Source of the DNA: Clostridiaceae bacterium BRH_c20a
GTDB taxonomy: Bacteria > Bacillota > Peptococcia > Peptococcales > BICA1-8
Assembly (NCBI GenBank): GCA_000961765.1
Contig: LADT01000053.1
Span: 62,001-126,000 of the forward strand
Direction of reading: 5' to 3'
Length of the DNA: 64,000 bases
The notes beneath the pieces are model-generated. The model saw only the letters and a program-made list of their open reading frames with translations, ran no database searches and was not told the origin of the DNA. Below, one piece after another: positions 1-64,000 of this stretch. Both the position numbers and the translations under genes were made by a program. Positions within the stretch are counted from its first letter, which is position 1, and every line of letters begins with the position of its first letter.

Positions 1-118
1 CGAAACGTCCGAGAACACTGGTGAATACCAAAATAACTAAACTCGGAACAGTGATAATAAGAATACCTTTAGATATTTGTGAAGTGAACTGGTCAAGCTT
101 AAATAAAAGCTGACTCAC
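1..118 (-). CDS. TRAP transporter small permease, DctQ-type (partial)
   Basis: Only the first 39 codons are in the window; the gene runs off the left edge. The translation begins VSQLLFKLDQFTSQ and then has a hydrophobic stretch ending VFTSVLGRF, which resembles the first membrane helix of DctQ small subunits of TRAP transporters. I chose a GTG start because no ATG is available and a GGAGG lies upstream, though at a rather long spacing of about 11 bases. The gene follows the DctP-type binding protein gene on the same strand, the usual place for dctQ. The assignment leans on that context because the fragment is short. Confidence 0.6.
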   Translation of the reverse strand, partial: MSQLLFKLDQFTSQISKGILIITVPSLVILVFTSVLGRF

Positions 119-138
119 CTTTTTGCCAACCTCCTTAA

Positions 139-170
139 ATGCCCCATTAAACTACTTTTTAATAGGGCAT
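139..170 (-). other. Intercistronic hairpin between dctP and dctQ genes
   Basis: Arms ATGCCC(C)ATTAA and TTAATAGGGCAT enclose a loop of about 8 bases. No U-tract follows on the minus strand, so it is more likely an mRNA-stabilising or partial-attenuation hairpin after the binding protein gene than a full terminator. Similar hairpins follow both tctC genes in this window. Confidence 0.5.
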
Positions 171-177
171 ATCAATA

Positions 178-1230
178 CTAATTTAGACTTACACCCAAAT
201 TATTTAGAACATTTTTAGCAAATTCTTTATCTTCGGCTTGTTCAACATATTCAGAATACATTGATTGTACCTTTTGCTGAAACAACTCTGCATTTTCAGT
301 AGTTATTTTATTCACTTCCATCTCTGCTTCAATTTTTGCTAAATATTCGTCTTCGGATTCCTCTGAAATCTGACGCTGATACTTTATTGATTCCATTCCT
401 GCCTCTTCTACTATCTGTTGTAAATCCGCAGGAAGTTTATCAAATATTCCTTTGTTCATATAAATACCGGTAAATTCAAAAAAGTGATTAGTAATACTTA
501 GATACTTTTGAACTTCATAAAACTTGTTTGTATAGATAATATCTATAGGATTCTCCTGTGCATCAACAACACCCTGTTGAAGAGCAGAATACAATTCCGC
601 AAAATCTATTGCCGCAGGGTTAGCTCCTAATTTACTAAATGTATCCATTTGTGTTTTATTAGGCTGTAATCTTATTTTTATGCCCTCAAGATCACTTGGA
701 GTCTGAATAGGTTTTTTACTATTGGTTATATTCCTATAACCTTGCCGACCATAACCCAACACTTTGAAACCATTTTTTTCCAAAGTAGCAGATAATTGTT
801 TTCCGGTATCTCCATCCATCATGGCATATGCTTTTTCAACATTTTTATCATTAATAATAAAGGGAAGCGAGAACACATTATATCTTGGCTCAAAATTGGC
901 TCCCATATAGGAAATTGCACCATATGTCATCGTAAGAGAACCCTGTTGTACAGCCTCATTCATTTCCACATTACCACCTAATTGTTTAGCTGGATAAACC
1001 TCTACCTTTATTCGTCCCTCACCTTTTTCTTCAACTATTTCTTTAAACTTATACAAGGTCAGGGCTGTGGGATGTCCCTCTGGTTGAGTAGCTCCAAAAC
1101 GAAATAAAAATTCAGGTTTTTTCTCTGTAACTGGGTTTTCTTTCTTTTCAGACTGTGTACCACATCCTGCAAGTATTAAAGCAATAAAAACCACAAATAA
1201 TAATAATGATGTATACTTAATTCTTTTCAT
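178..1230 (-). CDS. TRAP transporter solute-binding protein, DctP family
   Basis: Extracytoplasmic binding lipoprotein that captures an organic acid (family ligands include C4-dicarboxylates, other carboxylates and sulfonates) for a TRAP transporter. The protein starts MKRIKYTS, then a hydrophobic segment and the lipobox LILAGC, then a Lys/Glu-rich linker and a DctP domain with recognisable segments such as FGATQPEGHPT and the conserved-looking SGIK-like region GIKIRLQPN. The chosen ATG at 1230 has GGAGGAG five bases upstream; an in-frame ATG eight codons earlier has no such site. Length is about 350 residues, normal for the family. The dctQ start follows. A sigma-54-like promoter lies about 125 bases upstream. 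The ligand is unknown. Confidence 0.9.
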   Translation of the reverse strand: MKRIKYTSLLLFVVFIALILAGCGTQSEKKENPVTEKKPEFLFRFGATQPEGHPTALTLYKFKEIVEEKGEGRIKVEVYPAKQLGGNVEMNEAVQQGSLTMTYGAISYMGANFEPRYNVFSLPFIINDKNVEKAYAMMDGDTGKQLSATLEKNGFKVLGYGRQGYRNITNSKKPIQTPSDLEGIKIRLQPNKTQMDTFSKLGANPAAIDFAELYSALQQGVVDAQENPIDIIYTNKFYEVQKYLSITNHFFEFTGIYMNKGIFDKLPADLQQIVEEAGMESIKYQRQISEESEDEYLAKIEAEMEVNKITTENAELFQQKVQSMYSEYVEQAEDKEFAKNVLNNLGVSLN

Positions 1231-1353
1231 TTTTCTCCTCCTTTTGTTTTCCAAAAATAATTATTATAAAATGGGATATAACTGTATTTACAGTTTGCAG
1301 AACACCTCCCCTTCTATTGATAATTTATGTGTATTTTCTACAAAAACATATAG

Positions 1354-1370
1354 TTGCAAAAAATATGCCA
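1354..1370 (-). promoter_or_regulatory. Candidate sigma-54 (-24/-12) promoter for the TRAP genes
   Basis: The minus strand reads TGGCATATTTTTTGCAA. The invariant GG and GC are separated by exactly ten bases, as required for RpoN promoters, and the flanks match TGGCA and TTGCA. It points at the dctP gene with a leader of roughly 110 bases. Sigma-54 control of TRAP or Dct transporters through an enhancer-binding protein is known in other bacteria; no such regulator gene lies in this window. Confidence 0.55.
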
Positions 1371-1413
1371 AAAAAAAAACCAGGAAAATAGCCTCATGAT
1401 TTCTAGAATCACA

Positions 1414-1470
1414 TAAAAAAAATGCGGCTATTCGCAACACAGTGTTGCAGAATGCCACATTTTTTTATTT
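1414..1470. terminator. Bidirectional intrinsic terminator upstream of the TRAP promoter
   Basis: A long stem centred on GCAACAC/GTGTTGC, extended through GGC/GCC segments with small bulges, is flanked by an A-run on the left and a T-run on the right. It can act on both strands and isolates the TRAP promoter from transcription arriving from the right. Confidence 0.65.
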
Positions 1471-1491
1471 TTTTTAAATTATTCCTTTTTA

Positions 1492-1695
1492 TTATGGAAA
1501 CAAAGTATTAATCATCATAATGTATAATCCCAAAAAAACATTACTCATTTTATATTTAAATATTAGTACTATAACAAGTAAAATTACTTCAATATTCTTT
1601 AAATAGACCACATCAAAACATTCTATACTGAACACAACTCCTATAAGACCTAAGATACTAACAACATATAATTTATTTAAAAATGTTTTCAACAA
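1492..1695 (-). CDS. Possible small membrane protein
   Basis: A 67-residue reading frame from a TTG codon with GAGGCGG a few bases upstream. The product would have two hydrophobic segments (about residues 8-24 and 36-50) and no recognisable family motif. It sits just before the terminator at about 1.44 kb, in an AT-rich stretch where chance frames are common. I include it only as a possible gene. Confidence 0.25.
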   Translation of the reverse strand: MLKTFLNKLYVVSILGLIGVVFSIECFDVVYLKNIEVILLVIVLIFKYKMSNVFLGLYIMMINTLFP

Positions 1696-2118
1696 TTTAC
1701 CGCCTCATTCAATTTTTATTGATAAGCAACTTGATTATAATATTTATAAATCTTTCCAAGGAATACCCATAGATAAATTCACAAAGTCAACTCAATAATA
1801 GAGTGAAAATACTGAAGACATAAAACTTTTTTTAAATATCAGTACAATGCTCACCCTATCTCCTACGTCATATTTTCAAACATTAAATTTATTATAGTCT
1901 TTTAAAAAAGAGAAGTAAACGCAGAGGCTCTGTTCAGTTCAATAGCATCTATTGCAATTTTCAGTACTACTATCAGGATCTATCCTCAACCACTTTAGAT
2001 TATTAAGCATAGAACAATATCACGTTATGCCTAAAAAACAACTAGGAATAGTGATTCTTATTATTGGAGTAACACTAATTCAAATAAGCCATTTTAGTAA
2101 TTCAATAACGTATTTCTA
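1696..2118. other. Gene-free AT-rich spacer
   Basis: About 420 bases with no frame, ribosome site or repeat I can support on either strand. It separates the gatB terminator from the possible small membrane protein gene. Confidence 0.5.
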
Positions 2119-2160
2119 GAAAAAAAGTAGACTCCCAACCTTTTGGTTCGAAGTCTATTT
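2119..2160 (-). terminator. Intrinsic terminator of the gatCAB genes
   Basis: Just after the gatB stop, the minus strand forms TAGACT...AACC-AAAA-GGTT...AGTCTA followed by a run of T (from the A-run at 2119-2126). It is placed as expected for the end of the gat transcript. Confidence 0.8.
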
Positions 2161-2170
2161 TTCTTATTTA

Positions 2171-3619
2171 TTAAAGCTCATTCAGTTTATCCTTCAACAA
2201 TTTATTAACCACTCCGGGGTTGGCCTGACCCTTAGTTTCCTTCATTATCTGACCAACTAAAAAACCTATGGATTTTTCCTTGCCAGCCTTAAAGTCTTCA
2301 ACAGATTTTGGATTATTAGCTATAACCTGTTCAACTATTGAATTTATCTGTCCTTCATCAGAAATCTGTACCAGTCCTTTTTCCTTAACAATAGCCTCAG
2401 GATCTTTTCCAGTGTTAAACATTTCCTCAAAAACCTGTTTGGCTATTTTGCCACTGATAATATTTTTCTCGATCATTGTTAGCATCTTAGCCAGACCTTC
2501 GGGACTAATCTTGGCCTCTGATATTTCCATATTCTCAGCATTTAAAAGCTTTAAGAGTTCAACCATAATCCAGTTGCTAACCCCTTTATAATCGGGATGG
2601 ATGCATACCGTTTTATCATAGAATTCAGCTAAAGCCCGGGAGCTGGTAATCACACCTGCATCATATTCCGGCAAGCCATGTTCCGCAATTAAACGAGCTT
2701 TTTTTGCCTCGGGCAGCTCAGGTAATCCATTCTTTAATTCCGCTACCCAGTCTCGGCTAATAACCAGTGGAGTTAAATCGGGTTCAGGAAAATATCGATA
2801 ATCATGGGCCTCTTCCTTACTTCTTAAAGATAGAGTTACCCCTTTGTTTTCATCCCAGGTTCTAGTTTCCTGGATAATCCTCTCTCCTTCTTCTACCTGG
2901 TCTATCTGCCTTTGGATCTCATATTCAATTGCCCGCTGTACTGAGCGGAAGGAATTGAGGTTTTTCACTTCTGTCCTAGTACCTAATTCTTTACTGCCCA
3001 CCGGACGAATAGAAATATTGGCATCACAGCGCAAAGAACCTTGCTCCATCTTCACATCGGAAACATCAATATATTCGATAATTGCCTTTAACATTTCTAA
3101 ATAAGCTTTTGCTTCTTCGGCAGAGCGAAGATCAGGCTCAGATACTATTTCAACCAACGGTACACCTGCCCGATTATAGTCTGCTAAAGATGAAAAAGAG
3201 GATGAAATAGTATCTCCTTGGTGAACAAGCTTTCCTGCATCCTCTTCCATATGCAAGCGGGTTATACCAATTCTTTTTATTTCTCCATTAACATTTATGT
3301 CTAAGTGACCGTGCTCCGCAATAGGCAAGTCATACTGAGAAGTTTGAAAAGCTTTAGTTAAATCAGGATAAAAATAATTTTTCCTATCAAATTTACTAAA
3401 TTCAGCAATACTGCAATTTATAGCTAATCCAGCCTTAATTGCATATTCCAGGACCTTTTTATTAAGTACCGGTAAAACACCTGGCAAACCTAAACAGATG
3501 GGGCAAACATGGGTATTAGGCTCACCACCAAATTCTGTGGGGCAGCCGCAGAAAATCTTGGTTTTCGTCTTTAATTCGACATGTACCTCTAAGCCAATGA
3601 CTGCTTCATACTGACCCAT
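2171..3619 (-). CDS. gatB: Aspartyl/glutamyl-tRNA(Asn/Gln) amidotransferase subunit B
   Basis: GatB activates the misacylated glutamate or aspartate on tRNA(Gln)/tRNA(Asn) and receives ammonia from GatA through a tunnel. The 482-residue protein is family length, begins [16 protein letters not shown], and has a zinc site at C24, C26, C39 and C42. The C-terminal YqeY-like tail ends [19 protein letters not shown], the usual tRNA-binding end. GGGGGTGA overlaps the end of gatA, so the two genes are translationally coupled. Its presence suggests the organism relies on the indirect route to Gln-tRNA and perhaps Asn-tRNA. Confidence 0.97.
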
Positions 3620-3620
3620 T

Positions 3621-5081
3621 CTATTTCACCCCCTCTAAGCTTGGTTCCAATCTTGTCTGGTCGGAGTTTTGCTCTAGAGTATATGCTACTCTTAATAAGT
3701 TTCCTTCCCCAAAGGCTTTGCCAACAAACTGCAACCCTACCGGCATGTTATTGACCAGTCCGTAAGGTAGGGATAGGGCAGGAATACCTGCTAAGTTAAT
3801 AGGAATTGTACAAACATCCTGCTTATACATGGCTATAGTATCAGCTTTGGAACCGAACTCAAAAGCCACACTAGGTGCCGTCGGAGTTATTAAACAATCG
3901 AACTTTTCAAAAGCTTTATCAAAATCCTGCTTTACTAAATTCCTAACCTTTAAGGCTTTAAGATAATATGCATCATAATAACCGGAGCTCAAAGCATATG
4001 TCCCAAGCATAATCCGCCGCTTTACCTCTATGCCAAAACCTTGATCTCTGGTGCGGCTGAACATACTGACTATATCATCAGCATCCTCAACCCGCAGTCC
4101 GTATCGTACACCATCATAACGAGCCAGGTTAGAGCTGCACTCGGCGGGTGCTATTATATAATAAGCCGGTAGTGCATATTGGGTATGGGGTAAGGAACAC
4201 TCCTCCACTACTGCTCCAAGTTCCTCTAGTTTATTTATTGCTTCCCTAATTTTAGCTTCTACTTCCGGTTCTATACCTTCACCAAAATACTCCCGAGGAA
4301 TACCAATACGCATATCCTTGATGTCATTGACTAAAAATCTGGTATAATCCGGATAATCAACTAGAGCGGACGTGGAATCAAAGGAATCATGACCTGTAAT
4401 AGCATTCATTACTAAGGCACAGTCAGTAACATCTCTGGTAAAGGGGCCAATTTGGTCCAGGGAGGAAGCATAAGCAATAAGACCATATCTTGACACTGCT
4501 CCATAGGTAGGTTTGAGCCCTACTACTCCACAAAAAGAGGCAGGCTGACGGATTGAACCACCAGTGTCTGAGCCCAAGGCAAATACGGCTTCCCCTGAAG
4601 CAACTGCAGCAGCAGATCCACCGCTTGAACCGCCTGGTACACAGTTTAAATCCCAGGGGTTACAGGTAGGGAAGAAACCGGAATTTTCCGTAGATGACCC
4701 CATGGCAAATTCGTCCATATTAGTTTTACCCAGTAGGATACTGCCGGCACCTAAAAGCTTCTCATAAACTTTTGCACTATATGGCGGAATAAAGTTGTAG
4801 AGGATTTTAGATGAGCAGGTAGTCTTAATATCCTCGGTACACATATTATCCTTCAAGGCCATAGGAATACCAGCTAGGGGACCTAAGCTTTCCCCCTTGC
4901 TTCTTTTTTGATCTATTTCCCGGGCAACTTGTATAGCTTCATCCTTTGTAACTGTGACAAAGGCTTTAATTTTATCATCAATCTTTTCAATTTTCTCTAA
5001 CGCCTGGTTTGTTAATTCTTCGGCACTTATTTCCCTATTTGCTAATAAATCCCGAAGACCATGAATCGTTGATAACTCCAC
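3621..5081 (-). CDS. gatA: Aspartyl/glutamyl-tRNA amidotransferase subunit A
   Basis: Glutaminase subunit of GatCAB and member of the amidase-signature family. The 486-residue protein carries the Ser-cis-Ser-Lys triad: K77 in [10 protein letters not shown]152 in the [10 protein letters not shown] loop, and S176 in [10 protein letters not shown]; the spacings match characterised GatA. It lies between gatC and gatB with only short gaps, so the three genes form one unit. No unusual features. Confidence 0.97.
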
Positions 5082-5094
5082 CGTTTTCCCTCCT

Positions 5095-5379
5095 TTAAAC
5101 TATCTTCGGTACTTTAAACATTCCTTCATCTTCCTCAGGAGCATTCTGCAGAACCTTTTCCTTAGGTAAAGTAGCTCTTAGCTCATCCTCCCGAAGAACG
5201 TTGTAAATTGGCAAAACATGGGCTAAAGGTTCTACTCCACTTGTATCAACCTTATTTAAAACTTCCATTGAGTCCAGAATCTTGTTTAATTCTCGAAGCT
5301 GTTCCACCTTTTCAGCTTCAGTCAGCTCCAACCGAGATAAAAGAGCAACATACTCGACATCCTTTATGGATATTTTCAT
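5095..5379 (-). CDS. gatC: Aspartyl/glutamyl-tRNA amidotransferase subunit C
   Basis: Small subunit (94 residues) that wraps around and stabilises GatA against GatB. It starts [19 protein letters not shown] and has the expected helical N-terminus followed by the VEPLAHVLP segment. A GGAG lies about ten bases upstream of the ATG. It is the first of the three gat genes; a 365-base repeat-rich spacer separates it from ligA. Confidence 0.95.
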
Positions 5380-5420
5380 CTATTATCAACTCCTTTTGAG
5401 ATTTGGGGTAAAGACAATTA

Positions 5421-5447
5421 GTTAGTTACTGGTGGCTAGTGGCTAGT
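5421..5447. repeat. Short heptamer repeat, AGTGGCT type
   Basis: The stretch contains two to three copies of a degenerate GTGGCTA unit. The same heptamer is repeated five times at 7784-7821 and recurs near 63770. It is non-coding and lies directly before a palindromic repeat. Confidence 0.6.
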
Positions 5448-5449
5448 TT

Positions 5450-5600
5450 GCTATGAAAGCCTGGTGGTAGCTGTGTCATCCTGAGGGAGGGACGACCGAA
5501 GGATCTTAAGATTCTTCACTACGAAAGATCCTTCGCTGTCGTTCAGGATGACGGGAAAGCTTTCATTTATCGTGGTGCGGGCGACGCGTGATAATTGGGA
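5450..5600. repeat. Dispersed paired palindrome, TCATCCTGAG family (copy 1)
   Basis: About 140-150 bases: GCTATGAAAGC lead-in, TCATCCTGAGGGAGG...GAAGGATCTT, a short centre, the inverted arm AAGATCCTTCG...TTCAGGATGAC, then a tail with CGTGGTGCG and GCGTGATAATTG. The two arms are inverted relative to each other, so the transcript folds into a long hairpin. Copies occur at 45738, 52217 and, reversed, 55717. It occupies most of the gatC-ligA spacer; the rest (5601-5744) shows nothing I can name. Confidence 0.9.
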
Positions 5601-5744
5601 GAGCTTTAGCCCGTGGCAATCTACGCTTTTAATTTGGGGCAGGGGATCGCCGCGCTATCGCTCGCGATGAAAATTGCAGTAAGCTATATGCTGTTACACT
5701 AATGTATTTTCTGGTCACTGAGCACTGGACACGAGACTTGCAGT

Positions 5745-7781
<2,037 letters not shown>

Positions 7782-7783
7782 TC

Positions 7784-7821
<38 letters not shown>

Positions 7822-8001
7822 TAATTATTAATGGTTCGTGTGACCAAGTATGCTAAGATTTGTTGACGTGCCACGATGAATAACAATCTTGCCTGATGTG
7901 TCATCGTGACGACGTTTATTAATTTTCGGTAGCACTGTAGCACGGACATGCACTTATACCAAAAAGCCGTCACACGGACCTAATAACTAGCTATTGAGCT
8001 T

Positions 8002-10170
8002 TCACACTTTTTTTATCGGAGCATACCTACTAATGAGTTTCTTTATCCCCTGGTCAGGAAACGCCACACTAACCTCGGCTTCATCCCCAGACCCCTTGAC
8101 AGAAATCACAAGACCCTCTCCCCATTTATTATGCTCAACTTTATCACCTAAGTTAAAGGTTTCACCGCCGCTGGGTTTAGGAGAGTTAAATAAATTACCA
8201 GAAGTCTTGCCGAAAAAGGATGACTTTTCTTCTCTTTTTCCAGCCTGGGAGCTTTCCAGATATCTTTCAGGTATTTCTTCGATAAAACGGGAAGGCGAAT
8301 TATATGCATCTCTTCCATAAATAGTTCTTTTCCATGCCCTAGTAAGATAGACCTTTTCCTCTGCCCTTGTTAAAGCTACATAACAGAGCCTTCGTTCTTC
8401 TTCAATCTCTTCAGGGTCAGTGGAATTTATACTGCGACTGTGGGGAAAAAGATTTTCTTCCATTCCGGTTACAAAAACTATGGGAAATTCTAGACCTTTG
8501 GCTCCATGCATGGTCATGATAACCATTGCGTCTTCATCGGCATCATAATTATCAATATCAGTGACCAAAGAAATTTCGGCTAAAAAGGTGGAAAGATCAT
8601 CACCTTGACTTTCAGTATCATACTTTTTAGTTACTGTTAAAAACTCCTGCAGATTTTCTAAGCGAGTTTCTGCTTCAACGGTTTTTTCCAGCAGCAGTTC
8701 TTGGAGATACCCTGTGTCCTCTAATATTTTATTTGTCAAGAAAGTAATATCACTATTACTTAACTCTCTAAAACCATCTACCAGCTTTTTAAAGCCCTTG
8801 ATGGAATTAGCCGTCTTAGTCGATATTCCCGCTGCTTCCGGCTCCGCCATAACATCATATATAGTCTTGCCATTTAAGGCGCCATAATTAACCAACTTGT
8901 CCCAAGAAGTATCGCCAATACCTCTCTTTGGTGTATTTATTACTCGCTTTAGACTTACCTCATCCAATGGATTAGCAATAACCTTCAAGTAAGCCAAAAT
9001 ATCCTTAATTTCTTTTCGATCATAGAATTTGGTTCCCCCAAATACCCGATAGGGAATATTGCCACGAATTAAGGACTCCTCTATGGCCCTAAACTGCCCA
9101 GTAGTCCGGCACAAGACAGCAAAATCCTTATATTCTTTCTGATCTCGATCTAATATTTGCCTGATTGTCCGTACAATAAAGAAAGCTTCATCAACTTCGT
9201 CTTGGGCAGTATAGTAATAAATTTTATCCCCGCCCTCTTTTTCTGTCCAGAGGCTTTTAGTTTTTCGGCGGGAATTATTTTTTACCACCTCATTTGCTGC
9301 ATCAAGAATGTTTTGAGTAGAGCGATAATTTTGTTCTAATTTAATTACTTTGGTCTTTAGATAATCTTCTTCAAAACTTAAGATATTTTTGATATCTGCC
9401 CCTCTCCATTGATAAATGGACTGATCATCATCGCCCACCACACAGAGGTTTTTATGCTTAGCAGCTAAAAGAGTAATCAGCATATATTGGGCAGTATTGG
9501 TATCTTGGTATTCATCAACTAATATGTATTTAAATCTTTCCTGATATTTCTCTAAAATAAATGGTTTTTCCTTAAACAGGAGAACCGTGAGCATAATCAG
9601 ATCATCAAAGTCCAGAGCATTATTATTTTGTAAGCGTTTCTGGTATTCACCATAGATATTAATAATCTGGTCATCGAAATAAGTGTTTTCGGGATCCTTC
9701 CGAGCAGCATCCGATGTCTTTAGTTCATTCTTGTAATTGGAAATCTTGTTGCTAATAGTGCGCGGTGTGTATTTTTTTTCATCCAGATTCTTTTCCTTCA
9801 AAATCATCTTTATAAGGGTCTGCTGATCAGAATCATCATAAATAACAAAATTAGACGTATATCCCAATTCACTGATTTCCCGCCGTAATATCCTTAAGCA
9901 GGTAGAATGAAAGGTTGCAACCCAGAGTTGTTGAGTAGCTATACCAACCAGTTTTTCTAATCTTTCTCGCATTTCCTGAGCAGCTTTATTAGTAAAGGTT
10001 ATAGCCAGGATATTTCCCGGGTAAACCTTTTTTTCAAAAATAAGGTAAGCAATTCTATGGGTCAAGACCCGAGTTTTACCACTCCCAGCCCCTGCCAAAA
10101 TCAGTAAAGGCCCTTCTGTACATTGAACAGCCTTCTGTTGTTCAGGGTTTAGATTATCCAAAATTGACAA
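8002..10170 (-). CDS. pcrA: ATP-dependent DNA helicase PcrA (UvrD/Rep family)
   Basis: Superfamily 1A 3'-5' helicase that clears protein-DNA complexes and takes part in rolling-circle replication and repair. The 722-residue protein has Walker A GAGSGKT (near residue 27), motif II VDEYQDTN, motif III GDDDQSIYQWRGA, the QNYRS motif IV region and the VALTRAE motif near 610. The C-terminus has the VEHNKWGEGLV segment typical of PcrA and involved in RNA polymerase contact. It starts at TTG (M-S-I-L-D-N) preceded by GGAGGAAC. Full length. Confidence 0.97.
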   Translation of the reverse strand: MSILDNLNPEQQKAVQCTEGPLLILAGAGSGKTRVLTHRIAYLIFEKKVYPGNILAITFTNKAAQEMRERLEKLVGIATQQLWVATFHSTCLRILRREISELGYTSNFVIYDDSDQQTLIKMILKEKNLDEKKYTPRTISNKISNYKNELKTSDAARKDPENTYFDDQIINIYGEYQKRLQNNNALDFDDLIMLTVLLFKEKPFILEKYQERFKYILVDEYQDTNTAQYMLITLLAAKHKNLCVVGDDDQSIYQWRGADIKNILSFEEDYLKTKVIKLEQNYRSTQNILDAANEVVKNNSRRKTKSLWTEKEGGDKIYYYTAQDEVDEAFFIVRTIRQILDRDQKEYKDFAVLCRTTGQFRAIEESLIRGNIPYRVFGGTKFYDRKEIKDILAYLKVIANPLDEVSLKRVINTPKRGIGDTSWDKLVNYGALNGKTIYDVMAEPEAAGISTKTANSIKGFKKLVDGFRELSNSDITFLTNKILEDTGYLQELLLEKTVEAETRLENLQEFLTVTKKYDTESQGDDLSTFLAEISLVTDIDNYDADEDAMVIMTMHGAKGLEFPIVFVTGMEENLFPHSRSINSTDPEEIEEERRLCYVALTRAEEKVYLTRAWKRTIYGRDAYNSPSRFIEEIPERYLESSQAGKREEKSSFFGKTSGNLFNSPKPSGGETFNLGDKVEHNKWGEGLVISVKGSGDEAEVSVAFPDQGIKKLISRYAPIKKV

Positions 10171-10312
10171 AATTGTTCCTCCTCTATTTCCATTAAAAGG
10201 TCTTAAATATTATACCAGATTTATTCAAAGTAAGGAATGGGGACACGCTTCCTTTAAAGCCTTAATAAAATGATAAGAAATACCCCCAATCAATGGCTAG
10301 TTAGTGATGAGA

Positions 10313-10337
10313 AAAGACAGGACTGTAATCCTGTCTT
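10313..10337 (-). terminator. Terminator of the MFS transporter gene
   Basis: AAGACAGGA and TCCTGTCTT form a perfect nine-pair stem directly after the stop codon; on the minus strand the stem continues into CTTTTCT. Confidence 0.75.
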
Positions 10338-10342
10338 AATAT

Positions 10343-11806
10343 CTAGCTTGTTTGTGATTTTAATGAACCTCGAACTAATGATGTAAACACTGCAATTAAG
10401 GCTATACACGCTGCAACAAGGAAAGTCATCTGTACAGCCCCAGTGAAAGACTGAGCCTTTAAAGCTATACCTTCTAAACCTTGTCCTGAATATCCTTCCG
10501 TCAGATGGATTATTCTAGAACTATATACGGCACCGGCAATGGCTACTCCCAAAACCATTCCAATATTTCTCATAATTGCCAGCATACTTGAGGCAATTCC
10601 CCTTCGATTAGGAGGTACCGAACCCAGGACAGCACTATTATTTGGAGTTTGAAACATCCCTGTCCCCAAGCCAATAACTGCCAAGGACATTTCTATGTAA
10701 AACTTACTTGAATTTATATCTAAATTGCTTAGAAGCCATAATCCAAATGCAGTTATTCCCATGCCTAAAGAACTGATATATCTACTATCAAGCTTATCAG
10801 ATATAGTTCCACTGATCGGGGCAACTATCATGGTAACAAGGGGCATTGGAATCAACATCATCCCCGCTTGAGCCGGCGACAACTGCAATAACTGCTGAAA
10901 ATAAAAAGGCATTATTAATATAACTGAATACATGGCCATGTAATTAATCATTGCAGACAAATTTCCCATAGAATACAGTCTATTCCTAAATAATGATAGA
11001 TCTAACATGGGGTAAGGTATGCGTTTCTCAAATAAAACAAATACAAGTAATAAAACTAAGCCTAAAGAAAGTAATCCGATAATAGTGGGATTGAGCCAAC
11101 CTATTTTTTCTCCATAACTTAAGGGAAACAAAATACAAATTAAAGCAAAAAACAGTAGCAGAGAACCAATGACATCAAAAGGCTGGGAATTATGATTTCT
11201 TACATCTGGAATTACTTTATAGGCAAATATGATACTAATAATTCCAATAGGAATATTAATATAAAATACACTCTGCCAGCCAAAGTGGCTTGTTAAAAAA
11301 CCACCGAGGATTGGTCCAGTAGTTAGGGCAACTGAAACCGCTATTGCAATTAAACCTAGGGATTTTCCTCTTTGTTGAGGAGGAGTTATGTTAGTAATAA
11401 TGGCTGGCCCCATGGACATCATCATTCCCGCGCCAATGGCCTGGACAGCTCTAAATATAATTAGGAGCATTATCGACGGTGAAAGTGCACAAAGCAAAGA
11501 TCCAATTGAAAATACTGCAAACCCTGAAATATAGATACGCTTGTGTCCATATAAATCTCCCATGCGACCATATGTAAGGAGTAAACTGCTGATTATTAAT
11601 AGATAGGACATAACAACCCATTCAACGGTAGCCAGTGAAACATTATAAAAAGCACTTATACTAGGTAAAGCAATATTTACTACGCTTCCGTCTAAAGGTC
11701 CCATAAAAGTGCCTACTGCTACCGCTAGTAAAATCATTCTTCTTTCCTTAGCAGTTAAGTTTTCATATAGTGCACCTACCGACTTATTTCCTACTTTTGC
11801 ATCCAT
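10343..11806 (-). CDS. MFS drug:H+ antiporter, DHA2/EmrB type (14 membrane segments)
   Basis: Predicted proton-driven exporter of toxic compounds. Diagnostic signs are the start region TFMGPLDGSVVNIALPSI (motif D1 of DHA2), the GRMGDLYGHKR loop after helix 2 (motif A), and the GPILGGFL segment (motif C). About 487 residues and 14 hydrophobic segments. The start was placed at the ATG preceded by GGAGG at six bases; an in-frame ATG four codons earlier overlaps that ribosome site. Single gene with its own terminator. Substrate unknown. Confidence 0.9.
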   Translation of the reverse strand: MDAKVGNKSVGALYENLTAKERRMILLAVAVGTFMGPLDGSVVNIALPSISAFYNVSLATVEWVVMSYLLIISSLLLTYGRMGDLYGHKRIYISGFAVFSIGSLLCALSPSIMLLIIFRAVQAIGAGMMMSMGPAIITNITPPQQRGKSLGLIAIAVSVALTTGPILGGFLTSHFGWQSVFYINIPIGIISIIFAYKVIPDVRNHNSQPFDVIGSLLLFFALICILFPLSYGEKIGWLNPTIIGLLSLGLVLLLVFVLFEKRIPYPMLDLSLFRNRLYSMGNLSAMINYMAMYSVILIMPFYFQQLLQLSPAQAGMMLIPMPLVTMIVAPISGTISDKLDSRYISSLGMGITAFGLWLLSNLDINSSKFYIEMSLAVIGLGTGMFQTPNNSAVLGSVPPNRRGIASSMLAIMRNIGMVLGVAIAGAVYSSRIIHLTEGYSGQGLEGIALKAQSFTGAVQMTFLVAACIALIAVFTSLVRGSLKSQTS

Positions 11807-11980
11807 ATAATCCTCCATAAAAAGTTATGTTATTAATGCATATCATACACCAACATTTTACCACAAATTTCTGACACGAAATCTAATAAAGTGAGTTAAC
11901 TACCCCAATTTTATTGGATTAAACCTTATTTTACAGCAAGTCAAGAACCGTCCCCGAATTGCCTGATAGAAAGCTAACCC

Positions 11981-12703
11981 TTAAAGCACCAATGTTCTGC
12001 CGTTATCCTTAAGCCACTTCCTCCATACTTCATAATCAGGCTTGAAGCTGGCTACTAATTGCCAAAACTGCTGAGAATGGTTCATGAACTTCAGATGGGC
12101 TAATTCATGGATTATTAAATAATCGATAACATCCTCAGGAGCCATGATAACTCGCCAGTTTAAATTAAGATTGCTTTTACTTGAGCAGCTTCCCCACCTT
12201 GTTGCTTGATTTTTTATCCGTAATTGGTTGTACTTTAAGCCCATAATTTTAGAGTAATGCTCTAGTTTTTCTTGATAAACCTGGTGGGCTTGATTTTTAT
12301 ACCATTTACTGAGCTCTTCTTTAACTAGATGCAGCCAATAATTTTCGGGTATATTTTCCGGCAGATAAACCCAAATCACCTTATCAATAAGTTTGTGATA
12401 AGGTTTAGAGCCTTGGTATAGCTTAGTTTGAAGCATATAGCTTCTTCCCTGCAAAAGATAAATCTCACCCGCTTGATAATTCTTTTGGGGATTCTTTACC
12501 TCTGATCGCTTATTAGCCTCTAATGTTTTTAAAATCCAAGCCTTCTTATCCTCCACAAACCCTTTTACTTTTTGTTCATTTGACCCTCGGGGAAAAGAAA
12601 CTCTCACTTTATCATTGATAATAGTAATCCTAATTTGTTTGGCCTTAGTGCTGGGGCACATTTCATAAAATATTTCGGTTTTACTAATTTTACAATAGTT
12701 CAT
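11981..12703 (-). CDS. YgjP-like (DUF45) zinc metalloprotease
   Basis: The HELAHLKFMNHSQQFW segment near residue 200 gives the HExxH zinc site and the downstream H typical of the YgjP/M48-like family, and the upstream RWGSCSSKSNLNLNWR block is the family signature. 240 residues, no signal peptide or membrane helix, so cytoplasmic. Physiological role of the family is not well defined; some members are associated with restriction systems, but no restriction gene is near here. It overlaps the end of the EamA gene by 14 bases, so it is co-translated. Confidence 0.9.
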   Translation of the reverse strand: MNYCKISKTEIFYEMCPSTKAKQIRITIINDKVRVSFPRGSNEQKVKGFVEDKKAWILKTLEANKRSEVKNPQKNYQAGEIYLLQGRSYMLQTKLYQGSKPYHKLIDKVIWVYLPENIPENYWLHLVKEELSKWYKNQAHQVYQEKLEHYSKIMGLKYNQLRIKNQATRWGSCSSKSNLNLNWRVIMAPEDVIDYLIIHELAHLKFMNHSQQFWQLVASFKPDYEVWRKWLKDNGRTLVL

Positions 12704-13598
12704 TTTTATCAGCCTGCTTTTCCCATCTATTAAAGTTAATAGATAATATCAATATCCCAGCAAGTAATAAAAGGAGACCCACTAAAGCTTGAGGGTTAAG
12801 CTTTTCTCCAAGAATAAAAATTCCCAACACCGCCGCTGTCAGAGGTTCGGCTAAAGTCAGGGTAACGGCATCTGCCACAGATATTTTGGCTAGTCCCCGA
12901 GAAAATAACAAATAGGCAACTGCCGTGGCAAAGACCCCCAGGTGTAGTGCCGCTACTGAACCTCTCCAATCCATTAACCATGTCAAATCACTAATAAATA
13001 ATAAGGGGGATAAAATAATTGCTCCTAAGGAAAAAACAACAGCAACAACCAGCTCCGAAGGATGCTTGTCTAAAAGTTCTTTACTGGTAAGTGCATATAC
13101 GGCATAGGCAAGTCCTGCACCTAAAGCCATCAATATACCTACTATATTTAAGCTAATATCTTTCTCTGACATTAAAAGAAATATGTTCCCCAAAATAGCC
13201 AAACAGGTGGCTACTTTCCATTTGCCGCTAGGTTTTTCACTCCTTACAAGATAACCTAATATCCCGGCAAATACCGGTGCACTTCCTATGGTTACAATAG
13301 TTCCTACCGCAACTCCAGTTTTGGAGACTCCAGCAAAGAAAAAAGGTTGATAAGCGGCCATACTTACTGCGGCTACAACAGTTGGTAAGAAGGGCCAGCC
13401 TTTAAAACCTCGCCAAGAACCTTTCATTAGAGCAAAAATAAACAGTACTGTTCCACCTATAGCTAAGCGTACTGCACCAATAGTTAGTGGGCTTGCCCCC
13501 GTTGGAGCAAGGGCCTGGGAAGTTCCTGTTGTTCCCCATAACATAGCTGCTGCTATAACCAAAAGAGCTGAGCCGGTTTGGACTTTTGTATTTTTCAT
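12690..13598 (-). CDS. EamA/DMT-family transporter
   Basis: Ten hydrophobic segments in 302 residues arranged as two EamA repeats, beginning LLVIAAAMLWGTTGTSQALAP and with the second repeat from VGILMALGAGLAYAVYALTSKELL. The family exports amino acids or other metabolites. The neighbours (FAH-family protein, nitroreductase upstream, YgjP downstream) do not reveal the substrate. About 75 bases separate it from the FAH gene. Confidence 0.9.
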   Translation of the reverse strand: MKNTKVQTGSALLVIAAAMLWGTTGTSQALAPTGASPLTIGAVRLAIGGTVLFIFALMKGSWRGFKGWPFLPTVVAAVSMAAYQPFFFAGVSKTGVAVGTIVTIGSAPVFAGILGYLVRSEKPSGKWKVATCLAILGNIFLLMSEKDISLNIVGILMALGAGLAYAVYALTSKELLDKHPSELVVAVVFSLGAIILSPLLFISDLTWLMDWRGSVAALHLGVFATAVAYLLFSRGLAKISVADAVTLTLAEPLTAAVLGIFILGEKLNPQALVGLLLLLAGILILSINFNRWEKQADKNELL

Positions 13599-13673
13599 CG
13601 TATCAATCCTTTCATGATCTTCGCCTTATCTCAAAAAATGCCAGCTTTGACTACATTATGGATTGGCATAAGG

Positions 13674-14297
13674 TTACTTTTTAAATGTACAAGTCCCCAG
13701 TATTTCTCCTCCAAATAATAAGGAAATCTGATCACCATCATGCACTTTTCCAACACCTTCAGGAGTCCCGGTAAAAATGATATCTCCTACTCCGAGGCCA
13801 AAGTGATCTGCGGTAAAATCCACAATTGTTTGGGGATCAAAAATCATATTTTTAATATTACCTAGTTGAACTTGCTCCCCATTTTTTATTAATGCAAAAT
13901 CTTCCTGTTCACACTTCTCTATTCCAGGAAAATCAATAAATTTACTTAATACTGCAGAATTTTGAAAACCTTTAGCCAAAAGCCAGGGGTAGCCTTTTTC
14001 CTTAAGCTCATCCTGAACATCCCTTAAGGTTAAATCAATGCCTATGGCCATACTGTTAACAAGTTCGTCCACTTTGATACCCTTTTCATATGGCTTACCT
14101 ATACGAAGAACTAATTCGGCTTCATAATGAACAGAACCTTGATTAGCTGGCAAGATAATGTCTTGCCCATTTGCTTCCACTAAAGCATGGGTAGGTTTGA
14201 GAAACAAAAAGGGGGATGTGGGTACTTTATTATTTAATTCCTTTGCATGCAAAACGTAATTTCTGCCAACACAGTAAATATTTTTAATTGGAGTCAT
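13674..14297 (-). CDS. Fumarylacetoacetate hydrolase (FAH) family protein
   Basis: FAH-fold enzyme of about 207 residues. It starts MTPIKNIYCVGRNYVLHAKEL, and carries the E-x-E...D metal ligands of the family (HYEAELVLRIGK and GIDLTLRDVQ) and the C-terminal IIFTGTPEGVG block. Members are hydratases, oxaloacetate decarboxylases/tautomerases or acylpyruvate hydrolases. I chose the ATG preceded by GAGGG at seven bases; an earlier in-frame ATG next to the preceding stop has no ribosome site. It follows the nitroreductase gene closely. Reaction unresolved. Confidence 0.88.
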   Translation of the reverse strand: MTPIKNIYCVGRNYVLHAKELNNKVPTSPFLFLKPTHALVEANGQDIILPANQGSVHYEAELVLRIGKPYEKGIKVDELVNSMAIGIDLTLRDVQDELKEKGYPWLLAKGFQNSAVLSKFIDFPGIEKCEQEDFALIKNGEQVQLGNIKNMIFDPQTIVDFTADHFGLGVGDIIFTGTPEGVGKVHDGDQISLLFGGEILGTCTFKK

Positions 14298-14317
14298 AGC
14301 TATTCCCTCTTTCATTT

Positions 14318-15124
14318 TTAATTGCTTATTCTAAATACTGCTATATCCTCTCCGCCTAAGTACTCCCAGACCCCTTTTGCACCACTAGTTAAGGCCCCTA
14401 TTTCCAAATGGAGCATAGCTATCCCACAATCCAAGCGTTTGGAAATATTAGAAAGGTTTGAAACCATGTCCGGTTTGTCCACCGAAATCTTAATCCAATC
14501 TTTATCAACTATAAAACGCCAGGGCTGCCTGTTTACTGCTGATGGAGAAAGACGGGCGGCCTCTAAAGAAGTTCTTACCCATGTAGGCCATTCATTTTCC
14601 GGCAGCCCACTACACATCTTATCTAGTTCTTGCCTTTTATGATGGGGCTTCATGCGGTAAAAAAACTTCTCTGTTAAGCTATGTTCTTCCAAAGCATAAC
14701 CAACAGGAGTAATGGATATCACTTTCTCATGGGCACCGAAGGATATATGTTTTGCTACTTCTTCAGGCTTAAAAAACCCCCCCACCCAACAGGTTCCTAA
14801 ACCTAAGGCTGTAGCCTCTAAAATAAAGGACTCACCTAAATAACCTACCTTTTCTTGGACATGGGTATCATTAATATCACCAATAAATGCTGCGTACATG
14901 GGAGCCCCTTTAATTTTCCCATAGGAGCCAATAGCTCCCTTCAGTACCGTCTCCGGGTCATGGGGCACAAAAATTATTCTTACTCCTGTAACACAATGGT
15001 TAAGGTTTTGGCAAAAGCTTATAAAATGCTCAATTTCCTTTTCTGTTAGAGCTTTAGTTAAATATGCTCTTCGAGAGCGACGCTTAAAAATAGCATCATA
15101 CCAGCGTTCCGTGGGAATAATCAT
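14318..15124 (-). CDS. Nitroreductase-like flavoprotein, TM1586 type
   Basis: 268 residues beginning WYDAIFKRRSRRAYLTKALT, the FMN-binding start of the nitroreductase fold, with a second half-domain from WPTWVRTSLEAARLSPSAVNRQPWRF, which is the conserved FMN contact. The double-domain, single-chain arrangement fits the TM1586-type subfamily. Probable NAD(P)H-dependent reductase; substrate unknown. First gene of the 11.98-15.12 kb minus-strand set. Confidence 0.85.
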   Translation of the reverse strand: MIIPTERWYDAIFKRRSRRAYLTKALTEKEIEHFISFCQNLNHCVTGVRIIFVPHDPETVLKGAIGSYGKIKGAPMYAAFIGDINDTHVQEKVGYLGESFILEATALGLGTCWVGGFFKPEEVAKHISFGAHEKVISITPVGYALEEHSLTEKFFYRMKPHHKRQELDKMCSGLPENEWPTWVRTSLEAARLSPSAVNRQPWRFIVDKDWIKISVDKPDMVSNLSNISKRLDCGIAMLHLEIGALTSGAKGVWEYLGGEDIAVFRISN

Positions 15125-15316
15125 TTTTTACCTCCAAATTACTTTAGTGCATCAGTGAAACAGTGAAAGAGTCAACTAGATAAACTATGGTAATAGAAAT
15201 GTTTCTGGGCTCTGGGCTCTGAATACTGAGCACGAATGTGGAAATACTTGTTATAGTACTATTGTATGGAAAAAAAATATCTTTTCAATACTAAAAATGC
15301 TTATTCTTTTGTAAAC

Positions 15317-15361
15317 CAGTGATTTTTATCACTGAGTTGTTAAATAATAGTGGTGTATAAT
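15317..15361 (+). promoter_or_regulatory. CRP/FNR-type operator and -10 box upstream of the cupin gene
   Basis: CAGTGATTTTTATCACTG (15317-15334) is a palindrome with seven-base arms and contains both GTGA-N6-TCAC and TGAT-N4-ATCA. A perfect TATAAT follows at 15356-15361, with a poor -35 (TGAGTT). Taking transcription to start about seven bases after the -10 box, the palindrome centre falls near -42, the class II activator position of CRP/FNR proteins. Confidence 0.65.
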
Positions 15362-15391
15362 TAGGACAAGAGAAAAATGGAGGTGTTAATT

Positions 15392-15727
15392 ATGGAAAAG
15401 AATTTAATTAAAAACATTGAGTTTAGTAAAGCTTTAAATTTAGCAGGTCTAGTAGAATATAAACCAGGGCAGGTCATCAGTCAAACCCTTGTACAAAACC
15501 CCCATGTTAGTATAACCTTATTTGCTTTAAGCGCCGGTGAAGGCATCAGCACCCATACTACACCTGGTGATGCTATGGTCTACATACTTGATGGAGAAGC
15601 AGAAATTACTATAGGTAACGAAACTGTTACTCCAACTACCGGCCAAACCGTTATCATGCCTTCTAATATACCTCACGGGCTAGAAGCGAGAAAAAACTTT
15701 AAAATGCTCCTGATTATTGTGAAATGA
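15392..15727 (+). CDS. Small single-domain cupin protein
   Basis: 111 residues forming one cupin barrel. Metal-site residues are visible in ISTHTTPGDAMVYILDGE and in MPSNIPHGLEA (the last His). It resembles small anaerobe cupins that bind a metal and an unknown ligand. The start used has GGAGG eight bases upstream; an earlier in-frame ATG overlaps that site. It is one of only two convincing intact plus-strand genes in the window and has its own promoter with a CRP/FNR-type palindrome, suggesting control by redox state or a small effector. Confidence 0.88.
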   Translation: MEKNLIKNIEFSKALNLAGLVEYKPGQVISQTLVQNPHVSITLFALSAGEGISTHTTPGDAMVYILDGEAEITIGNETVTPTTGQTVIMPSNIPHGLEARKNFKMLLIIVK

Positions 15728-15754
15728 AGCTCTAGATTATTGTGAAATGAAGCT
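15712..15754 (+). repeat. 20-base direct duplication at the cupin gene end
   Basis: GATTATTGTGAAATGAAGCT occurs at 15712-15731 and again at 15735-15754. The first copy includes the stop codon, so the second is an untranslated echo: a recent small tandem duplication. Confidence 0.9.
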
Positions 15755-15799
15755 ATACTTTAGGATTGAGAAATGTCAAAATAGGAACGTCCCCAACTA

Positions 15800-15836
15800 G
15801 AAAAAGGTGGTTAGGAGTGAGCTCCTAACCACTTTA
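15800..15836. terminator. Terminator between convergent cupin and GntR genes
   Basis: GTGGTTAGGAG and CTCCTAACCAC form an 11-pair stem with a four-base loop. On the minus strand it is followed by CTTTTTCT right after the gntR stop; it may also stop the plus-strand cupin transcript. Confidence 0.85.
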
Positions 15837-15837
15837 T

Positions 15838-16509
15838 TTATTGATTATCAAATTTAACATTTTCCAAGAATATTGCTAAACCCTCACTTTGATGCTGGCA
15901 CATAAGTTTTTCAGCGGTTGCTGCTTCACCATTAGCAATAGCTTGAATTATTGCTTTATGGTCTTCAATGGATTTAGTATTACGCTGTGGACTGTATGCA
16001 AATAGTGCCCGTGCCCGATCTGTTCTAGCTGTTAGATCACTTATCATTTTCTTCAGATGGTCATTATCACAGTTCTCATATATTGTCTGATGAAATAATA
16101 TATTGAGCTTACTGTACTGACGGAAATCCTGTTTATCTATCGAGGTCTGCATTCTACTAATTTGGTTTTCTAAATCTTTCAGAAATTTAATATTTGTATT
16201 TTTAGTTGCCAAAAATGTGGCATGACCCTCTAAGATAACTCTAATATCACTTAATTGCCGAAAATCCTTTTCAGATAACTTGCTGACAACAACTTCACTA
16301 TGAGCGGAAACCTCAATTAGGCCTTCCGCTTCTAAGATTTTAACAGCTTCCCGAACAGGGATAGCGCTAACACCAAGCTCACTTGCTACTTTTCTTAGTA
16401 TAATTCTCTCTCCGGGCTTTAAATCACCAGATACTATCGCTTCCCTTAAAGTAGAATAAATCATTTCCGCTTTTGTTTTACATTGTAATGGTGTATGCAA
16501 GTCCCCCAT
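15838..16509 (-). CDS. GntR-family regulator with FCD ligand domain
   Basis: 223 residues: winged helix (about 14-78, with GDLKPGERIILRKVASELGVS and PVREAVKILEAEGLIEV) followed by an all-helical FCD domain (about 90-215) that usually binds a carboxylate effector. GGAGG precedes the ATG by seven bases. An AT-rich element matching those in front of the island operons overlaps its own putative promoter, suggesting autoregulation. It sits at the left edge of the catabolic island and is the natural candidate for the island's regulator. DNA binding to these sites is inferred. Confidence 0.93.
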   Translation of the reverse strand: MGDLHTPLQCKTKAEMIYSTLREAIVSGDLKPGERIILRKVASELGVSAIPVREAVKILEAEGLIEVSAHSEVVVSKLSEKDFRQLSDIRVILEGHATFLATKNTNIKFLKDLENQISRMQTSIDKQDFRQYSKLNILFHQTIYENCDNDHLKKMISDLTARTDRARALFAYSPQRNTKSIEDHKAIIQAIANGEAATAEKLMCQHQSEGLAIFLENVKFDNQ

Positions 16510-16567
16510 TATTCAACCTCCTTACAGCCTTTAGCCTATATAGCTTTATCCACGTATGTGACCTTAA

Positions 16568-16586
16568 TAATATATTATATATTTCG
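16568..16586. promoter_or_regulatory. Island operator a, upstream of gntR
   Basis: Minus strand CGAAATATATAATATATTA. It overlaps a plausible promoter (TTGCAA, 17 bases, TATATT) for the GntR gene. It shares the CGAAATATATAATATAT part with the element at 36.3 kb. Confidence 0.55.
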
Positions 16587-16613
16587 ACATTTTGCAACTT
16601 TTGCAACGAAAAA

Positions 16614-16814
16614 TTATAGACTGGTTAGAGGAAATACTATTTTTATACAATCCTTAGGACAATCCATACGACAGGCACCACAATACCAACACTCTTCAGG
16701 ATACAAGACTTTGGGCTTTTGGGTGCCCTCATCCATAAAAATTAAATCGCCCGGACAATTAACATCACATAACCCACACCCATTACAAAGTTTCTCATCT
16801 ATTAGAATAGCCAT
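16614..16814 (-). CDS. 2[4Fe-4S] ferredoxin, AprB-like partner
   Basis: 66 residues with two [4Fe-4S] motifs: CNGCGLCDVNCP and CWYCGACRMDCP. This two-cluster layout resembles the short iron-sulfur subunits that accompany AprA-type flavoproteins. The start MAILIDEKLC has AAAGGAG at eight bases; the longer in-frame start overlaps that site. It is the last gene of the 25.4-16.6 kb transcript and lies 22 bases after the flavoprotein gene, so it is likely its electron-transfer subunit. Confidence 0.9.
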   Translation of the reverse strand: MAILIDEKLCNGCGLCDVNCPGDLIFMDEGTQKPKVLYPEECWYCGACRMDCPKDCIKIVFPLTSL

Positions 16815-16836
16815 AGTCAATTCTCCTTTCAATCAA

Positions 16837-18534
16837 TTATAGATTATAAGGCTCTACACGTTTTAATATTATTTGACCCTTTTCAAGCTTTTGGTGGAGG
16901 GAACAATGCCACTCTTTTCTGCTTTCCGGAAAATCACCCCGATAATGGGATATGCCGAATCGGCTTTCCTCCCTTTCTAAAGCACCTCTGACTACAGCTT
17001 TAGATACCTCCAACAAATCTCTAAACTCAAATAAACGCATTAATTCATGCAGGTTTTCCGTCTTAGCAGTAATAAGTAAGTTACCTAATTTATTAAGTTC
17101 AGCTTGGGCTGCTTCCAAACCCATTTTACTCCTTCCAATACCTACGTAAAGAGTCATAACCTGACGTAATTTCTCCTCAAGCTCGCAAGGCTTAAGTCCA
17201 TCCATATTTGCAAGATGTTTAAATATGGATTGCTTCATGCCTTGAACAGTTTCTGGTGAAATCTCTAATCTACCTCCACCGCCACTTAAAACATACTTTG
17301 CCGCTTCTTCGCCGGCAGTATCACCTACACACATAGAGCCTGAAAGACTTCCTACCGCTACAGTACATGCACCGCCAGCGAAAAGTCCAGGTATTGTAGT
17401 TTCACATTCAGGTGTAATATTGATACCACTGACAGAACCTAAAAATGCGGGAAGCTGACCTTCAGAGATTTGTACTTCCATTAAGTCATTCCGGACATCT
17501 ACACCTTTTTGTTCGCAATAATCGAGGAAAGTGTTTTTATCAACTGGCAAAAGATTATTAATAAGATGATTTAGATCTTCTTCAGAAAGATGACGCAAAT
17601 CAAAATAACAAGGTCCTCTTCCCTCTTTTAACTCCCAGTATACACCCCAGGGCATTATCCAGCGGGGACCCTTTTCGCCTTTTTCATGGTATTTAAATAA
17701 GAAGCGTTCACCTAAACCATTTACAATATAGCCTCCCATACCGACAATAGCATTTAAGGCAGAGGCGCTAAAGTTGACAGGAGTTAGGGTATAGTTGACA
17801 AACTCCATATTCTTGATTTCAGCTCCGGCCCGGAAAGCCATAGCTTGAGCACCACCGTTATTATATGGGCTGTGCCAGCTATTATAAGGCATGCTGGCCT
17901 GATTATTATAGAATCGAGTAACATTACCGGTAGCAACAATAGTTGCTTTTGCTAAGAATACATAGAAATCACCTTTGCGGATATCAAAACCAACTGCACC
18001 AATTACACCGGTTTCATTTACAAGTAAATCAACGATATTTATTCTGCGAAAAAACTTTACACCAATTTTCTTAGCCTCTTTACTAATAGTAGGTTTCAAG
18101 TTTCTACCATCAAAGTTTATAAAGTATTCCCCGGGCTGACCAAATGAGCCAGTTCTGATATAGGCATCATTCTCTGTATCTTCCCGCATGGGTACACCCA
18201 GCTCTTCTAAATACTTCAATAAGTTTTTTATCCTAGAGAGATATACTTTTGGGGGGATATTCATATCAACTAGTCCCTGGGTTAAGCGATGATACCAAGT
18301 CATAAAAGCTTCATTAGTATCCCAATCTGGACCAGTATCTAGTACAGCGAGAAAGTGATCATTACCTGCTGCTCCACACCCACTACGGTCAATACCAGCT
18401 TTATCTACTAGAGCTACGTCCAGACCCTGCCTTCTAGCAGCTAAAGCTGCCATAGTACCGGCAGATCCTCCACCAATAACTAATACGTCAACATTTACTA
18501 CATTTTCATTGAAATTATTATTTTTTAGATTCAT
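16837..18534 (-). CDS. FAD flavoprotein related to AprA/fumarate reductase
   Basis: 565 residues. FAD dinucleotide fold at 16-40 (VLVIGGGSAGTMAALAARR, then VDKAGIDRSGCGAAGND), a second FAD motif at TIPGLFAGGACTVAVGSLSGS, and the C-terminal helical domain of the fumarate reductase/APS reductase superfamily. It lacks the neighbours of a real APS reductase pathway (no sat, no dsr). I call it an AprA-like oxidoreductase of unknown substrate, paired with the two-cluster ferredoxin downstream. A cytoplasmic redox step on an imported acid is likely. Confidence 0.8.
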   Translation of the reverse strand: MNLKNNNFNENVVNVDVLVIGGGSAGTMAALAARRQGLDVALVDKAGIDRSGCGAAGNDHFLAVLDTGPDWDTNEAFMTWYHRLTQGLVDMNIPPKVYLSRIKNLLKYLEELGVPMREDTENDAYIRTGSFGQPGEYFINFDGRNLKPTISKEAKKIGVKFFRRINIVDLLVNETGVIGAVGFDIRKGDFYVFLAKATIVATGNVTRFYNNQASMPYNSWHSPYNNGGAQAMAFRAGAEIKNMEFVNYTLTPVNFSASALNAIVGMGGYIVNGLGERFLFKYHEKGEKGPRWIMPWGVYWELKEGRGPCYFDLRHLSEEDLNHLINNLLPVDKNTFLDYCEQKGVDVRNDLMEVQISEGQLPAFLGSVSGINITPECETTIPGLFAGGACTVAVGSLSGSMCVGDTAGEEAAKYVLSGGGGRLEISPETVQGMKQSIFKHLANMDGLKPCELEEKLRQVMTLYVGIGRSKMGLEAAQAELNKLGNLLITAKTENLHELMRLFEFRDLLEVSKAVVRGALEREESRFGISHYRGDFPESRKEWHCSLHQKLEKGQIILKRVEPYNL

Positions 18535-18568
18535 AATCTACACCTCCACATATATGTGCCTAACTTGG

Positions 18569-19687
18569 CTAATCAACCTTTTCCAAGATGTGAATACCTC
18601 CGCCAGCTCGATCTGTGGTATATATGATGCCATTTGCCTCCACATACACATCAGTGGTCTGGATGGCTTCTACACCCGGTGGATCCGCAGGAACGTAAGA
18701 ATCAACTTCAACTGGATTACAAGGATCTGAGATATCAACAACCCTAATACCGGCATTATTATAGGTTACAAAAATTAATTCTTCACTTTGGAAAGTACCT
18801 GGCCAGTTTTCATGCAAGTTATGGGGCCCAAACCTTAATCCCTTATTACAGTAATCTCCCTGGGGAACAGGAAATTTAGATAGAACTTTCGGTGCCTTTT
18901 CATCCTGAATATCAATTACTCGCACGTACTTTGGTGGTTCTTGACATTTGTCTCGAGTAGACTCATCAGTGACGATTAATAAATTCCGGCCTGGAAGAGG
19001 CAGAGCTGTATGAGTGCATCCTCCATCTTCCGGAGACCAGCATATACTATTTATTACTTTGATATTGGACAGGTCAGTAGTATCAAGTATATACATTCCA
19101 CCATCCCACATCCCAAGATAAGCCCGGTTACCATTAGGTATTGCGTGGTGTAATTTATATTTTAAGCCTTGGGGCCAGTTAGGGGTTTCCCCGCCTTGAG
19201 TCCATTGACCTGGCAGCCACCAACGACCGGTCTCTACCGGTTTTTCCGGGTTCTTCATGTCAATAATTAATAACATCCTGTCTAAATAACCTTCCGGAAC
19301 TGCAGTTACATATGCATAACGTCCTCCTGTATAGGTTATGCGATGGACTCCATGACCGCCTGTATTATAAAAACTAATTTCTTTAGGCTTTTTGGGATTA
19401 CTTATATCAAAAACCGAAAAGCCTACTTTTTCTGCTTTTTCGGTTCCCCTTTGTTCATAGTTAACAAATAACAGTTCATCAACAATCTGGACCTTAGGAG
19501 ACATAGTATTTTTAAACCCCGGTAATTCACCCACCATTTTAGGCTCTCGAGGATTACTTATATCTAAAATACTTGTTCCTTTTCCAGGTGTTAAATGACC
19601 AACATATAAATGATTGCGAAATGGCATAGATTGCATTGTTTTTCCAAAGCCATTTAAATCGGTATGTCCTAATAATTTAATTGTCAT
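18569..19687 (-). CDS. LVIVD-repeat beta-propeller protein
   Basis: 372 residues made of repeats of the type ILDISNPREPKMVGE, FDISNPKKPKEISF, VIDIQDEKAPKVLSKF and VVDISDPCNPVEVDSY, typical of LVIVD beta-propellers and reminiscent of the fold of selenium-binding proteins. His and Cys residues are frequent (GGHGVHR, KLHHAIPNG, GGCTHTALP, GPHNLHENW) and could bind a metal. There is no signal peptide, so it appears cytosolic, unlike many LVIVD proteins. The start follows GGGA at suitable spacing. It lies between the AOR and AprA-like genes; role unknown. Confidence 0.8.
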   Translation of the reverse strand: MTIKLLGHTDLNGFGKTMQSMPFRNHLYVGHLTPGKGTSILDISNPREPKMVGELPGFKNTMSPKVQIVDELLFVNYEQRGTEKAEKVGFSVFDISNPKKPKEISFYNTGGHGVHRITYTGGRYAYVTAVPEGYLDRMLLIIDMKNPEKPVETGRWWLPGQWTQGGETPNWPQGLKYKLHHAIPNGNRAYLGMWDGGMYILDTTDLSNIKVINSICWSPEDGGCTHTALPLPGRNLLIVTDESTRDKCQEPPKYVRVIDIQDEKAPKVLSKFPVPQGDYCNKGLRFGPHNLHENWPGTFQSEELIFVTYNNAGIRVVDISDPCNPVEVDSYVPADPPGVEAIQTTDVYVEANGIIYTTDRAGGGIHILEKVD

Positions 19688-19763
19688 TACTCTCATCCCT
19701 TCCCGAGATATTTACGGACATAAATAAAACTTACTTCAGGTGGTGTTTTTACCCTTGTTGTAC

Positions 19764-19787
19764 ACTAGACTCCATCTGAAGTCTAGT
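19764..19787 (-). other. Intercistronic hairpin before the LVIVD gene
   Basis: ACTAGACT and AGTCTAGT form a perfect eight-pair stem with an eight-base loop in the 160-base gap between the AOR and LVIVD genes. No U-tract follows. It could tune expression of the two halves of the operon. Confidence 0.45.
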
Positions 19788-19853
19788 TGAGTTATCCAGG
19801 GACTTTTATCTCCCGTTTTATTTTCTAAAACAGCTTGAGTCTAATGGAGGCAG

Positions 19854-21650
19854 TCATTGGGTAAATTTTTTAATAACGGGAATTGTAAAATCTAATCCGA
19901 ACTCCTCTAAGTGCTCAATTTTAGGTACTCCCGTCTCATCACAGCCCCGTTCCTTGTACCATCTAAGCCGATCTGCTTTAAATTTCTCCAGAGGATATAC
20001 TGATCCCGCCTTTTTACCTGTTGTCAATGGCTCAGTATGCACTCTCTCCGGTAAGACATCATCCTTTTCCGGAATTATGCCTTCCCGAATGTTATAAGCA
20101 CGGGCTAATAACAGCATTCTTTCTGCAGTTATGTCCCATTCTGAAAGCTCTATATCCCAACCCATTGTTGTTTGTAGTAAATCCATATATATCTGGGGAT
20201 CAACTAATCTTCTCTGCCAGGAACAAACGGTAAGAGAGTCCGCCCAAACCCGTTGATTTTGCTCATCAATGGTACTTCCATAATGATGACATGGCCCTCG
20301 ATCAGAGATTGCATATTGTAAGCCCTTCTTATGTCCCCCTTGGGGAACAAAGCCTGGAAATTCTACTCCTTTACAATGCATAGCTAGTTTTTCTGAACCT
20401 TTACCAATAGCTTGGGAAGCACATTTTACTCCCTTAGCTAAAATATCGCCTATCCCTTCACGTTTCACAATTTTTCGCCATAATTCTAAAATAGCTGTGG
20501 TATTACCCCATTCGAGCTTAATACCGTCTAAATCCTCTAAAGACAGTATGCCTTTTTCATAACACTCCATGGCAAAGCCTGTTATATTACCTAATGAGGT
20601 TGCATCAAGTCCCTGCTCATCTGCCCAACGACTCAGATATACCATAGAACCCAAATCAGAAATGTTGCAGCCTGGACCTATATTTGCTGTTGAATCAAAG
20701 TCCGGACATACTACATTACCGGCAAAAATTCCATCCCTAACGATTCCTAGCTTCATACAGCCTAAAGGGCAACCGGAACAAGATCTAGATTTGGCAAAAT
20801 ACCGTAAATCATATTTTAATCCGCCAACCTCACTAATACCTTCGAAATAACCTTCTCGATAATTTTTGTTGACCAGACGACCTTCATCATTATGGGCTGT
20901 CAAGCTTATGGAATTGCCGTAACGCACCAACTCGTATCCCCGTGGATGGTTAGTACGATTACTTAACATTAATTTTTCTAGTTCCCCTCGAGCCTTTATT
21001 ACACCCGGTAAGTCAAAAGTACTTACGGGGTTAGTCCCTCTAACTGCAACAGCTTTTAAACCCTTAGAGCCCCAAACTGTTCCAGAGCCGCAGCGAGCCG
21101 CCGCCCTAAACTGTTCCTGGCCAATGGAGGCAAAGCTTACCAGGTTTTCACCTGCTGGGCCGATTGCAAGTACTTTAAACTGACTGTCTTTTAACTCTTC
21201 CTTAATTAATTGCTGGGTCTGCCAAGTAGTAGTACCCCAAAGATGTCCGGCATCTCTTAACTCAACTACATCATCCTTAATCATTAAATAGACAGGTTTG
21301 GGAGATTTACCCTTTAATATAATTCCATCATATCCAGCATATTTTAATTCCGGACCCCACTGGGCACCAGTCACAGAAAAGCCAATGGTGTTGCCCGTTA
21401 ATGGAGATTTAAAAGTTAAACAAATATGGGCTCCGCCGGGGATTACACCAGTCAGTGGCCCGGTCAGGATATACATTTCTGCCTCAGGTGTAAGGGGATT
21501 GGCTCCCTGCTTTGTTCTCTCCCAAAGCAAGCGGGTACCCAATCCACGTCCGCCGATATATTCACGAACCCACTTATGTGGTAATTCGATTACTTCGATT
21601 ATATTTTCTGATAAATCAATTTCTAGGATTCTCAAACTTAACTGTTTCAT
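19854..21650 (-). CDS. Aldehyde ferredoxin oxidoreductase family protein (AOR 1)
   Basis: Tungsto/molybdo-bispterin enzyme of about 598 residues that oxidises aldehydes (or reduces activated acids) with ferredoxin. It has the N-terminal pterin domain (YIGGRGLGTRLLW; GPLTGVIPGG), the [4Fe-4S] site CSGCPLGCMK near residue 300 and the distal cysteine in DSLTVCSW. The ferredoxin subunit upstream ends at 21662, just ahead of this start, so the pair is probably a complex. The start MKQLSLRILEIDLSEN fits the family; two codons further upstream are also possible. Substrate unknown. Confidence 0.9.
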   Translation of the reverse strand: MKQLSLRILEIDLSENIIEVIELPHKWVREYIGGRGLGTRLLWERTKQGANPLTPEAEMYILTGPLTGVIPGGAHICLTFKSPLTGNTIGFSVTGAQWGPELKYAGYDGIILKGKSPKPVYLMIKDDVVELRDAGHLWGTTTWQTQQLIKEELKDSQFKVLAIGPAGENLVSFASIGQEQFRAAARCGSGTVWGSKGLKAVAVRGTNPVSTFDLPGVIKARGELEKLMLSNRTNHPRGYELVRYGNSISLTAHNDEGRLVNKNYREGYFEGISEVGGLKYDLRYFAKSRSCSGCPLGCMKLGIVRDGIFAGNVVCPDFDSTANIGPGCNISDLGSMVYLSRWADEQGLDATSLGNITGFAMECYEKGILSLEDLDGIKLEWGNTTAILELWRKIVKREGIGDILAKGVKCASQAIGKGSEKLAMHCKGVEFPGFVPQGGHKKGLQYAISDRGPCHHYGSTIDEQNQRVWADSLTVCSWQRRLVDPQIYMDLLQTTMGWDIELSEWDITAERMLLLARAYNIREGIIPEKDDVLPERVHTEPLTTGKKAGSVYPLEKFKADRLRWYKERGCDETGVPKIEHLEEFGLDFTIPVIKKFTQ

Positions 21651-21661
21651 ATAATCACCCA

Positions 21662-22183
21662 TCACTTTATTTCTTCCCGTCCAAACACTTTTACTGCTAA
21701 TTCTCGGGCAATTTCATATGCATTACGATTTAAATGTCTGCTTTCAAAACAGGGATCAAGATTATAGCTTAAGGCCTGTGGTCCGCAGGCGGTAACACAT
21801 ACAGGATTTCCGCCACATAAGTCGCAGAACAGAGGTGTTCCTCTTTTAGGATGGTAACTAACGGCCTCCCCCGGACAAGCCCGAAAACATCTCTGACATT
21901 GAAGACCTTGTTCCCTTAAGCATTTCTCCTCATTGATCAAAACAACTCCACTTTCTGGATCATAGCTTAAAGCCTTTACCTTTTCTGGACAAGCGGCAAC
22001 ACAGGGATGATCAGAGCACTGATGACAGGCTACCGGAATATCTAAAGGACCCAGTCCAATCTGTACCACTTTAATCCTTGCTGCTTCCGGCCATATTTGT
22101 TTTTCTTTATTAATGGCACATGCCATTTGGCAGGCTTTACATCCTGTGCATTTATCATATCGTATATCGAGTCTGCCTAGCAT
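21662..22183 (-). CDS. 4Fe-4S ferredoxin subunit (HybA/DmsB-like) for AOR 1
   Basis: 173 residues with cysteine motifs CTGCKACQMAC, CHQCSDHPCVAACP, CLREQGLQCQRCFRACP and CDLCGGNPVCVTACG, enough for about four [4Fe-4S] clusters, as in HybA/DmsB-like electron-transfer subunits. No signal peptide. It precedes the AOR gene directly, so it probably shuttles electrons between AOR 1 and ferredoxin or another acceptor. Confidence 0.92.
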   Translation of the reverse strand: MLGRLDIRYDKCTGCKACQMACAINKEKQIWPEAARIKVVQIGLGPLDIPVACHQCSDHPCVAACPEKVKALSYDPESGVVLINEEKCLREQGLQCQRCFRACPGEAVSYHPKRGTPLFCDLCGGNPVCVTACGPQALSYNLDPCFESRHLNRNAYEIARELAVKVFGREEIK

Positions 22184-22212
22184 GAAATAATTCCCCTTTT
22201 TTAGTATTTAGA

Positions 22213-22231
22213 GGGCTGGTTACACCAGCCC
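22213..22231 (-). other. Hairpin after tctC 1
   Basis: GGGCTGGT-TAC-ACCAGCCC, an eight-pair GC-rich stem right after the binding-protein stop codon. No strong U-tract on the minus strand (CTCTAAATACT follows), so partial termination or 3'-end protection of a highly expressed binding-protein mRNA is more likely. Confidence 0.6.
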
Positions 22232-22242
22232 CCAAGGCCTAA

Positions 22243-23295
22243 TTACTTAATATCAGCAAGTGCTTTTGCCAAGGTTCCTTTAATTTTCTCAGCGGTAGCG
22301 GCAATTTCATCAACCTTTTGTTGAAGTCTTTCACCCTCCATAAATGTAATCGGGTTATTTGCTTTTGCTGCTTTGTCTATTAATTCAGGATCGGCCAAAG
22401 CTTTGGCAACAGCTGCTCTAAATTCCCTAGTTACTTCAGGATCCATTCCTGGAGGCCCAAAGAAACTGCGGTGAACTTCAAGCATATTTGTTATTACTTT
22501 CATAAAATTTTGCCCTTCACCAGTTGTTACTTCTAATGCTGTCGGTACATCGGGGTATTCAGCAACTCTCTCAGGTGCAAACATTAATAAAGGTTTTTTA
22601 TCACCAGCTTTGATCATAGGATCAGCATCGCCTAAAGCAGTGATATGTCCATCACCTTCACCTTTTATTACAGCTAAAGCAGTATCAGCGTTACCTTCAT
22701 AACCAGTAATCTGGTTAAGTTCAAATCCCATTGACTCAGCCATCACAGCAGCTGTAAAGAAGTCCTCATCCATCCCTTGAGATGGGAATTTTATGGGTCT
22801 GCCAGCCTTAGCTAGATCTTCAATACTATTAAATTCTGATTTTCCGCCTACTGCAAAAACCCTAGGTTCTGTTGCAGCACGACCTAAGTAAGTAAACTTA
22901 GTAGCTTCAAATTGTACACCTTCAGAGCCGGATAATTCAGCCAAAAGAACTGACGGGAAACTAGTAAAAGCAAATGTTAAACCATCTGGCTTAGACTGCC
23001 ATAACTGGTTAATACCAATAACTCCACCGGCACCAACAATGTTTTTCACAGTAATTTTAGCTCCGGGATAATGCTTTTCAATATAAGGAACAATCATTCT
23101 AGCGTAAGTATCCATACCTTTACCAGGAGTATTCGGAACAATCAGGGTTATATCTTTTTCTTTTACTTTTTCTTTTACTTGTTCTTTTACTTCTTCTTTT
23201 TGGGCAGGCTCTTGAGCTTTTTGTCCACAAGCTGTTACTAAAGACATGATTAATAGAATCGCAAAAATCAAAATTAAGCTTTTCTTTTTAAACAT
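22243..23295 (-). CDS. tctC: Tripartite tricarboxylate transporter binding protein (TctC 1)
   Basis: Binding lipoprotein of the TTT system. Signal LIFAILLIMSLVTAC with a lipobox cysteine at residue 23, then a Lys/Glu-rich linker with KEEVKEQVKEKVKEK repeats, then a Bug/TctC domain (LIVPNTPGKGMDTYARM; NIVGAGGVIGINQLW). 350 residues. Expressed with tctB and tctA upstream; here the permease genes come first, the reverse of transporter 2. TTT ligands include citrate, aromatic acids, sulfolactate and others; the ligand is unknown. Confidence 0.92.
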   Translation of the reverse strand: MFKKKSLILIFAILLIMSLVTACGQKAQEPAQKEEVKEQVKEKVKEKDITLIVPNTPGKGMDTYARMIVPYIEKHYPGAKITVKNIVGAGGVIGINQLWQSKPDGLTFAFTSFPSVLLAELSGSEGVQFEATKFTYLGRAATEPRVFAVGGKSEFNSIEDLAKAGRPIKFPSQGMDEDFFTAAVMAESMGFELNQITGYEGNADTALAVIKGEGDGHITALGDADPMIKAGDKKPLLMFAPERVAEYPDVPTALEVTTGEGQNFMKVITNMLEVHRSFFGPPGMDPEVTREFRAAVAKALADPELIDKAAKANNPITFMEGERLQQKVDEIAATAEKIKGTLAKALADIK

Positions 23296-23389
23296 TGAAC
23301 AAATCTCCCCTTTTTTAATTATTTATTATCAAAAGTTTTAAAACTAAGACTAATTACCTCCCCCCTACAGATATCAAAAAAATAATCAC

Positions 23390-23893
23390 CTATAAAATTC
23401 CTTCTAAAATTCCTTTGTAAAAATGAACATTTAAAAATGTAACGAAGAGCAGATGTATAAACAGCAGTGTCCCTATGCCAAAAATTAAAGACTTAAACCA
23501 CCTATCTTTATTAATTAGGCGGAAATAACCAGTCACGAAAACAAAAATAGCTGCTTCAATTCCAATAATCACTATTAGAGCCAAAAATACTGCTACAATT
23601 GTGAAAGCTACTAATTCTTTTTTGTCTAAACCTTCCTTCTTTTCACCCGATTTAGACTTTTTAGTATCCTTTGTACCAAACAATAGCTCACCGGCATCAA
23701 TTGCCAAGTTTAATTTAGTATTTTTGGCATTTTGTAAATAAAGTTGTAGCGAGATTAAAATTGCTGAACCAATAGCTATTGGCATTGGAACTAGTCGAGC
23801 CCTAGGACCATAACCCATTGACACTATTGCTACACTAACAAAAAAGACAAGAAAAGCTATTGCTACCAAATTATTTGCAGTTCTCTTTGTCAT
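23390..23893 (-). CDS. tctB: TTT small membrane subunit (TctB 1)
   Basis: 167 residues with four hydrophobic segments and a charged loop (about 70-90, KDTKKSKSGEKKEGLDKKE). Poorly conserved sequence, but size, topology and position between tctA and tctC are those of TctB. It begins two bases after the tctA stop. The paralogue at 29.3 kb has the same layout, including a motif like INLNVDAAELL in the loop. Confidence 0.88.
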   Translation of the reverse strand: MTKRTANNLVAIAFLVFFVSVAIVSMGYGPRARLVPMPIAIGSAILISLQLYLQNAKNTKLNLAIDAGELLFGTKDTKKSKSGEKKEGLDKKELVAFTIVAVFLALIVIIGIEAAIFVFVTGYFRLINKDRWFKSLIFGIGTLLFIHLLFVTFLNVHFYKGILEGIL

Positions 23894-23895
23894 TA

Positions 23896-25398
23896 TTACT
23901 GCACCCCACTTTCGTCCACAGTCTGTTTTTTGGAAAAGAAAGAACGTATAAATGGGAAGAATAAGGTAGATAAAACAACAAGTAGCAAAATAAGTGTTAC
24001 CGGCCTGGTTACAAAGAAAAGGTTTCCATAAAGTTTAATGGAAATATGCATATATCTTTCAAGCATTAACCCTAAAACCATACCAATTGCCATATCAGCC
24101 CTGGAATACTTGTATTTATCCATAATATATCCGATAAAACCAAAGATAACAGCAACCAATACATCACCAATACGACCTTTAATTGCATATGAACCCACTA
24201 AACAAACCGGAAGTAATACAGGAATCAGTATACTACTTGGCAAGGTGGTTATTTTTACTAAATGCTTTGCCAAAAGCAATCCACCTATTGTAGTCAGGAT
24301 GTTTGCAACAACTATAATCCAAACTATAGAGAAAACCAAATCCATATGATTTTCAAGCATATCCCTACCCGGTGTAATCCCCATAACAATAAAAGCTGAT
24401 AAAAGGATGGCCATACTTTCACCACCTGGAATACCAAAGCCCAAAGTAGGCACAAGTCCCCCACCTTCATTGGCTGCATTAGTAGCTTCAGGAGCAATGA
24501 CTCCTTCAATATTCCCTGTACCAAAGGATTCTTTTGTTTTGGAAGTCTGAGCAGCCATACCATAAGCAGCAATCCCACCAATACTAGCCCCAACTCCTGG
24601 AAGCGCCCCAATAAAAAGACCTAGTAAACTTGATCTTAAGACCAGTTTCCAGTGTATGAATACATCCCGTACACCTGTCCAAACATTACCCATTTCACTA
24701 GTTTTTTGTTCTTTTACAATTGAGCCTCCGGTTATATATAATTTGATCATTTCTGATATAGCAAAGAGCCCAATAACTACAACAGCAAAATCAAGACCAT
24801 CCATTAAAAATAACGTACCAAATGTATACCTTGAGGTTGCGCTTACTGGATCCATACCTACAAAAGAAAGTAGTAATCCAAAACCTGCTGCAGTTAATCC
24901 TTTTAAAAGAGAGCCACTACTAAATAATGCAATTACCGAAAGGCCCCATAATGCCATAACAAAGTATTCTGGAGGCCCTAATGCCATCATGATCGCCTTC
25001 ATAAGTGGTAAGGTTAACGTAAGAAATATAGCACCAATAAGACCACCAATTAAAGAAGCCATTGCCGCAGCACCTAAAGCTCTGGCACCTTCACCCTTTT
25101 GGGTCATGGGATAGCCGTCAAAACATAACGCAATACTTTTGGATGCCCCTGGGATATTAAATAAGATACTGGTTATCGAGCTGCCAAAGATTGTCGCTAC
25201 GTGTGCACCTAATAACATAGCCAGAGCAGCAACAGGGTCTAAGCTTAAACTAAAAGGAAGAATTAATGCCATAGCTGCAATACCGCCTAGCCCTGGCAAT
25301 ATTCCAATTAAAACACCAAATAAGACACCAATGGACATAAATAACATAGATGTAGGGTCAAGTAAAGCTTGCAATCCGTGCCACGATGCAGTTAACAT
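23896..25398 (-). CDS. tctA: TTT large permease subunit (TctA 1)
   Basis: 500 residues, about 11-12 hydrophobic segments. TctA signatures: GILPGLGGIAAMALILPFS near 35, GSSITSILFNIPGASKS near 73, and the repeat of the glycine motif FIGALPGVGASIGGIAAYG near 260. First gene of the operon that runs down to the ferredoxin at 16.6 kb; two island operator elements lie 60 and 330 bases upstream. The substrate is not predictable. Confidence 0.95.
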   Translation of the reverse strand: MLTASWHGLQALLDPTSMLFMSIGVLFGVLIGILPGLGGIAAMALILPFSLSLDPVAALAMLLGAHVATIFGSSITSILFNIPGASKSIALCFDGYPMTQKGEGARALGAAAMASLIGGLIGAIFLTLTLPLMKAIMMALGPPEYFVMALWGLSVIALFSSGSLLKGLTAAGFGLLLSFVGMDPVSATSRYTFGTLFLMDGLDFAVVVIGLFAISEMIKLYITGGSIVKEQKTSEMGNVWTGVRDVFIHWKLVLRSSLLGLFIGALPGVGASIGGIAAYGMAAQTSKTKESFGTGNIEGVIAPEATNAANEGGGLVPTLGFGIPGGESMAILLSAFIVMGITPGRDMLENHMDLVFSIVWIIVVANILTTIGGLLLAKHLVKITTLPSSILIPVLLPVCLVGSYAIKGRIGDVLVAVIFGFIGYIMDKYKYSRADMAIGMVLGLMLERYMHISIKLYGNLFFVTRPVTLILLLVVLSTLFFPFIRSFFSKKQTVDESGVQ

Positions 25399-25459
25399 CT
25401 AAATCACCTCACTTAGAAAAAAATTTTGAGAAAATTTAACCTTTATGTCTCAACTATAA

Positions 25460-25488
25460 AATATGATATATCATATATTGTATATTCA
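25460..25488. promoter_or_regulatory. Island operator b, proximal site upstream of tctA 1
   Basis: Contains ATATGATATATCATAT, a perfect 16-base palindrome, followed by ATTGTATATTCAA. Read on the minus strand it gives GAATATACAATATATGATA, the island consensus. It lies about 65-90 bases before the tctA 1 start, in the promoter zone. Confidence 0.65.
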
Positions 25489-25730
25489 ACAAGGTATAGC
25501 AAAATCCTCCTGCAAAAATAAATATTTAATTTAACATATAAATATTTCTTATCTAAACATTTTCTACCCTAAAGCAAATTTCCCTCTTTTTTGGCATAAA
25601 CACGTCAAAAATAAACATTTTTTTGAAAGCAGCTGATAAAATATTAAAGCCGGGGCAATACATCTCACTTGTTGGAATATACATCTTGTGCTACCAAAGA
25701 ACTTAGAATTCCCCCTTGCGTCCATAAATC

Positions 25731-25767
25731 TGATATATGATATATCGTATATGATATTATATTTTCG
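25731..25767. promoter_or_regulatory. Island operator c, distal site upstream of tctA 1
   Basis: On the minus strand a -35-like TTGACG is followed by AAAATATAATATCATATACGAT and then further TATCATATAT units. The region holds at least two overlapping TGATATA units, so it may bind more than one dimer. The remaining spacer (25489-25730 and 25768-25901) shows no gene. Confidence 0.6.
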
Positions 25768-25901
25768 TCAAAATTCTTGCACTTCCTGCTTTTATTAATA
25801 ACTTTATAATAAAAATTTATAAGGAATATACTACCAAAATATTACCCTTGCTTCTAAATTTATTTTCAGAATTTACTGTTCTTTTGAGAAGAGATAATTA
25901 T

Positions 25902-26340
25902 ATGCAGACTCAATTCTTTAGCAATCCAGGTGTTCATCAGTTCGTTGTTCCTACCGGTGTAAAGTCGTTAACTATCACAGCGATAGGAGCCGCAGGTGGC
26001 GAAGATATTGCCCTGCCCTACTTTATCAGGGTGGATGCGTTGCTTCAATTCAAGGGGATTTTTCGGTTGTCCCAGGAGAGGTTCTCGCGGTATTAGTTGG
26101 AGGTGGTGGATCTTTTGTCTGGTGCGGTACGGGTTCGGTATCTCCGGCCAATATACTGGTTGGCCGCAGATGGCGGCGGTGGTTGTTCGGATAATCAAAA
26201 CGGTACAGACGCATCACTTCCTAGTATTCCTCCGAGGCACTGCAAGAGGCGGCGGCGGGTCACCTGTGATAAGACCAGTTCACCGTCTGCTCTTGCTTGA
26301 GTTGGAAAGAGGCTGCCAGTGCTGGAACTCAACTTCATAA
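25902..26340 (+). pseudogene. Decayed glycine-rich surface-type protein fragment
   Basis: The frame starting MQTQFFSNPGVHQFVVPTG is a good match to the N-terminus of glycine-rich bacterial proteins of the type F-x-VPxGVxSxTITAxGAxGG. The homology then jumps between all three plus-strand frames: a shift near 26025 restores VVPGEVLAVLVGGGG, and later shifts give LAADGGGGCSDNQNG and GTARGGGGSP. With at least two frameshifts and no intact end, it is a dead gene remnant. It is oriented opposite to its neighbours and lies between the two transport operons, so it may be a scar of foreign DNA. Confidence 0.75.
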
Positions 26341-26391
26341 TCTTATCGAAAAAAGCATTAGAAGGTATACCAATTCATTCGAATTATGGAG

Positions 26392-27861
26392 CTAATTTAA
26401 ATGAATGGGTATTCCAATTAATGGCCAATATAAGAAGGCAGCTAACAATGTTACAACAAAAGAAATGACTGTAAGCCAAACTCCTACCCAAATCATTTCT
26501 TTTACTGAATAAAACCCATATTCATAGGTAATAATTCCAGATGGTGATTGAGTTGGTAAAAAAACCGCGTTACCAGCAAACAACGATATCATGCCAACCC
26601 AAATCGGATTGATACCAACCCCTTGTCCTAGATGTAGCACCAGAGGCATGAATGTTGCAACAACCGCCATCAAATTCATCATACCTAATCTAATTAAAAC
26701 CGTTAAGGCAAAAATTACAATTGCTAAAACTAGAGGGGAGAAGTTCCCACTATAACTCAAAACGAATTGAGTGGCTTCAGTAATAACATTCGTTTTTTGG
26801 AGCGCATCTGCGATAGTCAAACCTGACCCAAATAAAAGCATCACTCCCCAATTCACTTCTTTGGAAGCATCTTTCCAACTCATAAACCCTATCTTAGGGA
26901 GCATTAAAAGCAACGCTGCAATTAATTCAGTAGGGATTGAGGCAATATTTAAAATCCAAAAAGAAAGAAGGAAAATAAATATAATCAATACTTTTTTTTC
27001 AGTTAACGAAAGGGAACCCATTTCCTTCAGTTCATTTTCTATATACATTGTTCCACCAGGGAAACTTTCCATCTCTGGAGGGTAGAGACGTGTTAATATG
27101 AAATATATTGACACTGTAATGGTAAAGCTAACGGGAGCATTCGCTATTAACCAATTCATATAGGTAAATGAATAGTCTCCTATTTGTTGGAATAAACTAA
27201 CAGCTAAAATTGATGTAGAAGAACCAAACATAGAACTAGTTCCAGTTATCAGGGAAAGATAGGCTAAAGCAATCATGATTGATTTTCCAATATTACTAGG
27301 GGCTGAAAGTTTAAATGCCGAAAACAGGCCCACAACCATACTTAGCATTAACATGGTCCTGCCCATAATGGCTGGGACTATAAATGTAAGTATATACATG
27401 TTAATGATAACTAGGAATAAAAAAGCACGAACATTTCCTTTAGCTAGTTTTAAAATATTAAAAGCTATACGACGTGCAAGGCCTGATTTTTTGATCGCAG
27501 CAATAAATATAAATAACCCCATTAATCTCCATAAAATAGTATCTCCCAATTGAGCGACTGCTTCATCATAGGGAAGAACTTTTAACAGGGGCATTAGTAC
27601 AATAATAGCAATTGAAACTATAGTAGGGTCAAGGGCACCTGTAGCCCATAGAGTAGTTGCTGCCAGTAATATTGCCATTACTCGATATTGAGCGGGATCA
27701 CCGCCAGTTAACCAAGGCAAGACAATGCCAAGCAATATAAATACTACAGCAATACCAAGCCCAATCGGGCTTTTTATTTTGTCATCATTTCTACCAGAAT
27801 TATCTTTCTTAATCGAATTATCTGCTGACCGTGAATTATCTTTCACAATATTAGTAATCAT
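26392..27861 (-). CDS. DASS/SLC13-type anion symporter
   Basis: About 489 residues with some 12 hydrophobic segments, resembling sodium:dicarboxylate/sulfate carriers of the DASS family (ArsB/NhaD superfamily). Motif-like regions are SSMFGSSTSILAVSLF and the closing NAVFLPTQSPSGIITYEYG, where the Na+/substrate helix-break serines and prolines usually lie. The N-terminus is hydrophilic (about 35 residues). The start is at the ATG with GGAG nine bases upstream. Last gene of the operon with reductive dehalogenase homologue and TTT 2, so it may export a product or exchange substrate for product. Confidence 0.85.
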   Translation of the reverse strand: MITNIVKDNSRSADNSIKKDNSGRNDDKIKSPIGLGIAVVFILLGIVLPWLTGGDPAQYRVMAILLAATTLWATGALDPTIVSIAIIVLMPLLKVLPYDEAVAQLGDTILWRLMGLFIFIAAIKKSGLARRIAFNILKLAKGNVRAFLFLVIINMYILTFIVPAIMGRTMLMLSMVVGLFSAFKLSAPSNIGKSIMIALAYLSLITGTSSMFGSSTSILAVSLFQQIGDYSFTYMNWLIANAPVSFTITVSIYFILTRLYPPEMESFPGGTMYIENELKEMGSLSLTEKKVLIIFIFLLSFWILNIASIPTELIAALLLMLPKIGFMSWKDASKEVNWGVMLLFGSGLTIADALQKTNVITEATQFVLSYSGNFSPLVLAIVIFALTVLIRLGMMNLMAVVATFMPLVLHLGQGVGINPIWVGMISLFAGNAVFLPTQSPSGIITYEYGFYSVKEMIWVGVWLTVISFVVTLLAAFLYWPLIGIPIHLN

Positions 27862-27902
27862 ATATTCAGTCTCCACTTCAAACTTCATATTATATGACAA
27901 GT

Positions 27903-27939
27903 TCTAACTCAACTTCCACTCTACGAAAGTTGAGTTAGA
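27903..27939 (-). other. Intercistronic hairpin between rdhA-like and DASS genes
   Basis: TCTAACTCAACTT and AAGTTGAGTTAGA form a perfect 13-pair stem around an 11-base loop. No U-tract follows on the minus strand. It may protect the upstream mRNA end or lower expression of the carrier. Confidence 0.55.
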
Positions 27940-27967
27940 CACATATTGGAAAGGCTTACCCTAACTT

Positions 27968-29224
27968 TTATTTCGCTTTCTTTTGCCAAAAGCTTTTATT
28001 GTTTGAAATTTTACCGTATCCCAATAAATCATCTAATTTAACCCACATTTTATTTAGAAAAGGTAGATTTAAGGAACTCCAATATGGGATTTCATGAATC
28101 AATCCCGAAGGTTTATTAAAGGGGCAAACGGTAATACACAAACCACAATTTGTTCCTGAACTTGCCCAGTAGGCACGGCATTTATCATGCTTCAAATTCC
28201 ATTGATAAACACCTGGACTGCCGTAATCACCTTGTGGTGTAAAGGAAGGCCCGTTCATGGGTATTGCTTTAGGCGGACATGTCTCTGCACATTTTTCACA
28301 AGCGAGGCAAAACTCCCTTACTCCAAAAGTAATCGGCTTATCAGGAAGCACTGGCAAATCTGTAATAACCTTGGAGATCCGGGCACGAGGTCCGTACCAC
28401 GGAGTAATTAGTTTTGCATTACGACCAAGTTCACCCAAACCAGCATCTACTGCCAAAGGAATATTCAAAGCTGTATCATTAGAACTGGCAATAGCATTGT
28501 AGCCTAGTGAACGGATACATTCAGCTAAACTAATTGCACTAAAAGCAATCTTGGAATAGGCCAATCTAGTGGAGGCCATTTCTGTCAAAGTTGGTCCGGT
28601 TTTCATACCATCATAATCCATCTCATGAATCAGGACAATGGCATATTTCATCTCCTTGGGAATGATACGGGTACCATCAGACATTTTAGTCGGAATATCA
28701 ATGTTTTCAAATCCCGGCTCATCGGAAAATTTAATTGGATAAGAAGCTTTGGTTTCACTATCATACCAACTAGAATATACCCATTTACGATCCAATTTTG
28801 CAATCCCTACTTGATCAGATCCGTAGAAACGAGTAGCACCTTTTATGGTTTTGGTCATTTCTTCCGGACTTGCTTCCCATTTAACTCCCTTTTCGAAAGG
28901 TCCAAAAGTGAGTGGTGACCATGAGTTACCTCCCCGATCTGGATCATGCATGGGGAAATCAGTAACACTGAAAATACTGGCAGCACCAACGTAGTAAGCC
29001 CAATCGCGAATAGAAAATCCTTCTTTGCCTTCAGCTATATATTTACGGCGGTTGGCAGGATACTTCTTATTTAATGGCTGATATTCCGGATTCCATTTCA
29101 CCTGTAAAGCCATGTTCTTCTCTTGCGGAAATCTCTCGTAATTTTCTTGTACATCATAAAGTTCCGCCGCAGTCTTATTAACCTTTCTAACTGCATTTAG
29201 AAAGCCATACCTTGTAGACATCAT
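27968..29224 (-). CDS. Reductive dehalogenase-like corrinoid iron-sulfur protein without Tat signal
   Basis: 418 residues. The middle and C-terminal parts match RdhA: LGYNAIASSNDTALNIPLA, AGLGELGR, YGPRARISKVITDLP, then two [4Fe-4S] motifs (C306-x2-C309-x2-C312-x3-C316 and C349-x10-C360-x2-C363-x3-C367). Y223, N249 and R282 have the same mutual spacing (26 and 59 residues) as, from memory, the catalytic Tyr, Asn and Arg of PceA. The N-terminus (MMSTRYGFLNAVRK) has no twin-arginine motif and no hydrophobic segment, and no RdhB anchor gene is present, so it is predicted cytosolic. Start: GGAGGTGAAA directly upstream. It follows the TTT 2 genes, implying an imported substrate. Dehalogenation is inferred; related corrinoid reductases could do something else. 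Confidence 0.88.
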   Translation of the reverse strand: MMSTRYGFLNAVRKVNKTAAELYDVQENYERFPQEKNMALQVKWNPEYQPLNKKYPANRRKYIAEGKEGFSIRDWAYYVGAASIFSVTDFPMHDPDRGGNSWSPLTFGPFEKGVKWEASPEEMTKTIKGATRFYGSDQVGIAKLDRKWVYSSWYDSETKASYPIKFSDEPGFENIDIPTKMSDGTRIIPKEMKYAIVLIHEMDYDGMKTGPTLTEMASTRLAYSKIAFSAISLAECIRSLGYNAIASSNDTALNIPLAVDAGLGELGRNAKLITPWYGPRARISKVITDLPVLPDKPITFGVREFCLACEKCAETCPPKAIPMNGPSFTPQGDYGSPGVYQWNLKHDKCRAYWASSGTNCGLCITVCPFNKPSGLIHEIPYWSSLNLPFLNKMWVKLDDLLGYGKISNNKSFWQKKAK

Positions 29225-29335
29225 TTTCACCTCCGTCACTTTACCTTAAAGATTTCTAGAGTAAGCTTTTAAAAAAGGAGGCAACAAGCCCCAAGGCCAA
29301 CTAGTTATCCGTAATTGAATCGATAGGATAATACT

Positions 29336-29863
29336 CTAACCGAGGAATAACTTTACCAACCACCCTTGAAAGAACTTAATTTGAAGAACATAACTAAAAA
29401 GAATATAAATACTTACTTCGGTCGCTAATGTTACAAGTAATGAAATATACCATTTCATCTTAGTAATAAGGATAAAAAAACCGAAGACAAACAAGAACAT
29501 AGCCGGCAAGATACCAATTAGTAAGGTCATTACTAAATAAAGTACTATCATCGAAATCGCAGCTAATTCAGAGCCACCCTCAACTTTTTGAATCTTAACC
29601 TGCTCAGTCTTTTCTGGCCCCTTGACAGAATCTTTGCTTTTTCCACCAGTTAGGAGTTCAGCTGCATCTACATTTAAATTAATATTCTTTTTAAAATTCA
29701 TAAAATATATTTGCAGGAGCATAATAAGTGCCGAGATAACATAAATCGGTACTGGCACCATTCGTGCTTTATAGGTGTAATCATACGATAAATAAATCAT
29801 GGCAAGAAAGAAAAACAGGAATAGAAAAGCTACTAAATTTTCTTGTGCGCGTCTACTCATCAA
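29336..29863 (-). CDS. tctB: TTT small membrane subunit (TctB 2)
   Basis: 175 residues, four hydrophobic segments, with a charged central loop (GKSKDSVKGPEKTEQVKIQK). Same layout as TctB 1; both share R-A-R-x-VPVPI-type text near residue 35 (RMVPVPIYVISALIMLLQIYF). It starts immediately after tctA 2. The 96-base gap to the dehalogenase-like gene has no obvious promoter, suggesting read-through. Confidence 0.88.
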   Translation of the reverse strand: MMSRRAQENLVAFLFLFFFLAMIYLSYDYTYKARMVPVPIYVISALIMLLQIYFMNFKKNINLNVDAAELLTGGKSKDSVKGPEKTEQVKIQKVEGGSELAAISMIVLYLVMTLLIGILPAMFLFVFGFFILITKMKWYISLLVTLATEVSIYILFSYVLQIKFFQGWLVKLFLG

Positions 29864-31363
29864 CTAACCCCCCAAAACTGCTTTTCGTTTGGCCATTATT
29901 CTGCGCGCAAACGGATAAATTACAGATAAAATAATTAGCACTGCAAATACAAGGGTTAAAGGTCTTTCAAGAAGGAATTTGCTTCCATATAGTGTGAGTG
30001 AAATCTGCATATATCTCTCGATCATCAATGCTAGCACCATACCAATAACCATATCAGCCCGCGAATAATTATATTTATCCATGTAATATCCAATAATACC
30101 AAAGACCATAGCAACCACAACATCAAGCATGCTTTTATTCATAGCATAAGCCCCGGAAACACAAACTGCCAGTATAATGGGAATTAGAAAATTACCGGGC
30201 AATGCTGTCATTCTAACTAAATATGGCGACATCATTAAGCCAAACCCTGTAGAGAAAACATTAGTTAGTACAATCAACCAAACCAAGTTGAATACTAAAG
30301 GTAGGTTATACTCCAACATTTCACGGCCCGGTTGAATCCCCAACATAACAAATGCAGCTAATAAAATAACCGCCACTTCTGATCCAGGTATACCAAAGGC
30401 TAAGGTAGGAATCAGGTGTCCACCTTCGCTGGAAGCATTGGTTGCTTCAGGAGCAATAACACCTTCTACAGCTCCTTTACCAAATCTCTCAGGTGTCTTG
30501 GAAGTCTGTACTGCAGCACCATAGGCAGCAATCGAGGCAACACTGGCACCAACACCAGGTAAAGCACCAATAAATACTCCTAGAAAACTTGCCTGTAATA
30601 CTGTACGCCAATGCCTGAAGGCATCTTTAATTCCCTCAATAAGCCCACTTTTCGAATTAGCCAGACTTTGATCTCTTTCGACAATTGAGCCACCTTTAAC
30701 ATATAACTTAATCATCTGGGAAATAGCAAATAGACCCATGATCGCTACTGGAATATCAAAACCATCCACCAACTCACTGATACCAAAAGTATATCTAGCC
30801 GTTCCAGTAACAGGGTCCATACCAATGAAAGCGATAGCTAAACCGAAACCAGCTGCAACCAAACCTTTAAGAACTGATCCCTCACTGAAAATGGCTATAA
30901 TAGTTAGCCCCCATATGGCCATCATAAAGTATTCCGGGGGGGCTAGAGCTAACATGACCATTTTCATGAGAGGTAAACTTACAGTTAAAACAAGTGCTCC
31001 AATAATTCCTCCAAGCAAAGAAGCCGTTGCTCCGGCAGCCAATGCTCTTACACCTTCACCCCTCTGGGTCATAGGAAAACCATCAAAGCAAACAACAACA
31101 CTTTTGGAAGCTCCGGGGACATTAAAGAGAATACTAGTAATCGAACTACCAAAGATCGTTCCTGTATGGGCTCCGATTAATAGGGCAAATGCTTCAGGTG
31201 GACTCATACCGAAGGTAAAAGGCAGTAATAAGGCCATAGCAACAATCCCGCCTAAACCTGGAAGAAATCCAATAAGTAAACCAAAAGCTATGCCCAAAAA
31301 CATAAATGTTAAACTAGATACACTAAATATGAGTAATAGTCCTTCTAAGGATGCTTGTAACAA
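29864..31363 (-). CDS. tctA: TTT large permease subunit (TctA 2)
   Basis: 499 residues, clearly paralogous to TctA 1 over the full length (GFLPGLGGIVAMALLLPFT; GSSITSILFNVPGASKS; FIGALPGVGASVASIAAYG). The two transporters probably arose by duplication or were recruited for related substrates. Gene order here is tctC-tctA-tctB, whereas transporter 1 is tctA-tctB-tctC, so this was not a simple tandem copy. Confidence 0.95.
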   Translation of the reverse strand: MLQASLEGLLLIFSVSSLTFMFLGIAFGLLIGFLPGLGGIVAMALLLPFTFGMSPPEAFALLIGAHTGTIFGSSITSILFNVPGASKSVVVCFDGFPMTQRGEGVRALAAGATASLLGGIIGALVLTVSLPLMKMVMLALAPPEYFMMAIWGLTIIAIFSEGSVLKGLVAAGFGLAIAFIGMDPVTGTARYTFGISELVDGFDIPVAIMGLFAISQMIKLYVKGGSIVERDQSLANSKSGLIEGIKDAFRHWRTVLQASFLGVFIGALPGVGASVASIAAYGAAVQTSKTPERFGKGAVEGVIAPEATNASSEGGHLIPTLAFGIPGSEVAVILLAAFVMLGIQPGREMLEYNLPLVFNLVWLIVLTNVFSTGFGLMMSPYLVRMTALPGNFLIPIILAVCVSGAYAMNKSMLDVVVAMVFGIIGYYMDKYNYSRADMVIGMVLALMIERYMQISLTLYGSKFLLERPLTLVFAVLIILSVIYPFARRIMAKRKAVLGG

Positions 31364-31414
31364 TCTATACTCTCCTTTCGGGTTTTAGTTAACAGTTGAA
31401 TAGTTGTTAACATG

Positions 31415-31440
31415 GTGGGCAGGTATAAAAACCCGCCCAC
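31415..31440 (-). other. Hairpin after tctC 2
   Basis: GTGGGCAGGT and ACCCGCCCAC form a GC-rich stem with one mismatch and a six-base loop, between tctC 2 and tctA 2. It matches in position the hairpin after tctC 1 and may allow excess binding protein over permease. Confidence 0.6.
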
Positions 31441-31447
31441 ATTTTAA

Positions 31448-32509
31448 TTATTTAATGCTTGCGGTAGCTTTATCAAAAGTAGGTTTTAAAACTTTAGCTC
31501 TTTCCACAATTTCAGGAATTAGCTTTTCCAGATCCTCACCAGGCATATATGCGGGATTTCCGCCAATTGCTTTCATCTTCTCGATAACTTCAGGGTTAGT
31601 TAATACTTTATCTAAAATCTCACGCCATGCATCTGTAGCTTCCTTACTCATGCCAGGAGGTCCCCAAAAAGACTCATAAAGATTATGTATAGTTACGATA
31701 TCATTAATAGCCTGCTTTCCAGGGCCATCACCTACTACCTCAAGAACTGTTGGAATATCTTGATATCCTTCCCAGTCAACCCGCCCATCATTAAGGATCA
31801 TGATAGGAACTGTATTTCCTTCCTTAACCAAAGGATGTGATCTCTCATAAGCAGCAAACAATCCATCTACAGTGCCTTGAACCTGAGACAGTTGGATTTC
31901 TCCTTCTGAGTCAAATCCTGAAACAACTTTAAAATCGACATCAAGTGAATCTAAAATAGTAGTCGCTGTATAAAAATCATCATCAAGACCCTGGGATGGG
32001 AATATAAATGGACGATCTAGGTTCTTCATATCTTCTGCATTTTTCATGCCGGATTTAACACCTACGGTAAAAAGTATAGGTCTATTAGCAACACGTGCCA
32101 ACCAAGTTGATTTTGTTGGGTCCCACTCCACACCATCATTACCTGCAATATAGGAAAGGATATGTGTTGGAGCACTAGCCAACGTAATTGTTTCACCGGT
32201 AGGCTCCATGTTCCATATTTCATTCATGCCTACAACACCACCGCCGCCTTTTTTATCTACTACTAAGACATTCTTAGCACCAGAAGCTTCTTTAATATAA
32301 GGGGCAAGAGTACGAGTCATGGTGTCATGTGCACCACCTGGGGAATAAGGAACTAGAAGTGTAAGATTTTTACCTTCAAAATAAGGTTTTTCGATTTTTC
32401 CAGCAGATTTGTCAGCCTCATTTGGTGTACTACTGCATCCAGCGACTAAAACGAGTGTCGCTATTAATACTAAAACAAGCGCCATAACTAATTTTGATTT
32501 TCTACTCAA
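31448..32509 (-). CDS. tctC: TTT binding protein (TctC 2)
   Basis: About 353 residues: basic start (LSRKSK), hydrophobic segment, lipobox LVLVAGC, then the Bug/TctC fold (LLVPYSPGGAHDTMTR; KGGGGVVGMNEIW). The start is a TTG with GGAGG seven bases upstream; the longer frame upstream reads through that ribosome site. First of the tctC-tctA-tctB-rdhA-like-DASS group. A 230-base gene-free spacer (32534-32773) precedes it, so it may have its own promoter. Confidence 0.92.
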   Translation of the reverse strand: MSRKSKLVMALVLVLIATLVLVAGCSSTPNEADKSAGKIEKPYFEGKNLTLLVPYSPGGAHDTMTRTLAPYIKEASGAKNVLVVDKKGGGGVVGMNEIWNMEPTGETITLASAPTHILSYIAGNDGVEWDPTKSTWLARVANRPILFTVGVKSGMKNAEDMKNLDRPFIFPSQGLDDDFYTATTILDSLDVDFKVVSGFDSEGEIQLSQVQGTVDGLFAAYERSHPLVKEGNTVPIMILNDGRVDWEGYQDIPTVLEVVGDGPGKQAINDIVTIHNLYESFWGPPGMSKEATDAWREILDKVLTNPEVIEKMKAIGGNPAYMPGEDLEKLIPEIVERAKVLKPTFDKATASIK

Positions 32510-32773
32510 TTTTCTTCCTCCTTTTTTTAACAATCAATTTATGTATTCTAACCTTTTATCCCGACTAGTCACTCACCTCCTTCAAATGTCGTCCCACCAC
32601 CGACCCGCAGCCAGCAAAGACAAATCCCAAATAATGCAATATTTACTTGTGTTATTATTTAGAATATTAAAATATTTTAATCTTAAACGAAATGGCTTTA
32701 TTAATTAATACATGATTCGATAATATATTCATTCAATTTTTCAGACTACCCCTTTAATACCAATGCGAGATTT

Positions 32774-33043
32774 TTACCCACATCCAAATGGTGGTAATAA
32801 TATTACATAATCATTCTTCTCAAGTTTATAATCCATCTCTACTTCTTTACCGTTTACAACTATACATATATATGGCAGTCTTGTTTTCTCATTAAAGATT
32901 AAGTGTTTAAAATCTTCTCCATATCTATCTATCAGGAGAAAAAGCAGCTCTCGTATTGCGAGCCCTTCATCTATCCCAATAGAAATAGTATTGATACCCT
33001 TTTCAAAGATGGATGGTCCCACATACTTAACAGCAACCTGCAA
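32774..33043 (-). CDS. MoaD/ThiS-like sulfur carrier protein
   Basis: 89 residues with a beta-grasp look (QVAVKYVGPSIFEKGINTISIG ... YICIVVNGKEVEMDYKLEKNDYVILLPP). MoaD homologues beside AOR genes usually help build the pterin dithiolene of the tungsten cofactor. The chain ends PPFGCG instead of the usual double glycine, an odd tail for activation by MoeB-type enzymes. The real start is the TTG four bases after the ferredoxin stop, with GGGGGTGA upstream; the longer frame that overlaps the ferredoxin gene is spurious. Confidence 0.82.
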   Translation of the reverse strand: MQVAVKYVGPSIFEKGINTISIGIDEGLAIRELLFLLIDRYGEDFKHLIFNEKTRLPYICIVVNGKEVEMDYKLEKNDYVILLPPFGCG

Positions 33044-33047
33044 TTTG

Positions 33048-33467
33048 TCACCCCCGCACAAAATCCAGTGCGTCCAAAGGACAAACTTGAGCACAAATCG
33101 GTTCTTTCCCTTTACATAAGTCACATTTAATGGGGGGATATCCCACATTTTTATAAATTCCATTAAATTTACATGCACTTACACACAAATACTCCCCGGA
33201 GCAAGTATCACATTTGCTTTGATCAATAACTATAACCTGTCTATCATTAACATCAATTGCATTTTGAGGACAAGCCTTAAGGCAATACTGCTGTTTGCAC
33301 TGCAAGCAGTAATTAATTTTTATAATATAGTTTTCAATGAAGTTGGAATTAATCCTTATCGCTGATTTTTCTAAGTTATATTGCCCATAATTCTCCATAG
33401 AGCACATTAAACCGCAAAGATGACAGCTAGCGCATTTTTTGGTATCCGCCTTCAGAACAGATTTCAT
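33048..33467 (-). CDS. 4Fe-4S ferredoxin subunit for AOR 2
   Basis: 139 residues with motifs CASCHLCGLMCS, CLQCKQQYCLKACP, CDTCSGEYLCVSAC and CDLCKGKEPICAQVCP, so about four clusters. Counterpart of the ferredoxin at 21.7 kb although the order is reversed: here it follows the AOR gene, sharing ATGA with its stop codon. No signal peptide. Confidence 0.92.
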   Translation of the reverse strand: MKSVLKADTKKCASCHLCGLMCSMENYGQYNLEKSAIRINSNFIENYIIKINYCLQCKQQYCLKACPQNAIDVNDRQVIVIDQSKCDTCSGEYLCVSACKFNGIYKNVGYPPIKCDLCKGKEPICAQVCPLDALDFVRG

Positions 33468-35293
33468 AAGACAATCCCTCCGATACCCAATCTCTCAAGG
33501 GTTTTCTGTGTCGGAATACCCTCAGCATCCCATCCTCTTGCTCGATAATATTCCTCGCGCATTACAAGAAAACCATCCCAAGAGATTAATCTTCCATCAG
33601 CATTTCCTTTTTTTATTGGTTCCTTATAAAACCGTTTCGGTAATACATCATCTCTGGCTGTTAGTCCACATTTCAAATTAAACACTCTAGCTAAAGTAAA
33701 AGCCCTTTCAGAAACTCGTATAGCCTCATCTTTATCAAATTCCATGCCGGTTATAAGAGTTATATACTCAGCATAGTCCTTTATTTTCAATTTATAGCGA
33801 GGAGGTACAAAGTCACAAATAATCAGGGAATGATAAAAAGCTCGAATATCTTCTTGTTCCTTCATAAATTCACCTTTACCTTGGTAAGCAAAGCGGAATT
33901 CTTCATTCTCCTGTTCTTTTCTTGTAGGTCTCGCTCTTCGATGACAGCCTCCCCGATCTGCAACAGCATAACCCAATGCATAACCTGTAGAACCCCTAGG
34001 GTCATAACCGGGAAGCTCCATCCCTTTAACATGAATAGCTTTACCACTATCTAAGCCTAATTCTTCCGCTAATTTTTTAACACCCAAAGCCATATATTTA
34101 CCAAAATCCCTATTATAAGCTATATCTTGCATAGCCCTTTCCACATTTTCACTGGAGCCCCATTTCAGCTCATAACCTAAATCATTTTTAGAAAGTTTCC
34201 CATCTTCCAAAGCTTCAACTACATAGGCTACGACATTCCCTGCTGAGACAGTGTCTAAGCCTAAGTCATCACAGAGCCAGTTAAAATAAAGGGTTTCAGT
34301 AGGGCCTACTTCAAGATTTGTACCAATTACAGATATAGTTTCATACTCAGGGCCACCTACCCTATGTTTTTGGTTATTGAAATCAACCGTAGCTGCTTTA
34401 CCACAGGGCATTGAGCACCCAAAACAACCTAAATCTCGAACAACATAATTTTCCCTCAAATAATCCCTATTCATATTCGTCTCATATGCTTCGGTAATAC
34501 CCTCGGTAAAGTTTTTTACCGGAACAATCCCAAAGTGTTGAGTAAGGTCTAAAGTACTCATTGTTCCATACTTTATTCTAAATTTAACTCCCGGGTCTTG
34601 ATGGAATGTAGTTATTATTTCTAATGTTTTATCATAATGCTTTTTACTGTCTTGAAGAGAAATTTCCTGGTTACCAAAGACAACTAGCCCCTTGAGATTT
34701 TTAGAACCTAAAACTGCACCGACCCCACCTCTTCCAGCCTGATGGTAAAAGTCAGCATGCACAACGGCATAAGGTACTAAGTTTTCTCCTCCCGGTCCAA
34801 TTACTGCTATAGAATACTTTGTCCCATATTTTTTACGCAATAGTTTTTCCGACTCAAAGCAGCCTTTTCCCCAAAATTCACTAGCATCATGTAAACAAAC
34901 CTGATCATTGGTAATTTCTAAAAAAACTGGCTTCTCGCTTCTTCCTTTTATGATAATTCCGTCAACACCACTCATTTTTAGATAATGTCCTAAGCTTCCG
35001 CCAATTGTGCTGTCTAAATATCCACCAGTCAGAGGTGACCTTGTCGAAAAGATAGCTTTGCCTACACCAGGAGTAGCTGTTCCGGTAACAGGTCCTACGG
35101 ATAAAACAACTTGGTTTTCTGCACTTAATGGATCATAATTGTAAAGTTCTTCATCGAGCAAAAATTGAGCATTAAAAGCTTTGCCACCTAAAAACTTTTC
35201 ATAATAGTTCTCCGGAAATACAAATGTACTTATATCTGATTTAGTTAAATCAATTAACAAATATTTATTTCTAATACCATTTTTTATACTCAA
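33464..35293 (-). CDS. Aldehyde ferredoxin oxidoreductase family protein (AOR 2)
   Basis: About 609 residues. Pterin-binding N-terminus (FLGGKAFNAQFLLDE; GPVTGTATPGVGKA), [4Fe-4S] site CFGCSMPCGKA near residue 290, distal Cys in HSLIICDFV. It differs enough from AOR 1 to suggest another substrate. The start is likely the TTG preceded by GGGGGTGA, coupled to the end of the binding-protein-like gene; ATG six bases earlier is an alternative. Group with its ferredoxin, a MoaD-like protein and the NMT1-like protein. Confidence 0.9.
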   Translation of the reverse strand: MSIKNGIRNKYLLIDLTKSDISTFVFPENYYEKFLGGKAFNAQFLLDEELYNYDPLSAENQVVLSVGPVTGTATPGVGKAIFSTRSPLTGGYLDSTIGGSLGHYLKMSGVDGIIIKGRSEKPVFLEITNDQVCLHDASEFWGKGCFESEKLLRKKYGTKYSIAVIGPGGENLVPYAVVHADFYHQAGRGGVGAVLGSKNLKGLVVFGNQEISLQDSKKHYDKTLEIITTFHQDPGVKFRIKYGTMSTLDLTQHFGIVPVKNFTEGITEAYETNMNRDYLRENYVVRDLGCFGCSMPCGKAATVDFNNQKHRVGGPEYETISVIGTNLEVGPTETLYFNWLCDDLGLDTVSAGNVVAYVVEALEDGKLSKNDLGYELKWGSSENVERAMQDIAYNRDFGKYMALGVKKLAEELGLDSGKAIHVKGMELPGYDPRGSTGYALGYAVADRGGCHRRARPTRKEQENEEFRFAYQGKGEFMKEQEDIRAFYHSLIICDFVPPRYKLKIKDYAEYITLITGMEFDKDEAIRVSERAFTLARVFNLKCGLTARDDVLPKRFYKEPIKKGNADGRLISWDGFLVMREEYYRARGWDAEGIPTQKTLERLGIGGIVL

Positions 35294-35298
35294 TGCCA

Positions 35299-36192
35299 TC
35301 ACCCCCGAGCCTTGTTAGAATAACTCAGATTATAAACCTTTTTCAAATCAACTTCGCCATTTATTTGTCCTAATTTACCCATTACCTTTACAACCTCATT
35401 TAAACCCGATTCATTAATAATTCCCTTTTCGTTAAAAATTTTATATTTTATGTACCTATCATAAGCTTTTTCAGCAATTTCCTCAGCCAGTCCCAGATTT
35501 CTTATTAATACTTTTATTGCTTCTGAACGATTTTGAGGATTATAAAACCAATCTACAGATTCAATATAGCCCGCAATGAAGTTAACCATAATTTCTTCAT
35601 TTTCCATGGCCCAAGAGCTTTTAACAGCTGCAATGCGCCCCTGGTAATTGGGTATACAATCAAGATTACTTCCTAAGTTATTAAATCCTTTTAATTCCGC
35701 CTCAATGTCAGAAGGTGCATCGAGAAAGGTCCCATCAATTTCTCCGGCAATTAATGCTTTAAACCGCTTTCCACTACCACCCAATTCCACAAAAGTGTAC
35801 TCCGAAGACAAAACATTGTTAGATTCTAATAATGCTTCTAGTAATAAAGCATACCCGGAATTTTTCCCATCGACACCCAGTTTTTTGCCTCTAAGGTCAC
35901 AAAAAACCTTGATATTGGGGCTTGTGATTAAGTTATAAAAAGGAAGTGCTACCCCCATACAAATAAATAGTTCAGATTTGTTATTTACTACCCTTTTAAC
36001 AATATGATCTGCAGCAGCAAACCCCAAATCATAAACTCCCTTTTCCATATCATCCAACTGTTGCTTTGAAGAATTTGTTATGTTCACTTCAACATCTATG
36101 CCATTTTTCGTAAAAATGTTTTTTTCCAAACCTATATAAATTGGCCAATTGCTTGCGGAATCAGAGATTATTGCTGTCTTTATTGTTTTCAT
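35299..36192 (-). CDS. NMT1/SsuA-like binding protein lacking a signal peptide
   Basis: 297 residues with the periplasmic-binding-protein type II fold of NMT1/THI5-like proteins (ISDSASNWPIYIGLEKNIFTKNGIDVEV; LRGKKLGVDGKNSGYALLLEALL). The supported start (GGGGGGAAC six bases upstream) gives MKTIKTAII, with neither a signal peptide nor a lipobox, so the protein should stay in the cytosol. No ABC permease or ATPase is nearby. It may be an intracellular ligand-binding accessory or enzyme. First gene after the operator element at 36.3 kb. Confidence 0.8.
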   Translation of the reverse strand: MKTIKTAIISDSASNWPIYIGLEKNIFTKNGIDVEVNITNSSKQQLDDMEKGVYDLGFAAADHIVKRVVNNKSELFICMGVALPFYNLITSPNIKVFCDLRGKKLGVDGKNSGYALLLEALLESNNVLSSEYTFVELGGSGKRFKALIAGEIDGTFLDAPSDIEAELKGFNNLGSNLDCIPNYQGRIAAVKSSWAMENEEIMVNFIAGYIESVDWFYNPQNRSEAIKVLIRNLGLAEEIAEKAYDRYIKYKIFNEKGIINESGLNEVVKVMGKLGQINGEVDLKKVYNLSYSNKARG

Positions 36193-36312
36193 TTTTAAGT
36201 TCCCCCCGCAATTCAATAAATTCTTTCAATTAAATTTATTTAAACATTTGTCATAATATATAATTTAACAAGTTTTCAGTTTTTCAGTTTTTCAGTTTTT
36301 TCCCGGTATATT

Positions 36313-36343
36313 AAATATCGTATATCATATATTATATATTTCG
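36313..36343. promoter_or_regulatory. Island operator d, upstream of the NMT1-like/AOR 2 operon
   Basis: Minus strand GCGAAATATATAATATATG continuing ATATACGATATT. It is the fullest match to the island consensus and lies about 130 bases before the NMT1-like start. The same 319-base spacer holds three AGTTTTTC units at about 36270-36303 and no gene. Confidence 0.65.
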
Positions 36344-36511
36344 CTAAAAATTTCATAACTCCTTTATAAAAATAGGAAAAATGATATTATATCTGAATTT
36401 CTTTATATCAAGGTATTTCCTTTATTCCCATTAATTTAAACGGAAAAGGAACAGAGGTAGGCAATAAATACTCCATCTGCTCCATATAAAGGATGTATGA
36501 TCTATAAAGAT

Positions 36512-37420
36512 CTAAGCTTCTTTAGCTAACTCTTCTGGATATCTACCATTATGCCAATCCTCTACTTTTTTAATTAAATCCTCTATGCTACCGGTGATAA
36601 CTACTCCCGCCTCTGCTAATTTTTCAAGTTTTGCAGAAGCTGAACCTACTCCTTTTTCAATGATGGCTCCAGCATGGCCCATTTTTTTTCCGGGAGGAGA
36701 ATACCTGCCGGCGATAAAAGCAAAAACCTTTTTAGGATAATCTACTGATTTTAAGTATTCAGCTGCTTCTTCTTCCCGAGATCCACCAATTTCTCCAATT
36801 AATATGACAGCTTTAGTTTCTTCATCGTCTTTTAATAACTTTAATGCATCAGTAAAGCTTGTCCCGATAATGGGGTCACCACCAATGCCCATCACTAAAT
36901 TGACACCAATACCTCGATACATTAAATTAGAAGCAGATTCATGACACAAGGTCCCGCTTCTGGAAACAACCGTAACCTTACCGCCATTTCCATAAAGAAA
37001 TACAGGCATTACTCCAGCCTTAGCTTTTCCCGGTGCTATAATACCCATGGTGTTAGGTCCAATAACCCGTACCCCATTTCTCTTAGCCAAGGCCATAATA
37101 CGCATAGTATCATGAACTGGTACATGTTCAGTTAAAATAAGTATAGTTGGTACCTTATTATCAATTGATTCAATAGCTGCCGCATAAACAAAGGGAGCAG
37201 GAACCATTATCATCGCTAAATCGACTTTGAACTTTTGAACTGCCTCTTTAACAGTATCATAGACAGGAACACCATGAATAACTGTACCCCCACGTCCCGG
37301 TGTAACACCTGCTACAACTTTTACACCATATTCCAGCATCTTTTGAGTATGATATGACCCTTGGGTTCCAGTCATACCCTGTACAATAACATTAGTGTTT
37401 TGATCAATAATAATGCTCAT
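36512..37420 (-). CDS. Succinate-CoA ligase-like alpha subunit
   Basis: 302 residues, homologous to SucD: CoA-binding Rossmann start (IDQNTNVIVQGMTGTQGSYHTQKMLEYG) and the phosphohistidine H249 in KMGHAGAIIEKG. Together with the beta subunit upstream (16 bases away) it forms an ADP- or GDP-forming acyl-CoA ligase. In this setting, with a LeuA/HMGL-type lyase-synthase next door, the pair may activate another dicarboxylate or hydroxy-acid, as malate-CoA ligase (MtkAB) does. Last gene of its operon. Confidence 0.9.
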   Translation of the reverse strand: MSIIIDQNTNVIVQGMTGTQGSYHTQKMLEYGVKVVAGVTPGRGGTVIHGVPVYDTVKEAVQKFKVDLAMIMVPAPFVYAAAIESIDNKVPTILILTEHVPVHDTMRIMALAKRNGVRVIGPNTMGIIAPGKAKAGVMPVFLYGNGGKVTVVSRSGTLCHESASNLMYRGIGVNLVMGIGGDPIIGTSFTDALKLLKDDEETKAVILIGEIGGSREEEAAEYLKSVDYPKKVFAFIAGRYSPPGKKMGHAGAIIEKGVGSASAKLEKLAEAGVVITGSIEDLIKKVEDWHNGRYPEELAKEA

Positions 37421-37435
37421 TTCTGCTACCCTCCC

Positions 37436-38581
37436 TTACATTTTGATCTTACTTAAAAGCAGTTTTATAGCTTCATCAGTAGTACCATGCTTAATAATTG
37501 GTATCTGAAGGTTTTCTAATACTGCCCAGCCTTCTTCTTGAGAATGCCCACGCATTTTAACGACAATTGGAACCTGGATATCAGCTTCCTGAAATGCTCT
37601 GTTAATACCTTTAGCCATAATTTCGCAGTTATTTATGCCACCAAAGACATTAATGATTATTCCCCTCATCCCTTCAGTTTTAAGCATTATCTTTAAGGAC
37701 TCAGCCATACCTACTTCAGAAATCCCGCCTCCTAAGTCTAAAAAGGCCGCAGGAATTCCGCCATATTCAAAAACAGCATCCATAGTAGCCATAGATAAAC
37801 CTGCACCTCCGGCTACTATTCCTACAAAACCCTCAGAACTAATGGAAACATAGGAAACTCCTGCTTTAGAAGCTTCAATTTCTAGTGGGTGACTGCTTAA
37901 CTCCTGATAGCTTTGCAACTCTGGATGCCGATAAAGACTAGAATCATCAACAATTACTTTAGCATCTGCAGCTATTACATCACCTGCTTGAGTAATAACA
38001 AGGGGATTAATTTCCACTGTAAAAGCGTCAACTTTATAAAATAAATTCAACAGTTTACTTGCTACCGAAGCGGCTTTTAATAATTGTTTACCTCTAAGAC
38101 CAACTTTGCCCCAAGCTTCCACCCACTTATGTTCAGGTGTATCCTTTTCTAAAGGGTCAACTTCCACTCTGATTATTGCCTCTGGACTACTTTCGGCAAT
38201 CTGCTCTATATCTACTCCACCTTCTGCGGATATTAAGACAACCGGCTTCGCCTTATTTAAATCCAGAACAACACTGACATACAGCTCTTTTGCTATATCA
38301 AGTTTTTCTTCAACTAGTACCTTTTCTACCATTTCTCCATGATGATATTTACCAAATATATCTTGCGCCGAGGAGTAAGCCTCTTGGGATCCTTTGACCA
38401 GTTTAATTAAACCAGCTTTTCCCCGTCCCCCCGCGCGAACTTGGGCTTTTACAACGGAAGGTTTATTTATCTCTTCTGCAGCTTGCCTTGCCTCCTCAGG
38501 GTTAAAAGCCAATCTGTTTTGGGGAACGGGAATTCCCGCATCCCCTACTACCTTTTTTGCCTGATATTCATACAAATACAT
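37436..38581 (-). CDS. Succinate-CoA ligase-like beta subunit
   Basis: 381 residues with an ATP-grasp domain (KAQVRAGGRGKAGLIKLV near 45) and the C-terminal ligase-CoA domain (DLGGGISEVGMAESLKIML; INVFGGINNCEIMAKGI). Family length. It resembles SucC and the malate-CoA ligase subunit MtkA; the sequence alone does not fix the acid. Part of the operon 43.1-36.5 kb. Confidence 0.9.
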   Translation of the reverse strand: MYLYEYQAKKVVGDAGIPVPQNRLAFNPEEARQAAEEINKPSVVKAQVRAGGRGKAGLIKLVKGSQEAYSSAQDIFGKYHHGEMVEKVLVEEKLDIAKELYVSVVLDLNKAKPVVLISAEGGVDIEQIAESSPEAIIRVEVDPLEKDTPEHKWVEAWGKVGLRGKQLLKAASVASKLLNLFYKVDAFTVEINPLVITQAGDVIAADAKVIVDDSSLYRHPELQSYQELSSHPLEIEASKAGVSYVSISSEGFVGIVAGGAGLSMATMDAVFEYGGIPAAFLDLGGGISEVGMAESLKIMLKTEGMRGIIINVFGGINNCEIMAKGINRAFQEADIQVPIVVKMRGHSQEEGWAVLENLQIPIIKHGTTDEAIKLLLSKIKM

Positions 38582-38606
38582 CTAACTACACCCCTCTGCG
38601 CCTAGC

Positions 38607-39812
38607 TCACTTATTAAGAATTTCCTTAGCCAATTCAACAAATTCTTCCTGGGTTAGAATGTTTTTCTTTTCAATACCCTTCAGTTTAGTTGCACCTACT
38701 ATTTCTTGAATTTGTTCATCTGTGGCAGTTAAGCCAGCGGATTCGAGCTTCATAGCAACTGATTCCTTACCACTTTTCTTACCCATTACTATTTCAAGTT
38801 TTTGACCGACCAATTCGGGCAAGAAAGGGAAGATAGCCAAAGGACTGTTTTCGAGAACCTTCATCCCTAAACCTATTTCCCGAGTAAAAGGCAGATTACC
38901 AACAACTGACTTATTCTCAGCTAAACGCTTACCGCTCATTCTTTGAACTTCCTGAGACACCTCAAATAGTTTTTCTAGCTTAATATCAATATCAAAACCA
39001 TATAAGGTTTTTAAGTTTAAGGCTAATTCTTCCAAAGCTGCATTACCAGTTCTTTCACCTAAACCATTAATACAGCCATGGACAACTTCAACACCTTCTT
39101 CAACTGCAGCCATTGTTGCTGCGGTTCCCATACCAAAGTCATTATGGGTATGTACTTCCAAAGGCAGGGAAACAATTTTCTTAACTTCCCTTACTAAGTA
39201 ACGCATAGCAGAAGGTGTGCAGGAGCCGGTTGTATCAATGATAGCAACGCTATCTGGAGATGAATTCTCAGTAACATTTTTTAAGAATCTTTTCAAGAAA
39301 GGTAACTGAGCTCTTGTTGTATCAAAGGGAAAGAAATTTACAAAGAGCCCATTCTTCTTTGCATAATTTATAGAATTTATACACCTTTCGGTAAGCTCTT
39401 CTTCAGTCCAAGTAAATTGATGTTTCAACTTAGGATAACTACTGGGTACTTCCAGAACAATTCCGTCAACACCACAATCAATTGCTCTGTCGATGTCAGC
39501 CTGCATTGCTCTGGAAAATACCAAAATTTTTGAGTTTAAGTTCATTTTCACAATAGCTTTAATTGCCTCAGAATCTTCCTGAGAAACTGCTGGCATACCA
39601 GCTTCTATTCTATGAACACCTAAATCTGAGAGCATTTGCGCAATTCTCATTTTTTCTTCTTTTCTGAATACTACGCCTGGGGTTTGTTCCCCATCTCTTA
39701 AGGTTGCATCATGAAACTGTATTTTTTTAGGTAGCCTAAAGGTGCTTGTTACTTCATCATGAAAGTTATATTCACTAACCCACCATTTATCACCTATCCA
39801 TTTTTCAACCAT
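38607..39812 (-). CDS. LeuA/homocitrate synthase-like HMGL-family enzyme
   Basis: 401 residues, TIM barrel of the HMGL-like family. DATLRDGEQTPGVVF (near 36) and HTHNDFGMGTAATMAAVEEG (near 215, metal-binding HxH) are the signatures of isopropylmalate/homocitrate/citramalate synthases, while the C-terminus lacks the regulatory LeuA dimer domain, as in NifV/AksA. It joins or, in reverse, splits an acyl-CoA and a 2-oxo acid. Here, beside a CoA ligase and two dehydrogenases in a catabolic operon, a degradative role is possible. Confidence 0.85.
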   Translation of the reverse strand: MVEKWIGDKWWVSEYNFHDEVTSTFRLPKKIQFHDATLRDGEQTPGVVFRKEEKMRIAQMLSDLGVHRIEAGMPAVSQEDSEAIKAIVKMNLNSKILVFSRAMQADIDRAIDCGVDGIVLEVPSSYPKLKHQFTWTEEELTERCINSINYAKKNGLFVNFFPFDTTRAQLPFLKRFLKNVTENSSPDSVAIIDTTGSCTPSAMRYLVREVKKIVSLPLEVHTHNDFGMGTAATMAAVEEGVEVVHGCINGLGERTGNAALEELALNLKTLYGFDIDIKLEKLFEVSQEVQRMSGKRLAENKSVVGNLPFTREIGLGMKVLENSPLAIFPFLPELVGQKLEIVMGKKSGKESVAMKLESAGLTATDEQIQEIVGATKLKGIEKKNILTQEEFVELAKEILNK

Positions 39813-39826
39813 TATTATTCCTCCTC

Positions 39827-40792
39827 TTAAATTACCCGGTATAAAGGCTCCTGACCATTAAAGACTCTTATTACGTTTTCTGCACAGACCTCACTGATTT
39901 CAGCCATGGCTTCCTCAGTATAAGCACCCATATGTGGTGCAACTATAACATTATCTAAGGCTAATAACGGACTATCTACTGATGGCGGCTCAGAAGCAAA
40001 AACATCTAAAGCTGCTCCGGCAATCTCACCATTATTTAAAGAATTTAATAAAGCCGCCTCATCTATCACCCCACCCCGGGCACAATTAATGATATATGCT
40101 GTATTTTTCATCATTGCAAATTCTTGTGTGCTAACCATACCCCGAGTTTTCTCATTCAAGGGAACATGCAGCGAAGTAAAATCTGCTTCTTTTAAAACCT
40201 CTTGATAGTCAGACACCATTCGTACATTATATTTTTCTACAAATTCCTCATCTTTTTGAATATCAAAGGCAACAAATTTCATATCAAAGCTACTGGCTTT
40301 TTTAATTAAACCTTTACCTATTGCTCCCATACCTATTACGCCCAGAGTTTTCCCTTTTAACTCAACACCCATAACGGGCTGCCACTTTCCACTTCTAACA
40401 AATTTATCACTATAGGGAATTTTTCTAGCCAAAGCCAATATAAAAGAAAAGGCTAGGTCAGAAACAGCATTAGCATTTAAACCTGGCGCATTAGCGATAA
40501 TCACATTTTTTTCCTTGGCGGCGTCTAAGTCAAAATTATCAGTGCCAGTACCATGCTTAGTAGCTATTTTTAGCATTGGTGCATTTTCTAAAACTTCACG
40601 GGTCACTTTGGAAAAACCAACAATCCAGCCTTGAGCATCCTGAACATAATGAATAAGCTTAGCAGGATTTTTAGCATTTTCCATAGGAATTCTGACCAGC
40701 TCATAGCCTTCATTTTCTAGCATTTCAACTGCTTTTAGAGAGTACTTACCAAAAGTAGGTGAAGTGCAAATAATTTTCGGTCTCATACTCAT
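39827..40792 (-). CDS. D-2-hydroxyacid dehydrogenase (SerA/PGDH-like)
   Basis: 321 residues. NAD-binding GxGxxG in LGVIGMGAIGKGL (near 150) followed by the family Arg and the catalytic Glu-His pair (R in INCARGGVIDEAAL; H in IVAPHMGAYTEEA). No ACT regulatory domain, so it is not the full SerA. Interconverts a D-2-hydroxyacid and the 2-oxo acid; fits a pathway where a hydroxy-acid is oxidised before or after CoA activation. Confidence 0.9.
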   Translation of the reverse strand: MSMRPKIICTSPTFGKYSLKAVEMLENEGYELVRIPMENAKNPAKLIHYVQDAQGWIVGFSKVTREVLENAPMLKIATKHGTGTDNFDLDAAKEKNVIIANAPGLNANAVSDLAFSFILALARKIPYSDKFVRSGKWQPVMGVELKGKTLGVIGMGAIGKGLIKKASSFDMKFVAFDIQKDEEFVEKYNVRMVSDYQEVLKEADFTSLHVPLNEKTRGMVSTQEFAMMKNTAYIINCARGGVIDEAALLNSLNNGEIAGAALDVFASEPPSVDSPLLALDNVIVAPHMGAYTEEAMAEISEVCAENVIRVFNGQEPLYRVI

Positions 40793-40865
40793 TACCTCTA
40801 TTCACAAGCATATATTTTATAGGAAATGAGCAGACAGGCCAAATAACCTGTCCGCCTGTATATAA

Positions 40866-41927
40866 CTACCCCTCAATCTCACTTACTTGAACAATTCTTC
40901 CTTCGTTCATAGACTTAACGGCGGCCAAAACAATAGCTACGTTATGGGCAGCTTCCTTAACGCCTATTTCTATATCTCCACCTTCAAGAACTGCGACAGC
41001 GAACTCTTCCATTTCATCCATGAGGTGATTACAAGTTGGAACTTCTACATTAGATGTTCTTAATTCTCTGTCATCTGGATCATCGCCCATTGATGCAAAC
41101 TCTTGAATCTGCAAAGTGGTATGTTTATCAGTAACATCGGAATTACTCCACCATGTGAAATCCAGGTTATAGAATAAATTGGCTTTTGTTCCAAATACAT
41201 TTACCGAGAAAACACCAGGACAAGCCCAGTTAGCAGCAATGTATGCCTGTTGGCCGCTTTCCAACTCACAGATAGTTTGAGTTACAGTTGCATTTTCTAC
41301 TTCGGTATACATTGGCTTACCAAAACAGAATACTTTTTTAACCCTTCCTAGAAGATATTGAATATTATCAACTTGGTGTACCCCAAGCTGAGTCAAAGGA
41401 CCACCAGGAGCCTGTGCAGGATTTCCTCTCCAGTTGCCAGGTTTAATTTCCAAACCCCTTTCATTAGAGAAGTTAACTTCTATTGTTGACACTTGACCTA
41501 CAGCTCCACTATCAATTAACTCTTTCATTTTCCTCAAGCCGCCTAAGCGTCTGGCACTATGAAGAACAGTAAATTTTACACCAGTTTTAGTAATTGCTTC
41601 GTCAATTTTTTTTGCGTCTTCCATAGTAATGGAAATTGGTTTTTCTACACAAACATGCTTGCCGGCTAGGGCAGCCTGAACGATTATATCGGCATGAGCA
41701 TCATTTGGCACTGTAACTATTACCGCATCAACATCTTCTCTGGCTAATAATGCTTCATAACTCTCCTCAGCACTACAACCATATTTAGCTGCAAACTTTT
41801 CTCTTTTCTCTTTATTCCTCGTAAAACAGGTAACTAACTCAATTTTGTCACTTTTTGTATAACTATCAGCCTGAATGTAAGCCCATCTTCCCAAACCTAC
41901 AGCAGCAATTCTCAATTTATTACTCAT
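40866..41927 (-). CDS. Gfo/Idh/MocA family oxidoreductase
   Basis: 353 residues: N-terminal Rossmann fold (RIAAVGLGRWAYIQADSYT; CVEKPISITMEDAKK with the EKP motif near 95) and a C-terminal alpha/beta domain. NAD(P)-dependent oxidation of a hydroxyl group, often on sugars, inositols or related polyols, but members also act on other compounds. It touches the cupin gene by one base. Operon member. Confidence 0.9.
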   Translation of the reverse strand: MSNKLRIAAVGLGRWAYIQADSYTKSDKIELVTCFTRNKEKREKFAAKYGCSAEESYEALLAREDVDAVIVTVPNDAHADIIVQAALAGKHVCVEKPISITMEDAKKIDEAITKTGVKFTVLHSARRLGGLRKMKELIDSGAVGQVSTIEVNFSNERGLEIKPGNWRGNPAQAPGGPLTQLGVHQVDNIQYLLGRVKKVFCFGKPMYTEVENATVTQTICELESGQQAYIAANWACPGVFSVNVFGTKANLFYNLDFTWWSNSDVTDKHTTLQIQEFASMGDDPDDRELRTSNVEVPTCNHLMDEMEEFAVAVLEGGDIEIGVKEAAHNVAIVLAAVKSMNEGRIVQVSEIEG

Positions 41928-42325
41928 TATTTCTCCTCCTTATTTGGGTATGTAATATCAGTACATAGAACTTGTGTTGCTTCCATATCGTTACTAGGGA
42001 AAAAACAAAGTATTTTCAAAGGTGTATTTGTAGTATTAAGGATCATATGTTTCTCCTGTTTAGGTATTAAAACTAAATCATTGGGATAAATTTTTTCTAA
42101 GTTTCCATTAAACCATACTTCCCCTTCCCCCTCTAGCACATAAATGGTTTCTTCTATATCCAAATGTATGTGAGGATTACGAGGTTCAGTGGAGCTAATA
42201 GGATTTACCTCCACCAATCTACAGGTTACACCCTGAGAATCTAAAACTTGAGCAGAAGCCAGTTCTGCAATTTTGCGATTCTGAGCCACTTTATATTGAA
42301 TTTCGTTTAAGTTAATTTTTTTCAT
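41927..42325 (-). CDS. Cupin-domain protein
   Basis: 132 residues with the two cupin motifs: PRNPHIHLDIEETIYVLEGEGEVWFNG (H-x-H...E) and PKQEKHMILNTTNTPLKILCFFP (final His). Possible metal-dependent isomerase, sensor or accessory for the pathway. It abuts the creatininase-family gene and overlaps the Gfo/Idh/MocA start, so all three are co-translated. Confidence 0.88.
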   Translation of the reverse strand: MKKINLNEIQYKVAQNRKIAELASAQVLDSQGVTCRLVEVNPISSTEPRNPHIHLDIEETIYVLEGEGEVWFNGNLEKIYPNDLVLIPKQEKHMILNTTNTPLKILCFFPSNDMEATQVLCTDITYPNKEEK

Positions 42326-43084
42326 CTAGATCATTTCCATTTCCTTAAGTGTTTCCTGAACTGATGCCACAACATGGTCTGAAACTTTTTCCAAAAATAT
42401 CTCAGCATTTTCTGGTGTACAGATTTCTAAATCTCCATACCAGCCTGTTGGGTACATTATTCTGATATCAGGAATTATCGGATAAGCTTCTCGACGTCTC
42501 CGTAATGCATCCATCTTTTTAGCTCTGTCCTTAGGAGAAGGATTGGTAGCTCTGTCTAAATGAACTAATTCAGGACGATAACCTTGTACAGGAAGAACCT
42601 CTAATGCACCACCATGGTTTAGTCCTACATCACTATAGAGCTTTTCTGCAATATAACAGGCTTGAGATATTATAAATATTACATTAGGATACTCCACCTG
42701 TAATCTGGCACAGATAGTATTAATTGCCCCAGTATTGCCTTCATGCCAGTTAACAACAATAATTTTATTGGCATTATGTTTAATTAGGCTGTCACAGATA
42801 TCCTTAAAAACCTGCATAAACGTTTCCTGTGAAAAAGTAATTGAGCCCGCAAAACTCATATGAAAAGGTGTTACTCCCACATGGGGAAATGGTACAAGCA
42901 AACCTCCCATCTTGTCAGCTACTCTTTCGGCAATTGCTTCAATGGCATAGTAATCAGTTCCTAATGGTAAATGGGGACCATGTTGCTCAACACTACCTGT
43001 GGGAATAATTACCACTCCATGCTCTTTTAACTCTTTTTCTACTTCTGGCTGGGTTAATTCCAGCATTCTATTGCTCTTTTTCAT
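42326..43084 (-). CDS. Creatininase-family amidohydrolase
   Basis: 252 residues. Family signatures: PTGSVEQHGPHLPLGTD (metal ligands Glu, His, Asp, near 28-43), NWHEGNTGA near 125 and LNHGGALEVLP near 172. Creatininase-family members open cyclic amides or act on N-containing rings and peptides (creatininase, MftE, ArfB). This suggests that the island's substrate or an intermediate has an amide or lactam-like bond, or that the family was recruited for another hydrolysis. First gene of its operon. Confidence 0.9.
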   Translation of the reverse strand: MKKSNRMLELTQPEVEKELKEHGVVIIPTGSVEQHGPHLPLGTDYYAIEAIAERVADKMGGLLVPFPHVGVTPFHMSFAGSITFSQETFMQVFKDICDSLIKHNANKIIVVNWHEGNTGAINTICARLQVEYPNVIFIISQACYIAEKLYSDVGLNHGGALEVLPVQGYRPELVHLDRATNPSPKDRAKKMDALRRRREAYPIIPDIRIMYPTGWYGDLEICTPENAEIFLEKVSDHVVASVQETLKEMEMI

Positions 43085-43120
43085 TTATTTCACCCCCTTT
43101 AAAATTAAAAAGCTTTTATT

Positions 43121-43147
43121 TTGATATATCATATATCATATATTCGG
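43121..43147. promoter_or_regulatory. Island operator e, upstream of the creatininase operon
   Basis: Minus strand CCGAATATATGATATATG followed by ATATATCAA: three phased TGATATAT units at about 9-10 bases. It starts 37 bases before the creatininase ATG, in promoter position. Confidence 0.65.
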
Positions 43148-43204
43148 TATTATAATAGTTTTTCCTTCTTTAATATTAAAAAATTTAACAAATTTTTTAA
43201 TAAA

Positions 43205-43242
43205 AACTAAGAAGCCGGATAACTAAGTTCCCCGGCTTCACT
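43205..43242 (-). terminator. Terminator after the DoxX gene
   Basis: GAAGCCGG and CCGGCTTC pair around a 13-base loop, followed on the minus strand by TTAGTTTTTATT. It separates the DoxX gene from the creatininase operon. Between it and the DoxX stop (43243-43412) I find no supported gene, only a very short frame ending WRCYYPFEIK. Confidence 0.75.
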
Positions 43243-43412
43243 TTAGATAATCATTTAATTTCAAAGGGATAATAACAGCGCCAATTGCGGGAGCCCCCCG
43301 GCATTAAAATACATCCGATCAAAGAGGTCATCAAAAGAACTTTTTGTACCCTAATTTTCAAAATAAAGGGGAGTTTTAGTAGTGGCTTTATTTTTCTTGA
43401 ACATAATTTTAA

Positions 43413-43829
43413 TTAAAACAAAGCATCAATAGAGTAAGGCCCAGCACCTAAAAAAATAAGCAATAGAAAAATACCCGCTAGGCTAAGGGGGAGATCAGCA
43501 CTATTAAACCAGCGTTCTTCTTTGTATTTACAATAAGCCCCAACTAGCATTTCACCAACGAATAACAGGGCCAACCATCTGGTTAAAAATCCAACTAATA
43601 ATAAAGGTGCGCCAATTAATTGACTTATTGATACGAAATAAGCCATAGCATAAGGATAAGGGATATTATGAACTTTAAATCTGTCACCCGAACCTCTATA
43701 ACCTTGTCTTCCGTAACTTTTATGCCAGGCATGAACCCAGAATACCCACGCTAGAACTATTCTTAGAATCAATAAACTGATGTCAACTGCTCCTTGACCT
43801 AGATCAAAAAAGTTTATAAAAGTATTCAT
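43413..43829 (-). CDS. DoxX-family membrane protein
   Basis: 138 residues with four hydrophobic segments; LRIVLAWVFWVHAWHKSYGRQGYRG and the ISQLIGAPLLLVGFLTRWLALLF segment are of DoxX type. Family roles include quinone or thiosulfate-linked redox and oxidative-stress complexes, with many uncharacterised members. It stands alone between its own operator-like element (43.97 kb) and a terminator, yet shares the island control element. Confidence 0.8.
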   Translation of the reverse strand: MNTFINFFDLGQGAVDISLLILRIVLAWVFWVHAWHKSYGRQGYRGSGDRFKVHNIPYPYAMAYFVSISQLIGAPLLLVGFLTRWLALLFVGEMLVGAYCKYKEERWFNSADLPLSLAGIFLLLIFLGAGPYSIDALF

Positions 43830-43965
43830 ATAAACTGCCTCCAGTTAGACTTTGTTGTGCAATAACTTGAAACGACCTACCTATCTATATACTTTCCTGT
43901 TTGAGTGTATGGATTAGTGATATAAGAGATACTTTCTAATTTGCACTTGCCAAATCATACATTTT

Positions 43966-43992
43966 CAGATATATAATATATGATATGTCAAG
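43966..43992. promoter_or_regulatory. Island operator f, upstream of the DoxX gene
   Basis: Plus strand AGATATATAATATATGATA then TGTCAAG, the island consensus but in the opposite orientation to the other five. On the minus strand a perfect TTGACA overlaps its edge. About 140 bases before the DoxX start. The rest of the 307-base gap (43830-44136) is AT-rich with no gene. Confidence 0.55.
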
Positions 43993-44136
43993 AAATTCTA
44001 CATAAGGAGGATAACTCCTTCTTTTATGAAATGACTAATTTTTATTAGTTTTCTGAATTTATGTAAAAAAGACCACTCTGTTTTTAATTTCTATTGAATA
44101 CTTTTTTAAACAATCTAAAAATATTTTTTTTAACTC

Positions 44137-45453
44137 TTATCTATTAAAATCCTCGATAGTAAGTTGCTCAACATTTTTTTTGCGATTAGCCTTATTTTGA
44201 TACATGTTGCTATCAGCCATCTCAATGAGTTTATCTACATTTATTTCTTCGTGATAATCATACTGTGCCAAACCATTACTAAACTGAATTGCATAATCCT
44301 TATCATCCTCTTTATTTACCTTAGAAAGATTATCTTTTATTCTCTGTAACATAATTTGAGCATTATCTAAGTTACAATCAGGGAAAATCAATAAAAATTC
44401 GTCGCCTCCGAGCCGACTGATAAAATCCGAATCTCTGACTGAGAATTCTAGCACAGTAGCAATAGTTACTAATAATTTATCACCTTCGCCATGTCCGAAC
44501 CTATCATTAACTAGCTTGAGGTCATCAATATCTAGAAAACAGATGGTAAGAAACTGTTCATTTCTTTGAGATAGCTTTAGCATTTTCTCTAAGATCTCAA
44601 AGGCTGCCCTCCTATTAAAGACTCCTGTTAAATCATCGGTAATTGCCTGGTTCTCAAGCTCTTTCTCTCTTATTTTTAGCTCCCGGAAAATTAAGTCATA
44701 GGGTTTTTTGATACCCCTTTCGATAATAGCTTTATAAATGAGGAAAATAGATAGAATTTTAAAATAATGTCCTAGTAAATTTTGCCAATCTGTAAAGCTA
44801 AAATACATTGTGAAGGCTAATTCAGATATAATGTTAAAGATAATGGACCAAAATATGTATCTATATACCTTTGCATCAAAGGACCGTCTATTTTTTATTA
44901 ATAAAAAAATGGTTATTATCAATATCAAACAAATAATATATTCACTAATAGTTTTAAAATTACTTAAACCTTGTTCTACATTATAGCAGGAAGGAAAGCT
45001 TTTGAAATAAAAAATTGATAGGAGAACTAAGATTACTATTAATGTATATATCGTAAATATATATCCGACTTTTATTCTTTTTTTCTTATAGACGAGAAGA
45101 ACAAATGCTATTAATAGGGAAAAGCTTTGAATATATCTGGCTGCAACCCAAAGCTGGACTGAAGTGTCATTATTTGCACCAGCAATAATATTCATTCCTT
45201 CAAAGGTTACAATATGCAATAAATCAATACCGCCAATAAATAAATATGCAATCCCTAAGAAAAGTAGAAAGTCATTGTCAGCATAAGCTCGGGCATTCCA
45301 GGAAATCATATAGATGGAAAAGGCCACAACAATACTAAAAATTTCAGCTATGCTGTGAAACAGCTGGTAGTTATATAAATTGATTATGTATAAACTGACT
45401 AATAAGAATACTGCCAATATAACATTAAGTATTTTTCGTTTTATGTTTTCCAT
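44137..45453 (-). CDS. Diguanylate cyclase with MASE3 membrane sensor
   Basis: 438 residues. About eight N-terminal hydrophobic segments (residues 8-235) containing NARAYADNDFLLFLGIAYLFIGGIDLLHI, typical of the MASE3 sensor, then a GGDEF domain with intact RLGGDEF near residue 350. An RxxD (RDSD) five residues before GGDEF forms the inhibitory c-di-GMP site, so product inhibition is expected. Makes c-di-GMP from two GTP in response to an unknown membrane signal. Not visibly part of the island regulon. Confidence 0.93.
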   Translation of the reverse strand: MENIKRKILNVILAVFLLVSLYIINLYNYQLFHSIAEIFSIVVAFSIYMISWNARAYADNDFLLFLGIAYLFIGGIDLLHIVTFEGMNIIAGANNDTSVQLWVAARYIQSFSLLIAFVLLVYKKKRIKVGYIFTIYTLIVILVLLSIFYFKSFPSCYNVEQGLSNFKTISEYIICLILIITIFLLIKNRRSFDAKVYRYIFWSIIFNIISELAFTMYFSFTDWQNLLGHYFKILSIFLIYKAIIERGIKKPYDLIFRELKIREKELENQAITDDLTGVFNRRAAFEILEKMLKLSQRNEQFLTICFLDIDDLKLVNDRFGHGEGDKLLVTIATVLEFSVRDSDFISRLGGDEFLLIFPDCNLDNAQIMLQRIKDNLSKVNKEDDKDYAIQFSNGLAQYDYHEEINVDKLIEMADSNMYQNKANRKKNVEQLTIEDFNR

Positions 45454-45639
45454 AAATTAGAATCACCACAATTCAAATTAAATCTAGAATAATGCCATTT
45501 TTTGTAATAATTCTACATCTATTATCTTAAACCCTTTTAAAGCATTTCCACTTGTTAAATTTAATAAGTTTTTTTAAAAACATTGTATAAGCCTATCTTA
45601 AAGTGAACATACTACTAACTGAACAACTCCTCTTATCTC

Positions 45640-45682
45640 CTCCACTCTATGGGTCCAGGAAAATCCTGGGCCTTTTTTTTAA
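45640..45682 (+). terminator. Orphan plus-strand intrinsic terminator
   Basis: GGTCCAGGA-AAA-TCCTGGGCC followed by eight T: a strong terminator that works only on the plus strand. No plus-strand gene lies upstream for many kilobases. It is preceded by a pyrimidine-rich CTCCTCTTATCTCCTCC. It may end a small RNA starting somewhere in 45470-45600; I could not identify a convincing promoter. Confidence 0.6.
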
Positions 45683-45737
45683 AAAAAATACCCCATCATT
45701 TGATGAAGGCACTGAAAAAGTCTTGATTTTTATCATT

Positions 45738-45870
45738 GCTATGAAAGCTATCGTTGATTGTTTGTCATCCTGAGGGAGGAACGACCGAAGGATCTTAAAA
45801 ATTCTTCACCAAGTAAGATCCTTCGTTATCGCTCAGGATGGCCGAAATGCTTTAGTTTATTGTGGTCTCT
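45738..45870. repeat. Dispersed paired palindrome, TCATCCTGAG family (copy 2)
   Basis: Same layout as copy 1: GCTATGAAAGCT lead, TCATCCTGAGGGAGGAACG, GAAGGATCTT, inverted AAGATCCTTCGTTATCGCTC arm, and the tail TTATTGTGGT. It lies downstream of the DmpG gene in the 455-base gene-free gap 45454-45908. Confidence 0.9.
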
Positions 45871-45908
45871 CATTTGATAGGGTATTACTACAATTAATAG
45901 CTAGGCTT

Positions 45909-46913
45909 CTACCTATTTTTACTTAATTCATAGGCAACATCAACAATCATATCTTCCTGACCGCCAACTGTTCGTCTTTGTCCCATTTCAAACAAAATAT
46001 CTCTAGCATCAACACCAAATTTTTCAGCTGCTCGGAGAGCATGTAACAAGAAGCTGCCATAAACACCAGCATAACCGATAGTCAGGGAGTTTTTATCAAT
46101 GACTATCGGCCGTTTCATTTTAGGAACAACTACATCATCAGCTACATCCATTATTTTATACAGATCTATTCCTGTTTCATAGCCTAGTTTGTGCAAAACC
46201 GCAACTAAAACCTCTATTTGCGTATTACCAGCACCAGCACCTAATCCTTTACAGGTGGCATCTACTACCTCGGCACCAGCCTCAATAGCAGCTAGAGTAT
46301 TAGCTACAGCTAAGCCTAGATTATTATGGGCATGATGACCTATAGGTAAGCCGGTAGCTTCCTTGACAGCCTTAATCCTTTCAAAAACACCCTGGGGTGT
46401 TAATGCACCGGCAGAATCAGTAACATAAATGGTGTCTGCACCATAGCTTGCAAAAAGCATAGCCTGTTCTACTATTGTTTTCACATCAGCCATATGGGAC
46501 ATCATCAAGAAACCTACTGCTTCCATTCCTAAATCCTTTGCTAATTTAATATGTTGTTCACCCACATCAGCTTCAGTTACATGGGTGGCAACACGGGCTA
46601 CCTTTGCACCATATTTTGAAGCTGCTTCCAATTCCTTTTTAGTACCAATACCGGGTAATAACAATACATCCAGTTTAGCGTTTTTTAGTACTTTGGAAAC
46701 GGCAGTTACATAGTCTTCATCAGAATAAGCTGAAAAGCCATATTGAAAAGAAGAACCTCCTAATCCATCACCATGACCTATCTCAATGGTATCAACACCA
46801 GCCTCATCAAGGCTTTTAGCAATTTCAGCCATATCCTCAGGTGAAAATTGATGGCTGACTGCGTGCATACCATCTCTTAATGTAGTATCAATTATTCTAA
46901 TCTTTCTCCCCAT
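45909..46913 (-). CDS. dmpG: 4-hydroxy-2-oxovalerate aldolase (DmpG/MhpE type)
   Basis: Splits 4-hydroxy-2-oxovalerate (or a homologue) into pyruvate and an aldehyde, which is channelled to the dehydrogenase. 334 residues; metal-binding motif RIIDTTLRDGMHAVSHQF at the start, HHAHNNLGLAVANTLAAIEAG near 195, and the C-terminal small helical domain that binds DmpF. It abuts the dehydrogenase gene with no gap. In meta-cleavage pathways a 2-oxopent-4-enoate hydratase precedes this step; none is seen in the window. Confidence 0.95.
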   Translation of the reverse strand: MGRKIRIIDTTLRDGMHAVSHQFSPEDMAEIAKSLDEAGVDTIEIGHGDGLGGSSFQYGFSAYSDEDYVTAVSKVLKNAKLDVLLLPGIGTKKELEAASKYGAKVARVATHVTEADVGEQHIKLAKDLGMEAVGFLMMSHMADVKTIVEQAMLFASYGADTIYVTDSAGALTPQGVFERIKAVKEATGLPIGHHAHNNLGLAVANTLAAIEAGAEVVDATCKGLGAGAGNTQIEVLVAVLHKLGYETGIDLYKIMDVADDVVVPKMKRPIVIDKNSLTIGYAGVYGSFLLHALRAAEKFGVDARDILFEMGQRRTVGGQEDMIVDVAYELSKNR

Positions 46914-47795
46914 TTAATTCCCCTCCTTGGCTTCAAGTAAGCTTTGTGCAATTTTTTCACCGGCCGCGGCCGCTGCCGCTGTCATGATATCCAGGTTTCC
47001 TGCGTATTTGGGAAGATAATGGCCTGCTCCTTCAATTTCCAGCATAACAGTTACCTTATCACCCTCAATTATTGGCGGTACCTTCAACTGATAACCTGGC
47101 ACATACTGTTTAACTTTCTCAACCATTTCTAAAACAGCTCTCGTTATTTCCTTTTCATCGGGATTAGCTACTCGGGTATAGATAGTATCCCGCATCATAA
47201 TAGGAGGCTCAGCTGGATTTAAGATGATAATTGCTTTCCCTTTATCAGCTCCCCCAACCTCAACTAACCCACGGGCCGTTGTTTGGGTAAATTCATCAAT
47301 ATTCTGTCTAGTACCAGGTCCTGCACTTTTACTAGAGATTGTTGCTACTATTTCGGCATACTTAACATCAGCTACTTTGTTAATTGCAGCTACGATAGGT
47401 ATGGTAGCCTGACCACCACAGGTTACTAAGTTAACATTTGGACTTTTTAGATGTTCTTCTAAATTTACTACAGGAACCACATAGGGTCCAACTGCTGCCG
47501 GTGTTAGGTCAATAGCAATCTTGTTATTCTCTTTTAATAATGGAGCATGCAATAAATGAGGTCTTGCCCCAGTTGCATCAAAAACAATTTTGATTTCTTC
47601 ATTAGCAAGAATTGCATCAATACCCTCATGGGAAGTCTTGAAGCCATTTTCTCGAGCCAGCTTCAATCCTTCAGATTCTGGAATAATTCCTACAACCATA
47701 TCCAGCTCAATGTACTTTCGATTCATCAGTTTATACATCAGGTCTATTCCGATATTACCGGGTCCAATGATGGCTGCCTTAATTTTGTTTGTCAT
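46914..47795 (-). CDS. dmpF: Acylating acetaldehyde dehydrogenase (DmpF/MhpF type)
   Basis: Oxidises the aldehyde from DmpG to acetyl-CoA or propanoyl-CoA with NAD+. 293 residues; Rossmann start [18 protein letters not shown], catalytic cysteine in [11 protein letters not shown] (near 130), and the [19 protein letters not shown] segment. Pairs with DmpG as a bifunctional channelling complex. Directly downstream of the IclR regulator gene. Confidence 0.95.
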
Positions 47796-47821
47796 AAAAA
47801 ACCTCCTAAATTTTTCTGGCC

Positions 47822-48595
47822 CTATTCCATATATCCCAATTTACGGGAAATTTCCAGAGCGGAGTATTTGACCGGTAGAATCAATTCTTTCATTCGTTTA
47901 ATTTCCATTCTCATTGATGGTCCAGACAAGCTAATAGCTGCCACCACTTGGCCTTTATGATTTTTAATAGGTGCGGCTACACACTTTAAGCCTGTCTCAA
48001 TTTCCTCTAAGTCAAAAGCAAACCCTTGTTCCCTAATCTTTTGTACCTCACTACGCAATTTATCTTCTTCAGTAATAGTATTGGGTGTAAATGGTATAAG
48101 GCCTTTATTAATTACAGACTTTAATGTATCTTCGGGTAAAAATGCTAATAAGCATTTGCCAACACCAGTACAATACATAGGCAATCGCGTGCCTACCTGG
48201 GATAAAATCCGGATAGCACTAGTGCTTTCCTTTTTATCGATATAGATAACCTCATCATGATCACATACCACTAGATGTACAGTTTCACCATAGCTATCTA
48301 CTAGCTGAGAAATAATAGGTGCAGCAATTCCCCTTAAATCCATTCCTTCTTCAACCAGATTGCCAAGCTCAAAGAGTTTTAAACCCAGCCTATATTTGCC
48401 GTTTTCTCGGTTCTGTTCTAAATAGCCTCTCTGTTCCAGGGTTGCTAATAAACCAAAAACTGTACTTTTATGCAAATCTACATTATTAGCAATTTCTGTA
48501 ACTCCTAGTTCCTTATTTTTTCGAGAAAAGGCCTCTAAGATTTGCAGAGCTCTATCAACAGACTGAATAAAATTGGATTTAGCTTTAGTTACCAT
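47822..48595 (-). CDS. IclR-family transcriptional regulator
   Basis: About 257 residues: winged helix (about 8-65, [17 protein letters not shown]) and an IclR effector domain (about 80-250, with the [16 protein letters not shown] and [19 protein letters not shown] segments). IclR members often control catabolic genes for aromatic or short-chain acids. Lying 27 bases upstream of dmpFG on the same strand, it probably controls them and itself. ATG preceded by GGGGGC. Confidence 0.93.
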
Positions 48596-48671
48596 CAAAA
48601 GCCCCCGTCCTGCATAGTCGTATCGTGTTTAGGTACAATACTGTATTCAACCCTTTAAAGGCAAATTCCTG

Positions 48672-48712
48672 CAAAAAAAGAAAAACCTTTTCAGGTTTCT
48701 TAATTTTTTTAT
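48672..48712 (-). terminator. Terminator after the chemotaxis-type gene
   Basis: Minus strand AAGAAACCTGAAAAGGTTTTTC followed by seven T; modest AT-rich stem but a good U-tract. Confidence 0.6.
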
Positions 48713-48752
48713 TCCTAAAATAATTAAAGCTCAGTACAATTTTAATTATTTA

Positions 48753-49586
48753 TTAAATAATCCTGGCCATTTCCTTAAGATCTTCAATGGTTGATGTCAG
48801 CTCTTCTATATATGCAGCAATTTCCTGGGTAGCTGCTGTCTGTTTATCACTGACTGAGGTGGAGTTACTTATGATTTGACCAACCTCCGTTATGGCAGCA
48901 CCAATATTAATTAATGTGGCACCTACCTGATTGACGGAACTGGCACTATTTTCTGAAAGCTTCCTAATTTCATCGGCAACAATGGAAAAGCCTTTACCAT
49001 GCTCACCCGCCCGCGCCGCTTCAATAGCCGCATTTAATCCTAAAAGCTTGGTCTTATTTGCAATGGATTTTATCAGTGCGAGTATCTCATCAGACTGTTT
49101 CAATTCCTGAATGGAATTATCTAAGCTACTATTAAGGGTTAAATTGATATTAGATACCTCTTCTGCTCCCGCTGCAATTTCCTGAATATTATTATTTACC
49201 TTATTCAGTGCATCCAATATATCATGAATTGTGTCTTCTAACTTCTTTTGATTATCCAGACTAGTTGCCATAGCTACTGCACCTATAACTTGGTCTCTTT
49301 CGTCAAAAACAGGAATAGAAACTGCCTTAAATGGAACCCCATAGACTTCTTTAGGCACCTCTAAAAGGACTGGTTTTTTATCATTTATTGACCTCGCAAC
49401 AGAGCCACCTCCAGTAATAAAATCACCGGGTTTTTCCTTAGTATCTAAGGTTCTTCCAGCCTGATAGGCCAGTACCTTCTCTGTATCATAGACGGCAAAA
49501 CCCACATCCAATAAGACCAAGTCATTAAGATGTGGTGTAATCTTAACAAAAGCCTGCAGTAGATCACTGCCTATAAATTTATCCAT
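48753..49586 (-). CDS. Soluble methyl-accepting chemotaxis-type signalling protein
   Basis: About 277 residues: an N-terminal sensing region (about 1-120, [31 protein letters not shown]) and a C-terminal MCP coiled-coil hairpin around [28 protein letters not shown]. No transmembrane helix. This class is common in Clostridia and senses an intracellular or soluble signal. The start [13 protein letters not shown] with GAGGGTGA upstream fits the family; the frame opens ten codons earlier. Confidence 0.9.
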
Positions 49587-49691
49587 TTCATCACCCTCAA
49601 AATTTATTATCTTCATCCTTAGTTTGACAAAAATTAGTTATTTCCTGCAGAAAATTTCTGTATTATGTATAACTTTGTCTTTTTAAGTTGA

Positions 49692-50066
49692 TTATTGATA
49701 ACGAATTTTGATATATGGTTTTAGCTGGTAATAGAGGTCTTTTGACATTGTTTTTACCTCTAAACGGTACTTGCGATTCAAATTAAGAATTAAATACAGG
49801 GCTCTGTTATCAACTCCAACATCAAGACCTTCCATGGAGTATTCTTTAAGTTTTTTGGATAAGGCAAGCTTTAGCTTAAGCTTTTTGCCCTCAATTATTA
49901 CTATTTCAGGATAATATAAATTACTTACTAACCCAACTAATAGGAATAATACTGAAAAATACCTGATAGAAGCCAAGTTCTCAATAAAAAACCCCGATGC
50001 CAAGGCTATCCCCAGTGGGATAAAAAGTCTGACAAGATTAACAAATTTTTTATTAACATAATACAT
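49692..50066 (-). CDS. Uncharacterised membrane protein with C-terminal beta-rich domain
   Basis: 124 residues: two hydrophobic segments at about 10-28 and 36-52, then a charged beta-rich region (EIVIIEGKKLKLKLALSKKLKEYSMEG) resembling bacterial PH-like domains. No family I can name. Stands alone between the chemotaxis-type gene and an inverted repeat. Confidence 0.6.
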   Translation of the reverse strand: MYYVNKKFVNLVRLFIPLGIALASGFFIENLASIRYFSVLFLLVGLVSNLYYPEIVIIEGKKLKLKLALSKKLKEYSMEGLDVGVDNRALYLILNLNRKYRLEVKTMSKDLYYQLKPYIKIRYQ

Positions 50067-50133
50067 AAAATCACCCCTTTAGTTTCGGATTAATGTGATT
50101 AGTGATTTCATTTTATTGATAATTATAGAAATC

Positions 50134-50304
50134 GTAGGGGCGCGCATTGCGCGTCCGTTCCTTTTTTTTCTCATCATTGTTCTTGGATATGTTTAGACAT
50201 AATCACATATTATTCAACGAAAAAACATCACAAATATGAGTTTTATTTAAAATTGTATTATCTAATTTTCTGTAGCACCGCGGACGCGCATTGCGCGCCC
50301 CTAC
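50134..50304. repeat. Inverted repeat pair, GTAGGGGCGCGC family (copy 1)
   Basis: GTAGGGGCGCGCATTGCGCG (50134-50153) and its near-exact inverse ending CGCGCCCCTAC (50281-50304) enclose about 120 bases of AT-rich DNA. Each arm is itself a small palindrome (GCGCATTGCGC). The same arms occur at 62319-62389. Confidence 0.85.
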
Positions 50305-50318
50305 ACTCGCCCACTTGT

Positions 50319-51606
50319 TTACGCTACTGGTGCACTTTTTTTAGCAAATTTCTCATATTCCTTTGTGTCTACGATTTCCTTTAAATGCTGTACTAGCTTC
50401 CAAATTTCATGGAAGGATACATACAGGGGTACCGGTGCTAATCTTATAACATTGGGATATCTAAAGTCGGGCATGACTCCCCTCTTTTTCAATGCCGCAT
50501 TAATTCTCAAAGCCTCATCATGTTCAAGTGCGACATGACCACCTCTGCGCTCCGGTTGCCGTGGAGTACCGATTTTGTACCCATATTTTTCTTCTGGCAG
50601 CAGTTCATCAATAAGATAGATAAGGTACGATGTAGCCTTTAATGACTTTACTCGTAGATGTTCAATACCCGCCTCTTCGTACATACGCAGAGACCCTTCC
50701 AAAGGTGCACTGCTCAACATATTTATCGTTCCAATCTGCCAGGCACCGGCACTTTCTGCTCTTTCAAATTCCGGCACCATGTCAAATTGTTTATCTTTGC
50801 GGTAACCCCACCAACCAGCTAAGCCAATCTCCTTAGCAAAATGCTTTTTATTAACATAAAGACCTGCCGTCCCACCTGGCCCATTATTAAGATATTTATA
50901 ATTACACCAAAAGGCAAAATCCACATCCCATTGAGAAAAGTAGTGGGGAACAGCACCTACGGAATGAGAACAATCAAAACCGATTGCAATTCCTCGATTA
51001 TGGGCTTCCTTGGTTAGAAGGGCCATATCCAAAAGCTGGCCACTGCGATAAAGAACTCCCGGCAAGATAATAAGGGCAACATCCTCGGTCATTTTGCTAA
51101 TAATATCTTCTTCCTCTAATAATCTGCCATCTCTACTCTTTACAAATACCAGATTTTCGTCAGGATCTAAGCCATGTATGCGTAACTGGCTTTTTAAGGC
51201 ATAAATATCAGACGGAAAGTTAAGCTCATCGGCCAAAATCTTATTTCTTTCTGATGTTGGCTGAAAAAAGGTAGCTACCAAATTATGCAAATTTACAGTT
51301 GTACTGCCGGTAACTATTACTTCATAAGGTTCAGCACCCACTAAAGGAGCCTGAATTTTCCCCAATTCTTCTCCATAATAAAAACCAAGGTATCTCACCT
51401 TTTAACCAACCATTTATACCTAATGTCTTCCACTCATTTACGACTCTTAGTAAAGACTTTTCCGCATCCTTTGATAATAAGCCCAAGGAGTTACCATCCA
51501 TATATATTTCTTTGGGATTTTTATAAAACCTTTGGGCAAAATCCTTTAAAATATCTTCATTGTCTAATTGAAAAGAATATTCCTCAGTATTCCTAAATGC
51601 CTGCAC
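50319..51606 (-). pseudogene. kynU: Kynureninase with a one-base frameshift
   Basis: PLP enzyme that splits kynurenine to anthranilate and alanine. The first part (51606 down to about 51385) reads MQAFRNTEEY...YMDGNSLGL...[16 protein letters not shown] and the second continues [19 protein letters not shown]...[11 protein letters not shown], with the PLP-lysine region [13 protein letters not shown] and the end [14 protein letters not shown]. The two parts lie in different frames; removing one T from the T5 run (plus positions 51380-51384) joins them into a normal chain of about 428 residues. GTG start with GGAGG seven bases upstream. Either a fresh inactivating indel or a sequencing error. No tryptophan dioxygenase nearby. 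Confidence 0.85.
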
Positions 51607-51661
51607 ATCAACACCTCCTAACACTGATATCCACTAAAGGAAAAAGCACCTAAAAGGTGCG

Positions 51662-51913
51662 TTAATTTGCTTTCTCTAAAATTTTGTCTTTCTTTAGCTC
51701 ATTATTATACCTTCTCGCTGCAATTAATCCCAGCATAGAATACCCTAGGACAAAAGGGACTAAAACATACCATGAGGTTGCATATGCAACAGCTATAATA
51801 GCTAAAAGCTCTACTAATGCCCTAATAGGAGTTTTTTGACCTAAATATACAAAGGCAAAGGGTCCTGCCAGCCAACCTATTACTCCGGCAATTACAAAGT
51901 CTTTTTCCTTCAA
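51662..51913 (-). CDS. Small hydrophobic protein
   Basis: 83 residues with two to three hydrophobic stretches (FVIAGVIGWLAGPFAFVYLG; ALVELLAIIAVAYATSWYVLVPFVLGYSML) and a basic end (ARRYNNELKKDKILEK). It resembles small TM2-like membrane proteins of unknown function. It follows its neighbours with a clear ATG and precedes the kynureninase gene. Confidence 0.6.
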   Translation of the reverse strand: MKEKDFVIAGVIGWLAGPFAFVYLGQKTPIRALVELLAIIAVAYATSWYVLVPFVLGYSMLGLIAARRYNNELKKDKILEKAN

Positions 51914-52005
51914 TTATCTCACCCCATAGAATTTAATCATCAACAACTCTTATTTCTACAAAGGGAAGGGAAAATCCTTTATAATTGTGAAAGAGTGGGA
52001 AAGAC

Positions 52006-52194
52006 TTATTTAAGTGCGCAAAAGATGCGAATATTATCTTTTTCAAACTTCTCTGGTATTTCCGGCTGTTCATAATCAGCTTTAATACTTCCCGATTGGC
52101 ACTTAGGACAAAGCAGTTTCGGTTTCTTATCTTTTGTAACCTCTAAAACAAATTTCTCTGAACAGTCTACACATTTATAGTTGTATTTAGCCAA
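52006..52194 (-). CDS. Zinc-ribbon protein, FmdB-like
   Basis: 62 residues: KYNYKCVDCSEKF followed by LLCPKCQSG gives two CxxC pairs for one zinc. The start is a TTG with GGAGGTGA eight bases upstream; the longer frame adds a hydrophobic sequence without support. Possible regulator or metal-sequestering protein; function unknown. Confidence 0.8.
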   Translation of the reverse strand: MAKYNYKCVDCSEKFVLEVTKDKKPKLLCPKCQSGSIKADYEQPEIPEKFEKDNIRIFCALK

Positions 52195-52216
52195 TCTACT
52201 CACCTCCAAATATATT

Positions 52217-52366
52217 GCTATGAAAGCTATTGATAGTAGCTGTGTCATCCTGAGGGAGGAACGACCGAAGGATCTTAAGATTCCTCACTACGCAAGATCC
52301 TTCGCTATCGCTCAGGACGACGGGAATGCTTTCGTTTACCGTGGTGCGTGCAACGCGTGATAATTG
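52217..52366. repeat. Dispersed paired palindrome, TCATCCTGAG family (copy 3)
   Basis: The copy closest to copy 1: identical lead GCTATGAAAGC, TAGCTGTGTCATCCTGAGGG, centre, CGCTATCGCTCAGGACGAC arm, and tail CGTGGTGCGTGCAACGCGTG then ATAATTG. It fills the gap between the zinc-ribbon and CoA-binding protein genes. Confidence 0.9.
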
Positions 52367-52398
52367 CTAGTGACTGGTCCCTCGCTATTGAGTTTAAC

Positions 52399-52782
52399 TT
52401 ACTCCCTGATTCCCCGCTTACTTAATTCTACTAAAGCACAGCCTTGAAATGCTTGAATATTATTATCTTTACAATATTCTAAGATTTCTTCACTTTCTGC
52501 CCCCGGCTGAATCAGGACCTTATCAATCCCAACTTCATGGGCTTCTTTCATCACATTAATCCCTACTTTAGGATGGATAACTAGATCAATAACATCGATC
52601 TTTTCCTTAACATCCTTTAACGACTTATACACCTGATCACTGTTTGATCGCGGATTTACCTTAGTTACATTATAATTTCCTTTTTCAAGTCGCCTCACAA
52701 TCTTATAAGCATACTTTTCTTCATTTAAAACATCACCCACAACTGCCCAATTCTTAAACTCCATCATTTGTTCACCAGTCAT
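52399..52782 (-). CDS. CoA-binding domain protein (YccU-like)
   Basis: 127 residues with a Rossmann CoA-binding fold (NWAVVGDVLNEEKYAYKIVRRLEKGNYNVTKVNP; VLIQPGAESEEILEYCKDNNI). Small stand-alone CoA_binding_2 proteins are widespread and of unclear role; some act in acyl-CoA ligase-like settings. GGGAG precedes the ATG by eight bases. Confidence 0.88.
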   Translation of the reverse strand: MTGEQMMEFKNWAVVGDVLNEEKYAYKIVRRLEKGNYNVTKVNPRSNSDQVYKSLKDVKEKIDVIDLVIHPKVGINVMKEAHEVGIDKVLIQPGAESEEILEYCKDNNIQAFQGCALVELSKRGIRE

Positions 52783-52842
52783 TTAATCCACTCCCTTCGT
52801 TTCTTAAATGGCTAACGCCATTTGTGCTACAGTATAATGCAT

Positions 52843-52940
52843 AGGTTAAGGTTTCGCTTCGCTAGGTTGAGGTTGAGATAAAAACTAAAAATATTTACTT
52901 AATCTTAATCTTAACCTTAACCTCAACCTCAACCTTAACC
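52843..52940. repeat. Hexamer repeat pair around AAGGTT with GCTTCGC core
   Basis: Left part: GGTTAAGGTTTCGCTTCGCT then AGGTTGAGGTTGAG. Right part: the inverse, CTTAATCTTAATCTTAACCT then TAACCTCAACCTCAACC. The two halves can pair into a long hairpin. The motif TTAAGGTTTCGCTTCGCTAG recurs at 61521 and, inverted, at 63833. The right part overlaps the last codons of the flavoprotein gene at 52935. Confidence 0.85.
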
Positions 52941-54539
52941 TGCCCCATTTGGGGCATATTTAGAAGCAATCGCTTCCGCTGCCATGATCCCATCTATCGC
53001 TGCTGATACTATACCGCCTGCATAACCTGCGCCCTCTCCTGTCGGATATAGTCCTTTAACATCTACCGCCTGATAATTCTCGTCTCTTTCAATCCTCACT
53101 GGAGATGAACTTCTGGTTTCTACTCCTGTCAAGACAGCATCTTTATCAGCAAACCCTAGTATTTTCTTATCAAAATAGGATACAGCCTCTTTTAGAGTTT
53201 CCACTACAAAAGAAGGCAGACATTTTTTAAGTTCTACAAATGTTGTACCCGGTTTAAAGGAAGGTCTAACATTGTTTATCCCTGTTGAGGGAACATCCTG
53301 AAGAAAATCGCCTACAAGTTGAACGGGAGCTGAATAATTACTTCCTGCTAATTGAAAAGCCAACTCTTCCCATTTTCTTTGAAATGCGATACCTGCTAAG
53401 GGGTGTTTTTCCTCAAAATCACTAGGCTCAACACCTACTAGTAAGGCACTGTTAGCATTTGCACCATCCCTGGCAAAATAACTCATACCATTTGTAACAA
53501 CTCTATTTTTTTCTGATGAAGCATTGACAACATACCCACCCGGGCACATACAAAAGGTATAACACCCCCTGCCGGTTGAAGCATGATAAACCAGCTTATA
53601 ATCTGCTGCGCCTAGATTTTCATGACCAGCTAATTCGCCGTATTGGACCCCATCTATTACTGCTTGAGGATGTTCAACTCTAACCCCAATAGCAAAAGCC
53701 TTAGGACTTAGCTTTACTCCTTTGTTATTCAGCATCTCAAATGTGTCCCGAGCACTATGGCCAACTGCCAAAATAACAACATCTGCACTAAGAGCTTCAT
53801 GACCATTGATAATAACTCCTCTAACCTGCTGATCTCCAATAATTAACTCTGTGACCTTAGAATTAAATCTGACTTCTCCCCCTAGTTCAATAATTTTTTG
53901 GCGGAGATTTTTCACTACTGTTTTTAAACTGTCAGTTCCGATATGGGGTTTATAGGAATACAAAATTTCTTCCGGAGCGCCGTGATTGACTAATTCCTCA
54001 AGTATTTTGCGACACCTAAGATTTTTAATTAAAGTAGTCAGCTTGCCATCGGAAAAAGTACCTGCTCCACCTTCTCCAAACTGCACATTTGATTCTTCAT
54101 CTAAGATTCCTTTTGCCCAGAATTCATCTACAGCTTTGGTTCTGGCATCAACATCCTGACCCCGTTCCAGCAAAATAGGTCGATAACCCATCTGGGCTAA
54201 GATTAAGCCGCAAAATAATCCTGCAGGACCAGTACCAACAACAACTGGTCTATGTACCAATTTCCCCTTACCACTTTGAACATATGTATACGATAGGTCC
54301 GGGGTAGTAATGACCTTGTTTTTATTTTTTTCGAGGACCTGAGCTTCATTTTTTACTTCAACATCTATTGAATAGACAAAGTACACCCTCCCTGCCTTTC
54401 TAGCATCAATCGATTGCTTAAAAATTTTATAGTTGACTATGTCATTAAAAGGAATATTCAAATATCTCATAATTTCCTTTTCGATTGCTTCCTTCTGATT
54501 TTTCGTAATAGAAATTTTTATACCTGAAATTCTCAGCAT
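52935..54539 (-). CDS. FAD-dependent dehydrogenase, COG2509 type
   Basis: 534 residues. N-terminal FAD/NAD(P) fold with RPVVVGTGPAGLFCGLILAQMGYRPILLERG near 95 and a GVETRSSSPVRI...GLYPTGEGAGYAGGIVSAAIDG block near 490, the family signature. An N-terminal extension of about 90 residues is usual in this family. Substrate unknown; likely housekeeping redox enzyme. The gene end is embedded in hexamer repeats (NLTLTSTLT-like DNA), but the protein end AEAIASKYAPNG looks normal. Confidence 0.9.
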   Translation of the reverse strand: MLRISGIKISITKNQKEAIEKEIMRYLNIPFNDIVNYKIFKQSIDARKAGRVYFVYSIDVEVKNEAQVLEKNKNKVITTPDLSYTYVQSGKGKLVHRPVVVGTGPAGLFCGLILAQMGYRPILLERGQDVDARTKAVDEFWAKGILDEESNVQFGEGGAGTFSDGKLTTLIKNLRCRKILEELVNHGAPEEILYSYKPHIGTDSLKTVVKNLRQKIIELGGEVRFNSKVTELIIGDQQVRGVIINGHEALSADVVILAVGHSARDTFEMLNNKGVKLSPKAFAIGVRVEHPQAVIDGVQYGELAGHENLGAADYKLVYHASTGRGCYTFCMCPGGYVVNASSEKNRVVTNGMSYFARDGANANSALLVGVEPSDFEEKHPLAGIAFQRKWEELAFQLAGSNYSAPVQLVGDFLQDVPSTGINNVRPSFKPGTTFVELKKCLPSFVVETLKEAVSYFDKKILGFADKDAVLTGVETRSSSPVRIERDENYQAVDVKGLYPTGEGAGYAGGIVSAAIDGIMAAEAIASKYAPNGAG

Positions 54540-54642
54540 GTTAACAACTCCTGTATAGTTAGTTACTGGTGACTGGTAGGGGTTTTAGTGGCATTTTGTT
54601 GGGCTCGTGCCCAGTGATCAGTGTCCAGTACCAGAAAAAGAT

Positions 54643-54692
54643 TGGACGATGGACTATAGACTATGGACTATAGACTATCGACGATATACTAT
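54643..54692. repeat. Low-complexity run of GACTATA/GACTATG heptamers
   Basis: Successive GGACTATAGACTATGGACTA and TAGACTATCGACGATATACT units. Similar runs lie near 56790 and 63785. The gap 54540-54904 consists of these, of the GTAGGG pair and of no gene. Confidence 0.75.
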
Positions 54693-54768
54693 GTCTTATG
54701 TCATCTTTCTGCCTATTAATACTACCCTAATTTACCATATTACGTCTATGCCTGTTTCATATGTATTG

Positions 54769-54844
54769 TCGTAGGGAACGACGCCCTCGTTGTTCCATTT
54801 GCTAATGCCTAAGCAGAACGGTGAGACACCGTTCCCTACACGAC
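54769..54844. repeat. Inverted repeat pair, GTAGGGAACG family
   Basis: GTCGTAGGGAACGACGCC... and ...CACCGTTCCCTACACGAC are inverted ends enclosing about 40 bases. The inner portion GAACGGTGAGACACCGTTC is itself palindromic. It shares outer GTAGGG with the 50.1 and 62.3 kb pairs but differs inside. Confidence 0.8.
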
Positions 54845-54904
54845 ATCTTGGAAAACGATTTTTCTCGCCCACTTTCAAACTCGCCCACTCACCCACTTTT
54901 ATTA

Positions 54905-55579
54905 TTACCCTCCGAGGGTCACATCTTGTTCCTGATACCACTCCAACGCTCGGTAAAATTGCTCCGGCTCAAAATCTGGCCACAGCTCATCAAGTATGAA
55001 AAAGTCAGCATAAATCGACTGTACAGGTAAAAATCCGCTCAACCTACGCCTCCCACCCCAGCGGACAATCAAATCAATCCGGGAAATATCAGATGAAGCA
55101 ATACTTTTGATTAAATTATCGTAATTCCATTCACCCTCAAAGTTTTTATTTTTCAAAGTATAATTAAGATCCCAATTCCAGCCGTAGTTTACCAAAAAGT
55201 TAACTTTAATCAGCCCTCTACCAAATTTAACCCTTTGAGTAAAAGGCAGCAGTTCTTTGGGAAACATAGGGGATTCACTATTCCCTATTACTAATAATTC
55301 AGCATCCTTATTGGCAAGCTTCATCACAGCATCAACACAAGCCTTTTGGAAGGCTCGTGTTTGTTCTGTAGGACGCTTTGTATTATCCTGAGTAAAGCCG
55401 TAAAAGGTGATTTCATTAATACCTAATTCCAAGCAAATGTTGTATATATCAAAACCGGGATCTATGCCGAAATAATAACCAGCCTGTTTGGGTAAACCCT
55501 TACCTTGAGCCCATCTTCGATTTCCATCAGGTATAAAACCAATATGCTTTGGCACTCTTTTAAACTCCGGTATAATCAT
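54905..55579 (-). CDS. Undecaprenyl diphosphate synthase-like cis-prenyltransferase
   Basis: 224 residues. The catalytic motif HIGFIPDGNRRWAQGKG (Asp in PDGN) is present near 12-28, and the late region IDLIVRWGGRRRLSGFLPVQSIYADFFI aligns with RxxGxxRxSxFxxxQxxYxE. In canonical UppS the last residue of that block is Glu; here it is Asp, and the chain is about 25 residues shorter than usual. Probably a divergent paralogue making another cis-polyprenyl diphosphate. The essential uppS is expected elsewhere. Confidence 0.82.
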   Translation of the reverse strand: MIIPEFKRVPKHIGFIPDGNRRWAQGKGLPKQAGYYFGIDPGFDIYNICLELGINEITFYGFTQDNTKRPTEQTRAFQKACVDAVMKLANKDAELLVIGNSESPMFPKELLPFTQRVKFGRGLIKVNFLVNYGWNWDLNYTLKNKNFEGEWNYDNLIKSIASSDISRIDLIVRWGGRRRLSGFLPVQSIYADFFILDELWPDFEPEQFYRALEWYQEQDVTLGG

Positions 55580-55716
55580 GATTCACATCCATTCTCCTAA
55601 ATCTTTTCTCAGTAGTATTCCTCTTTTCTCCATTTTTATTACGCCCTCTGGGCTATTTAAAAATGAATTTGTCTATCGTCTATTCGTTTAGCATCTACTC
55701 GTTTGGGGTCTCATCA

Positions 55717-55860
55717 TGTTGCACGCATCACGATAAACAAAAAACAATCCGTCATCCTGAGCGACAGCGAAGGATCTTGTGTAATGAAGAATATTTAGAT
55801 CCTTCAGTCGTTCCTCCCTCAGGATGACAAGGCAATAACCAATAGTTTTTTTATAACAAT
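55717..55860. repeat. Dispersed paired palindrome, TCATCCTGAG family (copy 4, reversed)
   Basis: Opposite orientation: starts TTGCACGCATCACGATAAAC, then TCATCCTGAGCGACAGCGAA, GATCTTG, the inverse arm ATCCTTCAGTCG and TCCCTCAGGATGAC. It occupies the 315-base gap 55580-55894, which holds nothing else but the fdhD terminator. Confidence 0.9.
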
Positions 55861-55868
55861 GAAGATAA

Positions 55869-55904
55869 TAAAAAAATCCCAGCCTGTAATTAAGCTAGGA
55901 TTTT
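55869..55904 (-). terminator. Terminator of fdhD
   Basis: Minus strand AAAATCCTAGC-TTAATTACA-GGCTGGGATTTTTTT. It overlaps the last codons of fdhD. Confidence 0.8.
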
Positions 55905-56662
55905 ATTCTCTCACTATGGGAATATATAACTGCATTTCTACCCCTAACATACCCTAAAAGAGTAATGCCAAAATCCTGAGCTAGTTCCATCGCCCGCGAT
56001 GTGGCTCCCGACATGGAAATGATAAAAGGTATTTGCATTTTTAATGCTTTATATATGATCTCCGACGAGATTCTGCCTGTTAAATAAAGGGCTGCACTGT
56101 AGGGTTTTTTGTTATTAAGCAGGCAGTAGCCCCATATTTTATCAACTGCATTATGACGGCCTACATCTTTTCTAATTACCAGTTCGCCATCTATTGCTAA
56201 GCCGGCGCTATGGACTCCACCAGTTCTACCCTCAATCAAAGATTCAGTCTGGAAAAGCTTTATATCGGATAATACCTTTTGAATAGAAAAATTTGGACTC
56301 GCTCCACTTAATATGTCCGCTCCTTCCTGTTCAGAGAAAGTGGTTCCCTGACCACAGCCAGAGGTTAAGGTTGCACGCAGTTTGATCTTTTCTACATCTT
56401 TTATTTGGTCTGCATAAACAAAAACGGTATTACCCTTTTCCCTTATATCTACTTCAAAGTAATCATTGTTAGTACAGATAAATCCCTCAGCAGTTAGAAA
56501 CCCTAAAGCTAATTCATCAATATTAGCAGGTGAGCACAATAAGGAAATAATCTCAGCATTATTTAAAAAGAGTGTGACTTTTTCCTCCTGGGCAAGAAAG
56601 GCTGTTTCTTCCTTTAAACCATATCTCTCCGAATATTTATGCACATTTTTCTTGTCGAACAT
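55895..56662 (-). CDS. fdhD: Formate dehydrogenase sulfurtransferase FdhD
   Basis: FdhD passes sulfur from a cysteine desulfurase to the Mo/W-bis-pterin cofactor of formate dehydrogenase. 255 residues; LRATLTSGCGQGT carries the first functional cysteine (C in GCG), but the second Cys of the E. coli CxxC pair is Gly here. GRTGGVHSAG, DVGRHNAVDKI and SMSGATSRAMELA blocks are intact. No formate dehydrogenase gene lies in the window. A role in supplying the two AORs is speculation. Confidence 0.92.
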   Translation of the reverse strand: MFDKKNVHKYSERYGLKEETAFLAQEEKVTLFLNNAEIISLLCSPANIDELALGFLTAEGFICTNNDYFEVDIREKGNTVFVYADQIKDVEKIKLRATLTSGCGQGTTFSEQEGADILSGASPNFSIQKVLSDIKLFQTESLIEGRTGGVHSAGLAIDGELVIRKDVGRHNAVDKIWGYCLLNNKKPYSAALYLTGRISSEIIYKALKMQIPFIISMSGATSRAMELAQDFGITLLGYVRGRNAVIYSHSERIKS

Positions 56663-56899
56663 TATTACAGCTCCGTTCTATACAGTTCATCGCTAGTAGA
56701 CCAAAGTCCATAGATAATCTTATTCCTTTTTATCCATGTATCCCTAAATGTTTGTGTTTTCTCCATTTTACATTCTACATTCTACATTCGTATCTATAGT
56801 CCATAGTCCATGCTAGACTCTTGAGCAGATGCATCCTATAATCTTCACTCTCAAGAGATGCATCCTCATATCTCAACCCAATAGCGGATTCCTCTATTT

Positions 56900-57640
56900 T
56901 CATATGTATATCATCTTCTTGGTCATACCACCATCAATAGTTAGGTTTGTCCCATTAATAAAGGAATTCTCCCCATTGGCTAAGAATAAGCAAGCCCTGG
57001 CAATATCCTCGGGCTTACCAACTCGATTAGAGAAATGCTGGCTATGTTCCATGGGGCTCAACCCTTCATAATTCTTTGTTTCAATCCAACCGGGGCTAAT
57101 AGAGTTTACTGTAATATTATCTGGTGATAAAGATGCAGCGAGAGCATGAGTTAAAGCTATTATGCCTCCTTTAGAAGCAGCATAAGCCTCTGCATTAGGT
57201 TCTGACATAAACGCCCTTGTGGAAGCTATATTAATTATTGTTCCCCCGCCATTGCCAGCCATTGCTTTTGCTGCTGCCCGTGCACAGAGAAAATATCCTC
57301 GTAGGTTAATATTTATTATATCATCCCATTCTGCCAGGGAAAGCTCATATAATGATTTAAAGCGAGACACCCCGGCATTATTTATCAGTACATTTATTTT
57401 CCCCCAGGTTTGGACAATACTATTTATCAAATTATTTATATTTTCCTCATCCCTGACATCAGTAGGTATAAAAAGGGCTTCCCCTCCCTCTTTTCTAATC
57501 TTTTTAACCACATTTTCTCCCCGGCTTTCATCAATTTCCGCTGCTATCACTTTGTAGCCTTCCCTGGCAAAGAAAACCGCAGTGCTTTCACCAATGCCGC
57601 TCCCTGCGCCCGTGACAATTACTACCTTTCTTTCAGGCAT
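56900..57640 (-). CDS. Short-chain dehydrogenase/reductase (SDR)
   Basis: 246 residues, classical SDR: VTGAGSGIGESTAVFF (cofactor loop), NNAGVS, catalytic Ser in INIASTRA, YxxxK in YAASKGGI, and the PGWIETK segment. NAD(P)H-dependent oxidoreductase acting on an unknown alcohol or ketone. It stands alone between repeats and the nifJ terminator region. An AGATGCATCCT motif is repeated twice in its downstream gap (56828-56867). Confidence 0.9.
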   Translation of the reverse strand: MPERKVVIVTGAGSGIGESTAVFFAREGYKVIAAEIDESRGENVVKKIRKEGGEALFIPTDVRDEENINNLINSIVQTWGKINVLINNAGVSRFKSLYELSLAEWDDIININLRGYFLCARAAAKAMAGNGGGTIINIASTRAFMSEPNAEAYAASKGGIIALTHALAASLSPDNITVNSISPGWIETKNYEGLSPMEHSQHFSNRVGKPEDIARACLFLANGENSFINGTNLTIDGGMTKKMIYI

Positions 57641-57771
57641 TTTTTCTCCCCCCTCTCACAAATATTAATATAACATAGTTTCGTCTATTCGTGGATAGAT
57701 ACATAAGTAGGATTCGGCTATTAGGTTAATATCCCAGGATGCATTCTATGCATGTGAATCTTTAAGACTTT

Positions 57772-57801
57772 AAAGGGTGTGGACAAAAGTCCACACCCTT
57801 T
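57772..57801 (-). terminator. Terminator of nifJ
   Basis: AAAGGGTGTGGAC-AAAA-GTCCACACCCTTT, a perfect 13-pair stem immediately after the stop codon. Confidence 0.85.
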
Positions 57802-57804
57802 AAT

Positions 57805-61326
<3,522 letters not shown>

Positions 61327-61516
61327 TTATCCTCACTCCTTGGACTTTATATATGTATTATAATCCTAAAGACAATTATAAACTTCTTCTCTTCTTTTGT
61401 GAAGAATATGAGGATATTTTTAAATATTCAGATAAAGGGGGAAAGTTCTAAAGAGATTTCATGCTAATTTAGAAATTTGGGCAAATTCATAAGATACAAG
61501 GGCTTGACATAAAAAC

Positions 61517-61553
61517 CTAGGTTAAGGTTTCGCTTCGCTAGGCTAAGGTTAAG
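61517..61553. repeat. AAGGTT hexamer repeat with GCTTCGC core
   Basis: CTAGGTTAAGGTTTCGCTTC then GCTAGGCTAAGGTTAAG, sharing about 20 bases with the element at 52843. It lies in the divergent region between nifJ and the plus-strand acyltransferase gene. Confidence 0.85.
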
Positions 61554-61623
61554 AAAACAACATTTCAATTCAGATATTTAAGGTTATAATTAGATTGTTA
61601 TTTCATAAAGGGGGAAATAAGAC

Positions 61624-62322
61624 ATGGGACAAGGAAAAAATAGAATTTGGGAAATAGACTTTTTGCGGGGAATTGCAATTATCTTAATGAGCTTATTTCA
61701 TTTATTATATGATTTAAGTGAGTTTTATAATTTTGATATTGACTATACAGCAGGTATTGTAGATTTTATTGGTGCTACTTCAGCTCTCATGTTTATAACT
61801 CTCACCGGTATAAGCTCCTCCTTAAGCAGCAATAATCTAAGAAGGGGTCTGAAAATTCTCTTTTTCGCTTATCTTATTACTCTAATTTCATATTTCTTTG
61901 TTCCAAATACCTATATCAATTTCGGTATTCTTCACTTAATTGGGTTTAGCATAGTGCTCTACAGCCTTTTTAAAAGATTCAGGACCCTGGTATTAATCTT
62001 TTTAGGTCTATTAATTATTATTTTAGGAAATGTAATCGATAATATTACCTCTTCCACAAATCTTTTTACACCTTTTGGCCTTACTAGTGCTACTTATGCT
62101 TCTCTAGATTATTACCCTCTGCTTCCATATTTCGGGGTATTTCTTCTAGGAATGGCTCTGAAAAATATCTTCTATCTAAAAAAACAAAGTTTATTTAATT
62201 TTTCCCTTCCATCTAATAACCCTATCAGTTTATTAGGGCAGCATTCTTTGCTTATATATTTAATTCATCAGCCCATAATTTTAGCTGTACTTTTTTTTAT
62301 GCATAAGGTGGGATTATTGTAG
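61624..62322 (+). CDS. HGSNAT-like membrane acyltransferase (DUF1624)
   Basis: 232 residues, about seven hydrophobic segments; the start RIWEIDFLRGIAIILMSLFHLLYDL is the DUF1624 signature (heparan-alpha-glucosaminide N-acetyltransferase-like catalytic region) with its His. Likely transfers an acyl group across the membrane to a surface sugar. GGGGGAAATAAGAC precedes the ATG. The stop codon TAG is part of the GTAGGGG repeat that follows, so the end of the protein (HKVGLL) may have been set by the repeat's insertion. Confidence 0.85.
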   Translation: MGQGKNRIWEIDFLRGIAIILMSLFHLLYDLSEFYNFDIDYTAGIVDFIGATSALMFITLTGISSSLSSNNLRRGLKILFFAYLITLISYFFVPNTYINFGILHLIGFSIVLYSLFKRFRTLVLIFLGLLIIILGNVIDNITSSTNLFTPFGLTSATYASLDYYPLLPYFGVFLLGMALKNIFYLKKQSLFNFSLPSNNPISLLGQHSLLIYLIHQPIILAVLFFMHKVGLL

Positions 62323-62390
62323 GGGCGCCCATTGGGCGTCAGCATTTATCCAAAATTTTCCCCGACGGACGCGCATTGCGCGCCCCTACA
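62319..62390. repeat. Inverted repeat pair, GTAGGGGCGC family (copy 2)
   Basis: GTAGGGGCGCCCATTGGGCG at 62319-62338 and ACGCGCATTGCGCGCCCCTA ending at 62388 are inverted arms around a 25-base AT-rich centre. Same arms as the 50.1 kb pair. It sits directly at the stop codon of the acyltransferase gene. Confidence 0.85.
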
Positions 62391-62391
62391 A

Positions 62392-62430
62392 GAAAAAGGG
62401 CTAGGCATTTGCCTAGCTCTTTTTCTTGCC
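62392..62430 (-). terminator. Terminator of the 55-residue gene, overlapping its stop
   Basis: Minus strand GAGCTAGGCAAATGCCTAGC followed by CCTTTTTCTT. The stop codon TAG lies in the ascending arm. The plus strand also has a T-run (CTCTTTTTC), so it may work on both strands. Confidence 0.75.
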
Positions 62431-62580
62431 CTGTCCATCAACATCAATTTCCCGTACATTTTCAAACATTTTATGGGGATTCTTAGGATCAAAATCCTTC
62501 CCGAATTCATATTTATCGGGTCCTTCCATGCTGAAAAAGCTTTTTTCCTTCTTTTCCTGCTTTTCCGGTTCTTTAACCAT
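62413..62580 (-). CDS. Small charged hypothetical protein (55 residues)
   Basis: Clear small gene: AGGAGGTG seven bases before ATG, 55 codons, and a terminator at the stop. The product MVKEPEKQEKKEKSFFSMEG...DKYEFGKDFDPKNPHKMFENV...GQGKKKS is hydrophilic and rich in Lys and Glu, without cysteine or hydrophobic stretches. I recognise no family. A plus-strand frame in the same place is spurious. Confidence 0.75.
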   Translation of the reverse strand: MVKEPEKQEKKEKSFFSMEGPDKYEFGKDFDPKNPHKMFENVREIDVDGQGKKKS

Positions 62581-62644
62581 AAAAACACCTCCTATTAGTT
62601 ACTAATAGTATTATGAACTCATCAGGAGGTTATTCTATATTTGT

Positions 62645-63373
62645 TTACTTTATTTTCATAGCGTCTTTTAACTTTATGGCACCTGTATAGAGCGCCTTAC
62701 CCACTATCACACCTTCTATACCAACCGATGCCAATTCAGCAATTTGCTTTAAATCCTCTAGAGAAGATACCCCGCCGGAAATAATAACTTTAAGGCCTGT
62801 TTTTTCCGCTAATTCCTTGGCAACCTGAAGGTTAGGGCCCTTTAGAGAGCCATCACGGCGGGTATCATTAAAAACTACTCGCTCAACTCCTAGTTCCCTC
62901 AAGCTTTGAGCGGTCTGATTTATAGACCAATCAGTTGGCTGATTCCAACCTTCTACAGCTACCATATTATTTCTACCTTCGATACCAACAGCAACTTGGT
63001 CGCCAAATTCTTTACAGGCTTGTCCAATTAACTTAGGTTCCCGAGCTGCAATTGCCGACAAGACAACCCTAGAAGCACCTGCTTCTAAAACATCTTCAAT
63101 ATGTTTTAAAGTACGGATACCACCCGATACTTGCAAAGGCATTTTTACAAAGTTTACTATTTCTTTAATGACTTCCAGACTTTCCGGTTGACCTCTAAAT
63201 GAACCGTCTAAGTCTGTAATGTGGAGCATACTTGCTCCTTGCTCCTTCCACCACCTGGCTACATCAATAGGGTCATAGTTATCTATTAATTCCTCCCAAG
63301 CATGCAAGGATAATAAATGAACAAACTTGCCACACCGTATATCCATGGCCGGTATGACCAACAAATCAACCAA
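62645..63373 (-). CDS. HisA-like TIM-barrel protein next to yerC
   Basis: 242 residues, HisA/HisF fold: VIPAMDIRCGKFVHL (phosphate/Asp site), ITDLDGSFRGQPESLEV, VSGGIRT, and the late FNDTRRDGSLKGPN and ISGGVSSLEDL phosphate loops. Compared with HisA the first acid Asp is kept (AMDI) but the second (DARGGK-type in HisA) reads GIEGRNNMVAV, so Asp is replaced by Glu. No other his gene is nearby. It holds the position that pcrB, another TIM-barrel gene, holds after yerC in Bacillus. Start is TTG; which of three TTG codons is used is uncertain. Confidence 0.85.
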   Translation of the reverse strand: MVDLLVIPAMDIRCGKFVHLLSLHAWEELIDNYDPIDVARWWKEQGASMLHITDLDGSFRGQPESLEVIKEIVNFVKMPLQVSGGIRTLKHIEDVLEAGASRVVLSAIAAREPKLIGQACKEFGDQVAVGIEGRNNMVAVEGWNQPTDWSINQTAQSLRELGVERVVFNDTRRDGSLKGPNLQVAKELAEKTGLKVIISGGVSSLEDLKQIAELASVGIEGVIVGKALYTGAIKLKDAMKIK

Positions 63374-63378
63374 CTCCC

Positions 63379-63681
63379 TTATTTTTTATTCTCTTTTTTC
63401 AGTTTCTCCAAAATAAGCTTATACCCATCCGCCCCATAATTCAAGCATCTTTTTACCCTACTTATAGTTGCGGTACTGGCACCGGTTTCACTGGCAATAT
63501 CAGTATAAGTATTTTCCTCTGCCAACATTTTTGCAACCTCTAGCCTTTGGGCTATAGACTTGAGTTCACTTACAGTACAGATATCCTCAAAAAACTGGTA
63601 GCACTCTTCCTCACTTTCCAAAAGTAAAATTGCCTCAAAGAGCTTATCAGTAAAGTCATCTTTTAATTTACTATTATACAT
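63379..63681 (-). CDS. yerC: YerC/TrpR-like DNA-binding protein
   Basis: 100 residues, all helical, with the TrpR-type helix-turn-helix YTDIASETGASTATISRVKRCLNYG near 58-82. YerC/YecD family; in Firmicutes it lies close to pcrB-pcrA-ligA. Role in the family is poorly defined. It ends six bases before the HisA-like gene and is probably cotranscribed with it. Confidence 0.92.
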   Translation of the reverse strand: MYNSKLKDDFTDKLFEAILLLESEEECYQFFEDICTVSELKSIAQRLEVAKMLAEENTYTDIASETGASTATISRVKRCLNYGADGYKLILEKLKKENKK

Positions 63682-63752
63682 ATCCTTTTCCGCCTTTCTG
63701 GATATTAATAAGAAAGATATTCTTTATAACTGATAATAATCCCTCTATTTTT

Positions 63753-63890
63753 TAGTTGTTAGTTGTTAGTGGCTAGTCTATTGTCTATCGACTTTGGTCT
63801 ATGGTCTATGGTCTATCTTTAATTTATAGTCTTAATCTAGCGAAGCGAAATCTTAATCTCAATCTTAATCTTAATCTCAATCTTAATACC
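63753..63890. repeat. Cluster of low-complexity repeats before yerC
   Basis: A run of AGTTGTT/AGTGGCT units (63753-63777), GGTCTATGGTCTATGGTCTA (about 63797-63818), and then the inverted hexamer element CTTAATCTAGCGAAGCGAAA followed by repeated CTTAATCT units to about 63890. All three families of simple repeats in this window are collected here. Confidence 0.8.
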
Positions 63891-63894
63891 TATT

Positions 63895-64000
63895 TTAATA
63901 TAAAATAACTCCGCTGATTGCTGCTAAAACAATTAAAAGAATAGGATGAAGCTTAAATTTATAAACTCCAATAAAGGCCGCACCGGCAATAAGAATACTT
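63895..64000 (-). CDS. Probable chromate transporter (ChrA), C-terminal fragment
   Basis: The last 34 codons of a minus-strand gene entering from the right: ILIAGAAFIGVYKFKLHPIL...AAISGVILY then stop. The A-A-F...K-F-K-L/V-HP pattern followed by a final hydrophobic helix resembles the end of ChrA-type chromate transporters. Short fragment, so the call is tentative. Confidence 0.5.
   Translation of the reverse strand, partial: SILIAGAAFIGVYKFKLHPILLIVLAAISGVILY

Follow-up and report, generated by a model that had tools for sequence, protein, structure and literature searches.

The gene rdhA (27968-29224, minus strand) of the window, the whole 64-kb stretch of DNA that was analysed, encodes a reductive dehalogenase homologue of 418 aa that carries neither a Tat signal nor a membrane anchor. 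We consider it probable that this protein, RdhA, is a cytosolic, single-domain reductive dehalogenase equipped with a corrinoid and two [4Fe-4S] clusters and operating outside membrane respiration. The original prediction, that this RdhA-family protein is a corrinoid/[4Fe-4S] reductase working inside the cell and differs in this from the exported respiratory enzymes, is supported by sequence comparison and by a predicted structure.

The open reading frame had been correctly placed, and it is read from the minus strand; translated on the plus strand, these positions contain many stops. An ATG at 29224 is the likely start, with a good ribosome-binding site (acggaggtg) just 5' of it, and an alternative GTG at 29239 would add five residues only. 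RdhA passes the curated reductive dehalogenase model TIGR02486 (244.8 bits, cutoff 160.35, E 1.9e-72) and also matches PF13486 (28.1 bits, cutoff 24.3) and Fer4_16, whereas it fails the QueG model TIGR00276 (45.2 bits, cutoff 200). PceA of Sulfurospirillum could be aligned to residues 64-421 of the 423-aa reading with an E value of 5.8e-64. At E values such as those for TIGR02486 and PceA, a chance likeness to the family is excluded.

Both [4Fe-4S] motifs are intact, as had been claimed: the first, C306xxCxxCxxxCP, is encoded at 28274-28309 and the second, C349 ... C360xxCxxxCP, at 28121-28180, both on the minus strand. The Tyr-Asn-Arg set was likewise recovered in an alignment of 63 proteins, where Y223, N249 and R282 of RdhA occupy the columns of PceA Y246, N272 and R305, and W353 that of PceA W376. 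Conservation was also scored over the 54 columns that are conserved in at least 85% of 15 Tat-type RdhAs. RdhA retains 50 of them. The four losses comprise both Tat-motif arginines, an Ala-to-Ser exchange and a Phe-to-Cys exchange.

An AlphaFold2 model of the protein without cofactor (mean pLDDT 86.4, pTM 0.89) is predicted to keep the full RdhA fold together with the active-site trio. It superposes on PceA of Sulfurospirillum multivorans (4UQU) with a Z score of 44.5 and 2.1 A over 362 residues, and it matches Desulfitobacterium PceA (8Q4H) with Z 38.6, NpRdhA with Z 31.2 and QueG with Z 13.9. Foldseek ranked the structural likenesses in the same order (PceA, NpRdhA, QueG). RdhA shares only about 30% identity with the closest structurally characterised enzymes, and we expect it to bind a corrinoid as they do.

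Membership of this fold leaves room for a cytosolic corrinoid reductase that performs a reductive C-X cleavage other than dehalogenation, such as that of a C-O bond or an epoxide. The wider fold does carry out other reductions, QueG being the example, the sequence of RdhA does not reveal its substrate, and the neighbourhood of the gene is rich in organic-acid metabolism and holds no recognised halo-specific gene. However, the Tyr-Asn-Arg trio and the tryptophan are all kept in RdhA, whereas QueG-like proteins differ at the Tyr and Asn columns; it is the dehalogenase model and not the QueG model that RdhA passes, and Tat-less relatives elsewhere dehalogenate (PMC13101508). We therefore regard such an activity as unlikely and favour reductive dehalogenation.

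Export signal, membrane anchor and domain content

There is no twin-arginine motif at the N-terminus of RdhA, and no transmembrane helix along the protein, in which the highest mean hydropathy over 17 residues is 0.91, compared with 3.18 in a membrane-helix RdhA of the same genome. No RdhB-like ORF was found near rdhA. That Tat signal, membrane anchor partner and RdhB are all missing had been proposed beforehand, and the motif, hydropathy, ORF and genome searches agree on it. Nor can a Tat leader be hidden by a wrongly chosen start, since the stop-to-stop frame comprises 425 codons and is closed two codons above the alternative GTG, leaving no space for one. In these proteins the mature part opens with an RF(N/D)Q motif, which lies at residue 31 in RdhA; the Tat-type proteins in which it could be located have it at 65-88. 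The whole leader region is thus absent from RdhA. In most members of the clade described below the motif lies at residues 7-34; two members with longer N-termini that lack the RR pair have it at 55 and 67.

The genome encodes CobS, for cobamide assembly, and TatC, and two further RdhAs. One is a hybrid with N-terminal membrane helices (L002 820-2178, G000:C31), of the kind described in PMC6797604. The other is a Tat-type RdhA with the motif RRSFLRG, followed by a 98-aa RdhB-like ORF (L003 1024-2777, G000:C62); it has Cys at the PceA Tyr246 column, where it may be divergent or misaligned. Since the organism encodes both TatC and a Tat-bearing RdhA, the missing signal in RdhA is meaningful.

RdhA could in principle be a respiratory enzyme that has lost its leader, being exported in trans with a Tat-bearing partner or decaying as a remnant. 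Its first residues, MSTRYGFLNA, faintly resemble a Tat n-region. The frame is nevertheless intact, with the conserved positions kept and a good ribosome-binding site, and the entire clade is Tat-less across bacteria and archaea. The genome also offers no second RdhB: a search with the RdhB-like ORF beside the Tat-type gene returned no second copy, the next match (E 0.07) lying inside a 664-aa frame. We judge a lost leader exceedingly improbable, and the cytosolic reading stands.

At 418 aa, RdhA is a single core with no reductase domain and no vestigial second corrinoid-fold domain, and no part of it accepts NAD(P)H. The enzyme is probably fed by ferredoxin. Two unusual RdhA loci were noticed in other genomes. 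A 690-aa tandem RdhA-RdhA protein (L084 9353-11425, G417) has Tyr-Asn-Arg in its first half and His-Asp-Gln in its second, and from its sequence appears to be an independent counterpart of the NpRdhA vestigial domain in the opposite order. At L086 4751-7480 (G182) a Tat-type RdhA frame lies close to another RdhA-like frame, which may represent a broken or a duplicated copy.

Relatives of RdhA and the Tat-less clade

Relatives of RdhA were found in metagenome-assembled genomes assigned to Dehalococcoidia (48-50% identity), Halanaerobiales (49%) and Bathyarchaeota (42%), taxon names that for such contigs depend on binning, and, at 59%, 48% and 41-44% identity, in further genomes from the same phylum. 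The nearest of them (59%, G123) sits at a contig end. In a maximum-likelihood tree RdhA falls into a clade of 10 members, with support 99/99, that includes proteins of Bacillota, Dehalococcoidia, Halanaerobiales and Bathyarchaeota and not a single Tat protein. RdhA thereby adds a well-supported Tat-less clade that crosses Bacillota, Chloroflexota and Bathyarchaeota.

Other parts of the tree contain the catabolic RdhAs of the fused type, the helix hybrids, a Tat-less group made up mostly of Bacteroidota and a further Tat-less group of Bacillota. Placement among QueG-type proteins had been named as the outcome that would count against a dehalogenase; RdhA is not among them, the six QueG-like sequences forming a group of their own (96/97). 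A topology uniting the RdhA clade with NpRdhA and BhbA was rejected (p-AU 0.007). Joining the clade to the QueG outgroup, which would make it the first branch of RdhA, costs only 1.2 log units and was not rejected (p-AU 0.30).

No match of RdhA strength turned up in any of 45 same-class genomes (best E 1.1e-14). The distribution of the gene is therefore patchy, which probably reflects gain by transfer or widespread loss. A bolder view of the clade is that it represents a deep, all-cytosolic lineage of bacteria and archaea, fed by ferredoxin that tungsten aldehyde oxidoreductases (AORs) reduce, and perhaps older than the exported respiratory RdhAs; we consider this distinctly unlikely.

Three members of the clade (in G091, G129 and G417) adjoin genes for a histidine kinase and a response regulator and lie near a Tat-RdhA/RdhB pair. 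The loci concerned are L081 7311-10794 (G091), L082 9426-12908 (G417) and L083 7002-10488 (G129), and a GAF-domain histidine kinase was checked in G129. This subgroup suggests that not every clade member need be catabolic, and it invites the idea that RdhA of the window is an organohalide sensor or regulator that signals to a two-component system or controls other genes. However, the three kinase-linked proteins group in a separate subclade (100/100), and rdhA of the window has neither a kinase nor a regulator gene beside it. The catalytic residues of RdhA, which a pure sensor could dispense with, are intact. A sensory role for RdhA is very improbable, and we retain the catalytic one.

Genomic neighbourhood, substrate and electron supply

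The gene order around rdhA is as the original prediction described it, with all genes on the minus strand. Upstream lie a TctC-like lipoprotein binding protein (32533-31448; PF03401 26.8 bits, at the cutoff of 27), TctA (31363-29864; PF01970 447.8 bits) and a TctB-like small membrane subunit (29863-29336; PF07331 38.9 bits), and downstream a DASS-family anion symporter (27900-26392; PF00939 E 6.9e-50, TIGR00785 182.9 bits, slightly below its cutoff). Further genes on the same strand encode an NMT1/SsuA-like binding protein (35299-36216; PF09084 58.6 bits), AOR2 of the tungsten aldehyde:ferredoxin oxidoreductase family (33464-35302; PF01314 397 bits, PF02730 222 bits), the adjoining ferredoxin-like [4Fe-4S] subunit (33048-33467) and a MoaD/ThiS-like small protein (32774-33178; TIGR01687 41 bits, under the cutoff). 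A second, paralogous cassette with TctA1, TctB1, TctC1, a ferredoxin-like subunit and AOR1 occupies 19854-25398, also on the minus strand. The TctA proteins of the two cassettes are 58% identical and the AORs 30%, so the duplication is old; a recent one was rejected on the identity of the AOR pair.

The further claim, that rdhA belongs to a transporter operon, found no clear support. Gaps of 111 nt and 67 nt separate rdhA from tctB and from the DASS gene, respectively. The latter contains a perfect 13-bp hairpin with an 11-nt loop (27903-27939, minus strand; z -4.76) that has no U-run and could possibly mark a transcription boundary or an operator. It is a single-copy palindrome in the genome, which rules out membership of a recurrent hairpin family. 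In the gap between tctB and rdhA, a weak terminator-like stem followed by six T (29278-29292, minus strand) scored no better than shuffled sequences. Neither a cobalamin riboswitch nor any other RNA family was detected in the 64-kb window at the gathering threshold.

The 4.5-Mb genome holds 15 TctA genes and 27 above-cutoff AOR matches, with several AOR-TctA pairs close together, and by its gene content the organism would be an organic-acid specialist. Since both families are so common, the occurrence of either near rdhA is weak evidence for a functional link. In the clade relatives examined, no TctABC or DASS genes lie beside rdhA; one has LIV-type permeases (identified by eye) and a DUF362 protein as neighbours (L006) and another has corrinoid methyltransferase-type genes, also identified by eye (L007). 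The stem and hairpin in the two gaps, the abundance of TctA and AOR genes and the different neighbours in relatives together weaken the operon reading.

Parallels for a link to uptake come from the fused-type RdhAs. The plasmid-borne gene of BhbA adjoins a gene for a TctC-type binding protein, and other plasmid-encoded RdhAs of this type lie near uptake genes, in Aminobacter with TRAP and in Jannaschia with an ABC system. Given the arrangement at BhbA, an imported organic acid is by analogy a plausible substrate for RdhA. A separate locus (L085 1-3740, G068) has an RdhA fragment at the contig end, then a YcaO protein and a DASS carrier. Fluoroacetate reduction was rejected as a model, since the operons described for it use glycine-reductase-like proteins and not RdhA (PMC10838667).

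Electron supply was considered from the position of AOR genes. At two loci a Tat-less RdhA is directly preceded by an AOR, with spacings of 176 nt (L008) and 17 nt (L010), and AORs occur within about 7 kb of a Tat-less RdhA in G451 and L020; no such proximity was seen in L080-L083. At the former two loci (L008 1-2419, L010 6807-9831) the order AOR, Tat-less RdhA and ARMT1-like phosphatase gene is kept; the ARMT1-like domain was checked in L010, and L008 has a similar ORF. All 13 of the other genomes searched contain AOR matches, 1-13 each. Since every checked genome has AORs and L080-L083 have none nearby, the AOR-rdhA link is a lead and not a rule. It is still reasonable to propose AOR-reduced ferredoxin as the electron donor of RdhA.

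In the mechanism that we propose, electrons would pass from a ferredoxin-type donor to the distal [4Fe-4S] cluster, on to the proximal one and from there to base-off cob(II)amide, giving cob(I)amide. A substrate bound in the pocket would then undergo reductive cleavage of its C-halogen bond, with a proton supplied by Tyr223 assisted by Arg282 and Asn249. The substrate would most likely be a halogenated organic compound, probably carboxylated or phenolic, that is imported into the cell, perhaps by the neighbouring TctABC or DASS carriers. Its product could enter catabolism or the reaction could act as an electron sink.

Comparison with known dehalogenases

The type of enzyme to which RdhA belongs is already known, since Tat-less, unfused reductive dehalogenases have been described and expressed (PMC13101508, PMC10463259, PMC6737245); any novelty over known enzymes falls away with these precedents. 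PMC13101508 lists Tat-less enzymes from Roseobacter, Pararhodobacter, Shewanella, Clostridioides, Bathyarchaeota, Lokiarchaeota and Thorarchaeota among those expressed and active. For the Asgard dehalogenases an earlier paper had described no domains beyond the RDH core and the clusters (PMC6737245). RdhA resembles these proteins (Roseobacter Ros_A3X954 and others) in having no Tat signal, an RDH core and two [4Fe-4S] motifs. With the enzymes of PMC13101508 the comparison is by description, and host and gene neighbourhood differ; the clade of RdhA includes a Bathyarchaeota relative (L007).

The original prediction had also set RdhA apart from the cytosolic enzymes NpRdhA and BhbA by their fused reductase domain. 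This is right for BhbA, which like JtRdhA has the fused reductase, but not for NpRdhA, which lacks it and has a vestigial second corrinoid-fold domain instead (PMC10463259). NpRdhA, BhbA and JtRdhA share with RdhA a cytosolic location and the absence of a Tat signal, and the gene of BhbA likewise adjoins one for a TctC-type binding protein; they differ in the vestigial second corrinoid-fold domain, which brings them to about 700 aa or more, and in having Lys in place of the Arg. PceA is like RdhA in fold, in the Tyr-Asn-Arg trio, in both clusters and in the length of the mature core; in contrast to RdhA it has a Tat leader, is exported and is paired with the PceB anchor. QueG is a distant cousin and the outgroup of the tree, likewise with a corrinoid and two [4Fe-4S] clusters but lacking the Tyr and the Asn.

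As soluble proteins that require no export and no anchor, unfused intracellular RdhAs are well suited to heterologous study. A clade that spans Bacillota, Chloroflexota and Bathyarchaeota provides material for studying the electron supply of cytosolic RdhAs and whether export preceded or followed them. The hybrid RdhAs of PMC6797604 likewise combine an RDH core with the absence of a Tat signal, but they carry N-terminal helices that are missing from RdhA of the window and lie on another branch of the tree. With exported, membrane-hybrid and cytosolic RdhAs all encoded in one genome, these forms can be compared within a single organism.
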